A stretch of DNA of 42,567 nucleotides. Source: a virus. A program made the position numbers and the translations under genes. Shown one piece after another: positions 1-42,567 of this stretch; position 1 is the stretch's first letter; every line of letters begins with the position of its first letter. The stretch is taken from the IMG/VR virus record IMGVR_UViG_3300033153_002630, positions 1 to 42,567 of that record, one strand, 5' to 3'. Under the pieces are notes generated by a model. It saw only the letters and a list, made by a program, of their open reading frames with translations. It ran no database searches and had not been told where the DNA came from.

Positions 1-114
1 ACCGGTAGATTAGCCCTGAATATCAGGGCTATTTCTCCCTCAAAATCTATTGCCCGGTAGTTATGACAAAGAGTAAGAAACGTAAATGGTTTAATAGCTT
101 AACAAACGAACAAA
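1..114. repeat. terminal direct repeat, left copy
   Basis: These 114 bases are identical to the last 114 bases of the window (42454-42567). They include a short hairpin and the first 17 codons of the first gene. This is either a real short direct terminal repeat or the overlap left when a circular map is written linearly; the sequence alone cannot decide. Unique length is 42,453 bp. Confidence 0.95.
12..30. other. perfect hairpin inside the terminal repeat
   Basis: AGCCCTGA (12-19), loop ATA (20-22), TCAGGGCT (23-30): an 8-bp perfect stem followed by ATTTCTCCC. The T tract is short, so termination is possible but weak. Its place at the genome junction also fits a recognition site for a packaging or processing factor. 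Confidence 0.55.
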
Positions 115-371
115 AGCTAAAGTATTTTGATAAGCAGGCGCGTAAAAAGAACCTAAAACTAAGGCATAAAAGTGATATGGTCATGGCCAGAATGAAGTTA
201 TCTTTTGATTGCAAGCAATGTATCCATAGTTTCGGGCATAACTGCAAAACAAAGAAGGGCGGCTGTACATCATTTTTTGATGCCGTGAATGATATATTAG
301 GGCCAGCGTACAAACAAAGAGAGGCAAGTAATAAGCAAGGTGTGATATGGAAAAATACTGGTTTGACTTAA
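63..371 (+). CDS. small basic Cys-containing protein
   Basis: 102 residues, not recognised. The N-terminus is very basic (MTKSKKRKWF). The middle has four cysteines in a C-x2-C then C-x6-C pattern (around residues 50-68), which could bind zinc. It begins inside the terminal repeat and is the first rightward gene after the promoter at 42092. No strong Shine-Dalgarno sequence precedes the ATG. The next gene overlaps its 3' end by 25 bases. Confidence 0.6.
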   Translation: MTKSKKRKWFNSLTNEQKLKYFDKQARKKNLKLRHKSDMVMARMKLSFDCKQCIHSFGHNCKTKKGGCTSFFDAVNDILGPAYKQREASNKQGVIWKNTGLT

Positions 372-553
372 TATGGCGTGATCCGCCACGAACGACTACA
401 AAGGCCATGTGGAAGTCTGCAAATAGGTTTTTAAGGGCATGTTGGCGAAAGAGTAGCAAACATATAGACTATAAAGCAGTTGAAAGACACATGATTAACG
501 CTATGATTTATGGCGTAGGCTTCAAGGAGACAAACATCAGGACCGATGGCTAA
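347..553 (+). CDS. small hypothetical protein
   Basis: 68 residues, rich in aromatic and basic residues (MEKYWFDLIWRDPPRTTTKA). The ATG at 347 follows AAGGTG at good spacing and overlaps the preceding gene by 25 bases; the next gene overlaps this one by 8. No family recognised. The overlaps on both sides support it as a translated member of the left operon. Confidence 0.55.
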   Translation: MEKYWFDLIWRDPPRTTTKAMWKSANRFLRACWRKSSKHIDYKAVERHMINAMIYGVGFKETNIRTDG

Positions 554-707
554 AGTAGCGAGCAATAATAAAGACATAGATCGAGTATCAATAACGGGCC
601 CATCCGGGCAAGGAAAGGAAGTGTGTGATACAAAGACAAGTACGCCAACAATAATAGGAGAAGCAAAGGAAGAGATAAGCTACGAATTGTGGAATGAAAC
701 AAGCTAA
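546..707 (+). CDS. 53-residue hypothetical protein
   Basis: Begins MAKVASNNKDIDRVS and ends at TAA 705-707. The ATG lies in GATGGCTAA, so it overlaps the preceding stop by 8 bases, a junction also seen at 35203. The protein is polar with a glycine-rich GPSGQGKE segment that resembles a P-loop only superficially. Function unknown. Confidence 0.5.
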   Translation: MAKVASNNKDIDRVSITGPSGQGKEVCDTKTSTPTIIGEAKEEISYELWNETS

Positions 708-722
708 GACTGAGGATATAAA

Positions 723-962
723 ATGGAACGTAGACAGATACTAAAAACAGCGATATTGGCTCCGTTTGTAGGGCTGGCTAAGACGAAGGAACGCAAAGAG
801 TTAAATGTGAAAATCAAAGTTGGCGAGACAATAACGGTTCCTGATGGCCAAAGATGGGAAATACACAACATAAAGGTATATTCACCAAGAATGGGGAGAA
901 TAGCGACGACGAATGCAACGAGTGATCTGACCTATGAAATCAATGGATACTTAGTGGAATGA
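723..962 (+). CDS. small protein with twin-arginine N-terminus
   Basis: 79 residues. The N-terminus MERRQILKTAILAPFVGLA has a twin arginine followed by a hydrophobic stretch, like a Tat signal although the residue after RRx is I rather than F. The remainder (about 25-79) looks like a small beta-rich domain. GAGGATATAAA precedes the ATG. Its TGA overlaps the small terminase ATG as ATGA. One of three twin-arginine small proteins near the terminase genes. Role unknown. Confidence 0.6.
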   Translation: MERRQILKTAILAPFVGLAKTKERKELNVKIKVGETITVPDGQRWEIHNIKVYSPRMGRIATTNATSDLTYEINGYLVE

Positions 963-1468
963 AGCAAGCAAAGACAGAATACGATGGAAGCACACCATTA
1001 AAAAGCGTGATGCAGGAAATGTTCGTCAGCAACCTATTAAAAGGTATGCCGCAATATAAAGCCTACCAAAAAGCTGGGTATAAAGGTAAAAATGAAGCAA
1101 TATTAATGTCAAACGCCAATAACCTTCTTAAAAGGAATAAAAAGGTAGCAGCAAGGATAGAATATAGAAGGGCTGACATTGAGGTTAAAACGGATATTAC
1201 GGCCGTTAGTTTGCAGCATGATATGTATAATTTGTATAAAAAGGCCGAAAGGGAAGGCAAATACACAGCCGCCGAGTCATGTCTTCGAGACTTAATGAAG
1301 TCAGTTGGTGGCTTCCAGGCCGACAAACAGCCGGAGGCCAACTTAATCGGCAAGGCATTGGATACAGAGACTGCCAGAGAGGTGCGTAAGGCATTGGAGG
1401 CTGTATTTAAGCGTAAATACCTTGCATTGCCGTCAGATAGAGAGGTGATTGATGTTGAGCCGTCGTAG
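959..1468 (+). CDS. terminase small subunit (TerS)
   Basis: 169 residues. Residues 15-60 follow the Terminase_2 pattern: a recruitment helix, then MPQYKAYQKAGYKGKNEAI, and a LL-x-R-N-x-K-V-A-A-R-I segment typical of the winged-helix DNA-binding part. In this family the protein recognises the packaging site and loads the large subunit. The start overlaps the preceding stop (ATGA). The large subunit lies about 1.6 kb downstream, separated by small accessory genes. Assignment is by sequence pattern and position. Confidence 0.75.
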   Translation: MKQAKTEYDGSTPLKSVMQEMFVSNLLKGMPQYKAYQKAGYKGKNEAILMSNANNLLKRNKKVAARIEYRRADIEVKTDITAVSLQHDMYNLYKKAEREGKYTAAESCLRDLMKSVGGFQADKQPEANLIGKALDTETAREVRKALEAVFKRKYLALPSDREVIDVEPS

Positions 1469-1661
1469 TTTATTCAAGTGGTTAGGTTGCGGAGTAGCTT
1501 CTATGGTAGGCATTAGAGGCCCTGAGGCTGTCTCTGAGGCTATAAGTGGGCATGAGGTGGACATGGACACAGTAGTAGTAGACAAGACACGCTGCACAGG
1601 ATATTACTGGATAGCTGGTGAGCCAGGCATATACTCGCTGGAGGACGGAGAGCCTATATGA
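1452..1661 (+). CDS. small protein with Tat-like signal
   Basis: 69 residues. Begins MLSRRSLFKWLGCGVASMVG: S-R-R-S-L-F-K followed by a hydrophobic segment is close to the Tat consensus. The ATG at 1452 is preferred over the in-frame TTG at 1449 because AGAGGTG stands 4 bases upstream. It overlaps the 3' end of the small terminase gene by 17 bases. The mature part is acidic with no recognised domain. Export by the host Tat pathway is an inference. Confidence 0.6.
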   Translation: MLSRRSLFKWLGCGVASMVGIRGPEAVSEAISGHEVDMDTVVVDKTRCTGYYWIAGEPGIYSLEDGEPI

Positions 1662-1780
1662 GAGCGATAAGCAGGTTTTTGAGGCAAAGACCCCCCTTAG
1701 CCCCCCAGGGAGGGGGTTGTGATATATCTACTCTCCCCTTCTACAATGCGATTGATTTTCAAGAAAGGGGGATAAAGTGA
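1658..1780 (+). CDS. 40-residue protein containing a palindromic insert
   Basis: Begins MRAISRFLRQRPPLAPQGGG. It is coupled on both sides by 4-base overlaps: ATGA with the preceding stop and GTGA with the next start, which argues that it is translated. The Pro/Gly stretch is encoded by a C-run/G-run palindrome (about 1690-1718) that resembles a REP-like element. Function unknown. Confidence 0.5.
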   Translation: MRAISRFLRQRPPLAPQGGGCDISTLPFYNAIDFQERGIK

Positions 1781-1986
1781 TAAAAACAATTTCTGAAGAA
1801 GGGGTGATAAAACTTGTACCGGAAAGCACTAATGATTCATTTAGGCTTGGTATGTTGGTTTGCGGGCTAAATAATCCTGGAACAAAGTATACTGTTTCAA
1901 GCAGTCCTGATAGTCCTAAAGGCGAATTGGAATTTGTGGAATTATCTTTAGATTCATTATTAGATTATGTGCATCGTAGCATATAG
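1777..1986 (+). CDS. small hypothetical protein, GTG start
   Basis: 69 residues, acidic, beginning (V/M)IKTISEEGVIKLVPES. The start is GTG at 1777 within GTGA, overlapping the preceding stop; AAAGGGGGATAAA supplies a strong Shine-Dalgarno. No domain recognised. Confidence 0.55.
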   Translation: MIKTISEEGVIKLVPESTNDSFRLGMLVCGLNNPGTKYTVSSSPDSPKGELEFVELSLDSLLDYVHRSI

Positions 1987-2015
1987 CGTGACGGTTTTTG
2001 CAGAAAGTTGGTCAA

Positions 2016-2116
2016 TGTTAAGATAGGCAACGCGATTAAGGCTTAATAATGGGCATTTTATCGAAATTTACGGGGGTAGTAATTATTAGGTATTTTTGAG
2101 GTGTTAAGATAGGCAA
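2016..2116. repeat. 15-bp direct repeat pair in the 1987-2128 spacer
   Basis: TGTTAAGATAGGCAA occurs at 2016-2030 and 2102-2116. Each copy sits 12-18 bases upstream of an ATG (2049, a 16-codon frame, and 2129). The spacer otherwise shows no gene above this size. The second unit could be a duplicated translation-initiation region. Confidence 0.6.
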
Positions 2117-2128
2117 AGAGTTCAAGTA

Positions 2129-2311
2129 ATGGCAAAGCGGCCAAAAAGAGCGAAAGCACTTGTTTATAAAAAGTACACAGAGATAATATATCATGTGCAA
2201 TGCCCCCATTGCCACACTGATTGCGTTGGTATTGGTAATTATATCGACAGGATGCGATGTTGGATTTGTTCTGAGATTATTATGCTTGAATGGCCGGAGG
2301 TAGTCAAGTAA
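2129..2311 (+). CDS. small zinc-ribbon-like protein
   Basis: 60 residues, basic N-terminus (MAKRPKRAKALVYKKY), then C-P-H-C around residue 25 and C-W-I-C around residue 44, the two halves of a minimal zinc ribbon. No function assigned. Followed directly by the next gene with no gap. Confidence 0.55.
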   Translation: MAKRPKRAKALVYKKYTEIIYHVQCPHCHTDCVGIGNYIDRMRCWICSEIIMLEWPEVVK

Positions 2312-2554
2312 ATGAAGAAGAAAGGGATACAAAAAGAATGTGAAGCGACCATTAAATTCACAATCCCCAAAGAAAAATTAGACTTATTGTATAAAGCCGC
2401 GGAAGCTTTGGGGAAACTTGGGATCACTTTTGATACTGGTGGTAGTGAAGATGAAGAAGGCAATATTTGTTATGATTGGGAATTCGACTGGTCATTAGAA
2501 GGCCCAGCCAAAGTCTATTTTAAGAGATTTAAGAAGTCTGGGGTAGTCAACTAA
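2312..2554 (+). CDS. conserved phage hypothetical protein
   Basis: 80 residues. The segments AAEALGKLGITFDTGG and WEFDWSLEGPAKVYF recall small conserved phage proteins of unknown function. GGAGGTAG precedes the ATG. Its TAA shares a base with the next ATG (TAATG). Confidence 0.6.
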   Translation: MKKKGIQKECEATIKFTIPKEKLDLLYKAAEALGKLGITFDTGGSEDEEGNICYDWEFDWSLEGPAKVYFKRFKKSGVVN

Positions 2555-2664
2555 TGGAGAAACATACAAGAATAACAAGATTCTGGTTTTGGGTTTTCCG
2601 TTGGTCGCATAGATTGGCGGATTACTCCGAGAAGATTGGTGACACAAGTAATGGCAAGGTATAG
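2554..2664 (+). CDS. 36-residue basic aromatic peptide
   Basis: MEKHTRITRFWFWVFRWSHRL then DYSEKIG. TAATG coupling to the preceding gene and GGGGTAGTC upstream support translation, and it overlaps the next gene by 14 bases. The WFWVF core with flanking arginines could bind a membrane. Short, so moderate confidence only. Confidence 0.4.
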   Translation: MEKHTRITRFWFWVFRWSHRLADYSEKIGDTSNGKV

Positions 2665-2899
2665 AAAGAAACCTGTAGTGATTGATGCTATTCAGTGGAC
2701 GGGTAGAAATTGGAAAACAATAAATACATTTATAACCGTTAAGTGTGAATTATTTGAGGCGGGGAATATTATTGAAATTGGAACATTAGAAGGGGTTATG
2801 TCGGCGTCGCCCGGCGATTTTATAATCAAAGGCGTTAATGGTGAATTTTGCCCTTGTAAGCCGGACATATTCGCAGCTACTTACGAGGAAGTCGAGTAA
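2651..2899 (+). CDS. conserved phage protein (RYRKKPVVIDAIQWTG family)
   Basis: 82 residues from the ATG at 2651. The N-terminal signature ARYRKKPVVIDAIQWTG and the C-terminal segment GDFIIKGVNGEFCPCKPDIF are those of a very widespread small phage protein of unknown function. The last base of its TAA is the first of the next ATG. Confidence 0.75.
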   Translation: MARYRKKPVVIDAIQWTGRNWKTINTFITVKCELFEAGNIIEIGTLEGVMSASPGDFIIKGVNGEFCPCKPDIFAATYEEVE

Positions 2900-3087
2900 T
2901 GGATAGAAGGACATTTTTGAAAGGATTGATTGCTGTTACGGTAGGCATTAGCTTGCCTGTTCAATTAGTTTCTACCCGTGTAATGCCGACAGAAGATGCT
3001 ATGGCAGCATTTATCGAGCAATTTCAAAGAAACTTAAAGATATTAGCATCTCAGAGAACTTCAAGATTAAAGGTAATGATTGAATAA
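2899..3087 (+). CDS. small protein with canonical Tat signal motif
   Basis: 62 residues. MDRRTFLKGLIAVTVGISL matches the Tat consensus R-R-x-F-L-K followed by a moderately hydrophobic helix, ending near LVSTRVMPTEDA. The remaining roughly 35 residues are helical. TAATG coupling to the preceding gene; the large terminase ATG follows its stop immediately. The closest of the three twin-arginine proteins to the consensus. Role unknown. Confidence 0.65.
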   Translation: MDRRTFLKGLIAVTVGISLPVQLVSTRVMPTEDAMAAFIEQFQRNLKILASQRTSRLKVMIE

Positions 3088-4722
3088 ATGACTCCGGCAA
3101 TAGCTGACAAAATAGATTCAGAAACGATGTCAACGCTTAGTGCGGTTCATTGGGTGGAGAGTTCGCGCATTGTATTGGCTAACGGTGATATATACTCATT
3201 CAAGGATAGACCTTATCTTATAAACCCATTAGAGACTCGTGCTCGTTTGAAATGTGTGCGGAAGGCCAGGGGATTGGGTTTTAGTGAGACTGAAATATTG
3301 GAGTCTATACACGGCTTAAATTACGGTCATTACAAGCAAGGCGTTCAATATATCTTTCCTACCGATACGGCGATGCGTGAGTTTGTTCAAAGTCGTTTTA
3401 ACGTAGTCATCAAGCGTAACCCTATATTGCGCAATATAGTTAAGGACACGGACACTACTTATTACAAGCGGGTTGGTGAGGGCAATTTATTTTTGAACGG
3501 CGGCACTCTAACGACGCCTATCGAGGGTATGCAAAAGGAGTCCATGTCGTTCAGGAGTAAGCAAATCGATTCAGCGAAGATAGACGAATTGGATATGTTC
3601 GAGAACGCCAACGATGTAGTAGAGTCGGCGTTGACGAGTATGATGAACTCACTTACCAAGTCCGTAACGGCGATAAGCAATCCATCCATCCCCAATTACG
3701 GGATAGACAAGTTATTTCAAGAGTCGAACCAGATGTTTTGGTATCGGCAATGCCGGTCGTGCGGCGAGTTGACATGCCCCGATAAGGAGTTTCCCGACTT
3801 AATTGATAAGAAGGGTTGTCATTGCATTAAGTGTGGCGATTTACTAACTTATAGAGGCGTGTGGAAGCCGGACTATCCCGACCGTAATGACTTGGAGGGA
3901 ACCGAGTCTAAGAATTGGGAAGGCTATCATATAAGCGATCTCCAAAATCCTAACACTAAGCCTTATTCGATTGTAGAGGCTTTTAAGGATAAGAGCGACG
4001 CCAACCAGGAGAAGGTTAATAAGTTTTATTTAGGTTTACCCTTCATGCCCAAGACTAACGCCTTGACTTTGGCCGAGGTATATTATTGCTGCGGCTACCA
4101 GCCGGAGTATGAGCGATGTACCGACCCCACGATAATGGGCGTTGACGTTGGTTCGAGCAGTGGTTTCCACGTCGTGATAGGAATAAGGACGGGCAAGGAA
4201 GAATATCAGATATTCAAAGTCGATAAGTTGGAATCTTTTGAAGATGCCGCTGTGTTAGGTCATAGGTTCAATGTAAGGAATTGCGTTTGCGATATGGATC
4301 CGGAAGCCACTTACGCGAAGAAGTTCCAAAAGGATGCGGGTTTCAGGGTGTGGTTAGCCCGTTATAACACTACTAATCCCGTAGATGAAGTCGTGTGGGA
4401 TTACGACAATCGCTTAGTCAAAGCGTACCGGAATTACATATTCGATACATCCATGCAAGTCGTTTCCGATAAAAGGGTCAAGTTCCCGAGGCGGAGTACT
4501 AAGATTGATAAGTTCGCCAGGCAGTATATAGTTCCCGTCAAGATTCCCGATATTCGCCGCCCGGGCAATTTTAAGTATTTCAGCCCGTCACCTAACGACC
4601 ATTACCGCAATGCCATGAACTACTTTCTAATAGCGGCCAAGATAAGCGGCGTGACCCGTCCTTACGGTGTGGCAAAGCAAAAGTTAAGTTTTGTAAATAA
4701 CGATACAGAAAGGTATGTATAA
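3088..4722 (+). CDS. terminase large subunit (TerL)
   Basis: 544 residues. The packaging motor: an N-terminal ATPase and a C-terminal nuclease. Visible motifs: a divergent Walker A around residues 57-66 (RKARGLGFSE), Walker B IDELD at 165-169, a GpA-like zinc ribbon (C222/C225 and C246/C249), and nuclease acidic residues D353 (GVDVG), D402/D404 (CDMDPE) and D504 (PNDHYRNAMNYF). The zinc ribbon between the ATPase and nuclease is typical of GpA-like and BPP-1-like enzymes. It starts directly after the preceding stop. Portal and capsid genes follow as expected. Confidence 0.9.
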   Translation: MTPAIADKIDSETMSTLSAVHWVESSRIVLANGDIYSFKDRPYLINPLETRARLKCVRKARGLGFSETEILESIHGLNYGHYKQGVQYIFPTDTAMREFVQSRFNVVIKRNPILRNIVKDTDTTYYKRVGEGNLFLNGGTLTTPIEGMQKESMSFRSKQIDSAKIDELDMFENANDVVESALTSMMNSLTKSVTAISNPSIPNYGIDKLFQESNQMFWYRQCRSCGELTCPDKEFPDLIDKKGCHCIKCGDLLTYRGVWKPDYPDRNDLEGTESKNWEGYHISDLQNPNTKPYSIVEAFKDKSDANQEKVNKFYLGLPFMPKTNALTLAEVYYCCGYQPEYERCTDPTIMGVDVGSSSGFHVVIGIRTGKEEYQIFKVDKLESFEDAAVLGHRFNVRNCVCDMDPEATYAKKFQKDAGFRVWLARYNTTNPVDEVVWDYDNRLVKAYRNYIFDTSMQVVSDKRVKFPRRSTKIDKFARQYIVPVKIPDIRRPGNFKYFSPSPNDHYRNAMNYFLIAAKISGVTRPYGVAKQKLSFVNNDTERYV

Positions 4723-4732
4723 GGAGTAAAAA

Positions 4733-4987
4733 ATGCCAGCAAAGGACTTTAGCAAGCAGGTCAACAATCCGGGATTTATGTTATGTATGGTATGTGGCGG
4801 CGAGTTAGAGAAAAACGAGGACGGTAGTGATAAGTGGCACAAGCAGCCCGTACCGTGTGACTTTTGTGTTAAGAAGAATTATGGCAAGGCGTTGATTGAC
4901 GGCAAGATTGTAGACATTGACCCTGCAAACCCCCCGGTACCGGTTTATCACGATAACGGCAAGATAACTTACAGGACGAAACGGTAA
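4733..4987 (+). CDS. small CxxC protein next to TerL
   Basis: 84 residues with C-M-V-C (residues 18-21) and C-D-F-C (about 42-45), a likely structural zinc site, and a charged C-terminus. AAGGAGTAAAAA precedes the ATG; TAATG coupling to the next gene. Small zinc-binding proteins between terminase and portal are common in this phage type, but no function is known. Confidence 0.6.
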   Translation: MPAKDFSKQVNNPGFMLCMVCGGELEKNEDGSDKWHKQPVPCDFCVKKNYGKALIDGKIVDIDPANPPVPVYHDNGKITYRTKR

Positions 4988-5208
4988 TGTTTGATTTCAA
5001 GATAAACGAGCAAGACATAAACTCTATGGAGTCAAAGGATGTAGTTGAGGAATTTAAGTCTATCGAGTCCGCTTTGAACCACGAGGAAGAGGGTTGGTAC
5101 GGCTTTGCGAGTGCTTTTCATGCCCGTATTGAGGCCCGTCGTCTCCAGCTTATCGAGCGTATGGCTAAGGAGTATATGAAATCTAAGGTAAGAAAGAAAA
5201 AGCAATGA
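4987..5208 (+). CDS. small helical hypothetical protein
   Basis: 73 residues, acidic N-terminus, helical middle and a very basic end (SKVRKKKQ). It shares one base with the preceding stop and four (ATGA) with the next start. No domain recognised. Confidence 0.55.
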   Translation: MFDFKINEQDINSMESKDVVEEFKSIESALNHEEEGWYGFASAFHARIEARRLQLIERMAKEYMKSKVRKKKQ

Positions 5209-5402
5209 GTTGGTTAAGTGACTTTTTAGGAACGAAGAAGCTAAGGACTCCCAAGGTTAAGCAAGCCGAGGAGTTGGCTTCTATGGACGAGTTTGAGGCC
5301 GACGCTTATTTGAGAGAGCTTTCCCGAAAACAGGGCTTTGAAAGTACAATTATAACCGGGCGTAAGAAACCTAAGCTCGCCGCAATGACGCAGTTGGGAT
5401 AG
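5205..5402 (+). CDS. conserved small head-module protein
   Basis: 65 residues beginning MSWLSDFLGTKKLRTPKV. The C-terminal GFESTIITGRKKPKLAAMTQLG resembles the STILTG...TLLG tail of small proteins encoded beside T7-type portals in many podoviruses. Structural role inferred from position only. ATGA overlap with the preceding gene. Confidence 0.6.
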   Translation: MSWLSDFLGTKKLRTPKVKQAEELASMDEFEADAYLRELSRKQGFESTIITGRKKPKLAAMTQLG

Positions 5403-5404
5403 AT

Positions 5405-5629
5405 ATGAAAAAGTTACTTGAACTACAAAATGAATACATAGCCGAACTCGAACGGTTTACAAAAAAGGCGGTAGATTTATTAACGGCAGCCAAGTACGCC
5501 GCCGGCAACAATATTAACGAATGTACCGTTGTGGGATGTACGCGAGAGAATAGATGTAACTTTTGTAATGCGTGGTCGAAGGTTTGGGACGATATAGATG
5601 AGTATTTGAAAGAGAACGATGGATACTAA
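5405..5629 (+). CDS. small helical protein with Cys cluster
   Basis: 74 residues. An N-terminal helix (MKKLLELQNEYIAELERFTK) is followed by four cysteines in C-x5-C and C-x2-C spacing (residues 40-55), probably a small zinc site, then an acidic helix. Its 3' end overlaps the portal gene by 11 bases. Unknown function. Confidence 0.55.
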   Translation: MKKLLELQNEYIAELERFTKKAVDLLTAAKYAAGNNINECTVVGCTRENRCNFCNAWSKVWDDIDEYLKENDGY

Positions 5630-7241
5630 AGCCGAAGAAATCATAAGCTTGCGCGATTCCGAGCGTACAAAGAGTACCAACATAAAGACTCTATATCAGG
5701 AATTCGCCAATTTGGGATATCCGTTGGAGAACCAGATAACCACTCAGCAGGCAGCTGGTGAGGACAGGTCTACCGCCATTCGGGACGCGACGGCTATAGA
5801 GGCACTTGAAACCGGAGCGAGCGGGTTCATAGGTGCATGGATACCGCGTGAGAAATATTTCTTCAATATACGGGTTAGGGACAGGTCGGTATCTGAATTA
5901 CCTCACGTAAAGCAATGGTTGTCTTTAGCCGTTCAAATAGCGCATGAGGAGATATTCGATGCCAATTTCGATACCGAGTTACACAACACCGCAAAAGGAA
6001 CAATGGGGTTCGGCACGGGATGTCTTTACTCCGAATGGGACTATAAGAACAAGTCTTTGAACTTTCAGGACTGGCACGTTAGTTCGTTTGAGTTCATGCA
6101 GGACTCCCGGCACAGGGCGAATGGAGTCATACTTTCATACAAGCGCCAGGCCGACCAGATTGCGAACGAATACAAGAATCCCGGCACTGATGTATTAGTC
6201 AAGGCCAACGATGTCAAGACCCAGAATACAGACTTTGAGATAATCAGGATAATCCGGCCGCGCAAGAATTACAATCCTTCTATGCGCGATGTTTCCAATA
6301 TGCCCTTTGAGGATATTCACGTAAATGCCACTGAAAAGATTGTTATTAAAGAGTCGGGATTCCCGCGCTTTCCTTTTGCTATTCCGCGATGGGAGGTTGG
6401 TTCTACGGAAAAGTGGGGCAGGGGTAGGGGCGTTCAATCGCTTTCGGAGATAAAAGACTTACAGCAGAAGTCGAAGGACATGACCGAATATAGAAACAGG
6501 CTCCTAAGACCGCCGTACATAACGAGGAACATAGAAGGCGCGGTGAACATGATGCCTGACGGTCGCACCGAAGTTATAAACATGGACGATATAAAGGCAT
6601 TGAATCTTACATCTTCCGCTGCGTTTCCCGCAGGAAAGGACGAAATAAGCGAGCAGAGAGAAACGGTAAGAAGGTTCTTCTATAATCACATTTTCACTCT
6701 ATTTACCAATATGAAGGGCGACAGGCGAACGACTCTTGAAATATTGAAGAAAGACCGCGAAGGTTTACGCTTACTCATTTCCCCCGTTGCCCGCCAACAG
6801 ACGGAGTTATTCAAACCACTGTTATCGAATGTAATTGCATTACTAATCGAATGGGGAAGAATACCACAGCCTCCGCAGGAAATTGTAGGCCAGCCGTATT
6901 CTCTTGAGTACCAGGGCGAGCTTGCAATGGCGATGAAGGAGTCTCAGGCAAGGGGATTCGAGAGGGCAATGGCGCTTATGGAAAACGGGCAGAACGTATT
7001 CCCCGATATGAAATACCAGATTAACATAGACCGGGCGATGCCGGACATTCTCACTACTTACGGAATGAAGGTCGAGCATTTGAACACGCCGGAAGAGAAG
7101 GAATTACTACGTCAGCAGGACGCCGAGCGTGAGCAGATGGTAAAGGATATGGCCGAAGCACAGTCTCAGTCGCAGGCGTATAAGGACACGACCAAGGCGC
7201 CGGAAGCAGGCAGTCCGGCAGAACAGATGGCTGGAGTATAA
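5619..7241 (+). CDS. portal protein, T7-type head-tail connector
   Basis: 540 residues, usual size for the Head_tail_con (T7 gp8-like) family. It forms the dodecameric ring at the capsid vertex through which DNA passes. Family-typical stretches: TAIRDATAIEALETGASGFIGAW near the N-terminus, the FGTGCLYSEWD region, PRFPFAIPRWEVGSTEKWGRGRGV in the centre, and a long helical barrel-like C-terminus ending in a Gln/Glu-rich tail. It follows TerL and precedes the scaffold and capsid genes. Confidence 0.88.
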   Translation: MDTKAEEIISLRDSERTKSTNIKTLYQEFANLGYPLENQITTQQAAGEDRSTAIRDATAIEALETGASGFIGAWIPREKYFFNIRVRDRSVSELPHVKQWLSLAVQIAHEEIFDANFDTELHNTAKGTMGFGTGCLYSEWDYKNKSLNFQDWHVSSFEFMQDSRHRANGVILSYKRQADQIANEYKNPGTDVLVKANDVKTQNTDFEIIRIIRPRKNYNPSMRDVSNMPFEDIHVNATEKIVIKESGFPRFPFAIPRWEVGSTEKWGRGRGVQSLSEIKDLQQKSKDMTEYRNRLLRPPYITRNIEGAVNMMPDGRTEVINMDDIKALNLTSSAAFPAGKDEISEQRETVRRFFYNHIFTLFTNMKGDRRTTLEILKKDREGLRLLISPVARQQTELFKPLLSNVIALLIEWGRIPQPPQEIVGQPYSLEYQGELAMAMKESQARGFERAMALMENGQNVFPDMKYQINIDRAMPDILTTYGMKVEHLNTPEEKELLRQQDAEREQMVKDMAEAQSQSQAYKDTTKAPEAGSPAEQMAGV

Positions 7242-7243
7242 CA

Positions 7244-7402
7244 ATGCAAATGCTAATATTTGGTTTAGGCTTCGTTCTGGGATTTGCTATTAAGAGCTTT
7301 CATGGTCTTATATGGAATTATAGATTTTTATGCAAAATCAAGGAAATGGATAATGCCATTAAAAAAGGGAAAATCTCAAAAGGTGATAAGTCGGAACATT
7401 AG
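7244..7402 (+). CDS. 52-residue single-pass membrane protein
   Basis: MQMLIFGLGFVLGFAIKSF forms one hydrophobic helix, followed by a basic cytoplasmic-type tail rich in lysine. The ATG lies 2 bases after the portal stop; GGAGTATAACA is the Shine-Dalgarno. It overlaps the next gene by 50 bases in another frame. It could be a membrane-bound accessory or a holin-like peptide; no family recognised. Confidence 0.5.
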   Translation: MQMLIFGLGFVLGFAIKSFHGLIWNYRFLCKIKEMDNAIKKGKISKGDKSEH

Positions 7403-7487
7403 GGAGCTTCGTCATTCCGGCTATCCCCAGAAACAAAGTATTGCAATTGCGATGAGTACGGCAAAAAAGAAAAGAAAGAAGAAATGA
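7353..7487 (+). CDS. small basic phage protein (DUF6496-like)
   Basis: 44 residues: MPLKKGKSQKVISRNIREL then RHSGYPQKQSIAIAMSTAKK. This strongly resembles the very common MPLKKG...SxNI-x-EL-x-xSGxPQKQAVAIAL family of tiny basic proteins in phage head modules, function unknown. The ATG at 7353 is chosen because the homologous sequence starts there and AAGGAAATGG precedes it. Confidence 0.75.
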   Translation: MPLKKGKSQKVISRNIRELRHSGYPQKQSIAIAMSTAKKKRKKK

Positions 7488-7699
7488 TGGAAAACGCATA
7501 TACCAATACAGTTGAAGCCAAAATTCCCTCAATCGATTTATGCGAGTGCCACAAGATTTTTGCTGATTATCGTGGCGAAATAGTGAAATTATTTCAGGGC
7601 TGTCCAGTCAGGGTTGTTCCGGGGCTGGAAGAAAATGAGTGGTTTATTGGCATATCCAAAGAGATGTTTGATGAGTTAGAGGCGAAGAAGCATGTATAG
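7484..7699 (+). CDS. small hypothetical protein
   Basis: 71 residues, acidic, with one CEC motif near residue 20. The start overlaps the preceding stop (ATGA) and the end overlaps the next start by 8 bases, so it is embedded in a translationally coupled run between portal and scaffold. No domain recognised. Confidence 0.55.
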   Translation: MMENAYTNTVEAKIPSIDLCECHKIFADYRGEIVKLFQGCPVRVVPGLEENEWFIGISKEMFDELEAKKHV

Positions 7700-7946
7700 T
7701 CCCGAAGACTGGCAAAAACTTGTTAACGCTTTCAAGCAAGTCGGCAATTCCGATGCCGGGCAGATAGTATTGAACTATCTTTCATACCAGTGTTTTGAGA
7801 ATAGAAATACATTTGTTGACAATAACGAAGCCATGAGTAACAGAAATCTCGGCAAGCGTGAAGTTATTTTACTCATTCGACAGTGGATGGCTTGTGATTC
7901 CCGTAATATACCGAAACATTTAACAAAGGAGAAATTTGATGCCTGA
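7692..7946 (+). CDS. Bbp19-like structural domain protein
   Basis: 84 residues. The pattern F-x2-V...SDAGQIVLNYLSYQCFEN...NLGKREVILLIRQWM matches the Bbp19-type fold (Bordetella phage BPP-1): a glycine-bearing helix G-x-x-V-L, a loop, then G-x-R-x-V-x-x-x-I. Homologues are encoded just upstream of the scaffold in many podoviruses and are thought to be minor head components. GAGGCGAAGAAGC precedes the ATG. Confidence 0.65.
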   Translation: MYSPEDWQKLVNAFKQVGNSDAGQIVLNYLSYQCFENRNTFVDNNEAMSNRNLGKREVILLIRQWMACDSRNIPKHLTKEKFDA

Positions 7947-8844
7947 TGATTCAACAACACTTGAAGCAGGGACAGAAACGAATACAGCGCCGGAAAGTTC
8001 AATTGACGCCGAGGGCAACTTTCAAGGCGAATGGAAAGACAAGTTCCTTGACGAGGATATTCGTGGCGAGACGTTTTTCGATTCCGATTATGTGAAGAGT
8101 GTTCCGGCCTTACTCAAGACCGCTCTGCATCAGGAGCGGACTATCGGCAAGTACAAGGGCAAGAGTGTTATCATCCCGACGGATAGTTCGTCCGAGGAGG
8201 ACATTAAAGCCTTTAGAGAGTCTATTGGCGTGCCTAAAGAGTACACCTACACCCGGCCCGAAGATATTGACGAGGACGTTATTGGTTCTGAGTTTATGAC
8301 CAAAACGATGGAAAGGCTCAATAAGGCCAATGTAAGTCAGAAGCAATTCGATGAGGTTATGGAGATTTTCGCCGGAAGGATACGCGAGCTTGAGGCCGAG
8401 GGAATTGCGACTCTCAATAAAAAGACTGAGGAGGCCAATACGCGACTCATGACGGAATGGGGAAGTCAGTTTGAGTCAAGGAGCGATCTTGCGAAGCGGT
8501 TCATCTCCAAGATGGTCGGCAAATGGTCGGACGAAAAGTATGAGGAGCTATTCGGTACGGAGAATGAAAGTGGCGTAAGGGAAGGTGGTATCAATTCACC
8601 CGAATTCGCATCGCTCAGACCTTTGTTACTCGATATGTTCGCTACAATCGAGGAAACTTATGGTATTCCTTCGAGTGCGGCGTTAAGCGATGCCGGGATG
8701 GGAGCCGGTAAGTCCATACAAGACCAGATAGATAAGATTATGGAAGACCCGGAATATTGGAAATCTACGGGTGTGAGCCCGAAACGACATAATGAGCTTG
8801 TCGAGCAAGTTCAGAAGTTAATGGCATTAAAGAGAAAGAAGTAA
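7939..8844 (+). CDS. capsid scaffolding protein
   Basis: 301 residues from ATG 7939 (GGAG upstream; an in-frame TTG lies one codon earlier). Composition fits a scaffold: acidic, low-complexity N-terminus, long charged helices in the middle and a short basic C-terminus (LMALKRKK) of the kind that contacts the capsid. Position directly before the capsid gene supports this. It would guide procapsid assembly and then leave. No catalytic protease motif is seen. Confidence 0.75.
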   Translation: MPDDSTTLEAGTETNTAPESSIDAEGNFQGEWKDKFLDEDIRGETFFDSDYVKSVPALLKTALHQERTIGKYKGKSVIIPTDSSSEEDIKAFRESIGVPKEYTYTRPEDIDEDVIGSEFMTKTMERLNKANVSQKQFDEVMEIFAGRIRELEAEGIATLNKKTEEANTRLMTEWGSQFESRSDLAKRFISKMVGKWSDEKYEELFGTENESGVREGGINSPEFASLRPLLLDMFATIEETYGIPSSAALSDAGMGAGKSIQDQIDKIMEDPEYWKSTGVSPKRHNELVEQVQKLMALKRKK

Positions 8845-8865
8845 TAAAAGTTAAGATTCGTTCGG

Positions 8866-8954
8866 CTAACCTTTTTAACGAAGGCCCCGGAAGATAGCGG
8901 TAAACCGCTCGCCAACCGGCGTTAAGGCAGGATTGACCCCTCACCGGGAGGTTA
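8866..8954 (+). promoter_or_regulatory. structured leader of the capsid gene
   Basis: The 155-base gap before the capsid gene folds strongly. Nested helices: TTAACG 8875-8880 with CGTTAA 8920-8925; CCGG 8887-8890 with CCGG 8916-8919; AGCGG 8896-8900 with CCGCT 8905-8909 around a TAAA loop. TAACC 8867-8871 can also pair with GGTTA 8950-8954 to close the whole. No long T run follows, so it is not an obvious terminator. It may stabilise or process the capsid mRNA. Confidence 0.55.
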
Positions 8955-8999
8955 ATCATTCCGAGACTAAAGTTAATATTTTTTGAAAGGTTAGTGACG

Positions 9000-9923
9000 A
9001 TGAGTTTACAAATTCCTGTAGCGTTCGTTGACCAGTTCAAGGCTAACATTCTCAAGCTTAGTCAGCAAAAACAGCCTAAGCTAAGGGGAGTTTGCCGTAT
9101 GGAATCGGTTACGGGCGATACAATGTACGTCGAGCGTTTAGGGCCAAAAGACGCTCAACTGCGAGGGGCAAGGCATGGTGAAACACCCATATCCGACGCC
9201 GAGCACTCAAGACGTAAGTTATCAATGGCCGACTATATTGTTCCGGCTGACATAATTGACAAGCCGGATAAACTGAAACTTCTAATTGACCCCCAGAGCG
9301 CCTACACGCAGAACCAGGTATTCAGCCTTAACCGTGCGATTGACGATGTGGTTATTACGGCGCTCTTCGGCCCGGCTTACTCAGGCCACACGGGGGGTAC
9401 AACGGTTAATATGTACGATGTCGGTGAATGCCGGTGCGTAGAGTCGTCTGGTGTGATATGCACTGCCGGTAGCGATTTTAGTGATACGACCGAGACCGGC
9501 CTGACTATCTCCAAACTCCTGACTTGCAAAGAGCTTTTGGACGATGCGGAGATTGACGATGAACGTCAGAGATATTTCCTGACGAATCCGCACAACATCA
9601 ACCAATTGCTCAATACTACGGAAGTCAAATCCGCCGACTACAACACAGTCAAGGCGTTGGCGCAGGGTAGTATCGACTCGTTTATGGGCTTTAAGTTCAT
9701 TAAGAGCACAAGACTGCCCGCAGACGATACCGATACCGGCGCGACCAAGTGTGCGGCTTTTGCTCAGGACGCCCTCGTTCTGGCGATTGCCGAGGAACCC
9801 AGTGTAAGCGTAAGTGTTCGTAACGACTTATGTGATTCGATACAAGTATTTTCCACACTTAGTATCGGATGTACCAGAGTGGAAGGGCCAGCAGTAGTCG
9901 GAATTACCCTCGACACTGCGTAA
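9000..9923 (+). CDS. major capsid protein
   Basis: 307 residues. It resembles the Phage_capsid_2 family of HK97-fold shells: after a short N-arm come RMESVTGDTMYVERLGP, the HGETPISDAEHSRRKL strand region, and ADIIDKPDKLKLLIDPQSAY, the family's D-x-x-D-x-x-x-x-L-x-D-P-x-S-x-Y signature. The ATG at 9000 is preferred to GTG 8994 because GAAAGG is spaced for it. Preceded by the scaffold and a folded leader. It builds the icosahedral shell. Confidence 0.85.
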   Translation: MSLQIPVAFVDQFKANILKLSQQKQPKLRGVCRMESVTGDTMYVERLGPKDAQLRGARHGETPISDAEHSRRKLSMADYIVPADIIDKPDKLKLLIDPQSAYTQNQVFSLNRAIDDVVITALFGPAYSGHTGGTTVNMYDVGECRCVESSGVICTAGSDFSDTTETGLTISKLLTCKELLDDAEIDDERQRYFLTNPHNINQLLNTTEVKSADYNTVKALAQGSIDSFMGFKFIKSTRLPADDTDTGATKCAAFAQDALVLAIAEEPSVSVSVRNDLCDSIQVFSTLSIGCTRVEGPAVVGITLDTA

Positions 9924-9938
9924 AGAAAGGAGAATAAA

Positions 9939-10760
9939 ATGATAGGTAAAACAAATAAATTACCGTTTAACCCGGTTATTTGGCCTGCGGCCCCTCACGA
10001 CGAAACGGGTGATTACCAGTTGGGGTACTACACGACTGAAACCACGCAAAGGTATGTGTGGGGAACTCGCGGCATGACATGGGACGGAAAGGTATTCAGG
10101 TATAGCCGTTCTAAGGATACCTTGTATGCCGGTTACGGTGCGGTGAACGCTGCATCAATAGACGTATCAGACCTGATTAATTCCAACCACACCTTAACCA
10201 TAAATCCTGGTGATAGGGAAGTATTGGTTACTGTAGCTTCCGGCGAAGGTTACGACAATGGCGCCGTAGAGGAAGATGAACTCGTAGGTGCGCAGTTCGT
10301 TGTTGGTCATGGCTCAGCGGCTACGACTGAAACTCGTACCGTTATTGGCAACGAATATGTTGCTGCTGCCGGTGGGACAATTATGGTTGAGGTCGATTAC
10401 CCGTTTGCTCTTGAGCATACGACCGGCTTTATGGAGTTGCCGTTGAATATTTATGGGTATCTCGCAAAGAAAAACAACCAGGTTGCTTCTGTTGTGGGTG
10501 TACCTAATGTCGCGGCTACTACAGGTCAACATCTTTGGATTCAGACTTGGGGGCTGTGCTGGTGCGTGCCTGGTGGCGGCGATGCTGATATTGCTTCTGA
10601 AGCCGACAATCGAGAATGTGTCTTTGTTGGCGATGGTTCTGTAAATGGCTCAAATATAGTGACAATCGAAGACGGTTTTCAAAGAGCCGGTTTTGTTACA
10701 GATTCATCTGAATCAGGAACGGGCTGTATGCCAATGGTCATGCTGCAAATCAGTATTTAG
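9939..10760 (+). CDS. head accessory / decoration-type protein
   Basis: 273 residues, beta-rich, Gly/Ala/Val/Thr-rich, starting MIGKTNKLPFNPVIWPAAP. AAAGGAGAATAAA is a strong Shine-Dalgarno 15 bases after the capsid stop, suggesting high expression with the capsid. Two cysteines in LCWCVPGG. No sharp family match; position and composition suggest a head surface or minor capsid protein. Confidence 0.55.
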   Translation: MIGKTNKLPFNPVIWPAAPHDETGDYQLGYYTTETTQRYVWGTRGMTWDGKVFRYSRSKDTLYAGYGAVNAASIDVSDLINSNHTLTINPGDREVLVTVASGEGYDNGAVEEDELVGAQFVVGHGSAATTETRTVIGNEYVAAAGGTIMVEVDYPFALEHTTGFMELPLNIYGYLAKKNNQVASVVGVPNVAATTGQHLWIQTWGLCWCVPGGGDADIASEADNRECVFVGDGSVNGSNIVTIEDGFQRAGFVTDSSESGTGCMPMVMLQISI

Positions 10761-10771
10761 CTTTAACAAAG

Positions 10772-10800
10772 GGTGGGGGCTTAACCGCCCTCACCTGGTT
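10772..10800 (+). terminator. hairpin after the capsid pair (partial terminator)
   Basis: GGTGGGGGC 10772-10780 pairs with GCCCTCACC 10787-10795 (9 bp, one G-U) around loop TTAACC, followed by TGGTTTT. The U tract is short, so it probably reduces rather than stops readthrough into the tail genes, a usual way of keeping capsid expression higher. Confidence 0.65.
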
Positions 10801-10815
10801 TTAAGGAATTCAATT

Positions 10816-10908
10816 ATGGCAAAGAAAAAAGAGAAAAAAGAAACGGCGGAAGAGTATCAGACGAGAAGAGGCGAAGAAAGAGAGGCTGCCGCACGTGCAG
10901 ATTCTTAA
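10816..10908 (+). CDS. 30-residue highly charged peptide
   Basis: MAKKKEKKETAEEYQTRRG then EEREAAARADS: entirely Lys/Glu/Arg/Ala, a single helix or coiled coil. It starts after the hairpin with AAGGAATTCAATT as Shine-Dalgarno and overlaps the next gene by 14 bases. Very short, so the call rests on the initiation signal. Confidence 0.45.
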   Translation: MAKKKEKKETAEEYQTRRGEEREAAARADS

Positions 10909-11128
10909 ACGAGCCAGAAACACCGAGATGGACATAATTCCCGTCAATGAATCCGAAAGCAATGTAAGGGATGAAGTGAATCGCCGGACATACAAAGCCG
11001 GTTACACCGACAGGGATGGTCAACCCAAGAGAAGCAGGAGTAGTGGGGCGGGCAAGGGCGACGTGTACCGTCCGGTAAACAAGAAACTATACGACCGGAA
11101 CTACGAAAGGTGTTTCGGTCACAAGTAG
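10895..11128 (+). CDS. small phage protein with GKGDVYRPVNKK motif
   Basis: 77 residues from GTG 10895, or 66 from ATG 10928 (MDIIPVNESESN); the start is uncertain. The C-terminal half, GAGKGDVYRPVNKKLYDRNY, resembles the GKGDxYRPVDxKKY motif of small phage proteins of unknown function. Basic and probably partly disordered. Confidence 0.55.
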   Translation: MQILKRARNTEMDIIPVNESESNVRDEVNRRTYKAGYTDRDGQPKRSRSSGAGKGDVYRPVNKKLYDRNYERCFGHK

Positions 11129-11138
11129 GAGACTAATC

Positions 11139-11471
11139 ATGGCAGCAAGTACATCGGTAACATTTTGGGCGTTCGTTTGGTACTTGATGAACAATCCCAA
11201 TAAGCAAGTCTTTACCAAAGAGGATATTGTTCGCATGGCCCGGAAGTTCGCCGCAACCAATTCAAGTGAAGTAACCGACGCCACCGATCCGGGCGGCACT
11301 TACACGGATATTGAGTGGCCCGACCAGGCAGGTGCGGGCACGGTGACGGCGGTTGGAAATTCATCCACCGGCAGGGATGGGCTCGTAAGGTTTGACGTAG
11401 TAGACGCCGCGTCTAAAGTCACGTTAGACCAGGCTCAATGGCCCGAAACTATAAGCACTACTATGGCGTAA
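11139..11471 (+). CDS. hypothetical virion-module protein
   Basis: 110 residues. N-terminal helical part (FWAFVWYLMNNPNKQVFTKEDIV) resembles a small helix-turn-helix fold; the C-terminal half is Gly/Thr/Asp-rich and beta-like. Good Shine-Dalgarno (AGGAGACTAATC). Lies between capsid and tail genes, so a minor structural role is likely but not shown. Confidence 0.5.
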   Translation: MAASTSVTFWAFVWYLMNNPNKQVFTKEDIVRMARKFAATNSSEVTDATDPGGTYTDIEWPDQAGAGTVTAVGNSSTGRDGLVRFDVVDAASKVTLDQAQWPETISTTMA

Positions 11472-11482
11472 GGAGATAAATT

Positions 11483-11830
11483 ATGGCATTTACAGTTAAT
11501 TCAGTGACTTGTAGAGGCGACTGGAAAGTGGTTGACGGTTATAGTACCGACGTAAGTACGTCAACGTACTTACTCGCTGCCGTTGCCGGTCACGACCATT
11601 TAGTTAAGAGTATATCCATCGACTACCAGAAGGGTACGGACGATAGGTGGATTAAGATATATGATGGCACAGACCTTCAAATAGGCCCGGCCAAGCCAAG
11701 TGTTAATCTATACCATCTTGACTTCGGCCCGTACGGTTTGACTTTTGAAGAGGGCGTTTACTTTCAGACCGAAAGCGATGCGCAGTTTCACGTGTGCATG
11801 GTCTACAAAATCGTGCCGAGATTCGGATAG
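11483..11830 (+). CDS. beta-rich virion accessory protein
   Basis: 115 residues with alternating strand-like segments (LVKSISIDYQKGTDDRWIKI, LYHLDFGPYGLTFEEGVYF), consistent with a jelly-roll-like decoration or fibre protein. AAGGAGATAAATT precedes the ATG. No family recognised. Confidence 0.5.
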   Translation: MAFTVNSVTCRGDWKVVDGYSTDVSTSTYLLAAVAGHDHLVKSISIDYQKGTDDRWIKIYDGTDLQIGPAKPSVNLYHLDFGPYGLTFEEGVYFQTESDAQFHVCMVYKIVPRFG

Positions 11831-11838
11831 GAGATATT

Positions 11839-12030
11839 ATGCCTGAAATACCCGACAAATGCGAATTTCAAACGATAGCCGACCAGATACGCTTATCTAC
11901 CCGTACCAACGGAGACCAGATACAGATTAAGGGTATTCATCTCGGTAAGGATGCGGCGGCAGCGCTGGCGTATCTTATCAATAGTTCGCAGAACCACCTT
12001 TCAATAGAGATTAAGGAGGTGACGAAATGA
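11839..12030 (+). CDS. small hypothetical protein
   Basis: 63 residues from ATG 11839 (GGAGATATT upstream). It contains IQIKGIHLGKDAAAALAYLIN, a short strand then helix. Its last bases overlap the tail tube A start (ATGA). Function unknown. Confidence 0.55.
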   Translation: MPEIPDKCEFQTIADQIRLSTRTNGDQIQIKGIHLGKDAAAALAYLINSSQNHLSIEIKEVTK

Positions 12031-12827
12031 GCCTTACGGATGCCGAGCTTGAAATATGCAACCAGGCTCTAAGTCTTATCGGCCAGACGATAATCGATTC
12101 TACTGATACTTCTACGGCGGATACCGGAACTGGCGGGAAGGGTTACGAGAAGTGCGATTTAGTCTATGACCAGACGAGAAATGCTCTACTAAGGTTGTTC
12201 GAGTGGAACTTCGCGAGGGTAAGGATAGACCTCGTTGGCGATTGGGTTACGGACGAAAGTTATACAACTGACCAATACGTTTGGAAAGATAGCGTACTCT
12301 ACAAATGCAATACCGCCCATACGTCAACTACGTGGGATACCGACTACGTTATGGATGGTACGAGCTACGTTATGGACGGTACGGACTATGTAAGGGACGA
12401 TAGTGTGACTTTCTATTGGGATATAGTAACCGACCGGCCGGAAACCTATTTTGAGTACCGGTACGCGCTGCCGTCCGATTTTTGCAGATTCGTTATAAGG
12501 TGGTTGAAACGTAACAAGACCAAAATCCGCATAGAAGGCACGAACCTCTTAACTGACGAAGATGAGATAAATATCAACTATATCAAGATAGTCACCGATA
12601 CGACGGAGTTTGACGACCTCTTTACAGAAGTGTTGATTTACAACTTAGCGATAAAGTTGACATTCTCTATTTTGGGAGCGGGGTATCCTGCTCAAGCATT
12701 AAGGAGAGAGTTGAAAGTAGAAAGAAAGGAATGGTTAGCGAAGGCCCGGCAGATATGTAATGCCGAAGTCAATCAGACTGGAGATGATAAATGGTCGGAC
12801 GCCAGATTCGGCTCCGGCGTAGTTTAG
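12027..12827 (+). CDS. tail tubular protein A-like (T7 gp11-type)
   Basis: 266 residues. The N-terminal pattern E-L-E-I-C-N-Q-A-L-x-x-I-G followed by C-x-x-x-Y-x-x-x-R and L-x-x-F-x-W-x-F-A is the signature of gp11-like adaptor (gatekeeper) proteins that attach the tail to the portal. Residues about 75-125 look inserted: a short W/Y-containing segment (DQYVWKDSVLYKCNTAHTS), similar in feel to small carbohydrate-binding modules, then a tandem YVMDGTSYVMDGTDYV repeat. The C-terminal helices return to the family pattern. Confidence 0.8.
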   Translation: MSLTDAELEICNQALSLIGQTIIDSTDTSTADTGTGGKGYEKCDLVYDQTRNALLRLFEWNFARVRIDLVGDWVTDESYTTDQYVWKDSVLYKCNTAHTSTTWDTDYVMDGTSYVMDGTDYVRDDSVTFYWDIVTDRPETYFEYRYALPSDFCRFVIRWLKRNKTKIRIEGTNLLTDEDEININYIKIVTDTTEFDDLFTEVLIYNLAIKLTFSILGAGYPAQALRRELKVERKEWLAKARQICNAEVNQTGDDKWSDARFGSGVV

Positions 12828-12837
12828 GAGAAACATT

Positions 12838-13245
12838 ATGAGTGTAGATATTAAAACAGTACCTAACGGTGGTTTATATCCCCTGAGTGGGATTGTGACG
12901 GTATCGCTCGCTGCCACTGGTAACACCACGCTTTACACCGTCCCTGCGGGGTTTACGTGCGTAATCGACCATGTGGATATTATTTTGAGCGCCGATGCAA
13001 GTACGTCTGCTATTACTATAGGGAGATCGACTGCGCTGACGGACTTCTTGGATACCCAGACCTTGAGTGCTCTCGATGCCGACGGTGACGTAGGCCGGTT
13101 GATGCCTGTACCGAACGCTACGACTGTAAAGCAGAAGTCATACGCGGCGGGCACGATTATCCAGGTCGCCGTTACTACCGCTGCCGGTAATGCGACGAAC
13201 TACATGATCCTCTGGGGTTACTTGGCTGCGACGGGTGACATCTAA
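12838..13245 (+). CDS. beta-sandwich-like virion protein
   Basis: 135 residues, low in charge, rich in Ala, Thr, Val and Gly, with strand-like repeats (VTVSLAATGNTTLYTVPAGF; AAGTIIQVAVTTAAGN). Resembles small tail or fibre-associated beta-sandwich proteins. Sits directly before the fibre-like gene with a 3-base gap and may be its partner. Family not identified. Confidence 0.5.
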   Translation: MSVDIKTVPNGGLYPLSGIVTVSLAATGNTTLYTVPAGFTCVIDHVDIILSADASTSAITIGRSTALTDFLDTQTLSALDADGDVGRLMPVPNATTVKQKSYAAGTIIQVAVTTAAGNATNYMILWGYLAATGDI

Positions 13246-13248
13246 TAG

Positions 13249-14679
13249 ATGAAACTGTTTCCAATAACAATACCGGGCGGTTCTGATACCCATTTTCAGT
13301 ATAACAATGGTGGTATCTTTGGTGGTTCTGCACACGCAGTTATCAACGATGCTACTGGCGTATCTACGTTTACAGGAGCGACTGTAACAGGCGGTGCGGT
13401 TATTAGTCTTAACTCTGCAATCTTCCAGCCGACTGCCGATGCTGACAATTTCTTTCAGGTTAATGACAAAGACGGTAATCGCATTATTACTGGTGATACG
13501 GTCAATAACAGACTTGGGATTCATGGTCAAATTGTAATCAATTCTGGTTGGGATGCTTTCTTTATAGATGGGGGAATAGGTTCAGCCCCATTTTTCAGTC
13601 TTAAAGAATCAGGTACTACACAGTTTAGATTCTGGACAAAATTTGTTACTGATGAACTTCTTTTATTAACTAATACAGGAGTAGGAAGACAATATGTTTT
13701 TACAGATTATGCAAGTAGAAACTCAGACCACGACCACACAGTTCAGACTAACCCAACATTATATATTCATTCGGCAACAGATCCAAATGATGATAATACT
13801 CAGTGGCTTTCATTAACTCACGACCAGACTAATGCTGTATTTACAGCAGGTTTGGGAACATTTCGATTCAAAACTTCTGCCCCAACAATAGATTTGTACT
13901 GTCCTACACATAATGATGCAGACGACGCTGCTGCCGGACTAATCAATTTTGTTAGAGAAGATGGAGCAGGGACTGAAAGTACAGCGGCAACTATTACAGG
14001 CTCGCATGACGGAGCAGGGGCAAACGATACCAAAGGTAAACTTGTCATTGCCACTGATAGCGGGGCGGGTCTTGTTGATGCAGTCGAAATAGATTCCGAC
14101 CAAATTACTCATATCGGAGATGGCACAAATGAAGTTCAAATAACCCACGAAGGCGTTCAGACGTTTCATGGCAATGCTCGTTTTTGGCAGGGTGTGGTCT
14201 TAGATACATCCAGATTCAAAGAGCCTCCTGCTCATTCCGCTACGTTAGTTAATCGAGGTATTGGAACAGCTTACAAGTTTACGAAAGACCAAGAGAACGA
14301 GCATCTTCATGCTCAAATAAGTATTCCTGGCTTTTGGGATGTCTCGGGAGATATACAGGTAATTCTATTTTGGGACACTCCCGTTACCTCGGATGATTGC
14401 GATTGGGAAATTCATTACCAGTTTAGAGCGTATGATGAAGCACTGGACTCGGAAGTGTATGATGGTGTTGTTAATAGTAGTGGAGCGACAAGCTCGGCTA
14501 CATCAAAAGGGTTAGTTCACACTACAGTTGTCATACCGACAGCATCTTTTGATACAGGTGACAAGATGTTAAGACTTGGAATCTATCGTGATGGTGTAAC
14601 AGATAGTATTGATGACTTTGTGTATCTTCACGGCATGAGAGTTCGTGGAGTTAGAAATAAAACAGGCGGAGCAATGTAA
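13249..14679 (+). CDS. tail fibre / receptor-binding-like protein
   Basis: 476 residues. The N-terminus begins with LFPITIPGGSDTHFQYNNGG and IINDATG-like repeats that resemble fibre shaft segments; the middle has strand-turn repeats (DADNFFQVNDKDGNRIITGD); the C-terminal 140 residues form a probable beta-sandwich with FWDTPVTSDDCDWEIHY. From about 13560 to the end the gene is visibly more AT-rich, with more A/T-ending codons than the capsid and tail tube genes, which suggests separate acquisition of the adhesin part. Host-receptor binding is inferred. Confidence 0.6.
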   Translation: MKLFPITIPGGSDTHFQYNNGGIFGGSAHAVINDATGVSTFTGATVTGGAVISLNSAIFQPTADADNFFQVNDKDGNRIITGDTVNNRLGIHGQIVINSGWDAFFIDGGIGSAPFFSLKESGTTQFRFWTKFVTDELLLLTNTGVGRQYVFTDYASRNSDHDHTVQTNPTLYIHSATDPNDDNTQWLSLTHDQTNAVFTAGLGTFRFKTSAPTIDLYCPTHNDADDAAAGLINFVREDGAGTESTAATITGSHDGAGANDTKGKLVIATDSGAGLVDAVEIDSDQITHIGDGTNEVQITHEGVQTFHGNARFWQGVVLDTSRFKEPPAHSATLVNRGIGTAYKFTKDQENEHLHAQISIPGFWDVSGDIQVILFWDTPVTSDDCDWEIHYQFRAYDEALDSEVYDGVVNSSGATSSATSKGLVHTTVVIPTASFDTGDKMLRLGIYRDGVTDSIDDFVYLHGMRVRGVRNKTGGAM

Positions 14680-14688
14680 GGAGAAAAC

Positions 14689-14892
14689 ATGGCAGAGAAA
14701 ATTGATGTAGTTGACGGGTTGTTAAAGATAACTGTAACCCCGGATGAAATAACTACTACAATGACCCCAAAAGAAGTCGAAGGCAAGATAGCCGAAATTC
14801 AAACCAAAATAGACCATCTTGAAATAGATTTGGCCGCAGCAGAACGGGAGAAAGCAGAATGGCAAAGCAAGCTGGAAGTAGTGAAAAAGTAG
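14689..14892 (+). CDS. coiled-coil small protein
   Basis: 67 residues. After a short beta-like start (VDGLLKITVTPDEITTTMTP) comes a long heptad-type helix rich in Glu, Lys, Ile and Ala. AAGGAGAAAAC precedes the ATG. The next gene starts inside its last 34 bases in another frame. Possible trimerisation or chaperone partner of the fibre; unproven. Confidence 0.55.
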   Translation: MAEKIDVVDGLLKITVTPDEITTTMTPKEVEGKIAEIQTKIDHLEIDLAAAEREKAEWQSKLEVVKK

Positions 14893-15038
14893 AAAAGCTC
14901 GAACGCGAACTCGGAAGGCTGTCTTTAGCACTGAGCATTCAAGGTGAATTACTACAGAGAACCCAAGAGAAGTTTAACGAATTACAGAAGAAAGGTAACG
15001 ACCTTGTTACGGCGTTGAAAGAATGTCAAACGAAATAA
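14859..15038 (+). CDS. 59-residue coiled-coil protein, overlapping both neighbours
   Basis: MAKQAGSSEKVEKLERELGR then LSLALSIQGELLQRTQEKFN: a heptad-pattern helix for almost its whole length. It starts inside the preceding coiled-coil gene and its end overlaps the next gene by 16 bases. GGGAG lies 9 bases before the ATG. The continuous coiled coil and the overlapping-gene arrangement support it as real. Confidence 0.5.
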   Translation: MAKQAGSSEKVEKLERELGRLSLALSIQGELLQRTQEKFNELQKKGNDLVTALKECQTK

Positions 15039-15529
15039 CCCACAACTATACTACAGGGCTTAATCTTTACTTCTGTTGCTTTCAGCAGGATGGAGATGTA
15101 TTCCTAACTGGTGGAGCGTCGGATGAAGTCTGGGGAACGGGGGGGCATACTGCCGACGCCTACGATGAAGCCATGACCGAAGAGGCGTCCAGCGGTCATT
15201 ACAAAGGCTCGATAGCGGCGGGTGTAGGTGCAGGTGTTTATCAGATAGCGGTATATCTACGCGCAGGAGCCAATCCCGCAGATGCAGATATTGTAATTGC
15301 TCAAGGTGAAATCTATTGGGACGGAACTGCCGAGATAAACTTGCATACCATGACAGGTGCTGATGGCGATACCCTTGAGACTTTAAGCGACCAGATAGAC
15401 GACGCCCAAACAGATATAGACACTATCGTTGCCAATACGGGTAAAGTAGTAAATGTTTATCCTGACGGGGAGAAGAAAGTTATTACCGGCGGGGCTAATG
15501 TAGGATATGTCGAGGACGAAAGATTATGA
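15023..15529 (+). CDS. virion protein, beta-rich with helical tail segment
   Basis: 168 residues. The first 110 are beta-like (NYTTGLNLYFCCFQQDGDVF; AGVGAGVYQIAVYLRAGANP), similar to small domains in fibre-associated proteins. Residues 118-140 (GDTLETLSDQIDDAQTDIDT) form a coiled coil, followed by a short beta end. ATGA overlap with the tail tube B gene. Probably a tail component. Confidence 0.5.
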   Translation: MSNEITHNYTTGLNLYFCCFQQDGDVFLTGGASDEVWGTGGHTADAYDEAMTEEASSGHYKGSIAAGVGAGVYQIAVYLRAGANPADADIVIAQGEIYWDGTAEINLHTMTGADGDTLETLSDQIDDAQTDIDTIVANTGKVVNVYPDGEKKVITGGANVGYVEDERL

Positions 15530-17817
15530 GTTCGATACCGATAGTTGCGTTCAACAAAGGCTTAGTGACACCGCATGTTGATGCAAGGGCCGATTCAGAG
15601 TCCTACAACTCCGCGTGTAGAGTCTTAAACAACTTCATAGCCCGGATGTATGGCTCTGCCGAAAGGCGGCCTGGTACGTACTACATCAACGATATGCGCG
15701 ATTCGGATGACCCGACGACTATTAACGGAGTTACTACATGCCTGTTAGTTCCTTTCGTGTATTCAAGGTCTATAACTTACGTTTTGGAGTTTACCGGTTA
15801 TTATGTCAGGATTTATTATAACGATGCCGTTGTGGATGAAATTGACAGTCCTTATGCGGAGGCCGATTTGTTCGACCTTCAATTCGAGCAATTGGGAGAT
15901 GTAATTTGGATTACGCATGACGATTACGCACAGAGGCGGTTTTCGAGAGGAAATGCAACCGATTTCAGTATTGACGAGATAATATTTAGTGATGGCCCGT
16001 TTATGAAACGGAATGACCTTGCCACAAAAGACGGCAGGCAAATGACTATAGCATTTACCGGGGCAACCTTAACCGAGAGCGATACAACTTATAACGCGAG
16101 CACCAACACTACATCTGCTTTTATGGCGTTTGACCACAACACTATTACTTATTGGGGAACGCGAGAATACAATAATTGGATAAGTGTTCAGTGGGCAGCA
16201 GGCAAGGCTATAAAAAGAATAAGAATGATTTCGGATATGATTCAGTATTTCAAAGTACAAGGTAGTAACAATGGGACGGATTGGGTTGACGTTGAGGCGT
16301 CGGCGTGGGACGGAGAATGTAAGCTTTACGAAACCGGAGGGAAAAACCATACAGAAATAACGACAAGCGAAATTACGGACTGGATAGATGTAACGCTGGA
16401 TAATGTAACAGAGTATAAATATTACAGGGTTTATGTATTAGGCATTCACGATGTTTTTTATCTTCGTTATCACATATTTGAGATTCAGCTATTTGACGAT
16501 GCAACGCCCCAGTCCGACGACGATGCGATTCTTACCTGCTCGGATAATTGTTTTGAGGAAAGCCATGTAGGTGCGTTGTTTGCCCTAACGCAACCAAGGG
16601 TAAACGCTTCGGTTACTATAAATACTGCTATAGCCGCTCAGTCCGATGAGCTTCTCGTAGAGAATGCGTGGACATTAAGTCTTTCAACCGGATGGGTAGG
16701 AACAATAAGCCTTGAAAGAAAAATTAAGGAGGATACTGAGTGGGAAATTATACGGCAATGGTCTTCTTACGTAACAACCAGGGCAGTTCAAATATCGGGT
16801 TACGAAAATGAGGATAATGCTTATTACAGGATAAATGCGTCAACAGTAGATAGCGGAACGGTTACAGGTGAATTGACTTGCGACGAAGCTAACCATACAG
16901 GGATTTGCAGGGTTCTGGAATACACAGACGAAACTCATGTAAAGGTTCTTATTGTTAAAGACTTTGTGTCCGAGGAAACCACTACTCGATGGTACGAAGG
17001 TGCATGGTCGGATGTGAGGGGCTACCCTTCTTCATGCTGCTTTATCGAGGACAGATGTGTTTACGGTGGTATGAAAGCACTTTCTGAGACAGCTTCTCTT
17101 GCAACGGTTTGGTTAAGCGGTACGGGTGATTACGACAACTTTGAGGCGGGCACAAATGGTTCGGACTCTTTCAGTGTGACAATAGAGACTACCGAGACTT
17201 TACAATGGGTAGAGGCTATGGATAGTCTTATAGTGGGAACGACGGGGGGGACGTTCTTTATAAGGTCGAGTAAGATGGATACCGTTCTTGTACCCAACCC
17301 ACCGCCTATTGCCCGGCAGATGAGCGCGTATCCATGTAACCGTAGAAGGCCGATTAAGGTAATGAAGACCCTGGTCTATCTCTCCGGCAGGCAGGTGAGG
17401 GAGTTGGGATACGACAGGGGTTCGTTCCAATGGGACACGGACTTAACGGCTTTGTGTGAGCAGATTACCAATTCTCCGATAGCGAGCATGGCCTTACAGA
17501 CTAATCCCGATACTATTCTATGGTTCGCGCACGAGGACGGGACTTCAAGTGCCTTCGTTTACGATAGGGAAAACAATGTGATGGCATGGGCGAAAATGCC
17601 CTTAGCGTTAAGCGGAGGCGGTATAAGTCCGAAGGTTAAGAGTATATGCGTTGCGCCTAATTACGGTTCGGGAGATGATATTTACGTAGCGGTTAATAGA
17701 ACAATCTTAGGCAAACAAGTGTACGATGGTGACGACCCCGTAATGGACGGCGACGAATATGTTTACGATAAGTTATATCCTATTTATGTTGAAAAGTTCG
17801 CAGAGAGGTTTGAATAA
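15526..17817 (+). CDS. tail tubular protein B-like (T7 gp12-type nozzle), with F5/F8-type insert
   Basis: 763 residues. The start FNKGLVTPHVDARADSESYN and NNFIARMYGSAERRPGTYYI fits the gp12-like tail nozzle family (FNxGE-L-x-P...GxxxRRPGT). Residues about 185-325 interrupt this with a galactose-binding-like F5/F8 type C domain: AFMAFDHNTITYWGT, ISVQWAAGKAIKRIRM, FKVQGSNNGTDWVDV and YKYYRVYVL are its typical strands, suggesting glycan binding on the tail. The protein ends at EKFAERFE, where full-length relatives continue into a C-terminal domain here encoded separately at 18022. Confidence 0.75.
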   Translation: MSSIPIVAFNKGLVTPHVDARADSESYNSACRVLNNFIARMYGSAERRPGTYYINDMRDSDDPTTINGVTTCLLVPFVYSRSITYVLEFTGYYVRIYYNDAVVDEIDSPYAEADLFDLQFEQLGDVIWITHDDYAQRRFSRGNATDFSIDEIIFSDGPFMKRNDLATKDGRQMTIAFTGATLTESDTTYNASTNTTSAFMAFDHNTITYWGTREYNNWISVQWAAGKAIKRIRMISDMIQYFKVQGSNNGTDWVDVEASAWDGECKLYETGGKNHTEITTSEITDWIDVTLDNVTEYKYYRVYVLGIHDVFYLRYHIFEIQLFDDATPQSDDDAILTCSDNCFEESHVGALFALTQPRVNASVTINTAIAAQSDELLVENAWTLSLSTGWVGTISLERKIKEDTEWEIIRQWSSYVTTRAVQISGYENEDNAYYRINASTVDSGTVTGELTCDEANHTGICRVLEYTDETHVKVLIVKDFVSEETTTRWYEGAWSDVRGYPSSCCFIEDRCVYGGMKALSETASLATVWLSGTGDYDNFEAGTNGSDSFSVTIETTETLQWVEAMDSLIVGTTGGTFFIRSSKMDTVLVPNPPPIARQMSAYPCNRRRPIKVMKTLVYLSGRQVRELGYDRGSFQWDTDLTALCEQITNSPIASMALQTNPDTILWFAHEDGTSSAFVYDRENNVMAWAKMPLALSGGGISPKVKSICVAPNYGSGDDIYVAVNRTILGKQVYDGDDPVMDGDEYVYDKLYPIYVEKFAERFE

Positions 17818-18020
17818 TGGAAAAATATTTAGACAGACTAAAACAATCTGTATCAGAAGAAACACCAATGAATTTTAGAATGTTCTCTTCATTAGAAACA
17901 GGTATGCCAATGACGGCCTTGGATTGGTTTTACGATTTTAATGTTATGTGGAGAGATTTTGTTGGTAGTAAAAGACTATTGGCACGATTAACAAAAAATT
18001 ACTATTTTTATTTTAACTAA
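17817..18020 (+). CDS. AT-rich small ORF interrupting the gp12-like tail gene
   Basis: 67 residues beginning MEKYLDRLKQSVSEETPMNF. It shares one base with the preceding stop (TAATG) and ends one base before the next gene. Base use is markedly AT-rich compared with both flanks (tail end KNYYFYFN). It lies exactly where gp12-like proteins are normally continuous, so it looks inserted, or it bridges a gene split. No domain recognised. Confidence 0.5.
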   Translation: MEKYLDRLKQSVSEETPMNFRMFSSLETGMPMTALDWFYDFNVMWRDFVGSKRLLARLTKNYYFYFN

Positions 18021-18021
18021 A

Positions 18022-18558
18022 ATGGAACGAGAAGATGCTTATTTTGTAGATTGCGGATTAGACTATGATGGCGTGGCCACGAAGTCTATAACCGGCCTAA
18101 CCCACTTAATCGGTGAGACTGTGGTGATATTAGCCGATGGTGTTGTGATTGAGGATGAAGTCGTAGACGACGACGGCGAGATTACCTTAGATACGGCGGC
18201 GAGTAAATACTCGGTAGGTTTGGTCTATCGTTCGGAACTACAGCCTATGAAGCCCGTATTCAGTACGAAGATGGGCTCTTCAATGGCCTCAACGGTGGGT
18301 GTTCATAAAATGGGCATTTCTCTACACAATTCCGACGGCGTTCAGTATGGTAAGGATACCGGCGATCTCCACGATGTAAATGTTGACAAAGTAGGTTTGG
18401 ATAACACCTGCGAAAAGGATGACCTGTTTACGGGCTTAGTAGATGTGACTGTGAATTGTGGATATGACCTTGATAACAACGTAAGAATAGTTAGTGATGC
18501 ACCCTTACCGTGCATCGTGAGGGCTTTGATACCAGATGTAGTATTGACGGGAACGTAA
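18022..18558 (+). CDS. detached C-terminal domain of the gp12-like tail protein, copy 1
   Basis: 178 residues. EDAYFVDCGLDYDGVATKSI, ITGLTHLIGETVVILADGVV, and LFTGLVDVTVNCGYD...PLPCIVRALIP resemble the C-terminal domain of podoviral gp12-like tail proteins (GLxHLEGExVxILADG ... LFTGxV ... PLPxxVxxxxP). Here it is a separate gene following a small intervening ORF. The last domain of the gene at 18558 is a paralogue. TAATG coupling to that gene. Confidence 0.65.
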   Translation: MEREDAYFVDCGLDYDGVATKSITGLTHLIGETVVILADGVVIEDEVVDDDGEITLDTAASKYSVGLVYRSELQPMKPVFSTKMGSSMASTVGVHKMGISLHNSDGVQYGKDTGDLHDVNVDKVGLDNTCEKDDLFTGLVDVTVNCGYDLDNNVRIVSDAPLPCIVRALIPDVVLTGT

Positions 18559-20174
18559 TGGAAAGAGCAGATGCACATTTTGTTGAATGCAGCCCAGGAG
18601 TTTCTACTACGGGGACAGCAAAATATATAACACGCATTGAGCCTGTTTATGAATCAGTTCAATTTAGAGATGAAGCCTATGTATCCGGGGCAGGCGGCTT
18701 TGTTTACTGGTATGGAACGGATTGGACATTATTGGATAGTGCCAATGTCACATCAAATTGCGGCAGCGTCTTTATGGATGCCGACAACATCAATACTATT
18801 GCCTCGTCTTTCACTGGTTTGCATTTATTCGATTCGGACTTAAATGAGGTCTCTAATTATTTCGTACCTAACCCTGGTTGGCCGTCATCTCCGTATTGGA
18901 CAGGTGCAGCAAGGCTAAGTAACGATGGTTCTTATGTCTACGTAGCTTATAACGGAACAAATCCCAATCGCGGTGGAGTATTCAAATTTGATGTTGGCAC
19001 AGGCGCACAGGAATGGCTAACTTATGGAAGTGACTTGGGTGGAACGGTTTATTTCAATTCCGAGGGTATGGCGGTTGATAGTTCTGATAATGTCTATGTC
19101 AATGCTTCAATAACCGGTTCGGGTTACGGGGTTATTATACTCGATTCCGATGGAGTTCAGACGGATACGACGGAATATATTCATACTATGAGTAGTGTAC
19201 GAGATATTTACGTTGATGAGAAGTTAGGTAGAATATTTATCGGAGGCTTGATAAAACTAAGCAGCCCATACCATCAACTTGCAGCTTATGACTTAGATGG
19301 TACGAATGAAGCTACTTTCAGTATCGGCAATGTCCAGAGTCATTTTATACATTGTATCTTGACGGTGGGAGATTATGTTTACTGCTGTGGAACGAGAACG
19401 GCAAGTGCTCTGTGGGATGATGCTTATGCGACTGTCTGGAAGCTTGATTCAGATTTGACTTTACAGGCAACTTACGATACCGGTGGCGTTGGCTCATATA
19501 TGTGTGTTGACCTTGACGGCAATATAATAGTCAAAGACCGAATTTCAGAAACAATGGTAACTCTCGATACCGACCTTGCACTTGTTGATTCCGATACAGG
19601 TCAAACAGCCGACTGGCATGGTAGCGAAATTCAGGCGATTAATTACATGACAGACGTATCCGATAGTGAAACACCTACTTATTGGGAAATATACACAAGT
19701 GATGGCAAAGTGGATTTTACTCATTTAATAGGAGAAACTGTATGTATTTTGGCTGATGGCGTTGTGTATCCAAGTCAGGTTGTCGATGATAACGGCAGGA
19801 TAGATTGTTCTGACTTTCCCGCTGCTACCAAGATTCATATAGGATTGAATTATGAGAGCAAGTTGCGACCCATGAAGCCCTTATCTCACGCCGATATGAT
19901 GAGAAAAAAGGCTACGTGCAAACAAATGGGAATTTCAGTACACAACACCGACGAGATAGAGTACGGGGTTACAGATGACAATATGAAGGAGATAAACTTT
20001 AACGACGTTCAATGGACGAACAAATGCGACATTGACGGACTCTTTACAGGTATAGTAAAAGTAAACGTGCCGGATACCTTTAATAGGGATATGCCTTTAC
20101 AGATTAGCACAGATTCTCCATTGCCATGCACGGTGCGTGGGATGATACCCAAAGTAGACGTTACGGGAGATTAG
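18558..20174 (+). CDS. paralogous tail protein with inserted propeller-like domain
   Basis: 538 residues from ATG 18558. The first 20 residues (MERADAHFVECSPGVSTTGT) parallel the start of the preceding gene. From about 30 to 385 lies an inserted domain of repeated strands with D/G/Y turns (YLFDSDLN, VYVAYNGTNPNRGG, VDSSDNVYVNASITG, WKLDSDLTL) that look like NHL/beta-propeller blades. The last 160 residues (FTHLIGETVCILADGVVYPS to PLPCTVRGMIPKVDV) are homologous to the preceding gene. The design suggests a duplicated tail domain that gained an adhesin module. Confidence 0.65.
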   Translation: MERADAHFVECSPGVSTTGTAKYITRIEPVYESVQFRDEAYVSGAGGFVYWYGTDWTLLDSANVTSNCGSVFMDADNINTIASSFTGLHLFDSDLNEVSNYFVPNPGWPSSPYWTGAARLSNDGSYVYVAYNGTNPNRGGVFKFDVGTGAQEWLTYGSDLGGTVYFNSEGMAVDSSDNVYVNASITGSGYGVIILDSDGVQTDTTEYIHTMSSVRDIYVDEKLGRIFIGGLIKLSSPYHQLAAYDLDGTNEATFSIGNVQSHFIHCILTVGDYVYCCGTRTASALWDDAYATVWKLDSDLTLQATYDTGGVGSYMCVDLDGNIIVKDRISETMVTLDTDLALVDSDTGQTADWHGSEIQAINYMTDVSDSETPTYWEIYTSDGKVDFTHLIGETVCILADGVVYPSQVVDDNGRIDCSDFPAATKIHIGLNYESKLRPMKPLSHADMMRKKATCKQMGISVHNTDEIEYGVTDDNMKEINFNDVQWTNKCDIDGLFTGIVKVNVPDTFNRDMPLQISTDSPLPCTVRGMIPKVDVTGD

Positions 20175-20175
20175 G

Positions 20176-20721
20176 ATGTTAGCAGAGATAGGAATTGGAA
20201 TGCAGGTGGGAAGCTCGCTTTTGAAGGGTTTCTTCGGGTCAAGACAGAAGAAGGACGAAGCCGCCGTTTACAAGTATAACGCTGCGGTTAAGCGGCAAGA
20301 GGCTGAGGCCATAAAGAAACGCACTGAATTCCAACAGGTTCGATGGGCGGAGGCGGCGGCGAGAACGCAAGGCTATCTTGAAGCCTCTGTGGGCGGTTCT
20401 GGGACGGTATCTACTCAAGGGGCACCAATGTTAGCCTTAGCCCTTCAGAAGCAGGAGAGCGAGCTACAGGGCTATCTTATAGGGCTACAGGGTAGAATGG
20501 AAGCAAACTTAGCATTAAGTACAGCCGACGAGTATGATATGATGAAACGAATGGCCAGAAAACAGGCAAGGCAGTCTATGATCGGTGGCATTCTGGGCGC
20601 CGGGGCTTCGGTAATGTCAGGATGGGCGGCAATGCCCAAAACAGCATCAGCATCAGGTGGTAGCGGAATGATAACCGCTGGCGGTACAGCAGCTGGCGGC
20701 GGTAATCCGTATTTTCTCTAA
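20176..20721 (+). CDS. internal virion protein A (T7 gp14-like)
   Basis: 181 residues, the usual size and place of the smallest ejection protein. N-terminal hydrophobic GIGMQVGSSLLKGFFG, a long Ala/Glu/Gln/Arg-rich amphipathic middle, and a Gly/Ala-rich end (MIGGILGAGASVMSGWAAM, then GSGMITAGGTAAGGGNPYF). In T7 the equivalent joins the trans-envelope channel during DNA entry. Assignment by position and composition. Confidence 0.6.
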   Translation: MLAEIGIGMQVGSSLLKGFFGSRQKKDEAAVYKYNAAVKRQEAEAIKKRTEFQQVRWAEAAARTQGYLEASVGGSGTVSTQGAPMLALALQKQESELQGYLIGLQGRMEANLALSTADEYDMMKRMARKQARQSMIGGILGAGASVMSGWAAMPKTASASGGSGMITAGGTAAGGGNPYFL

Positions 20722-20730
20722 AGGATAATT

Positions 20731-22164
20731 ATGGAAAACGTAATACCAGGTACGAAATTCGCAGAGGGCGCACCTCCGGCAGCAACAGGTCAGACTTTAT
20801 GGCGGCCTCCATCTCCGGGCGGTGGTAGGGAGATAGCGGCGGGGATTGGTAAAATTGGCGGCGCTCTTGCCGCTTACGCCCTCAATACCATTAAGCAAGA
20901 ACAGGTAATGGAGGTATCCGAGAAGCAGAGAAAGATAGACGAGTTAGGTTGGGCTGCTCATAATTCCGTTGTCGGCGACGAGGAGGCTGATAGGAAGTTG
21001 TGGGAGAAATTCCAAACCGACGCTAATTTAATTGCGAGTTCGTCGGAGTGGGAAGATGTAAACAATTTACTAACCAAACATATCAATAGCGTTTCCCCTA
21101 ATTGGGAGCAAGGTATATACTCTGCCTCTCTCACCAAGCGAAGGGAGATTGCCAAAGATACTTTCAATCTCGAATGGTCATCATCTCTTGAGAATGACCA
21201 ATTCGATAAGGCATACGAGTTACTCGATAGAGCCCTCAGTCTCGGTGTTATCACACAACCGGAATACGACAACCTCAAAAAGAACGCACCGGCGGACTCG
21301 CGCTTACTCAAAGCGGAAAGGCTGATTGAATTAAACGAAAACGATGCGGCGTTGGCCGAACTCGGCGAATTGAAGGACTTAACGACCGAGCAGCTTAAAA
21401 GGAAAAACATATTATCACGAACGGCGGAGAATGCAAGAGACCAAATAAGTTACGAGCTTCATAACGATATTCTCAATAAGATGGCAGCGGGAATGTCCCT
21501 AAAGGATATGGGTGAGGCAATTAAACAGACGGCCGGTCTTGATGGAGTCCAGAAAACCAATATGATGAAGATTGCCATTGGTGCGGACAAAGTATGGCAG
21601 CAGAAAAGCGAAAACGCATTTAATACAACTCAGGATTATGAGAAGCTTGTTGATACATGGTACAAAGTCAAAACGAAAGAAATAACTGACTTTGAAAGTT
21701 TATATGATATATTCAGAAGCGGCCCGGAAGGAGCGCCTGCGTTTAGTCTTAACTATATGCAATGGCTCGATAATGAATTGGATTCGATGGGCGGCAAGCG
21801 CGCCGTATCGAAAACCGAGACGAAGTATAGGGAACTCCTGTGGAAGTATTATACGAAAGATGGCAAGTTCATTAGCTCACAATCCCAAACCGCCTTTAGG
21901 GAGAATAATACTAAATTGACAAATCTTCTAAAGGAGCATGGTGGCGACTTGACGAGACTTGACGCCGAGTTCCAAAAGCTGATTGTGGATGTCAAGACAG
22001 AGAAGGCCAGGGGGATATTAAGTTGGCCGTGGTGGATTATGGGCACTTCTCCCGTACTACCAGCCAAGCTCGGTAAGGTGGGATTTGGGATAACAAAAAC
22101 AGCAACCAATCCGAAAACAGGTGAAAGAATAGGCTGGAACGGGAGTAAATGGATACCACTTTAA
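20731..22164 (+). CDS. internal virion protein B (T7 gp15-like position)
   Basis: 477 residues, largely helical and soluble, with TPR-like repeats of charged helices. The C-terminal NPKTGERIGWNGSKWIPL is a short tail motif seen on many phage ejection proteins. It overlaps the large ejection protein gene by 16 bases. Probably the middle-sized component of the ejectosome. Confidence 0.6.
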   Translation: MENVIPGTKFAEGAPPAATGQTLWRPPSPGGGREIAAGIGKIGGALAAYALNTIKQEQVMEVSEKQRKIDELGWAAHNSVVGDEEADRKLWEKFQTDANLIASSSEWEDVNNLLTKHINSVSPNWEQGIYSASLTKRREIAKDTFNLEWSSSLENDQFDKAYELLDRALSLGVITQPEYDNLKKNAPADSRLLKAERLIELNENDAALAELGELKDLTTEQLKRKNILSRTAENARDQISYELHNDILNKMAAGMSLKDMGEAIKQTAGLDGVQKTNMMKIAIGADKVWQQKSENAFNTTQDYEKLVDTWYKVKTKEITDFESLYDIFRSGPEGAPAFSLNYMQWLDNELDSMGGKRAVSKTETKYRELLWKYYTKDGKFISSQSQTAFRENNTKLTNLLKEHGGDLTRLDAEFQKLIVDVKTEKARGILSWPWWIMGTSPVLPAKLGKVGFGITKTATNPKTGERIGWNGSKWIPL

Positions 22165-25100
22165 CAAAACTACCAGAAGGATTTGTTCTTGACAACGAAT
22201 TGCCAGAAGATTTTGTTCTTGACGAACCTGTAGCCATTCTCGACGATATGGATAAGGAAACCAAGGCGAGAGCAGAAAATGCCCAATTCTATTCGACTCT
22301 ATCAAATACCCTGCCGGAAGACGTAATTGAGTACACCGGGGAAATGAATAGGGAGCTTTATGGTTCCGAAGACGAGATAATCGCAAGAGATAAGAATATA
22401 AGTCAACTCGGATTTTGGGGCAAAATAAACGAGCAAAGAAAACGTGGCAAAGGGGCTTATGTATCCGATATTGCGATTTACAGCGCTATGCGGTCGGGAG
22501 ACCCCAATGATATTAAAAACGCTTTTGCGATTAAAGATAAGATGCTTGCAAACCAAATGGTCAATCCAGTTGAGGGCAATTGGCTTTCAAGTATGATTTA
22601 TTCCAACGCCCAAACCGCCGGGCAGATTATCGAAACGGCCAAGCGGGGAGGTAAGGCGGGTGTAGCTCTTGGATTAACCGGGGCCGCGGTAGGCGGGATA
22701 GGCTCGGTGATATTACCAACAGTAGGCGAGGAGCCGGTAGCGGTCGGTGCCGGAGCATGGGCGGGTCTTAAAATCGGAGCCAAGTTAGGATTAGCCGAGG
22801 GTGCGGCTATAGCCTCTTACAGGCAGGGTGTGGGTGAGATGTATTACGACATGGTTAAAGACGGTACGAATCCTGAAATAGCCGAATTGGTCTCACAAAT
22901 AGGAGCAATGCCTTATGCCTTAATAGAAGTCGCCCAGTTATCACACTTAATGCCGAGTAAGAAAAAGGCTATACTAAAGAAGATAGAAAAGAAAGCCTTA
23001 CCGATAATGGTAGACCTTATGAAAAGATATACGAAGACATTATCGAAAGAAATCCTTGAAGAAATGCTACAAAAGGCCGTTACCGACGTTTCCGGCGATG
23101 TCGCTAAGATAATGGATGGCGCGAAGGTCGATTTCGACAGGCAATATTTTGAAGATAAAGCGATGTCTATACTCAAAGAGGGAGCGGCGGCGGCTCATGG
23201 CATGTCGTTACTTCCCTTACCGGGCGCGTCGATAGAAACATCCATAGCTACCTACCACACGGCAAAGCAAAACGCTCAGATACAAAAAGGCAAACCAATT
23301 GCCGAGCCCGTCCAGGATGAAGTGCCGGAAGCTACGCCCGAACAGATAGACGAGGCGTTAGGTGTTACAGAGCCCCTCGTATCTCCGAAGGCGGCAGAGG
23401 GGGAAGTGAATGAAATACTTATTAACCAAATTGAAAAATATAAAAATGCAATGAAGGATTGGGAATCTGATGTTCCAGCTTATATAGGGTTAAGATTTGC
23501 TGATAAGAATTGGCAAGTAGGAGATAAGGTTGATACGGTTTCACGGCAAATGGGCGATGATAGATTAGAATATGCTGAATATGGCACAAAAGAATACGAG
23601 GAGGCAGAAACGCTTGGGGGAACAAGTAGTTGGAATTTAGAATATCTTAATATCAAAGAACTTCGAGATAAAGGAGAATTTGCATTTGACACCATAGGTA
23701 GAAAATACGTATATATTCTTGGTTCAGACACTGGCACAGGTGGTCCTGATATAAACGAGATAATATTAGAGAATCCTATTGTTTTAGAAAAGATACTTCT
23801 CACCCCCCTCACCCCTGCCAAGGCGGTTACAGAGCCCCTCGTATCTCCGAAGGCGGCGGAGGGGAAGGGGGAGAAAAAAAGTATTGACAAGGCTAAGGAA
23901 CTTGGTATAATGGAGGAAAAAGGAGAAAAAAATGGAATTACTACGAAGCCTATACGCCAGTCTGTGGTTGGCGATCAAGTGGAAACAGTTACTGCCGGAA
24001 GCAAGGAAGGTGATCTTCAAAGAGATGTGCCGCCTAAAGAAGAAGCCTTACTTGGGGTGCAAGTCGGAAAGCCTAAAACAGAAATAAGAGATAATGGTCG
24101 CACAAAAAAGGTTTCAGTAACAGTTGGCAAAAATTATGTTGTAGAGGCGAGGGGTGAGTTCTCACCAGAACGTGCACCAAAAATGCCAAAAGCAACAGAT
24201 AGCGTGTGGTCAGTCTGGGGTAAAGAGCAGAGGGCAATAGAATCGTTTGGGCAACCAACGGAACTAATTGCCAGTAAATTGACAAAACGACAAGCAATAG
24301 ATTTAGCTAAACAGAAAGACCTCGCTCCCACCCCCGTCCCCGCGAAAGAGGCCAAGCCCGCCGAAAGAGATATTCTCGGCGGAGAAGACCCGATACAAGT
24401 CATAACGGGTGCTTTGAAAGAGGCTAAAGGAATTGTTCCGAAAGTAGAGGCTGAGAAGTCTATAGAGCGTAGTAAGCGAGTGGGCAAGGCGTCTGCTACT
24501 GTGAAATGGCTCAAGAAAAAGGGATTACCCGCAGACGAGGCTCTTAGATTATCAACGGCGGCGTTAAGAGGGCCATTAACAAAGTACGGCCAGAGATTTG
24601 AATCTGTTCGGGGCAGGCTCGATGACTCTAATCCAGCCATAATCCCAGGCATACACACGCGCATATTGGAAAGTAACGCCCTCAAATACTTCCAGAAGGT
24701 AAACCTTTCGGCGGCTTTTGATAAGTTCATTGACGGTCATTATCTTCAAAAGAATGAAATCAAACTTATAAGGGAATTTTTCGGTATCCCAATGGGTGAG
24801 ATTGCCGAAACGAGATTGCGTACTATCGGATGGTGGGAGCAATTAGTGGACTTGTGGCGGGCGGGGCTTCTTACCGGAATAAAAACTTCCATGCTAAACG
24901 AAATGAGTAACTATACTCATGGCCAAACCGAGACGGCTTCCGATTACGTCGCTGCCGGAGCGGACAAGTTCATTTCGCAGATTACCGGTAAAAGGTTTAT
25001 AGCAGCTACTATAAAGGGGACGGGAAGAGGTTATAAAAAAGGGCTGGGTGAATTTGTAAAGTACATGAAAACCGGCGTTGATGCCCGCAACATAAGTCGC

Positions 25101-26540
25101 AAGTACGATTTTGCAGAGCGGCATTACGGTAATGGTAAATTTGCCAAGTTGCGACAGGGTTATGTGAATACTATATTTCACTTAATGGGTGCGGAAGATT
25201 TAATATTCTATTACGCCACAGAAGGAAGGTCGTATTACAATCAGGCTCTTGCCGATGGTATGAATAAAGGATTAAAGGGTAAGGAATTAAATGCCCACGC
25301 GGATAAACTTGCTCTTAATCCCACCGAGAAGATGATTGAAAACGCTACCGAAGATGCCCAGACCTCGGTATTTATGAACAGGACGGCGTTGGGTGACGTT
25401 GCTGCTAAATTTCAAGGCATTCCCGTTATCGGTAGGATTATAGTTCCGTTTAGCAGAACGCCGTCGTCAATAGCTATGCAAGTTATCAATTACACTCCCA
25501 TTGGCATGGCTAAGGAAATCATCGCTGAAATCAAAAAGGGCAAGTTCGACCAGCGTAAATTCTCTAAGGCTTTCGGGCGTACCGTAGTTGGTACGGCGAT
25601 TCTCGTAATCGGCGGCGAACTCTTGAAGGCGGGGATAATGACTCTTGGCTACCCCAGGGGCGAAAGGGAACGGAAGCTCTGGGAGCTTGAAGGAAAGAAA
25701 CCGTTTTCGATTAAGATTGGAGACAAATGGCGGTCGGTGTACGTTCTCGGCCCGGCGGGTAATGTATTACTTATTGGTGGTTATTTCCAGCAGGCTTATG
25801 AAAAGTCGGGTAGTCCGAGTGAGGCTATAATAACAGCCATGACCGGTGGTGCGAAGAGTATAGCGGAAGAGACATTTCTTCGAGGGCTAAACCAGGCCGT
25901 TGCAGCAGTTACCGACCCGGAAACATCTTTTAACAGGTGGTTTTCCAGTATGGCCGGTTCGATAGTCCCAACGATAGTTGCCGACGTAGCAAGAGCGACG
26001 GATACTACAGAACGAAGAAAAGAAACTCCGTTCCAGAATATAATAAATAGAATCCCGGTCATAAGAGAGACCCTGCCGCCCAAATTAGACGTGATGGGGC
26101 AGGACTTGCCCCGATACGGCGGCAATCCCTTAGAGGTAATGGTTGACCCCACAAGGCCATTTAAGATAAATCAGGACTTAGTTGTCGATGAACTGCGAAG
26201 GCTTTGGGATATGGACATCAGGGTAACGCCGACATTACTCGGTGATAGAATGGGATATGAAGTTCTCACGGACGACGAGAATACGGTATTGTGGAGAAGG
26301 GCGGGAACTCTTACCTACCGTAATTTGTTTATGTCGATAATCAGTCCCGAATATATGGGGTTAGGTGAAGAGGATAAGGGAAAGGAAATAGAACGTATTG
26401 TCAAAGACGCTAAGGATTTCGCCCGTGCCGAAGCTGCAATATCAAAGAAGGCGGAAGGCTACACAGATATTGAATTAAGAAAAGACGGCCTTGTTACTAT
26501 TGATGTAAAGAAAATAATGGATTCTTATTTTGGAGAGTAA
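22149..26540 (+). CDS. large internal virion / polyvalent ejection protein
   Basis: 1463 residues. The N-terminus carries the repeated LPEGFVLDNELPEDFVLD motif typical of big phage ejection proteins. A Gly/Ala hydrophobic region (about 172-225) may insert in membranes. Residues about 405-575 contain a 154-residue segment bounded by two near-identical TEPLVSPKAAEG peptides, and residues 640-720 another compact domain. The C-terminal 600 residues (RIIVPFSRTPSSIAMQVINY, VYVLGPAGNVLLIGGYFQQA) resemble LPD38-type polyvalent domains. No transglycosylase motif was found. It probably enters the host with DNA. Confidence 0.7.
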   Translation: MDTTLTKLPEGFVLDNELPEDFVLDEPVAILDDMDKETKARAENAQFYSTLSNTLPEDVIEYTGEMNRELYGSEDEIIARDKNISQLGFWGKINEQRKRGKGAYVSDIAIYSAMRSGDPNDIKNAFAIKDKMLANQMVNPVEGNWLSSMIYSNAQTAGQIIETAKRGGKAGVALGLTGAAVGGIGSVILPTVGEEPVAVGAGAWAGLKIGAKLGLAEGAAIASYRQGVGEMYYDMVKDGTNPEIAELVSQIGAMPYALIEVAQLSHLMPSKKKAILKKIEKKALPIMVDLMKRYTKTLSKEILEEMLQKAVTDVSGDVAKIMDGAKVDFDRQYFEDKAMSILKEGAAAAHGMSLLPLPGASIETSIATYHTAKQNAQIQKGKPIAEPVQDEVPEATPEQIDEALGVTEPLVSPKAAEGEVNEILINQIEKYKNAMKDWESDVPAYIGLRFADKNWQVGDKVDTVSRQMGDDRLEYAEYGTKEYEEAETLGGTSSWNLEYLNIKELRDKGEFAFDTIGRKYVYILGSDTGTGGPDINEIILENPIVLEKILLTPLTPAKAVTEPLVSPKAAEGKGEKKSIDKAKELGIMEEKGEKNGITTKPIRQSVVGDQVETVTAGSKEGDLQRDVPPKEEALLGVQVGKPKTEIRDNGRTKKVSVTVGKNYVVEARGEFSPERAPKMPKATDSVWSVWGKEQRAIESFGQPTELIASKLTKRQAIDLAKQKDLAPTPVPAKEAKPAERDILGGEDPIQVITGALKEAKGIVPKVEAEKSIERSKRVGKASATVKWLKKKGLPADEALRLSTAALRGPLTKYGQRFESVRGRLDDSNPAIIPGIHTRILESNALKYFQKVNLSAAFDKFIDGHYLQKNEIKLIREFFGIPMGEIAETRLRTIGWWEQLVDLWRAGLLTGIKTSMLNEMSNYTHGQTETASDYVAAGADKFISQITGKRFIAATIKGTGRGYKKGLGEFVKYMKTGVDARNISRKYDFAERHYGNGKFAKLRQGYVNTIFHLMGAEDLIFYYATEGRSYYNQALADGMNKGLKGKELNAHADKLALNPTEKMIENATEDAQTSVFMNRTALGDVAAKFQGIPVIGRIIVPFSRTPSSIAMQVINYTPIGMAKEIIAEIKKGKFDQRKFSKAFGRTVVGTAILVIGGELLKAGIMTLGYPRGERERKLWELEGKKPFSIKIGDKWRSVYVLGPAGNVLLIGGYFQQAYEKSGSPSEAIITAMTGGAKSIAEETFLRGLNQAVAAVTDPETSFNRWFSSMAGSIVPTIVADVARATDTTERRKETPFQNIINRIPVIRETLPPKLDVMGQDLPRYGGNPLEVMVDPTRPFKINQDLVVDELRRLWDMDIRVTPTLLGDRMGYEVLTDDENTVLWRRAGTLTYRNLFMSIISPEYMGLGEEDKGKEIERIVKDAKDFARAEAAISKKAEGYTDIELRKDGLVTIDVKKIMDSYFGE
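23364..23864 (+). repeat. 39-bp direct repeat bounding an in-frame insert
   Basis: GTTACAGAGCCCCTCGTATC and the bases after it occur at 23364-23402 and 23826-23864 with one mismatch, 462 bp apart (exactly 154 codons). Each copy is itself palindromic (CCCCTC ... GAGGGG), like a REP or RPE-type element, and encodes VTEPLVSPKAAEG. The segment between them is AT-rich relative to the rest of the gene. Confidence 0.8.
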
Positions 26541-26545
26541 GCGAT

Positions 26546-26746
26546 ATGGCGGGAATAGATGAAAAAGTAGCAGCACACGATGAATCAATAAAGACCTTAA
26601 AGGATAACGATAAGATGCAATGGGACGCTATCGAGAAACTACAAAACCGTCTTCCGGTATGGGCGACGATGGTATTTAGTATTCTCACATTTGCGATAGG
26701 TTGTGTGAGCACCTACGCATTTATGTTAAGAGGGATGGGAAAATGA
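26546..26746 (+). CDS. candidate holin / spanin-like single-pass membrane protein
   Basis: 66 residues: an N-terminal coiled coil (EKVAAHDESIKTLKDNDKMQ) followed by one membrane helix (residues about 37-61, WATMVFSILTFAIGCVSTYA) and a basic end. This layout is common among small phage holins or hemolysin XhlA-like proteins. It lies after the ejection genes with two other small genes, a usual lysis position. No endolysin is adjacent. Confidence 0.55.
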   Translation: MAGIDEKVAAHDESIKTLKDNDKMQWDAIEKLQNRLPVWATMVFSILTFAIGCVSTYAFMLRGMGK

Positions 26747-26916
26747 AACCAAAACGACACAAAACAAAGCTGCTGAAACTTCTTGAAAGCCTCAAGAACG
26801 AAGTCTGCTCATTACTTGAGGATGGGCATTTGCAGTATCCTTATAAGCAATTGCCGGAAGTCGAGCACGATATTGACAACCTGGTTCAAGAAATTGACAG
26901 AACGGGGCTGGTTTAA
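26743..26916 (+). CDS. small helical protein in the lysis-like cluster
   Basis: 57 residues from ATG 26743, overlapping the preceding stop as ATGA. Basic start (MKPKRHKTKLLKLL), then charged helices (EVEHDIDNLVQEIDRTG). No transmembrane helix. Unknown; may act with its membrane-protein neighbours. Confidence 0.5.
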   Translation: MKPKRHKTKLLKLLESLKNEVCSLLEDGHLQYPYKQLPEVEHDIDNLVQEIDRTGLV

Positions 26917-26943
26917 GTAATTAACGCGAATAGGAGAAATCAA

Positions 26944-27141
26944 ATGAAGAGCAAAGAAACTACAATAGCCGGAGTATTCACAGGTTTGGCTTTAATTTTT
27001 GGCCAGATGGCGAATCTTTTGGACAAAGACCCTGGAACGACTGTAGAGTACACTGTTATCGTTGCCGCCGTTGGTATGATAGTAGGCTTCTGGCGGAGCC
27101 GGGACGATAACAAGTCTTCCGAGTCTGTTGGGGCAAAATAA
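26944..27141 (+). CDS. two-helix membrane protein, candidate holin
   Basis: 65 residues with two hydrophobic helices (about 8-27 TIAGVFTGLALIFGQMANLL and 36-53 YTVIVAAVGMIVGFW), a short loop (DKDPGTT) between them and a charged tail. This matches class II holin topology. TAGGAGAAATCAA precedes the ATG. The last gene before the control region, so late expression is plausible. No family assigned. Confidence 0.6.
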   Translation: MKSKETTIAGVFTGLALIFGQMANLLDKDPGTTVEYTVIVAAVGMIVGFWRSRDDNKSSESVGAK

Positions 27142-27201
27142 TCATAAACGCGGACAAATGGGATAGTATGAAATAACTAAGTGTCTATTCCAATTTTTTT
27201 G

Positions 27202-27230
27202 TTGACTATTGTTAAGGAACATGTTATTTT
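27202..27230 (+). promoter_or_regulatory. sigma70-like promoter with extended -10
   Basis: -35 TTGACT (27202-27207), 17-base spacer, -10 TATTTT (27225-27230), with TG at 27222-27223 forming an extended -10 (TGnTATTTT). Predicted start near 27237. It would transcribe the leader peptide and terminator below. Confidence 0.6.
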
Positions 27231-27298
27231 GTGATTTGATTCTTTATTAAGTTTTGAGATACACATTGAAAACTTAAACTTTTTTGAAAGGGCAAATT

Positions 27299-27334
27299 AT
27301 GATTGTGCGCCAACCATTAAACAAACTAAGATAA
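27299..27334 (+). CDS. 11-residue leader peptide candidate
   Basis: MIVRQPLNKLR followed by TAA, preceded by a strong Shine-Dalgarno (GAAAGGG, 7 bases upstream). It lies between the promoter at 27202 and the terminator at 27371, with a GGGTTTAAACCC palindrome at 27345-27356 in between: the layout of an attenuator. Too short to prove from sequence alone. Confidence 0.35.
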   Translation: MIVRQPLNKLR

Positions 27335-27370
27335 TTTTCGCCACGGGTTTAAACCCAAATAGAATCACTA

Positions 27371-27407
27371 AGCCGCCCTTGCCAAATTCGGGGCGGCTTT
27401 CGTTTTT
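27371..27407 (+). terminator. rho-independent terminator
   Basis: AGCCGCCC (27371-27378) pairs with GGGCGGCT (27391-27398), 8 bp, 12-base loop, followed by TTTCGTTTTT. It ends transcription from the virion module and from the promoter at 27202. The strongest terminator in the window. Confidence 0.85.
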
Positions 27408-27427
27408 GGCAAAACGGACAAACGCGG

Positions 27428-27514
27428 GTGACACAACGTCACACCCTAACACAAAATAAAATATATTGCAAATTTTATCTCTTTGCTATACAAAGACTTG
27501 CAAGGCGTCACGCC
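27428..27514. promoter_or_regulatory. three dyads upstream of the right promoter
   Basis: GTGAC-N5-GTCAC (27428-27442), CTTTG-N5-CAAAG (27481-27495) and GGCGT-C-ACGCC (27504-27514). The first and third share CGTCACRCC. The third ends 20 bases before the -35. They look like operators for a host or phage regulator; no regulator gene is recognised in the window. Confidence 0.5.
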
Positions 27515-27533
27515 AAAAATATATATTTAGTTA

Positions 27534-27562
27534 TTGACAAACCGCTAATTTTACTTTACGAT
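27534..27562 (+). promoter_or_regulatory. sigma70 promoter of the right operon
   Basis: -35 TTGACA (27534-27539, consensus), 17-base spacer, -10 TACGAT (27557-27562). Predicted start near 27569, about 24 bases before the first ATG. The best promoter match in the window, probably driving early expression of the 27593-39260 genes and the structured RNA region. Confidence 0.8.
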
Positions 27563-27592
27563 ATATCCAAAGTTAATTATTGAGGATTGACT

Positions 27593-27799
27593 ATGCCAGA
27601 CGGACAAGACAACTCTGACGCAAACAAAAATCACGGCTCTCGCTCCCAACTCCTGAAGAAGTCCGTCTGGCGATGCCACTTCGTAGGTTTCTACTTGGGG
27701 CGAGAGCTTATTTTTAAGAAAGGGAAATCATGGTTTCAAATATGGCTTTTGCCTAAACCTGACGTTGAGTGGATTAAAAAATGTTACAGGAGATGTTAA
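27593..27799 (+). CDS. first gene of the right operon, hypothetical
   Basis: 68 residues from ATG 27593 (GAGGATTGACT upstream). Polar N-terminus then basic/aromatic core (KSVWRCHFVGFYLGRELIFK; KSWFQIWLLPKPDVEW). As the first product from the strong promoter it may act early on host functions; this is inference. No family recognised. Confidence 0.55.
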   Translation: MPDGQDNSDANKNHGSRSQLLKKSVWRCHFVGFYLGRELIFKKGKSWFQIWLLPKPDVEWIKKCYRRC

Positions 27800-27826
27800 G
27801 GCTGAACCGGATACGAAAGGGAAGAA

Positions 27827-28117
27827 ATGATAGAGTTCAAAACAAACAAGCAAATGGGTGGCACGACAGTATTGGCCATAATAGACCCTGGTATATCTAA
27901 TATTGATAAACCTTGGCTGCAATTTGAGTGGGAAAGCAATGACGAGATGTTTGCAGCCCTATTGGTGCAGAGATTAAGGGAAAGGCAACAATTCCTAATT
28001 GGCAAGGCTCATCAAGACGCTTACGAGCGTGGTTACAAGCACGGCAAGGGTCATAGAAGAAAAGCCACGTTCTTTTCAGAGCATTTCTGCAAAAAAGCAA
28101 ATCATATATGTTATTAG
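27827..28117 (+). CDS. hypothetical early protein
   Basis: 96 residues. Starts MIEFKTNKQMGGTTVLAIID with strand-like segments, then a helix rich in Arg/Gln and a basic His-containing end (YERGYKHGKGHRRKATFF) ending in two Cys. AAAGGGAAGAA precedes the ATG. Not recognised. Confidence 0.5.
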   Translation: MIEFKTNKQMGGTTVLAIIDPGISNIDKPWLQFEWESNDEMFAALLVQRLRERQQFLIGKAHQDAYERGYKHGKGHRRKATFFSEHFCKKANHICY

Positions 28118-28129
28118 GAAGGGCAAGAA

Positions 28130-28579
28130 ATGAAAACTATAATACTAAATCTCCAAGACAAGAACTACGTCAGAGCCTTTGGCTTAATGACGCCGGAAGA
28201 ACAGGAATGCTACAAGAAAGTGGGCAGAAGCAATTGTGATTGCATTGTGAATGGAAAATGGGATACACGCACAGGCAGTGGCAATGAATTTGATCCTGAC
28301 TACACCTACGCCATCAAGCCCGACTACAAGCCTGAGCCGGAGTTCGTGGACTTGGAGGTAAAAGAGAATGATGGTTGGTTGGGATGTGAAAAAACAAAAG
28401 ATATGCCGATATATTATGTCGAGGCCGATTTCATCCATCTCCATTGCCTGCCGAGCCTGCCGAACTTCGAGGGGTTTCTGATTAAGCAAGAAGGAATGGA
28501 AAACGAAAAGTGGTTTCTTCAAGGCATTGCCAAACAAATGTCCGAAGGCAAGAAAGTCTATGCGAGGTTTAAGCAATAA
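28130..28579 (+). CDS. hypothetical early protein
   Basis: 149 residues, mixed alpha/beta. MTPEEQECYKKVGRSNCDCI near residues 20-39 and an aromatic acidic middle. AGGAAGGGCAAGAA precedes the ATG. It is the last gene before the 1-kb structured region. No family recognised. Confidence 0.55.
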   Translation: MKTIILNLQDKNYVRAFGLMTPEEQECYKKVGRSNCDCIVNGKWDTRTGSGNEFDPDYTYAIKPDYKPEPEFVDLEVKENDGWLGCEKTKDMPIYYVEADFIHLHCLPSLPNFEGFLIKQEGMENEKWFLQGIAKQMSEGKKVYARFKQ

Positions 28580-28614
28580 CGACAAGCAAGCTCATTGAAA
28601 CTTAAATAGAATAA

Positions 28615-28719
28615 GGGACGGCGGCGTGTGTGAAACGCAAGGGCAAGATGCTGCATGGGAGGTGTTATCTGGCTATGCCGGAACGTAAGCATCAGTAGGT
28701 TAAAATCCTGCCCGTCCCA
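28615..28719 (+). ncRNA. tRNA-like structured element 1
   Basis: 105 bases. GGGACGG (28615-28621) pairs with CCGTCCC (28712-28718), followed by A28719 in the discriminator position. After CG comes a D-arm-like helix GCGT/ACGC (28624-28627, 28635-28638). Abutting the acceptor is a perfect T-arm geometry: GTAGG / CCTGC (28695-28699, 28707-28711) with the 7-base loop TTAAAAT. The middle is 56 bases, with helices GATGCT/AGCATC and CTGGC/GCCGG, too large for an anticodon arm plus variable loop. No CCA encoded. Confidence 0.6.
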
Positions 28720-28726
28720 ATATAGA

Positions 28727-28890
28727 AGTCCGGCGGTGGCGTGGTCAGTGACGTAGTTGCAGGAGGCTTACGAGCAGTAAATGCTGATAGCTGTGCGATG
28801 GTCAGAAGGTTGGATTTGTGGAATAGCTACCACATCTATGCCAATATCGTGCCGTAGACACAACGATGACCGAATCCTGCCCGCCGGACT
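28727..28890 (+). ncRNA. tRNA-like structured element 2
   Basis: 164 bases closed by a perfect 10-bp helix, AGTCCGGCGG with CCGCCGGACT. Register as in element 1: acceptor CCGGCGG, then TG, then GCGT/ACGT (28739-28742, 28751-28754). CCTGC again precedes the 3' acceptor strand, here pairing with GCAGG 28759-28763. Inside: GGTCA 28800-28804 with TGACC 28867-28871, TTGG/CCAA, and hairpin TGTGG/CCACA (28817-28834). Confidence 0.6.
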
Positions 28891-28909
28891 GTCATCATAC
28901 CCTCCTCCA

Positions 28910-28950
28910 AGCCGGGGCTCCCTCCTACTTTCCCTCTTAAAGCCCCGGCT
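28910..28950 (+). ncRNA. 10-bp hairpin with CCTCC-containing pyrimidine loop
   Basis: AGCCGGGGCT (28910-28919) pairs perfectly with AGCCCCGGCT (28941-28950). The 21-base loop is almost all pyrimidine and contains CCCTCCTAC, complementary to Shine-Dalgarno sequences and similar to the 3' tail of 16S rRNA. ACCCTCCTCC also lies just 5'. Could bind ribosome-binding sites; speculative. Confidence 0.5.
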
Positions 28951-28959
28951 GAAAAATCG

Positions 28960-28990
28960 ACGGTGGGGCACGGATGCCTTGCCGTTTTAT
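28960..28990 (+). terminator. terminator-like hairpin inside the structured region
   Basis: ACGGTGGGGCA (28960-28970) pairs with TGCCTTGCCGT (28975-28985), 11 bp including G-U pairs, tetraloop CGGA, followed by TTTATAAT. It would end transcripts carrying elements 1 and 2, or act as a processing boundary. The U tract is short, so readthrough is likely. Confidence 0.6.
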
Positions 28991-29018
28991 AATACTTTGA
29001 AAATTAAATATTGCCAGC

Positions 29019-29157
29019 AAGAGGTGGCGGCGTGGTCTTTGCAAAGACGTAAGTATGCCATGAAGTTGAGTAATTAACCACGATACACAAGCACTCAACG
29101 GAACGTAACGTATGGCAGGTAGCTGATGGCAAGCTAGTAAAATACTGCTCGCCTCTT
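29019..29157 (+). ncRNA. tRNA-like structured element 3
   Basis: Outer helix AAGAGGTGG with TCGCCTCTT; in tRNA register GAGGTGG (29021-29027) with TCGCCTC (29149-29155), then CG, then GCGT/ACGT (29030-29033, 29047-29050). Inside: TGCCAT 29056-29061 with ATGGCA 29112-29117 and GTTGAG 29065-29070 with CTCAAC 29094-29099. A short stem GC(T)AGT/ACTGC just before the 3' strand resembles the T-arm of element 1. CGGAACGTAA is shared with element 1. Confidence 0.58.
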
Positions 29158-29176
29158 CTGGCTCTTATAAGTAAAT

Positions 29177-29276
29177 AAGGAGCAGTGGCATGTTACATGC
29201 TGGTGGAAAAGAGACTATGCTAAACTCGGTCCCCAAAGTCGTTACGTAACGCATTGTATGTTCATGCCGGCTCCTT
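29177..29276 (+). ncRNA. tRNA-like structured element 4
   Basis: 100 bases. AA-GGAGCAG (29177-29185) pairs with CGGCTCC-TT (29268-29276), one mismatch. Then TG and GCATG/CATGC (29188-29192, 29196-29200) around TTA. This helix replaces the GCGT/ACGY of the others with a compensated change (GCAT/ATGC). GTTACGTAAC lies in the 3' half. Confidence 0.52.
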
Positions 29277-29290
29277 TTGACAAGTTAATA

Positions 29291-29444
29291 TGGGAGTTGC
29301 TGGTAATGGTGGACGCGGAAATATAAGGACGTCGGGCTATCAAAACGGTGCACCAAAGTAGATAGTTGCAGGTCGTTGAATCAAGCAAAGCCATAGTAAA
29401 AGGCCACAGATATATTGACGCCAGATAAAGACCACTCCCACCAT
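29291..29444 (+). ncRNA. possible structured element 5, weaker
   Basis: Two alternative closing helices: TGGGAGT 29291-29297 with ACTCCCA 29434-29440, or ATGGTGG 29306-29312 with CCACCAT 29438-29444; the latter is followed by TTTTT. GACG 29312-29315 can pair with CGTC 29330-29333. The YG-GCRU register is not clear, so membership of the family is uncertain. Confidence 0.35.
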
Positions 29445-29460
29445 TTTTAATAAATAAATC

Positions 29461-29612
29461 GGCTTCGGGGCGTAGGACAGGAGGTCAAAGAGTAAATCTT
29501 GTTTTATGTTTTGGTTTGTTTTTGGAGATGTTTCAAATGACAAATATACACCTCAAAAATATATAGGAAACAAGTAAAGCGTTTAACTTTTACACGGATG
29601 GTCCCCGAAGCC
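29461..29612 (+). ncRNA. possible structured element 6, weaker
   Basis: GGCTTCGGGG (29461-29470) pairs perfectly with CCCCGAAGCC (29603-29612). CTTGTTT and AAACAAG form an inner 7-bp helix (about 29498-29504 and 29568-29574), and GTAAA/TTTAC another. The 3' strand lies 17 bases before the ATG at 29630, so folding could affect translation of that gene. It lacks the GCRU helix of elements 1-4. Confidence 0.4.
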
Positions 29613-29629
29613 CTTTTTGGAGAATAGAA

Positions 29630-30076
29630 ATGAATCCAGCACACATAGCCGAAGCTGAACGAATTGGAATGCCGGAAGGCAAGATAGAGACTCATCGCTG
29701 CCGTCAATGCGACGCAAAAGGCGCCGAGGATGGCGACAAGTGCGACGAGTGTGGTCGGGAATGTTGCCCGAAATGTTGGTTTTGGATACCCAGTATAGCT
29801 TTAAGGTTTTGCGGTCGGGATTGTGCAATTACAAGATTGCTTAAACTTCTGGAAATCGCGGAGACAAAGGACAATAGCAATGACTTATTTACCGAATACA
29901 AAGAAGGCAATCAAAGCTTTAGGAGAATAGCAATGGAACCAATTGAAGAATTACACGAATGTTGCCCAGTCGATTTACCATCTACTATTGGCGTGATAAC
30001 CGAACTTACCTGGGCAGTAAGCCAGTTAATTGCGGCTCATAACAAAAAAATCGAAGAGGAGAATGATGATGGATAA
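29630..30076 (+). CDS. zinc-ribbon protein
   Basis: 148 residues. Cys-rich N-terminal half: C-R-Q-C, C-D-E-C, C-C-P-K-C, then C-G-R-D-C (residues 24-66), two probable zinc ribbons or a treble clef. The C-terminal half (from residue 102, MEPIEELHECCPVDLPSTIG) is helical and preceded by AGGAGAATAGCA, so an internal start making a short product is possible. TTTTTGGAGAATAGAA precedes the main ATG. Function unknown. Confidence 0.6.
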   Translation: MNPAHIAEAERIGMPEGKIETHRCRQCDAKGAEDGDKCDECGRECCPKCWFWIPSIALRFCGRDCAITRLLKLLEIAETKDNSNDLFTEYKEGNQSFRRIAMEPIEELHECCPVDLPSTIGVITELTWAVSQLIAAHNKKIEEENDDG

Positions 30077-30890
30077 TACCAAACTAATACAGGGCAGTCC
30101 CGAATGGCACGAAGCCCGTCGGGGGAAGATAACAGGAAGCCGGTTCAAAGATGTTATGTCCACAAGAGGCAATACCAGAGCCAACTATATGCGAGAGCTT
30201 CTTTTGGAACGGAAGACGGGGATAGTCGCCCAGGGTTTTTCCAATGCCGATATGGAGTGGGGGATACAGTACGAATCGCAAGCAAGGACTTATTATGAGA
30301 AGTTGTCTAATGTAACAGTCGAACAGGTAGGTTTTATAAATCACCCTCTTGAACAGTACAGGAGTTATGTCGGTGTTTCTCCCGATGGGTTGGTAGATAG
30401 TAGAGACAACCGTGATTTTGTGAATGGTAGTATCGAAATCAAATGCCCGAACACCAACACCCACATGGAATATATAGTCAAAGGATTTCCGGCAAAGTAC
30501 AGGCCACAGGTGCAGGGCATTTTGTGGGTAACTGGTCGAGATTGGTGTGATTTCATCAGCTTTGACCCCAGAGTTGAGAAACAGCCCTTTTGGTGTATCC
30601 GAGTCGAACGCGACGAAGCCTACATAAGAAAGCTCGCAACGGCCGTAGATGAGTTCATTCAGGAGATGGTCGAAATGAAGAAAAATCAGGTTGAAGTTGA
30701 CCCACAATTGTTAATCGACGTTACCGAAGGCGGATGTTCTGAGGCCGATTGGCAAGTAAAGCTAAAGGATGAGATTCGGGGCAAAGTGAGGATGCACGTA
30801 GTTTGTGCGATACTTACGACGGGTGAGTTTGCGGATTTGGACAAAAAGTTTATCAACGCATGGGTTGATTTCATAATGACGGGAGAATAA
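30069..30890 (+). CDS. YqaJ-like recombinase exonuclease
   Basis: 273 residues, lambda-exonuclease (PD-(D/E)xK) fold. Motifs: WHEARRGKITGSRF (S24), GIQYE with E69, SPDG with D106, E123-I-K125 as the catalytic E-x-K, and RPQVQGILWVTG (Q147/Q149). It degrades one strand of double-stranded DNA to feed single-strand annealing. No Bet/Erf/RecT annealase is recognised nearby; the SSB at 32610 is in the same operon. The third ATG of ATGATGATG (30069) is chosen for spacing from GAGGAG. Confidence 0.85.
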   Translation: MDNTKLIQGSPEWHEARRGKITGSRFKDVMSTRGNTRANYMRELLLERKTGIVAQGFSNADMEWGIQYESQARTYYEKLSNVTVEQVGFINHPLEQYRSYVGVSPDGLVDSRDNRDFVNGSIEIKCPNTNTHMEYIVKGFPAKYRPQVQGILWVTGRDWCDFISFDPRVEKQPFWCIRVERDEAYIRKLATAVDEFIQEMVEMKKNQVEVDPQLLIDVTEGGCSEADWQVKLKDEIRGKVRMHVVCAILTTGEFADLDKKFINAWVDFIMTGE

Positions 30891-30892
30891 CA

Positions 30893-31225
30893 ATGGTAAA
30901 AACAGAAGCCTTAATCAAGACTTTGGAAATATACTCAAATACAGATAGTTATGTAACTCAAGGATTTTATCAAGGATTATGTGATTCGGCAAAAAATAGA
31001 TTGCAGAAACTCCAAGACGAGAACGACAAGCTGAAGAAACAAATTCAACTCATGCACGACAACGGGTTAGGTGAAAGTTGGGTTGAACGATTTGGGTTAG
31101 AAACGATGAAGGAACTACTTAGAGATGCTAAACAGAAATTAACATTACCAATTTATACGGATAGTGAAATAGCCTTAATGAAGCCTTTAGTTGATAGGAT
31201 TACTGAAGCCTTAAAAGGAGAATGA
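30893..31225 (+). CDS. coiled-coil hypothetical protein
   Basis: 110 residues with a central helix KNRLQKLQDENDKLKKQIQL, a clear leucine-zipper-like coiled coil, followed by another amphipathic helix. It begins 2 bases after the exonuclease stop. Could be a partner of the exonuclease, by position only. Confidence 0.5.
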   Translation: MVKTEALIKTLEIYSNTDSYVTQGFYQGLCDSAKNRLQKLQDENDKLKKQIQLMHDNGLGESWVERFGLETMKELLRDAKQKLTLPIYTDSEIALMKPLVDRITEALKGE

Positions 31226-31227
31226 CA

Positions 31228-31407
31228 ATGGTAAATACAGGAACACACGAAAATTTACATAACTTTCTTGTTGACTTGTGGAATGACGCAGAGGAAACCG
31301 GCGGTAATAGTAGGTACTTTCGCCCGCTTATGTCAAATATCAAAAAGACACCAAAACCGAAATCGTGGTTGTATAGATTATTTGGTATTTTTATGATGGG
31401 AGAATGA
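31228..31407 (+). CDS. small hypothetical protein
   Basis: 59 residues from ATG 31228 (GGAG 8 bases upstream); the ATG at 31222 is too close to the ribosome site. Sequence MVNTGTHENLHNFLVDLWND, then a basic segment and an aromatic end (SWLYRLFGIFMMGE). No domain recognised. Confidence 0.5.
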   Translation: MVNTGTHENLHNFLVDLWNDAEETGGNSRYFRPLMSNIKKTPKPKSWLYRLFGIFMMGE

Positions 31408-31409
31408 CG

Positions 31410-31670
31410 ATGAATAGTTGTTCGCAACCTTTTAGGGATTTAGTCAAGAGAATCAACAGTCTTGAAGAAAGAATGGATACAATGGATAACGGATGCCCGA
31501 AATGTAAAGAGATACAAAGCAAAGAACCTTTTCCCTCTACAGGAATGTGTTTAGATTGCAAAATTGCATGGAACGATGCACAGATAGCATTTCATAAAAG
31601 AATAGACAAAGAACTTAAACAAGAAAAGGAGAAAGAATGTCAAAATATAGCAGAACAAAAGCAGGTATAG
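31410..31670 (+). CDS. small coiled-coil CxxC protein
   Basis: 86 residues from ATG 31410. An N-terminal helix (FRDLVKRINSLEERMDTMD) is followed by C-P-K-C and C-L-D-C (about residues 29-51), a probable zinc ribbon, then a Lys/Glu-rich helix. It overlaps the next gene by 34 bases. The ATGACGATG start layout repeats that of the preceding gene. Confidence 0.5.
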   Translation: MNSCSQPFRDLVKRINSLEERMDTMDNGCPKCKEIQSKEPFPSTGMCLDCKIAWNDAQIAFHKRIDKELKQEKEKECQNIAEQKQV

Positions 31671-31852
31671 CAATTTGCCCTTATTTTGTATGGCAAAGTG
31701 AGAATGTGGAGGGTCGGGGCATGCGTGAGAACGATGTAAATCTCACATTTTGCAATCATATTAAAAACCCCAATAGTTACGAGGGGAACTGCCAAGAAAA
31801 ATGGTGTCCATTACTTGAACTCAAACAAGAAAAGGAGCAAGAAAATGAATAA
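31637..31852 (+). CDS. small Cys-containing protein
   Basis: 71 residues: CPYFV near residue 14, FCNHIKNP, then C-x4-WCPLLE. The Cys/His arrangement suggests one metal site. AAGGAGAAAGA precedes the ATG. It overlaps both neighbours. No family assigned. Confidence 0.5.
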   Translation: MSKYSRTKAGIAICPYFVWQSENVEGRGMRENDVNLTFCNHIKNPNSYEGNCQEKWCPLLELKQEKEQENE

Positions 31853-32231
31853 CATAGAACAATATATTGAAGAACAACTACAAAACATAGACATCAGAAG
31901 TATTGTTGTTCAAGAAGTAAGAACTAAAATATCAACAGAGATTCATGCAACAATCGTACGCTTAACGGAACAGGAAGTTACCAGCATTATAAAACGGGAA
32001 ATTGAAATTTCTCTCAACGAACCCGTTAAAACAGACGACGGGTGGGGCAACAGAGCAGAATATGGGAGTTTCAATGTCTTGTTCCGTAAAATATTTGCCG
32101 AAAGACTTAATGGTTGCTGGGACATGAAACAGATGCTCAAAAAGGCTGTTGAGGCAAGGGTAACAAAATTGTATGAGGCCAACAAAAAAGAGGCCATCGA
32201 AAAGATAGCCAAGGAAATCACGAAAGAATAG
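31845..32231 (+). CDS. helical hypothetical protein
   Basis: 128 residues from ATG 31845 (AAAAGGAGCAAGAAA). Almost wholly helical and charged (IVVQEVRTKISTEIHATIVR; KAVEARVTKLYEANKKEAIE), with a short Gly/aromatic middle. Possibly an oligomeric helical bundle. No family recognised. Confidence 0.5.
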   Translation: MNNIEQYIEEQLQNIDIRSIVVQEVRTKISTEIHATIVRLTEQEVTSIIKREIEISLNEPVKTDDGWGNRAEYGSFNVLFRKIFAERLNGCWDMKQMLKKAVEARVTKLYEANKKEAIEKIAKEITKE

Positions 32232-32246
32232 CAAAGGAGAAAGAAA

Positions 32247-32594
32247 ATGAATAGAAAAGAATTAACAGAGAATTTGGCCGTATTAGCTGGGCTGCAATAC
32301 GATTTATATAGAAAGTTTCCGAAATATGTAAGCATGGACATTACTCTTTCAACTGACCACAAAGGCAAAGAAAGGATAAAATACAACATCTACACGCCAG
32401 AAGTAAATCACAATAACTACTCTGATTTTAATGATTTTGTCAGATTTGTAAAATCGCTCATCAAAGACGGGGTAGTAAAAGTTCGTGTTAATTGCTTAAA
32501 AACTACACTTTCTGAGAACCAAAAAATAAAGGAAGATGCTATTGATAGAATAGCGGAAGCAAGAGCGGAACTTGAAAAATTAGAAACTCTTTAG
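32247..32594 (+). CDS. hypothetical protein
   Basis: 115 residues, mixed alpha/beta: a helical start (ELTENLAVLAGLQYDLYRKF), strands (VSMDITLSTDHKGKERIKYN), and a helical end (KIKEDAIDRIAEARAELEKL). AAAGGAGAAAGAAA precedes the ATG. Not recognised. Confidence 0.5.
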   Translation: MNRKELTENLAVLAGLQYDLYRKFPKYVSMDITLSTDHKGKERIKYNIYTPEVNHNNYSDFNDFVRFVKSLIKDGVVKVRVNCLKTTLSENQKIKEDAIDRIAEARAELEKLETL

Positions 32595-32609
32595 AAAAGG
32601 AGCAAGAGA

Positions 32610-33152
32610 ATGAACTTCCAACAGATTAGAGACACTCTCGGCACGATGGACGGCCAATATCAGGCCAAGACGGAGATAACGGCTAAGGTAAAACGGGTCA
32701 AGGATGTGGAATACTCTAAAAAGGGCAAGAAGGGGCAATCTTTGGTTCTTGAGCTTGAGGGCGAGGAGGAGTGGGTGAAGTTTACCGGCAAGGGCGTTGA
32801 TGACACACCTTTTGACCAAAACTGTGCAGGCAATAGCTACGTATTTCTCATCTGGCCATTTTGCCCGGACAACTCACCTAAGACGTATCTTTATTGTTGG
32901 GTACAACGGCAAGTCCCGCAAGGTGGCTCCCAGAACGCCCTACAAGGCGTTAAACCCCCGCCGGGCATAGATATTGAGTCCCAGATATTAGCAATGGCAG
33001 AGCGATTCCTGAAGGCTATAGAGACGCTTGCCTACCCCAACGCCACAACACAGCGGCCAACGCAACCGTCCGGCCCTAATCCCGAATATGTGGGCGACGA
33101 CCCTGAACCGCCAGACGAAACCGATGAAGAAGGGAATATAATTCCATTTTAA
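32610..33152 (+). CDS. ssb: single-stranded DNA-binding protein
   Basis: 180 residues. The N-terminal 100 residues have the beta pattern of an OB fold (KTEITAKVKRVKDVEY, KGQSLVLELEGEEEWVKF). A Pro/Gly/Gln-rich linker leads to an acidic tail, DDPEPPDETDEEGNIIPF, whose I-P-F end is that of bacterial SSB tails that recruit repair and replication proteins. It binds ssDNA during replication or recombination. Same operon as the exonuclease. Confidence 0.7.
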   Translation: MNFQQIRDTLGTMDGQYQAKTEITAKVKRVKDVEYSKKGKKGQSLVLELEGEEEWVKFTGKGVDDTPFDQNCAGNSYVFLIWPFCPDNSPKTYLYCWVQRQVPQGGSQNALQGVKPPPGIDIESQILAMAERFLKAIETLAYPNATTQRPTQPSGPNPEYVGDDPEPPDETDEEGNIIPF

Positions 33153-33161
33153 GGTGAAATC

Positions 33162-33524
33162 ATGGAAGTAATGAACGTAGCAAAGCAGATAAACGCCCGC
33201 ATCAAACGTCTGGAGGAACTCTGTAAAAATATTGACGATACTGGCGAGGAAAAGGCCAATGCTATCGCCAATTACGATGTATCTCTTGCTATTGCCGAGG
33301 CCAAGCTTTTGCGGGGCGCAATAACCCAGATAGAGGGGGAAGCCCTGCCCGATAAAATACCGGCAACTGTAACAAAGGACATCGCCAAAGGTTTATGTCG
33401 AGAAGAAAGATTCAAGTTGGAAAATGCCACGAACAAATACAAAGGGCTGCTTACGAAAATCGAAGCATTGGAAGCCAGTTTGAATGGCAAGCAAAGTATT
33501 TTCAGGCACTTGAGCCATGTATAA
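33162..33524 (+). CDS. coiled-coil hypothetical protein
   Basis: 120 residues, helical throughout, with heptads INARIKRLEELCKNIDD and NKYKGLLTKIEALEASL. Start at 33162 (AAGGTGAAATC) or ATG 33171. Directly after ssb, so a role in DNA metabolism is possible. Confidence 0.5.
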   Translation: MEVMNVAKQINARIKRLEELCKNIDDTGEEKANAIANYDVSLAIAEAKLLRGAITQIEGEALPDKIPATVTKDIAKGLCREERFKLENATNKYKGLLTKIEALEASLNGKQSIFRHLSHV

Positions 33525-33535
33525 GAAGAAATAAA

Positions 33536-33790
33536 ATGTTAAAGTTAGTAGAAGAAAAACCCCAAAGCGTTATCTGTGTTGGCGATATGAAAGACGGTCA
33601 GATTGGAGTAATTGTTAAATGGCCATTGAAGAGTTATCTTGGCAGAGTCGTTCAACGAAACCACAACCGCTTAATAACTCTTGGAGATACTTTTGACAAG
33701 GGGTGGGGTGAATATTATCCTGTAAAAGCCCGTAAAGAAGACTGCCAAGTCCGCCTTCTCGAAAAGGGTGAGATGCTAATAGTAGATTGA
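33536..33790 (+). CDS. conserved small phage protein (MKDGQIGVIVKW type)
   Basis: 84 residues from ATG 33536. MKDGQIGVIVKWPLKSYLGR then VVQRNHNRLITLGD resembles a small beta-rich protein found in many phages, function unknown. The frame is open further upstream, but the ATG here matches the family start. Confidence 0.6.
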   Translation: MLKLVEEKPQSVICVGDMKDGQIGVIVKWPLKSYLGRVVQRNHNRLITLGDTFDKGWGEYYPVKARKEDCQVRLLEKGEMLIVD

Positions 33791-33801
33791 GGACAAAGAC
33801 A

Positions 33802-34092
33802 ATGGGTAAGAAGACAAAGATGGAAAAATGTATTCATTGCGGCAAAAAGTGCTCGCCGAAAGGGTGTGTATGCGATGATTGTTACTCTGAATATACCCCT
33901 GCGATGTTGTATGTACTTGGAAAGTTGAGGAAGACAATGGCTAAATACACAATCCTAAAAGAAACAACACCAACTTATATCGTATGCGACGAGCAAGAAA
34001 CCGGCATTAAGCAGACAATATGCCGTTGCCATAAGGAAGAAGACGCCCAAAAAATACGGCAGTTATTAGAGGAGAAAGACAATGAGGCTTAA
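33802..34092 (+). CDS. zinc-ribbon protein, possibly two fused units
   Basis: 96 residues. Residues 8-30 hold C-I-H-C, C-S-P-K-G-C and C-D-D-C, a compact zinc ribbon. From residue 46, MAKYTILKETTPTYIVCDEQ forms a separate small domain with its own ribosome site (GAGGAAGACA) and ATG at 33937, so a second product may start there. The leader AGGACAAAGACA before the ATG recurs at 34992. Confidence 0.5.
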   Translation: MGKKTKMEKCIHCGKKCSPKGCVCDDCYSEYTPAMLYVLGKLRKTMAKYTILKETTPTYIVCDEQETGIKQTICRCHKEEDAQKIRQLLEEKDNEA

Positions 34093-34276
34093 ACCTTGCC
34101 CGTTTTGCGGAAACATTATAATGAGCATAACAACATCATGGTTCAAGCATGGATATACTGGTTATGTTCATTGTGAAACATGTAAAGTATCAGGTCCAGT
34201 AAAAAAAACACAAAAAGCTGCGGTTCGAACATGGAATAAAAGGGTTTCTGATAATGAAGATAATAAGTTGGTTTAG
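34082..34276 (+). CDS. Lar-like restriction alleviation protein
   Basis: 64 residues starting MRLKPCPFCGNIIMSI, the LKPCPFCG signature of the Lar family, then C-E-T-C and a conserved A-x-x-x-W-N-x-R end (AAVRTWNKRV). Rac Lar reduces EcoRI-type type I restriction; many phage members are known only by this zinc fold. Overlaps the preceding gene by 11 bases and the next by 23. Located near two nucleic-acid-modifying enzymes, consistent with a counter-defence role. Confidence 0.7.
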   Translation: MRLKPCPFCGNIIMSITTSWFKHGYTGYVHCETCKVSGPVKKTQKAAVRTWNKRVSDNEDNKLV

Positions 34277-34973
34277 CGCAGGAGTGTCATCGGCAGTGGC
34301 AACTAAGCTATATATTGATAAAATAGATGAGATATACTATACCCATATCGAAGACCAGCACCACGATACTTTGCGATTCATTAAAGAATGCTCTCATTGG
34401 TTCGGAAAAGAAGTTAAAATACTAATCTCTCCCTACAAAACAGTTGAAAACGCATGCCTCTCTTCTGGCGGTCGAGGTTATATCAATGGCCCATCCGGTG
34501 CTGCGTGTACGAAATTTTTGAAGCGTAGGGTTCGTAGGGAATGGGAAATAGAGCAGAAAGATAAATTAACTTACGTATGGGGACTCGATTGCGATGAGGC
34601 AGATAGGATTGATAGAATTGAGAATGGAATGCCAAACCAGGAGCACATTTTCCCATTATTAAACAAAGGTATCAGTAAAGATGCGGCACATAAAATATTG
34701 AGGGCTTCTGGCATCAAACGACCAGAAATGTATTCATTAGGCTATTCAAATAACAACTGCATTGGATGTGTTAAGGGTGGAATGGGATACTGGAATAAAA
34801 TTAGACAGGATTTTCCAGAAGTATTTGCAAAGCGAGCGGCAATGGAAAGAAGGATTCGGGCTACGTGCATAAAAGGTGTTTATCTCGATGAGCTATCACC
34901 AGAAAGAGGCAGAATGAGCAAGCCTATCGTTGAAGAGTGCGGAATATTTTGTGAGCAGATGAGAATTGGATAA
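34254..34973 (+). CDS. PAPS-reductase-like PP-loop protein
   Basis: 239 residues. MKIISWFSAGVSSAVATKL contains the PP-loop S-A-G-V-S-S (8-13) of adenine nucleotide alpha-hydrolases. GAACTKFLKRR (C85) and NNNCIGCVKGGMGYWNKIRQ (C169, C172) are features of the phosphoadenosine phosphosulfate reductase-like family frequent in phages. Members activate substrates with ATP or handle sulfur; a role in nucleic-acid or metabolite modification is inference. It overlaps the Lar-like gene. Confidence 0.75.
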   Translation: MKIISWFSAGVSSAVATKLYIDKIDEIYYTHIEDQHHDTLRFIKECSHWFGKEVKILISPYKTVENACLSSGGRGYINGPSGAACTKFLKRRVRREWEIEQKDKLTYVWGLDCDEADRIDRIENGMPNQEHIFPLLNKGISKDAAHKILRASGIKRPEMYSLGYSNNNCIGCVKGGMGYWNKIRQDFPEVFAKRAAMERRIRATCIKGVYLDELSPERGRMSKPIVEECGIFCEQMRIG

Positions 34974-34991
34974 TAACTAAGGACAAAGACA

Positions 34992-35210
34992 ATGGTTGCT
35001 AAATGTAAAAAGTGTGGAAATAAAGATAATTACAATTTTGCCCTAAACATCGGATTGTGCAATTCCTGTATAGGAAATGAACTTGATAAAATTGACCGTT
35101 GGAGGGTGTTGTTGGCAAGGACAGAGAACTGGTTTAATACTCACAATAGGCAGATAAAACTTTATGAAGAAATCAAAAAAGAACTCGGCGAGGACAACGA
35201 CGATGGCTAA
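34992..35210 (+). CDS. small zinc-ribbon protein
   Basis: 72 residues: C-K-K-C near residue 5 and C-N-S-C near residue 27 form a zinc ribbon, followed by a charged helix and the end GEDNDDG, which encodes the ribosome site of the next gene. AGGACAAAGACA precedes the ATG. Confidence 0.55.
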   Translation: MVAKCKKCGNKDNYNFALNIGLCNSCIGNELDKIDRWRVLLARTENWFNTHNRQIKLYEEIKKELGEDNDDG

Positions 35211-35568
35211 AGATAAAGATTACACACCGCTATTCCTTATATTCTGGCGGAGTTACCCGCCGAGGTGGAATTCCAACCTGTCTAAATACGTAAAACGCAA
35301 GAAATGGCCTGCTTTTGAAGCATGGGAGAAAAAATCATCTAAAATACAAGCCAAATGCCTAAGAATTGTCAAACAGATTAAATCGGCTGAGGGGACGCCC
35401 AGGGACTGCGTAACGTGGTTAAATCAAAGAGGCTACGATGATATAGACGAGCCCGATTTGGACGCTCAGAAGCTACCACAGAGGTTCACGAACAGTATGA
35501 AGTCAGTGCCGGAAGGAACTAATGTAAATACTGAGCGTAATCGGCAGAGGAAAGGATTGGGATTATGA
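35203..35568 (+). CDS. replication-protein-like C-terminal domain
   Basis: 121 residues from ATG 35203. FLIFWRSYPPRWNSNLSKYV, KWPAFEAWEKK and DCVTWLNQRGYDD follow the F-x-x-F-W-x-x-Y-P...K-x-x-A-x-x-A-W...WLNxxRW pattern of the C-terminal part of phage replication (O-like or DnaT-like) proteins. The DNA-binding N-terminal domain of such proteins is absent. May help load the host replicative helicase; modest confidence. Confidence 0.5.
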   Translation: MAKDKDYTPLFLIFWRSYPPRWNSNLSKYVKRKKWPAFEAWEKKSSKIQAKCLRIVKQIKSAEGTPRDCVTWLNQRGYDDIDEPDLDAQKLPQRFTNSMKSVPEGTNVNTERNRQRKGLGL

Positions 35569-35762
35569 GTGAGTGTGAACACAAAAAGCCAATATTAGTA
35601 GCAATGCATCCTGATAAATTATTTCCAGACGACCAACCTTACGACGATGAACCGAATAAGCATATCAAATTAGCAACAATATATGATTACAACATTATCA
35701 TACACGGTCATTATTGTCCCGATTGCAATACCTTGCTTGATGTTGATTGTGACGGAGACTAA
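35565..35762 (+). CDS. small Cys/His protein
   Basis: 65 residues, acidic, with C-E-H near the start and C-P-D-C near residue 51: a probable metal site. ATGA overlap with the preceding gene. No family recognised. Confidence 0.5.
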   Translation: MSECEHKKPILVAMHPDKLFPDDQPYDDEPNKHIKLATIYDYNIIIHGHYCPDCNTLLDVDCDGD

Positions 35763-35782
35763 GGAAAGGATTAGAATTATAG

Positions 35783-36226
35783 ATGAGTAATTGGGGTCAT
35801 GTAGAGAAAGTAACAAAAGAAGTCGGCGGCAAAGTTTGCACTTTCAGAAGTCTTCTTGAATATCGTTGGGCAGTTTGGCTACAATTGCAAAAAGAACAGG
35901 GTTTAATTGAGGACTGGTGGTACGAAGATGAAATGCTGGAACTGGAAAGCCCAAAATTCCGAGACCCAATTCGATATATACCTGACTTTACTATCCAGAA
36001 GGAAGGTGGCTATGAATTTCACGAAACGAAAGGTTGGTTCACGTCGAAGAGTGCTACAAAGATTAAAATGGCGGCACAGCAATACGAAAACCCAATTACC
36101 CTGATATTCGCAGCCAAGCCCAATCGAGTACAGTACAATCGGGCAAAGCGACTGGAGCCGTATATCAAACGGATAATCTACAATGCAGACAGGGATATAT
36201 TCAAGCAGATAAGGCATCTATTATGA
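35783..36226 (+). CDS. DUF1064-like putative nuclease
   Basis: 147 residues. FRSLLEYRWAVWLQLQKEQG-L-I-x-x-W, then RYIPDFTIQ and EFHETKGW follow the layout of DUF1064-type phage proteins: E in the first helix, P-D-F, and E-x-K, a PD-(D/E)xK nuclease signature. Such proteins are suspected junction resolvases or endonucleases in recombination modules. In line with the exonuclease and SSB in the same operon. Confidence 0.6.
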   Translation: MSNWGHVEKVTKEVGGKVCTFRSLLEYRWAVWLQLQKEQGLIEDWWYEDEMLELESPKFRDPIRYIPDFTIQKEGGYEFHETKGWFTSKSATKIKMAAQQYENPITLIFAAKPNRVQYNRAKRLEPYIKRIIYNADRDIFKQIRHLL

Positions 36227-36402
36227 CAATGTGGCACAAACTAATCGACATCTTTCATATCGTAATGACGTGGCTTGACGCCCAATGGTCTAAGAAGGCC
36301 AAAGCTAAGAAGAAGGCCGACAACTTGTTCAAAGACGGTATGACAGAAAAGGACAAACACAAGATTTTAGCCGCACTTTGGCGGAGATGGAGACGAAAAT
36401 GA
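36223..36402 (+). CDS. small basic helical protein
   Basis: 59 residues from ATG 36223 (ATGA overlap with the nuclease stop), or 57 from ATG 36229. MWHKLIDIFHIVMTWLDAQW then a Lys/Ala-rich segment and HKILAALWRRWRRK. Amphipathic and strongly basic; may bind nucleic acid or membrane. Coupled to the next gene (ATGA). Confidence 0.5.
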   Translation: MTMWHKLIDIFHIVMTWLDAQWSKKAKAKKKADNLFKDGMTEKDKHKILAALWRRWRRK

Positions 36403-36707
36403 GTATGGGAAATAAAGGATGGTCAAAGATACCTCCATGCGAAAATTGTAAAAAACTTGAAGCCGAAATCAAGACGCTGAAGGCCAAGTCTCGATGTTAT
36501 GGCAAATGTTCAAAAGGCCACATTACAACATATACGTTCGGCACTAAACCTCGCTGTCTGTATTGCAATAAAGAGATTACTGAAATTGCCATAGAGCTTG
36601 AGTATGCTAAGCTCCAAACCAAGAACAAGAGACTAACAATTATGATAGAAGAATACCGAACTGACATAAAGCGCCGAATTGAACAAATCCTGAAAGGAGA
36701 GTCATGA
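36399..36707 (+). CDS. zinc-ribbon coiled-coil protein
   Basis: 102 residues from ATG 36399 (ATGA overlap). C-E-N-C, C-x3-C and C-L-Y-C (residues 14-55) suggest two metal sites; the C-terminal third is a charged helix (LQTKNKRLTIMIEEYRTD). Next gene overlaps by ATGA. Unknown. Confidence 0.5.
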   Translation: MSMGNKGWSKIPPCENCKKLEAEIKTLKAKSRCYGKCSKGHITTYTFGTKPRCLYCNKEITEIAIELEYAKLQTKNKRLTIMIEEYRTDIKRRIEQILKGES

Positions 36708-36889
36708 AATACCTAATAATCCTATTACTACTTTCCGGCTGTACTGTAGTCCATATCACCCCGGACGACTTATACTTCGTCCCTGAAGGTGTGGTAGTCG
36801 AGACAACCGAGGGTGAGATTGTAACTGAAATGAATATGATCTTAATGAGTGAGTTTTTGTTCAATGAGATTTGGGAAGGACAGGAATGA
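36704..36889 (+). CDS. small lipoprotein
   Basis: 61 residues. MKYLIILLLLSGCTVVHITP has a hydrophobic signal and lipobox L-S-G-C with C13 as the lipidation site. The mature part is acidic. Phage lipoproteins of this size act as outer-membrane spanins or as superinfection-exclusion factors; its place away from the holin candidates leaves either open. ATGA overlaps on both sides. Confidence 0.65.
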   Translation: MKYLIILLLLSGCTVVHITPDDLYFVPEGVVVETTEGEIVTEMNMILMSEFLFNEIWEGQE

Positions 36890-37218
36890 GTAAAGTGCGT
36901 TGTGTAATACCAAGCCCCAAAAAGATAGACCCATACTATGAAAGGATAATAGATTTATATAAAAAGAAAACGGAGAAGCTCGGGGTCAAGAATGGGGAGT
37001 TATTGATCGAAATTAAGGGATTAAAAGGCTTATTAGGCGTTGCTATATGCCCTAATGCCGTAAATGGTTGCAAAGATGGGGTCTATTATAATGCACGCGC
37101 CGAATCAGAGCAATGCCAATGGTGCAGTATGACAAAGCAAGCCCTGAAAAATGAAACAAACATGAATCCGGCGGCGGCCAATAGCCGAGAGGCAGAAAGG
37201 AGGGCCGATTGCCTATAA
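36886..37218 (+). CDS. Cys-containing hypothetical protein
   Basis: 110 residues from ATG 36886. Helical middle (YERIIDLYKKKTEKLGVKNG) and a C-x6-C...C-x2-C group (CPNAVNGC, CQWC) near residues 57-82. ATGA overlap with the lipoprotein gene. The last member before the promoter at 37234. Unknown. Confidence 0.5.
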   Translation: MSKVRCVIPSPKKIDPYYERIIDLYKKKTEKLGVKNGELLIEIKGLKGLLGVAICPNAVNGCKDGVYYNARAESEQCQWCSMTKQALKNETNMNPAAANSREAERRADCL

Positions 37219-37233
37219 TCTTAATACCGAAAT

Positions 37234-37262
37234 TTGATTAACCTGTCGCCGCCTAATATTAA
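37234..37262 (+). promoter_or_regulatory. possible promoter of the secreted-protein gene
   Basis: -35 TTGATT (37234-37239), 17-base spacer, -10 TATTAA (37257-37262). A palindrome CCTTAATTAAGG (37263-37274) follows at once and contains the Shine-Dalgarno AAGGA of the next gene. An own promoter would make the next gene a moron-type unit. Confidence 0.45.
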
Positions 37263-37282
37263 CCTTAATTAAGGAACAAGAA

Positions 37283-37789
37283 ATGAAGAAACTACTAATT
37301 TTAACCGTGATACTGGCTTGTTGCCAGGTCACACACGCCGACGACCCTAACGAATCAGTATCGTTATGGCTGATGGGCAACAATCTCGCCTATCAAAACA
37401 GCGACCTATCATTGTGGGTAGGCTATCGGCGGGACAATGCCGAATTTGGGGTTGCATCTAATTGGCGAATGTTTAGCGAAGGCGATACCGATGAGGATAC
37501 TCAGAGCGACTTTGCTATCGGCCCTTACGCCGCCTATCACTTTCCGGGTCTAATCGACATCAACAATCCATTTGCGGACATAGAATGGATGCCGGACAAG
37601 CTAATAGGCGAGCCGTTCCTTTGCCTACCATTTTTATTCGACACGAAAAGTAAAGGTTCGGCTATTGCGCCAATGGCCGGGGTGAGGGTATTCGAGATGT
37701 TTTCTCTGTCGTATCAACATTTTCTCTATACCGGCAATACGGCGGATAACAAGGGGCAAGTCGGCATTTCGACTAATTGGAAGTTCTGA
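37283..37789 (+). CDS. secreted protein with outer-membrane-like C-terminus (moron candidate)
   Basis: 168 residues. Signal peptide MKKLLILTVILACCQVTHA with likely cleavage before DDPNE (a lipobox reading around C13 is weaker). The mature part alternates aromatic/polar strands (SLWLMGNNLAYQNSDLSLWV) and ends GQVGISTNWKF, a terminal-Phe strand like the BAM signal of outer-membrane proteins. Own promoter upstream and hairpin downstream. Phage-encoded surface proteins often alter the host envelope to exclude other phages; inferred here. Confidence 0.55.
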   Translation: MKKLLILTVILACCQVTHADDPNESVSLWLMGNNLAYQNSDLSLWVGYRRDNAEFGVASNWRMFSEGDTDEDTQSDFAIGPYAAYHFPGLIDINNPFADIEWMPDKLIGEPFLCLPFLFDTKSKGSAIAPMAGVRVFEMFSLSYQHFLYTGNTADNKGQVGISTNWKF

Positions 37790-37803
37790 CAATCTGGAGT
37801 ACG

Positions 37804-37869
37804 GGGGCGGTGGCGTGACGTTATAGGCGTGAACGCGGTGAAAGTCCCAGCAAAGTCGCCGCCCCGTTT
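37804..37869 (+). ncRNA. tRNA-like element 7 / terminator-like structure
   Basis: GGGGCGG (37804-37810) pairs with CCGCCCC (37859-37865), then TG and GCGT (37813-37816), matching the register of elements 1-4; ACGC at 37833-37836 is the partner. The 3' strand is followed by GTTTTG, so it may also terminate. It shares the 16-base TGGAGTACGGGGGCGG with element 8 300 bases on. Confidence 0.55.
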
Positions 37870-37885
37870 TGAAAGGAATAGATAA

Positions 37886-38089
37886 ATGGGCATGATAAAT
37901 ATTAAAATGTACGGTTCGTTTCCTGTTGAGAATTTTAGCACTTGCGCAGAAAACGGAGGCCATGTTTGTGCAATAAAGCGTTCTATTGAGTTTCTTGCTG
38001 AACAGCTTGGGCTGGCAGTCGTGATGGATGCAAAGCTCACAAAAGCAGGTGAGGCTCCGCCCAATTCCCCATTAGGTAAAGATAGCTAA
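37886..38089 (+). CDS. small hypothetical protein between two hairpin repeats
   Basis: 67 residues: MGMINIKMYGSFPVENFSTC, then a helix (CAIKRSIEFLAEQLGLAVVM) and a Pro/Gly end. GAAAGGAATAGATAA precedes the ATG. It is bracketed by elements 7 and 8, which share 16 identical bases, so it resembles a cassette. Unknown. Confidence 0.5.
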   Translation: MGMINIKMYGSFPVENFSTCAENGGHVCAIKRSIEFLAEQLGLAVVMDAKLTKAGEAPPNSPLGKDS

Positions 38090-38104
38090 ATAATTTGGAG
38101 TACG

Positions 38105-38138
38105 GGGGCGGCGGCTCACGGGGTTGCCGCCCCATTTT
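38105..38138 (+). terminator. element 8: collapsed copy of element 7, terminator-like
   Basis: GGGGCGGC (38105-38112) pairs with GCCGCCCC (38126-38133), 8 bp, 13-base loop, followed by ATTTTATC. The same closing helix and 5' flank as element 7, but the internal domain is missing. It lies immediately before the methyltransferase ATG (38142), leaving no room for a Shine-Dalgarno site. Confidence 0.7.
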
Positions 38139-38141
38139 ATC

Positions 38142-38786
38142 ATGGAAGAAAATACTATCATTTGCGGCGACTGCTTTGAAGTAATGAAAGACTTCCCCGA
38201 CAACTCTGTGGATTTGGTGCTTACAGATCCGCCGTATGGGATAAACGCCGACAAGATGAAAATGGGGACGGGCAGGCATGATTGGGATGTCGTGGTTGGT
38301 TGGGACGGAAAGCGGCCAAAAAAGGCTGTTTTCGACAGAATCAGGCAAATAACTACTAATCAGGTCATTTGGGGTGGCAACTATTTCGCAGACTATTTAC
38401 CACCCTCTATGAATTGGTTGATATGGGACAAAAAAAACCCTAATTTATCGTTTTCTGAGGCTGAGATGGCGTGGGTATTCAATGGACGTAGAGTCAGAAT
38501 ATATCAGCATTATTCGGGCATGGGTGGTAAAATGCACCCCACAGAGAAGCCCCTGCCGCTGATGATGTGGTGTGTAAAAAACTACAGCCAACCCAACGAC
38601 CTAATCCTCGACCCCTTCTGTGGAAGTGGCACGGCCTGCGTAGCCGCCAAGAAGTTAGACCGTCGTTACATAGGCATAGACATAAGCCCAGAATACTGTC
38701 AGATAGCCAGAGACAGGTTAAGGGCAGTTGATACGGGGGTGCCTGTAAAAGAGGCCAGATCCGGCCAGGGGGCGTTATTTGAGTAA
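38142..38786 (+). CDS. DNA adenine-N6 methyltransferase, beta-type
   Basis: 214 residues. DPPY at 29-32 (motif IV) precedes FCGSG at 159-163 (motif I, SAM binding), the order of beta-class enzymes; HPTEKP at 132-137 and DPFCGSGTACVAAKK are typical. It transfers a methyl group from SAM to adenine (or possibly N4 of cytosine) in DNA. No restriction partner is present, so it is likely a solitary enzyme shielding phage DNA. It has no visible ribosome site because a hairpin abuts the ATG. Confidence 0.85.
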   Translation: MEENTIICGDCFEVMKDFPDNSVDLVLTDPPYGINADKMKMGTGRHDWDVVVGWDGKRPKKAVFDRIRQITTNQVIWGGNYFADYLPPSMNWLIWDKKNPNLSFSEAEMAWVFNGRRVRIYQHYSGMGGKMHPTEKPLPLMMWCVKNYSQPNDLILDPFCGSGTACVAAKKLDRRYIGIDISPEYCQIARDRLRAVDTGVPVKEARSGQGALFE

Positions 38787-38967
38787 CATCTGTCCCCAAT
38801 GCGAAAGAGTAGGAAGCAAGTTCAAATGTAGCTGTGGATTTGTAGCTTGTTACGTCTGCGGGGAAGTCTGCCCAAAGTGTAGTGAGATAAAGTGTCCCGA
38901 ATGCGTTAAAGCCGGGACTATGGACAATGAGTTTATTTGCTTGGATTGCCGACGGGAGAGCCGATGA
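38779..38967 (+). CDS. double zinc-ribbon protein, TTG start
   Basis: 62 residues from TTG 38779, inside the methyltransferase 3' end, with GGGGG 7 bases upstream. Six Cys pairs: C-P-Q-C, C-S-C, C-Y-V-C, C-P-K-C, C-P-E-C, C-L-D-C, i.e. two or three zinc knuckles in a tiny protein. Coupled to the next gene by ATGA. Confidence 0.5.
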   Translation: MSNICPQCERVGSKFKCSCGFVACYVCGEVCPKCSEIKCPECVKAGTMDNEFICLDCRRESR

Positions 38968-39260
38968 TTTGCAGATGCTGTGGAGAAGACAAAGAACCAA
39001 CACTGGAATTTTGGTATCGGTACACCGCCAAAAAAACCGGCATCTCATCTATTTGCAAAGCTTGTTACAAAAGGTGCCAATATGAATATAGACATCACGG
39101 CATTTCCCGTCCCGACGCTTTCAGGATTATCCGGCGGGAAATGAGAATAACTCAATTCGGAAACTCGGTGATTAAAAGACGGGCGGGGTATATGAGAGAA
39201 AGGCATTATTCAATTTACCAACCAATAAAAAAAGCCCCCCGGCACAAACCGAGAGGCTAA
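38964..39260 (+). CDS. zinc-binding protein, last rightward gene
   Basis: 98 residues from ATG 38964 (ATGA overlap). C-R-C-C-x10-F-x13-C-K-A-C is a common phage zinc-ribbon/HNH-like N-terminus, but the HNH histidines are not evident. Strongly basic C-terminus (KKAPRHKPRG), so probably DNA-binding. Its 3' end carries the terminator of the convergent operon. Confidence 0.5.
   Translation: MICRCCGEDKEPTLEFWYRYTAKKTGISSICKACYKRCQYEYRHHGISRPDAFRIIRREMRITQFGNSVIKRRAGYMRERHYSIYQPIKKAPRHKPRG
39225..39258 (-). terminator. rho-independent terminator of the leftward operon
   Basis: On the minus strand AGCCTCTCGG pairs with CCGGGGGGCT (10 bp with two G-U) around TTTGTG, followed by TTTTTTTATT. Lies within the end of the convergent rightward gene, 20 bases past the last leftward stop. 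Confidence 0.85.
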
Positions 39261-39277
39261 GGGTGGGAAATGATTAT

Positions 39278-39610
39278 TTAGGCTTTATCCGCCTGATTTA
39301 TGGCGGCTTGTATTTGACGAATAGTATTATCTTCGTCGGGGATATCACATTTGAGCATTATGCGCATCAATGCCTTAATTCCAGCCTTACACGCATCCAG
39401 CATGGCGTCATGGCTATTGCAAGCCATTGTGATAAACTCGGCGTCGGCTTGGGTCGATACGGTACATATTGGGGCATAATCGCTGCCGTCTTTCGCAGGT
39501 GGCCCGTGTATTTCCGGTTGTTTCAAGCTGTTTGGTATCAATTTTATTTTCCACGGCCCCGGCGTATGTTTTGCCGGCTTATCCACAACATATTTGACTT
39601 GACCTTCCAT
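39278..39610 (-). CDS. conserved phage protein (HTPGPWKI family)
   Basis: 110 residues. HTPGPWKIKLI near residue 15 and the C-terminal DAEFITMACNSHDAMLDACK follow a widespread small phage family (H-T-P-G-P-W ... A-x-x-I-A-x-A-P-x-L-L-x-A-C) of unknown function. AAAGGATAAGAAA precedes the ATG. Last gene of the leftward operon. Confidence 0.7.
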   Translation of the reverse strand: MEGQVKYVVDKPAKHTPGPWKIKLIPNSLKQPEIHGPPAKDGSDYAPICTVSTQADAEFITMACNSHDAMLDACKAGIKALMRIMLKCDIPDEDNTIRQIQAAINQADKA

Positions 39611-39614
39611 TTTC

Positions 39615-39773
39615 TTATCCTTTCAATATATAGATTTCGTGAATCTGGATTTCATAGATTGCTTCGGCATAAGCCATGAGCAGAATCTTTAGCGTTTCGC
39701 GGTCTGTCTCAAGAAAGACAAGCTCTTCGAGGTCAAGTGCCCGGCCCTTCCACCAACTTAGGTTATGTTCCAT
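39615..39773 (-). CDS. 52-residue hypothetical protein
   Basis: Starts at the ATG at 39773 (MEHNLSWWKGRALDLEELVF), one base overlapping the preceding stop (TAATG), with AAGAGG 9 bases upstream. A helical, acidic protein (ETLKILLMAYAEAIYEIQIH). No family recognised. Confidence 0.55.
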   Translation of the reverse strand: MEHNLSWWKGRALDLEELVFLETDRETLKILLMAYAEAIYEIQIHEIYILKG

Positions 39774-39904
39774 TATAGTATGCCTCTTACTAATGAATAC
39801 AGCCCGTAGGCCAGCACGATAACGACAGTGGGCAATGCTACCCACTTGGCCCAGAGCCATGCCATTTCCATTCGATTAGGTTCTTTATCTTCGTAGTAGT
39901 TCAT
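39773..39904 (-). CDS. 43-residue single-pass membrane protein
   Basis: MNYYEDKEPNRMEMAWLWAK followed by a membrane helix WVALPTVVIVLAYGLYSLV and a short basic end. AGGTAGGAAA precedes the ATG; it overlaps the gene before it by ATGA and the one after by TAATG, so it is firmly embedded in the operon. Role unknown; size and topology fit a small envelope-active peptide. Confidence 0.6.
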   Translation of the reverse strand: MNYYEDKEPNRMEMAWLWAKWVALPTVVIVLAYGLYSLVRGIL

Positions 39905-40104
39905 TTTCCTACCTTTTCAGCGGCGATAAGTTTCTTCAATTGATCGACCGTATCCAGTATAGTAATTTTGTTCCGGTCTATTTGTGGTCTTGATTGGTTT
40001 TGGTGGGCCGAAGTTGTACCTGAGTATTTTGACTTATGGCCGAACCACTTACCATTTATACATGCCCATAAAGGATAGTAGCCATAAGAATAGACGACGT
40101 ACAA
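39901..40104 (-). CDS. conserved phage protein (YVVYSYG-x-YPL family), start unclear
   Basis: At least 67 residues from TTG 40104: LYVVYSYGYYPLWACINGKW and KYSGTTSAHQNQSRP match a widespread small phage family (YVVYSYGxxWPL...W...KYSxTTSxHxSQ). The frame is open another 28 codons up to the preceding stop at 40189 and reads as a sensible N-terminus (DTLVASQEPFQGSHLSGVKV), with GGGTAGGA placed for a start near 40180, but no ATG, GTG or TTG stands there. Either TTG is used or the start was lost. Confidence 0.6.
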   Translation of the reverse strand: MYVVYSYGYYPLWACINGKWFGHKSKYSGTTSAHQNQSRPQIDRNKITILDTVDQLKKLIAAEKVGK

Positions 40105-40188
40105 TTTGTTGGATACTTTGACACCTGATAGATGGCTTCCTTGGAACGGCTCTTGACTTGCTACGAGCGTATCAGCTAAATTTCTGTC

Positions 40189-40416
40189 CTACCCTTTCCT
40201 AATTGGATGAGCATTTAGATAAGAAGTTATTTTTTTCATTAGCCGTTGCCGGACTCTTTTTATCTCACCATCCGAAATAATTCCACGTACATGAAGCCTT
40301 ACAACGGCGTCGGCGTCTTTGTCAAATTCCGGCAAAGATACTTTAGTGTGATATTGGTCACTGATTTGTTTGCTTACTGAGTCCGTTAAAGCTCCAAAAT
40401 ATAATCCTAATTCCAT
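40189..40416 (-). CDS. small hypothetical protein
   Basis: 75 residues: MELGLYFGALTDSVSKQISD then a mixed middle and a basic helical end (KRVRQRLMKKITSYLNAHPI). GAAAGGGTAGGGAA precedes the ATG, the same initiation box as its neighbours. Unknown function. Confidence 0.6.
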   Translation of the reverse strand: MELGLYFGALTDSVSKQISDQYHTKVSLPEFDKDADAVVRLHVRGIISDGEIKRVRQRLMKKITSYLNAHPIRKG

Positions 40417-40450
40417 TTCCCTACCCTTTCAATTAAAGTTATCATTTTAA

Positions 40451-40489
40451 CGCCCTGTTGCCGAGTCGAACTGCGAGCCTGGTAGGGCG
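40451..40489 (-). other. intergenic hairpin with T-loop-like sequence
   Basis: CGCCCT and AGGGCG close a 39-base element between two leftward genes. Its loop on the minus strand contains CAGTTCGACTCGG, which resembles a tRNA T-loop, but the flanking arms do not pair as a T stem. Perhaps a processing or stability hairpin, or a tRNA remnant. Confidence 0.4.
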
Positions 40490-40496
40490 GAGAGGG

Positions 40497-40712
40497 TTAA
40501 CTGTCCAGTATATCAGAACAGTTAAGCAATTGAGTTATTAGGTGACGAACACTGTCCTCTTTCTTCTTGTTTGCTAAATCGGCTTCGTAACTCCATTCAG
40601 CCAAGTTCGCAGCAAGTCTGACCATCTGATGGCTAAAATTAGTTATTCTTGAAGCGCGATGAAAGTTTTTGGAAAATACTGCAATTTTTTGTGCTATATC
40701 TGGAGTACTCAT
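40497..40712 (-). CDS. small helical protein, paralogue A
   Basis: 71 residues. LAEWSYEADLANKKKEDSVR then LITQLLNCSDILD is closely similar to the gene at 40864 (LTEWSYEADLCNKVQEDSVR; LIDQLRKCSDLLD), so the two arose by tandem duplication. All-helical. GGGCAGGAAA precedes the ATG. Function unknown. Confidence 0.65.
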   Translation of the reverse strand: MSTPDIAQKIAVFSKNFHRASRITNFSHQMVRLAANLAEWSYEADLANKKKEDSVRHLITQLLNCSDILDS

Positions 40713-40732
40713 TTTCCTGCCCTTTCAAAATT

Positions 40733-40790
40733 GAGCCCCTCGGCGGAGGACACTGGCAAGTGTGATGGCGCAAATACCGCTCCGGGGCTC
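40733..40790 (-). other. structured spacer between the two paralogues
   Basis: GAGCCCC (40733-40739) pairs with GGGGCTC (40784-40790), 7 bp perfect, with CGGAG/CTCCG-type inner pairing and an ACACT/AGTGT inner hairpin (about 40750-40762). The following 40791-40863 also contains a GGCG-CT-CGCC hairpin. No T tract on either strand. Possibly separates the mRNA of the duplicated genes. Confidence 0.45.
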
Positions 40791-40863
40791 TTGTTTCGTT
40801 TTGTCCAGTGTCAAGCTCATAGGCTCGCGTCGTAGGGCAAAATACGGCGCTCGCCTGCGGGCT

Positions 40864-41070
40864 TTAATCGTCCAATAAGTCAGAGCATTTACGTAGTTGA
40901 TCTATGAGGCAACGGACGCTATCCTCTTGTACCTTATTACACAAGTCCGCCTCATAACTCCATTCAGTAAGCGCGTCAGCCAGATTTTTTATTTTGGTAC
41001 TATGGTTGATTATCCTACTTAGTCGATGATACTCGTTTACGGCCTCTATTTGTGTTTCTTGCTTTGCCAT
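40864..41070 (-). CDS. small helical protein, paralogue B
   Basis: 68 residues from ATG 41070 (MAKQETQIEAVNEYHRLSRI; AAGG 8 bases upstream; an ATG three codons earlier is too close to it). Duplicate of the gene at 40497 with conserved SRI-x-N, EWSYEADL-x-N, EDSVR and CSD-x-LD. Both may form similar helical dimers. Unknown role. Confidence 0.65.
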   Translation of the reverse strand: MAKQETQIEAVNEYHRLSRIINHSTKIKNLADALTEWSYEADLCNKVQEDSVRCLIDQLRKCSDLLDD

Positions 41071-41147
41071 TGCCAGCATCCTTAAATAAAGTTAATAAAG
41101 TTTAAGCTCATAAGCCGCCCGCCGCTAACGTCCCAGCGATGGCTAAT

Positions 41148-41360
41148 CTAATCTAAATCTTCTATTGGGTCAGTAAAGCTGTAATTGCTTATATGCCCAT
41201 TAAGCCTAAACTTACTGAATTCATACTCAAACTTTTCACTGTCGTCCCCATATAGCAATATATCAAAAAGTTTTTTCACATGCAGAGGAATTAGATACCA
41301 ATGACCATCTTCGTCGATTTCAAAACAGTATCGCAATTCTTTTAGTATTGTTTCGTTCAT
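41148..41360 (-). CDS. small acidic hypothetical protein
   Basis: 70 residues from ATG 41360 (MNETILKELRYCFEIDEDGH; GGCAGGAAA upstream). Acidic with aromatic strands (FEYEFSKFRLNGHISNYSF). The spacer at 41080-41147 contains an AGCC/GGCT hairpin but no gene. No family recognised. Confidence 0.55.
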   Translation of the reverse strand: MNETILKELRYCFEIDEDGHWYLIPLHVKKLFDILLYGDDSEKFEYEFSKFRLNGHISNYSFTDPIEDLD

Positions 41361-41370
41361 TTTCCTGCCT

Positions 41371-41565
41371 TTAATTAAAGCTTTCATGGCTCATAGGCTT
41401 TACTTGGTCTAACATTGCAATAATAGGATGACCCTTGACAATTTCAACACCACAAGTATTGTATTTTTTATCTATCGGGCTATTTGTTACCCATTTCAAG
41501 TGGCCAGGCACTTCTTTAGGTTGTCCGTGTTTACCTTTTACTGTAATCACTATTGGTTTATTCAT
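41371..41565 (-). CDS. small beta-rich hypothetical protein
   Basis: 64 residues: MNKPIVITVKGKHGQPKEVP, GHLKWVTNSPIDKKYN and a C-terminal strand. Compact, possibly SH3-like. GAAAGGCACTGGCA precedes the ATG. Unknown. Confidence 0.55.
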   Translation of the reverse strand: MNKPIVITVKGKHGQPKEVPGHLKWVTNSPIDKKYNTCGVEIVKGHPIIAMLDQVKPMSHESFN

Positions 41566-41643
41566 TGCCAGTGCCTTTCAAAAAGTTATCATTTACACTT
41601 CATAAATCCCGGAATGGCTTTGAAGCTACTCACAACATCTGAG

Positions 41644-41817
41644 TCAATGGCCACCCTCTTTGGGTACTAAATGCCAGCCTTCGCACAATTCTATATCATC
41701 TCCAGTGATAGCGGGATAGCTCGTAAGATGATTGTATGTCCGTGCTAAGTCGTCTGTATCCATTACGTCTATTGCTTCGGCAATCCGTTCTAATATGTCT
41801 ACTTCTTTGATACTCAT
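41644..41817 (-). CDS. small helical hypothetical protein
   Basis: 57 residues from ATG 41817 (MSIKEVDILERIAEAIDVMD; AAGGATAGGAAA upstream). First well-supported gene of the leftward operon. The same frame is open upstream to an ATG at 41880 that would add a hydrophobic 21-residue start (VLKLVLVTTLAGLLF), but it has a poorer ribosome site. Unknown. Confidence 0.55.
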   Translation of the reverse strand: MSIKEVDILERIAEAIDVMDTDDLARTYNHLTSYPAITGDDIELCEGWHLVPKEGGH

Positions 41818-41827
41818 TTTCCTATCC

Positions 41828-41932
41828 TTAAAAAGAAGCCCGGCCAACGTTGTTACGAGTACAAGTTTGAGGACGTGCATTCCGCCAGCCGGACATCAGT
41901 TTGATAATTGGTTGTATTAAACTCATACTCAT
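41828..41932 (-). CDS. possible leaderless 34-residue leader peptide
   Basis: MSMSLIQPIIKLMSGWRNAR then PQTCTRNNVGRASF. The ATG lies about 3 bases after the predicted transcription start of the leftward promoter, so it would be read from a nearly leaderless mRNA. Basic, one Cys. Very uncertain. Confidence 0.3.
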   Translation of the reverse strand: MSMSLIQPIIKLMSGWRNARPQTCTRNNVGRASF

Positions 41933-41941
41933 AACAAATGT

Positions 41942-41995
41942 ATTATCGTCTATTTCACCCAAGCTTGTCAAGTTTTTTTTGGGTTTTTTTTTGGG
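41942..41995 (-). promoter_or_regulatory. leftward promoter with A-tract UP element
   Basis: Minus strand: -35 TTGACA (41966-41971), 18-base spacer, -10 GATAAT (41942-41947), start near 41935. Directly behind the -35 are two A-tracts of 8 and 9 bases (41972-41990) separated by CCC, the composition of an UP element that contacts the RNA polymerase alpha subunit. Drives the 39278-41817 operon. Confidence 0.75.
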
Positions 41996-42091
41996 CGTCA
42001 CTATGTCCAAATGATATAAGTATTACAATAGCAACAAGTTATGAGAGGCAAAAAAACTTCAATTATTTTCATTTTATTAAAAGATTTCTCT

Positions 42092-42118
42092 TTGATAAAA
42101 ACGGTTTGTGATTATAAT
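42092..42118 (+). promoter_or_regulatory. rightward promoter of the left arm
   Basis: -35 TTGATA (42092-42097), a short 15-base spacer and -10 TATAAT (42113-42118, consensus). Start near 42125. Divergent from the leftward promoter 120 bases away. It faces the terminal repeat and hence the genes at 63 onwards on a circular map, but the terminator at 42193 intervenes. Confidence 0.55.
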
Positions 42119-42160
42119 AAAGCAGAATGAACTATTTATTGAACAGGGACGTACAATAGA

Positions 42161-42280
42161 ATGATGGAATTCGAGTTAAATAATGTCTATGACGGGTCGC
42201 TCGGTTTGGGCTTAGTAAAACAGACCAGGCGGCCCGCTTTTTATTTAGGTGTAGGTAGTCTCGATACTACGAGGGCTTGA
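42161..42280 (+). CDS. 39-residue ORF overlapping an sRNA-like transcript
   Basis: MMEFELNNVYDGSLGLGLVK then QTRRPAFYLGVGSLDTTRA. It begins 35 bases after the predicted start site, but the ribosome site is poor and a terminator lies within it, so the transcript may instead be a short non-coding RNA (about 42125-42245). Confidence 0.3.
   Translation: MMEFELNNVYDGSLGLGLVKQTRRPAFYLGVGSLDTTRA
42193..42245 (+). terminator. branched terminator
   Basis: CGGGTCGC (42193-42200) pairs with GCGGCCCG (42229-42236); inside, GGTTTG (42203-42208) pairs with CAGACC (42221-42226). The outer stem is followed by CTTTTTATTT. It lies about 70 bases past the predicted start of the promoter at 42092, defining a short transcript or an attenuated leader. 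Confidence 0.7.
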
Positions 42281-42333
42281 GAGCATATCGAGGGCAAAGG
42301 TTCGGCATTGTAGAAACTAACTGTTTTACTAAG
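42211..42333. repeat. 13-bp perfect inverted repeat
   Basis: CTTAGTAAAACAG (42211-42223) and CTGTTTTACTAAG (42321-42333), 97 bases apart. The left copy is the loop of the terminator at 42193, so pairing with the right copy would compete with its inner stem. Confidence 0.75.
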
Positions 42334-42453
42334 ACTTGAGGGCTTGCCCGTCTTTGAGCCAGTATGGGCTAAAACTTGCATGATTAGCCAGTAGCTAACA
42401 GTCGCTAAAATGGTGCGAATTGCAAGCTTAAAATCGACCGACGAACTCATTAA
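42246..42453. other. non-coding junction region with short repeats
   Basis: No supported gene. It holds three GAGGGC repeats (42271, 42290, 42338), a CTCG-ATACTA-CGAG hairpin (about 42260-42273), GGCTAA...TTAGCC and CTTGCA...TGCAAG inverted repeats (about 42367-42425), and ends at the terminal repeat. The density of short repeats beside the genome junction fits a packaging or replication site, not proven. Confidence 0.4.
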
Positions 42454-42567
42454 ACCGGTAGATTAGCCCTGAATATCAGGGCTATTTCTCCCTCAAAATC
42501 TATTGCCCGGTAGTTATGACAAAGAGTAAGAAACGTAAATGGTTTAATAGCTTAACAAACGAACAAA
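42454..42567. repeat. terminal direct repeat, right copy
   Basis: Exact copy of bases 1-114, including the hairpin and the start of the first gene. Confidence 0.95.
42516..42567 (+). CDS. partial copy of the first gene (cut by window end)
   Basis: The 5' 52 bases of the gene at 63-371 recur here because of the terminal repeat; the frame continues when the map is circularised. Not an independent gene. Confidence 0.8.
   Translation, partial: MTKSKKRKWFNSLTNEQ

Follow-up and report, generated by a model that had tools for sequence, protein, structure and literature searches.

The stretch of DNA analysed here, the window, covers the 42,567 bases of one virus record (IMGVR_UViG_3300033153_002630), a single genome that stands behind the whole case, and between positions 28580 and 29630 it contains a gap of about 1 kb that holds an array of structured elements. 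The explanation that we favour, at slightly less than an even chance, is that this gap is an untranslated RNA locus with tandem paralogous copies of one non-decoding tRNA-like RNA gene. The window encodes podovirus-type proteins (terminase, portal/head-tail adaptor, major head protein, tail and internal virion proteins), and after the structural genes come those of a YqaJ/RecE-type exonuclease, a replication initiator, a Holliday junction resolvase and a DNA methyltransferase, the recombination and replication genes lying from 30030 on, just downstream of the array. The gap is flanked by a 149-aa gene that ends at 28579 and a 148-aa gene that starts at 29630, and it contains no credible gene. 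The codon-usage scores of its open reading frames are all negative (−0.106, −0.135 and −0.01 bits per codon), against +0.18 and +0.11 for the flanking genes and +0.09 to +0.28 for known genes, and hence the gap is non-coding; PHROG matches for these reading frames were not found.

Four elements are located in the array, at 28615 (E1), 28730 (E2), 29021 (E3) and 29179 (E4), and have in common a 5'-GYGGCRTG sequence beside a closing helix (P1), whose 3' strand is directly preceded by NNTGC. The strands of P1 over seven positions are GGGACGG/CCGTCCC at 28615; CCGGCGG/CCGCCGG at 28730, where the helix has 10 bp if counted from 28727; GAGGTGG/TCGCCTC at 29021, with 9 bp from 29019, two G-U pairs included; GGAGCAG/CGGCTCC at 29179, with one A-G mismatch and two more A-T pairs outside; and GGGGCGG/CCGCCCC at 37804. 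The original prediction had placed a seven-position closing helix, YG and GCRTG at all five coordinates, and this was confirmed both against shuffles and by a sequence-anchored test. A layout descriptor, drawn after the data had been seen, asked for a 7-bp helix and then, after 0-4 nt, for GCRT and a 4-bp pairing partner; it gave four matches in 900 bases against a mean of 0.14 per shuffle, and none of 1000 shuffles reached four. Since this descriptor came from the same data, the sequence-anchored test was added, in which every GYGGCRTG on both strands was taken and a partner was sought, 40-180 nt downstream, for the heptamer whose last base is the first G of the motif. Seven such sites exist in the window, five of them in gaps (E1-E4 and 37804), with helix P values of 0.0085, 0.0085, 0.04, 0.0095 and 0.0075, and two inside genes, with values of 0.46 and 0.92, that is, no helix. 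The pentamer ahead of the P1 3' strand, which was not a selection criterion, is CCTGC, CCTGC, ACTGC and CATGC in E1-E4.

The closing helix of every array copy varies in sequence but keeps its pairing, as had been predicted. In a trimmed four-copy alignment of P1 and the D-like helix, 97.7% of the cells are paired, against 83.0% when shuffled (0/500), and the signal is destroyed if the partner strand is slid. Both-sided pair changes are found at 5 of 11 positions (1/500 shuffles), a covariation-like count that stands on weak ground, as it comes from only four sequences with hand-trimmed ends, chosen partly by pairing, and more weight was therefore given to the anchored GYGGCRTG test.

E1 (28615-28719; this and the following elements are on the plus strand) is tRNA-like beyond chance. 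Its P1 (28615-28621/28712-28718) is followed by CG, a D-like stem GCGT/ACGC (28624-28638), a three-way middle domain and a T-like arm, GTAGG-TTAAAAT-CCTGC (28695-28711); CCA is absent. The claim that a 5-7-5 T-arm adjoins the acceptor and that an A discriminator follows proved right on both counts. The minimum-energy fold is the acceptor/D/T cloverleaf, so that forcing P1 and P2 costs 0. A tRNA descriptor required an acceptor, a two-base linker, a D arm and, directly against the acceptor, a 5-7-5 T arm with a T[TC]NRANN loop. Applied to the window together with every fetched locus (3.07 Mb, both strands counted), it gave eight matches: E1, six genuine tRNAs (71-73 nt) and one unrelated 127-nt chance match. 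About one false match per 3 Mb predicts 0.03 in the window, and it is on this account that E1 exceeds chance. E1 combines acceptor, D and T arms spaced as in a tRNA, which E3 and E4 do not, and a T-arm whose loop has 7 nt is peculiar to E1 among the copies, E2-E4 being without a normal T arm; the E1 T-loop, TTAAAAT, carries an A where C56 is expected. The structure of an RNase P substrate (acceptor stem, T-stem and T-loop) is accordingly predicted for E1 only. At the place of the anticodon arm E1 has a domain of 50-60 nt, and the expected lack of an anticodon arm held, since no proper one (5-bp, 7-nt loop) is present; the intron mode of ARAGORN draws an arm only at relaxed thresholds, where its 72 calls in the window are noise. 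Standard ARAGORN reports no tRNA in the window, and the Rfam tRNA model gives nothing on the array even at E 10, while as a control it detected the tRNAs of a close relative, L003. A relaxed descriptor with acceptor, D and stacked stem, which included E2, was discarded as unspecific (20 matches in the window).

The remaining copies depart from this arrangement to different degrees. E2 (28727-28890) has a 10-bp P1, AGTCCGGCGG/CCGCCGGACT, then TG and GCGT/ACGT, and an inner stem, GCAGGA (28759) with TCCTGC (28875-28880), abutting P1; P1 plus the D-like stem costs 0.4 kcal/mol and is nearly optimal. E3 (29019-29157) is closed by a 9-bp P1, AAGAGGTGG/TCGCCTCTT, and its D-like stem costs 6.8 kcal/mol, a GTCTTT/AAAGAC hairpin being favoured instead; its fold is no better than shuffles. 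E4 (29177-29276) has the P1 AAGGAGC/GCTCCTT and ends in TTTT; here the D-like stem costs 11.6 kcal/mol and GGCATG pairs with CATGCC at probability 1.0, giving a rod and no cloverleaf. The tRNA-type acceptor and D-stem proposed for the elements are thus favoured in E1, nearly so in E2, and unfavourable as a fold in E3 and E4. The element at 37804-37865, E4-like, also folds as a rod, of 11 bp (GGGGCGGTGGC/GTCGCCGCCCC), followed by TTTT and terminator-like in form, so that its standing as fifth element is upheld by closing helix, YG and GCRTG and not by its fold, and a strict tRNA layout in all five had to be given up. A reduced copy of it, a terminator-type hairpin with a T-run, is located at 38105-38140 (38105-38134 being a shortened copy of the 37804 element, z 5.0 in the shuffle comparison). 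E6 (29290-29443), which the original prediction missed, has no GYGGCRTG; it has an E4-like middle, its minimum-energy fold closes at TGGGAGT/ACTCCCA, the whole fold being no better than shuffles, and its 3' end is CTCCCACCA followed by TTTTT.

Relatedness among the copies was measured as local alignment score against random stretches of the window, and a shuffle version was also run. No random segment was as similar as E1 and E3 (0/578) or E4 and E6 (0/580), and three were as similar as E1 and E2 (3/585); the weaker pairs were E4-37804 (4/573), E1-E4 (13/569), E3-E4 (28/574) and E2-E3 (29/567). E1 and E3 have in common GGCGGCGTG, ACGYAAG, CGGAACGTAA and TAAAAT.CTGC.CG. By sequence comparison E1/E3 and E4/E6 are clearly paralogues, and the relationships beyond these two pairs are indicated more weakly. 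The notion of a multi-copy family is consequently borne out by the similarity of the copies and the anchored helix, with E6 to be added. An alignment of the full-length copies with MAFFT misaligned the middles and was set aside, as was a covariance model built from the trimmed ends, which had the 38105 hairpin as its top match and was unusable because the middles of the elements were missing.

A strong intrinsic terminator (28959-28990; 12-bp hairpin, 4-nt loop, TTTT; ΔG −17.4 kcal/mol, z −4.2) stands after E2; both it and the 10-bp hairpin before it (28910-28950) are on the plus strand. The form of an intrinsic terminator (G+C-rich, short loop, U-run) is seen in 28959-28990 and 38105-38140 and not in E1-E3, which have no T-run and long spans. 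Because this terminator follows E2, E1-E2 could be a unit of their own, and the array RNAs are probably made as discrete transcripts. On the plus strand, TTGAAACTTAAA (28595-28606) lies upstream of E1, its enrichment not significant, and TTGAAAATTAAA (28997-29008) lies upstream of E3, with a one-mismatch form just before the tRNA-Met of L003, not significant alone. The TTGAAAMTTAAA box was rejected as a promoter, its frequency not being above chance; that it stands ahead of both E1 and E3, and that L003 has a near copy ahead of its tRNA-Met, is suggestive, not significant. Promoter-like matches near the array were not usefully above expectation. Directly after the array, at 29461-29612, a perfect 10-bp helix, GGCTTCGGGG/CCCCGAAGCC, with a span of 152 nt is followed by CTTTTT, and shows no sequence similarity with the array copies.

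Other structured gaps were observed in the window. At 27594-27708, a non-coding gap, two perfect 12-bp helices (27594-27605/27661-27672 and 27635-27646/27697-27708) are interleaved in a pseudoknot topology, followed by TTATTTTT. At 42193-42333, within the leader ahead of the late genes, CGGGTCGCT/GGCGGCCCG (42193/42236) is interleaved with a perfect 13-bp helix, CTTAGTAAAACAG/CTGTTTTACTAAG (42211/42333). The motif GCYTATGAGC occurs three times on the minus strand (40815, 41106 and 41389), upstream of minus-strand genes, with 0.08 expected, and once before the L003 tRNA-Met; it is possibly a phage regulatory motif. A 58-nt element on the minus strand (40737-40794), closed by GAGCCCC/GGGGCTC, is located where L003 has tRNA-Met, and its fold is weakly above shuffles.

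This phage group owns tRNA genes, since L003 carries two of them at its end, at Rfam gathering level (57.8 and 49.1 bits; the window has none), the anticodon arm of the second being poor, and another relative, L009, has a tRNA-Met at a different location. The L003 tRNAs adjoin a non-coding stretch conserved with 40813-40868 of the window (87.5%). The portal protein led to the closest records, fragments of 4-19 kb with 73-88% identity that cover the left part of the genome and not the array; portal and YqaJ relatives were found, on contigs without the array, and neighbouring proteins (28130, 29630, 20731 and 22149) yielded no relatives. A blastn search with the array returned short matches or none from phages and plasmids, and one of 33 related records short chance matches only. 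Two IMG/VR pattern scans, a weak test for a fast-changing RNA, found chance matches in genes, and a match in L002, an unrelated phage fragment, was rejected because the motif had no closing helix. The same fragment has a tRNA-Val-like gene (6766-6836, minus), reported by ARAGORN only at a slightly lowered threshold, and encodes at 5973-6659 a protein resembling the product of a PAPS-reductase-family gene of the window (34254-34973, phage early region); when contigs were scanned with a PAPS reductase-like protein, no useful relatives of the array locus came up. Homologues of the array were thus found in none of the collections searched, with scans that are weak and contigs of the closest relatives that stop short of the region. 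The Rfam 15 covariance models (tRNA, YrlA, ROOL, GOLLD and others) have no match in the window, in agreement with the original statement that no named family was recognised, and this, together with the kept helix and the similarity among copies, supports a structured RNA family outside Rfam.

The main rivals of the favoured reading are tRNA decay and a simple intergenic role in termination or processing. The copies could be closed RNA domains serving between genes as terminators or as RNase III/E processing or stability elements, the E1 cloverleaf being partly coincidence, an unlikely explanation that nevertheless fits the T-runs after E4, E6, 37804 and 38105, the rod of E4, the plain terminator-type hairpin to which the 37804 element is reduced at 38105, and the location in gaps of many of the strongest G+C-rich perfect helices of the window. 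Terminators do not need spans of 100-165 nt or shared core sequences, though, E1, E2 and E3 have no T-run, the genuine terminator stands apart after E2, and E1 passes a tRNA-specific descriptor. The other main rival sees in the copies the remains of a former tRNA cluster that lost its anticodon arms, gained insertions and is functionless. The two tRNAs of L003, one with a poor anticodon arm, the different location of tRNA-Met in L003 and L009, and the retention of the T-arm by E1 alone speak for decay; P1 is nevertheless kept in every array copy despite sequence change at several pairs, CGGAACGTAA, internal to E1 and E3, is no tRNA motif, and the copies exceed tRNA length and are internally folded; decay is held to be somewhat less probable still.

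An early-operon leader RNA that acts in cis, such as an antiterminator working on RNA polymerase like put of HK022, would account for at least two paralogous structured RNAs just upstream of recombination and replication genes and for a terminator between copies; the gene at 29630 begins 350 nt past E4, which speaks against it, and we hold it highly improbable. Chance hairpins in an untranslated gap are barely credible: the folds of E3 and E6 are no better than shuffles and the helix count across the window is only in slight excess (181 against 162-174 in random sequence), but the layout was reached in 0/1000 shuffles, and the joint anchored-helix probabilities and the significant similarity among copies stand against them.

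According to the reading of tandem tRNA-like genes, the ancestor would be a gene for a tRNA or a tRNA-like RNA such as L003 has kept, and the array copies would not decode. RNase P recognises acceptor, T-stem and T-loop (PMC11143913) and needs little beyond them, which makes E1 a plausible substrate: the host enzyme would cleave at least this copy at the 5' end, so that a discrete small RNA accumulates, likely acting as a tRNA-like decoy or as a stable processing unit in infection. Later copies would have drifted to plain closed hairpins (E4, 37804 and 38105), some of which may act as terminators. Against a tRNA-like gene are the blank result of the Rfam tRNA model, the T-arm limited to E1 and the costly D-stem in E3 and E4.

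Compared with tRNA (RF00005), E1 has the 7-bp acceptor, joined through two bases to a 4-bp D arm, the 5-7-5 T arm next to the acceptor and the A discriminator, and the array resembles phage tRNA arrays in being tandem, with a spacer of 8 nt between E1 and E2 and a relative, L003, with true tRNAs. It differs in that the copies have 100-165 nt, no anticodon arm, no Rfam or ARAGORN match and no CCA, except for a CCACCA-like end of E6. The bacterial Y RNA YrlA (RF02553) carries a tRNA-like module; it has no Rfam match in the window, and no Ro/TROVE protein was seen among the proteins scanned around the gap. As precedents for phage RNAs without a known function, RNAC and RNAD of T4 and the ROOL and GOLLD RNAs come nearest. 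RNAC and RNAD are located in the T4 tRNA cluster. They are small phage-coded RNAs, seen by northern blot, whose function is unknown (PMC9697503); the array, likened to them by description only, differs in consisting of paralogous copies. ROOL and GOLLD are structured phage RNAs of unknown function often found near tRNA islands (PMC12286853), far larger than the array copies, of other structure and without an Rfam match in the window. RNase P also processes the phage M3 and C4 RNAs, as well as closely spaced T4 pre-tRNA dimers without CCA (PMC11143913). M3 RNA and the C4 antisense RNA have a tRNA-like fold without decoding (PMC11143913), which is also the reading favoured for E1, and cleavage by RNase P is possible for the array as well.

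The array looks unlike any catalogued RNA: neither Rfam 15 nor GenBank phages, plasmids or the IMG/VR pattern scans gave a match. That it represents a new RNA class, tandem non-decoding tRNA mimics with an enlarged core, processed by the host and occupying or misleading host tRNA enzymes, is a doubtful extension of the favoured reading; RNase P, tRNA-cleaving defence nucleases and modification enzymes would be the possible targets of such mimics. Phages encode tRNAs plus a few stable RNAs of unknown role. Duplicated tRNA-like RNAs in which decoding is lost and the closing helices are kept would offer a simple system for studying what a tRNA-shaped RNA that does not take part in translation may bring to a phage, for example as a decoy against tRNA-cutting defences.
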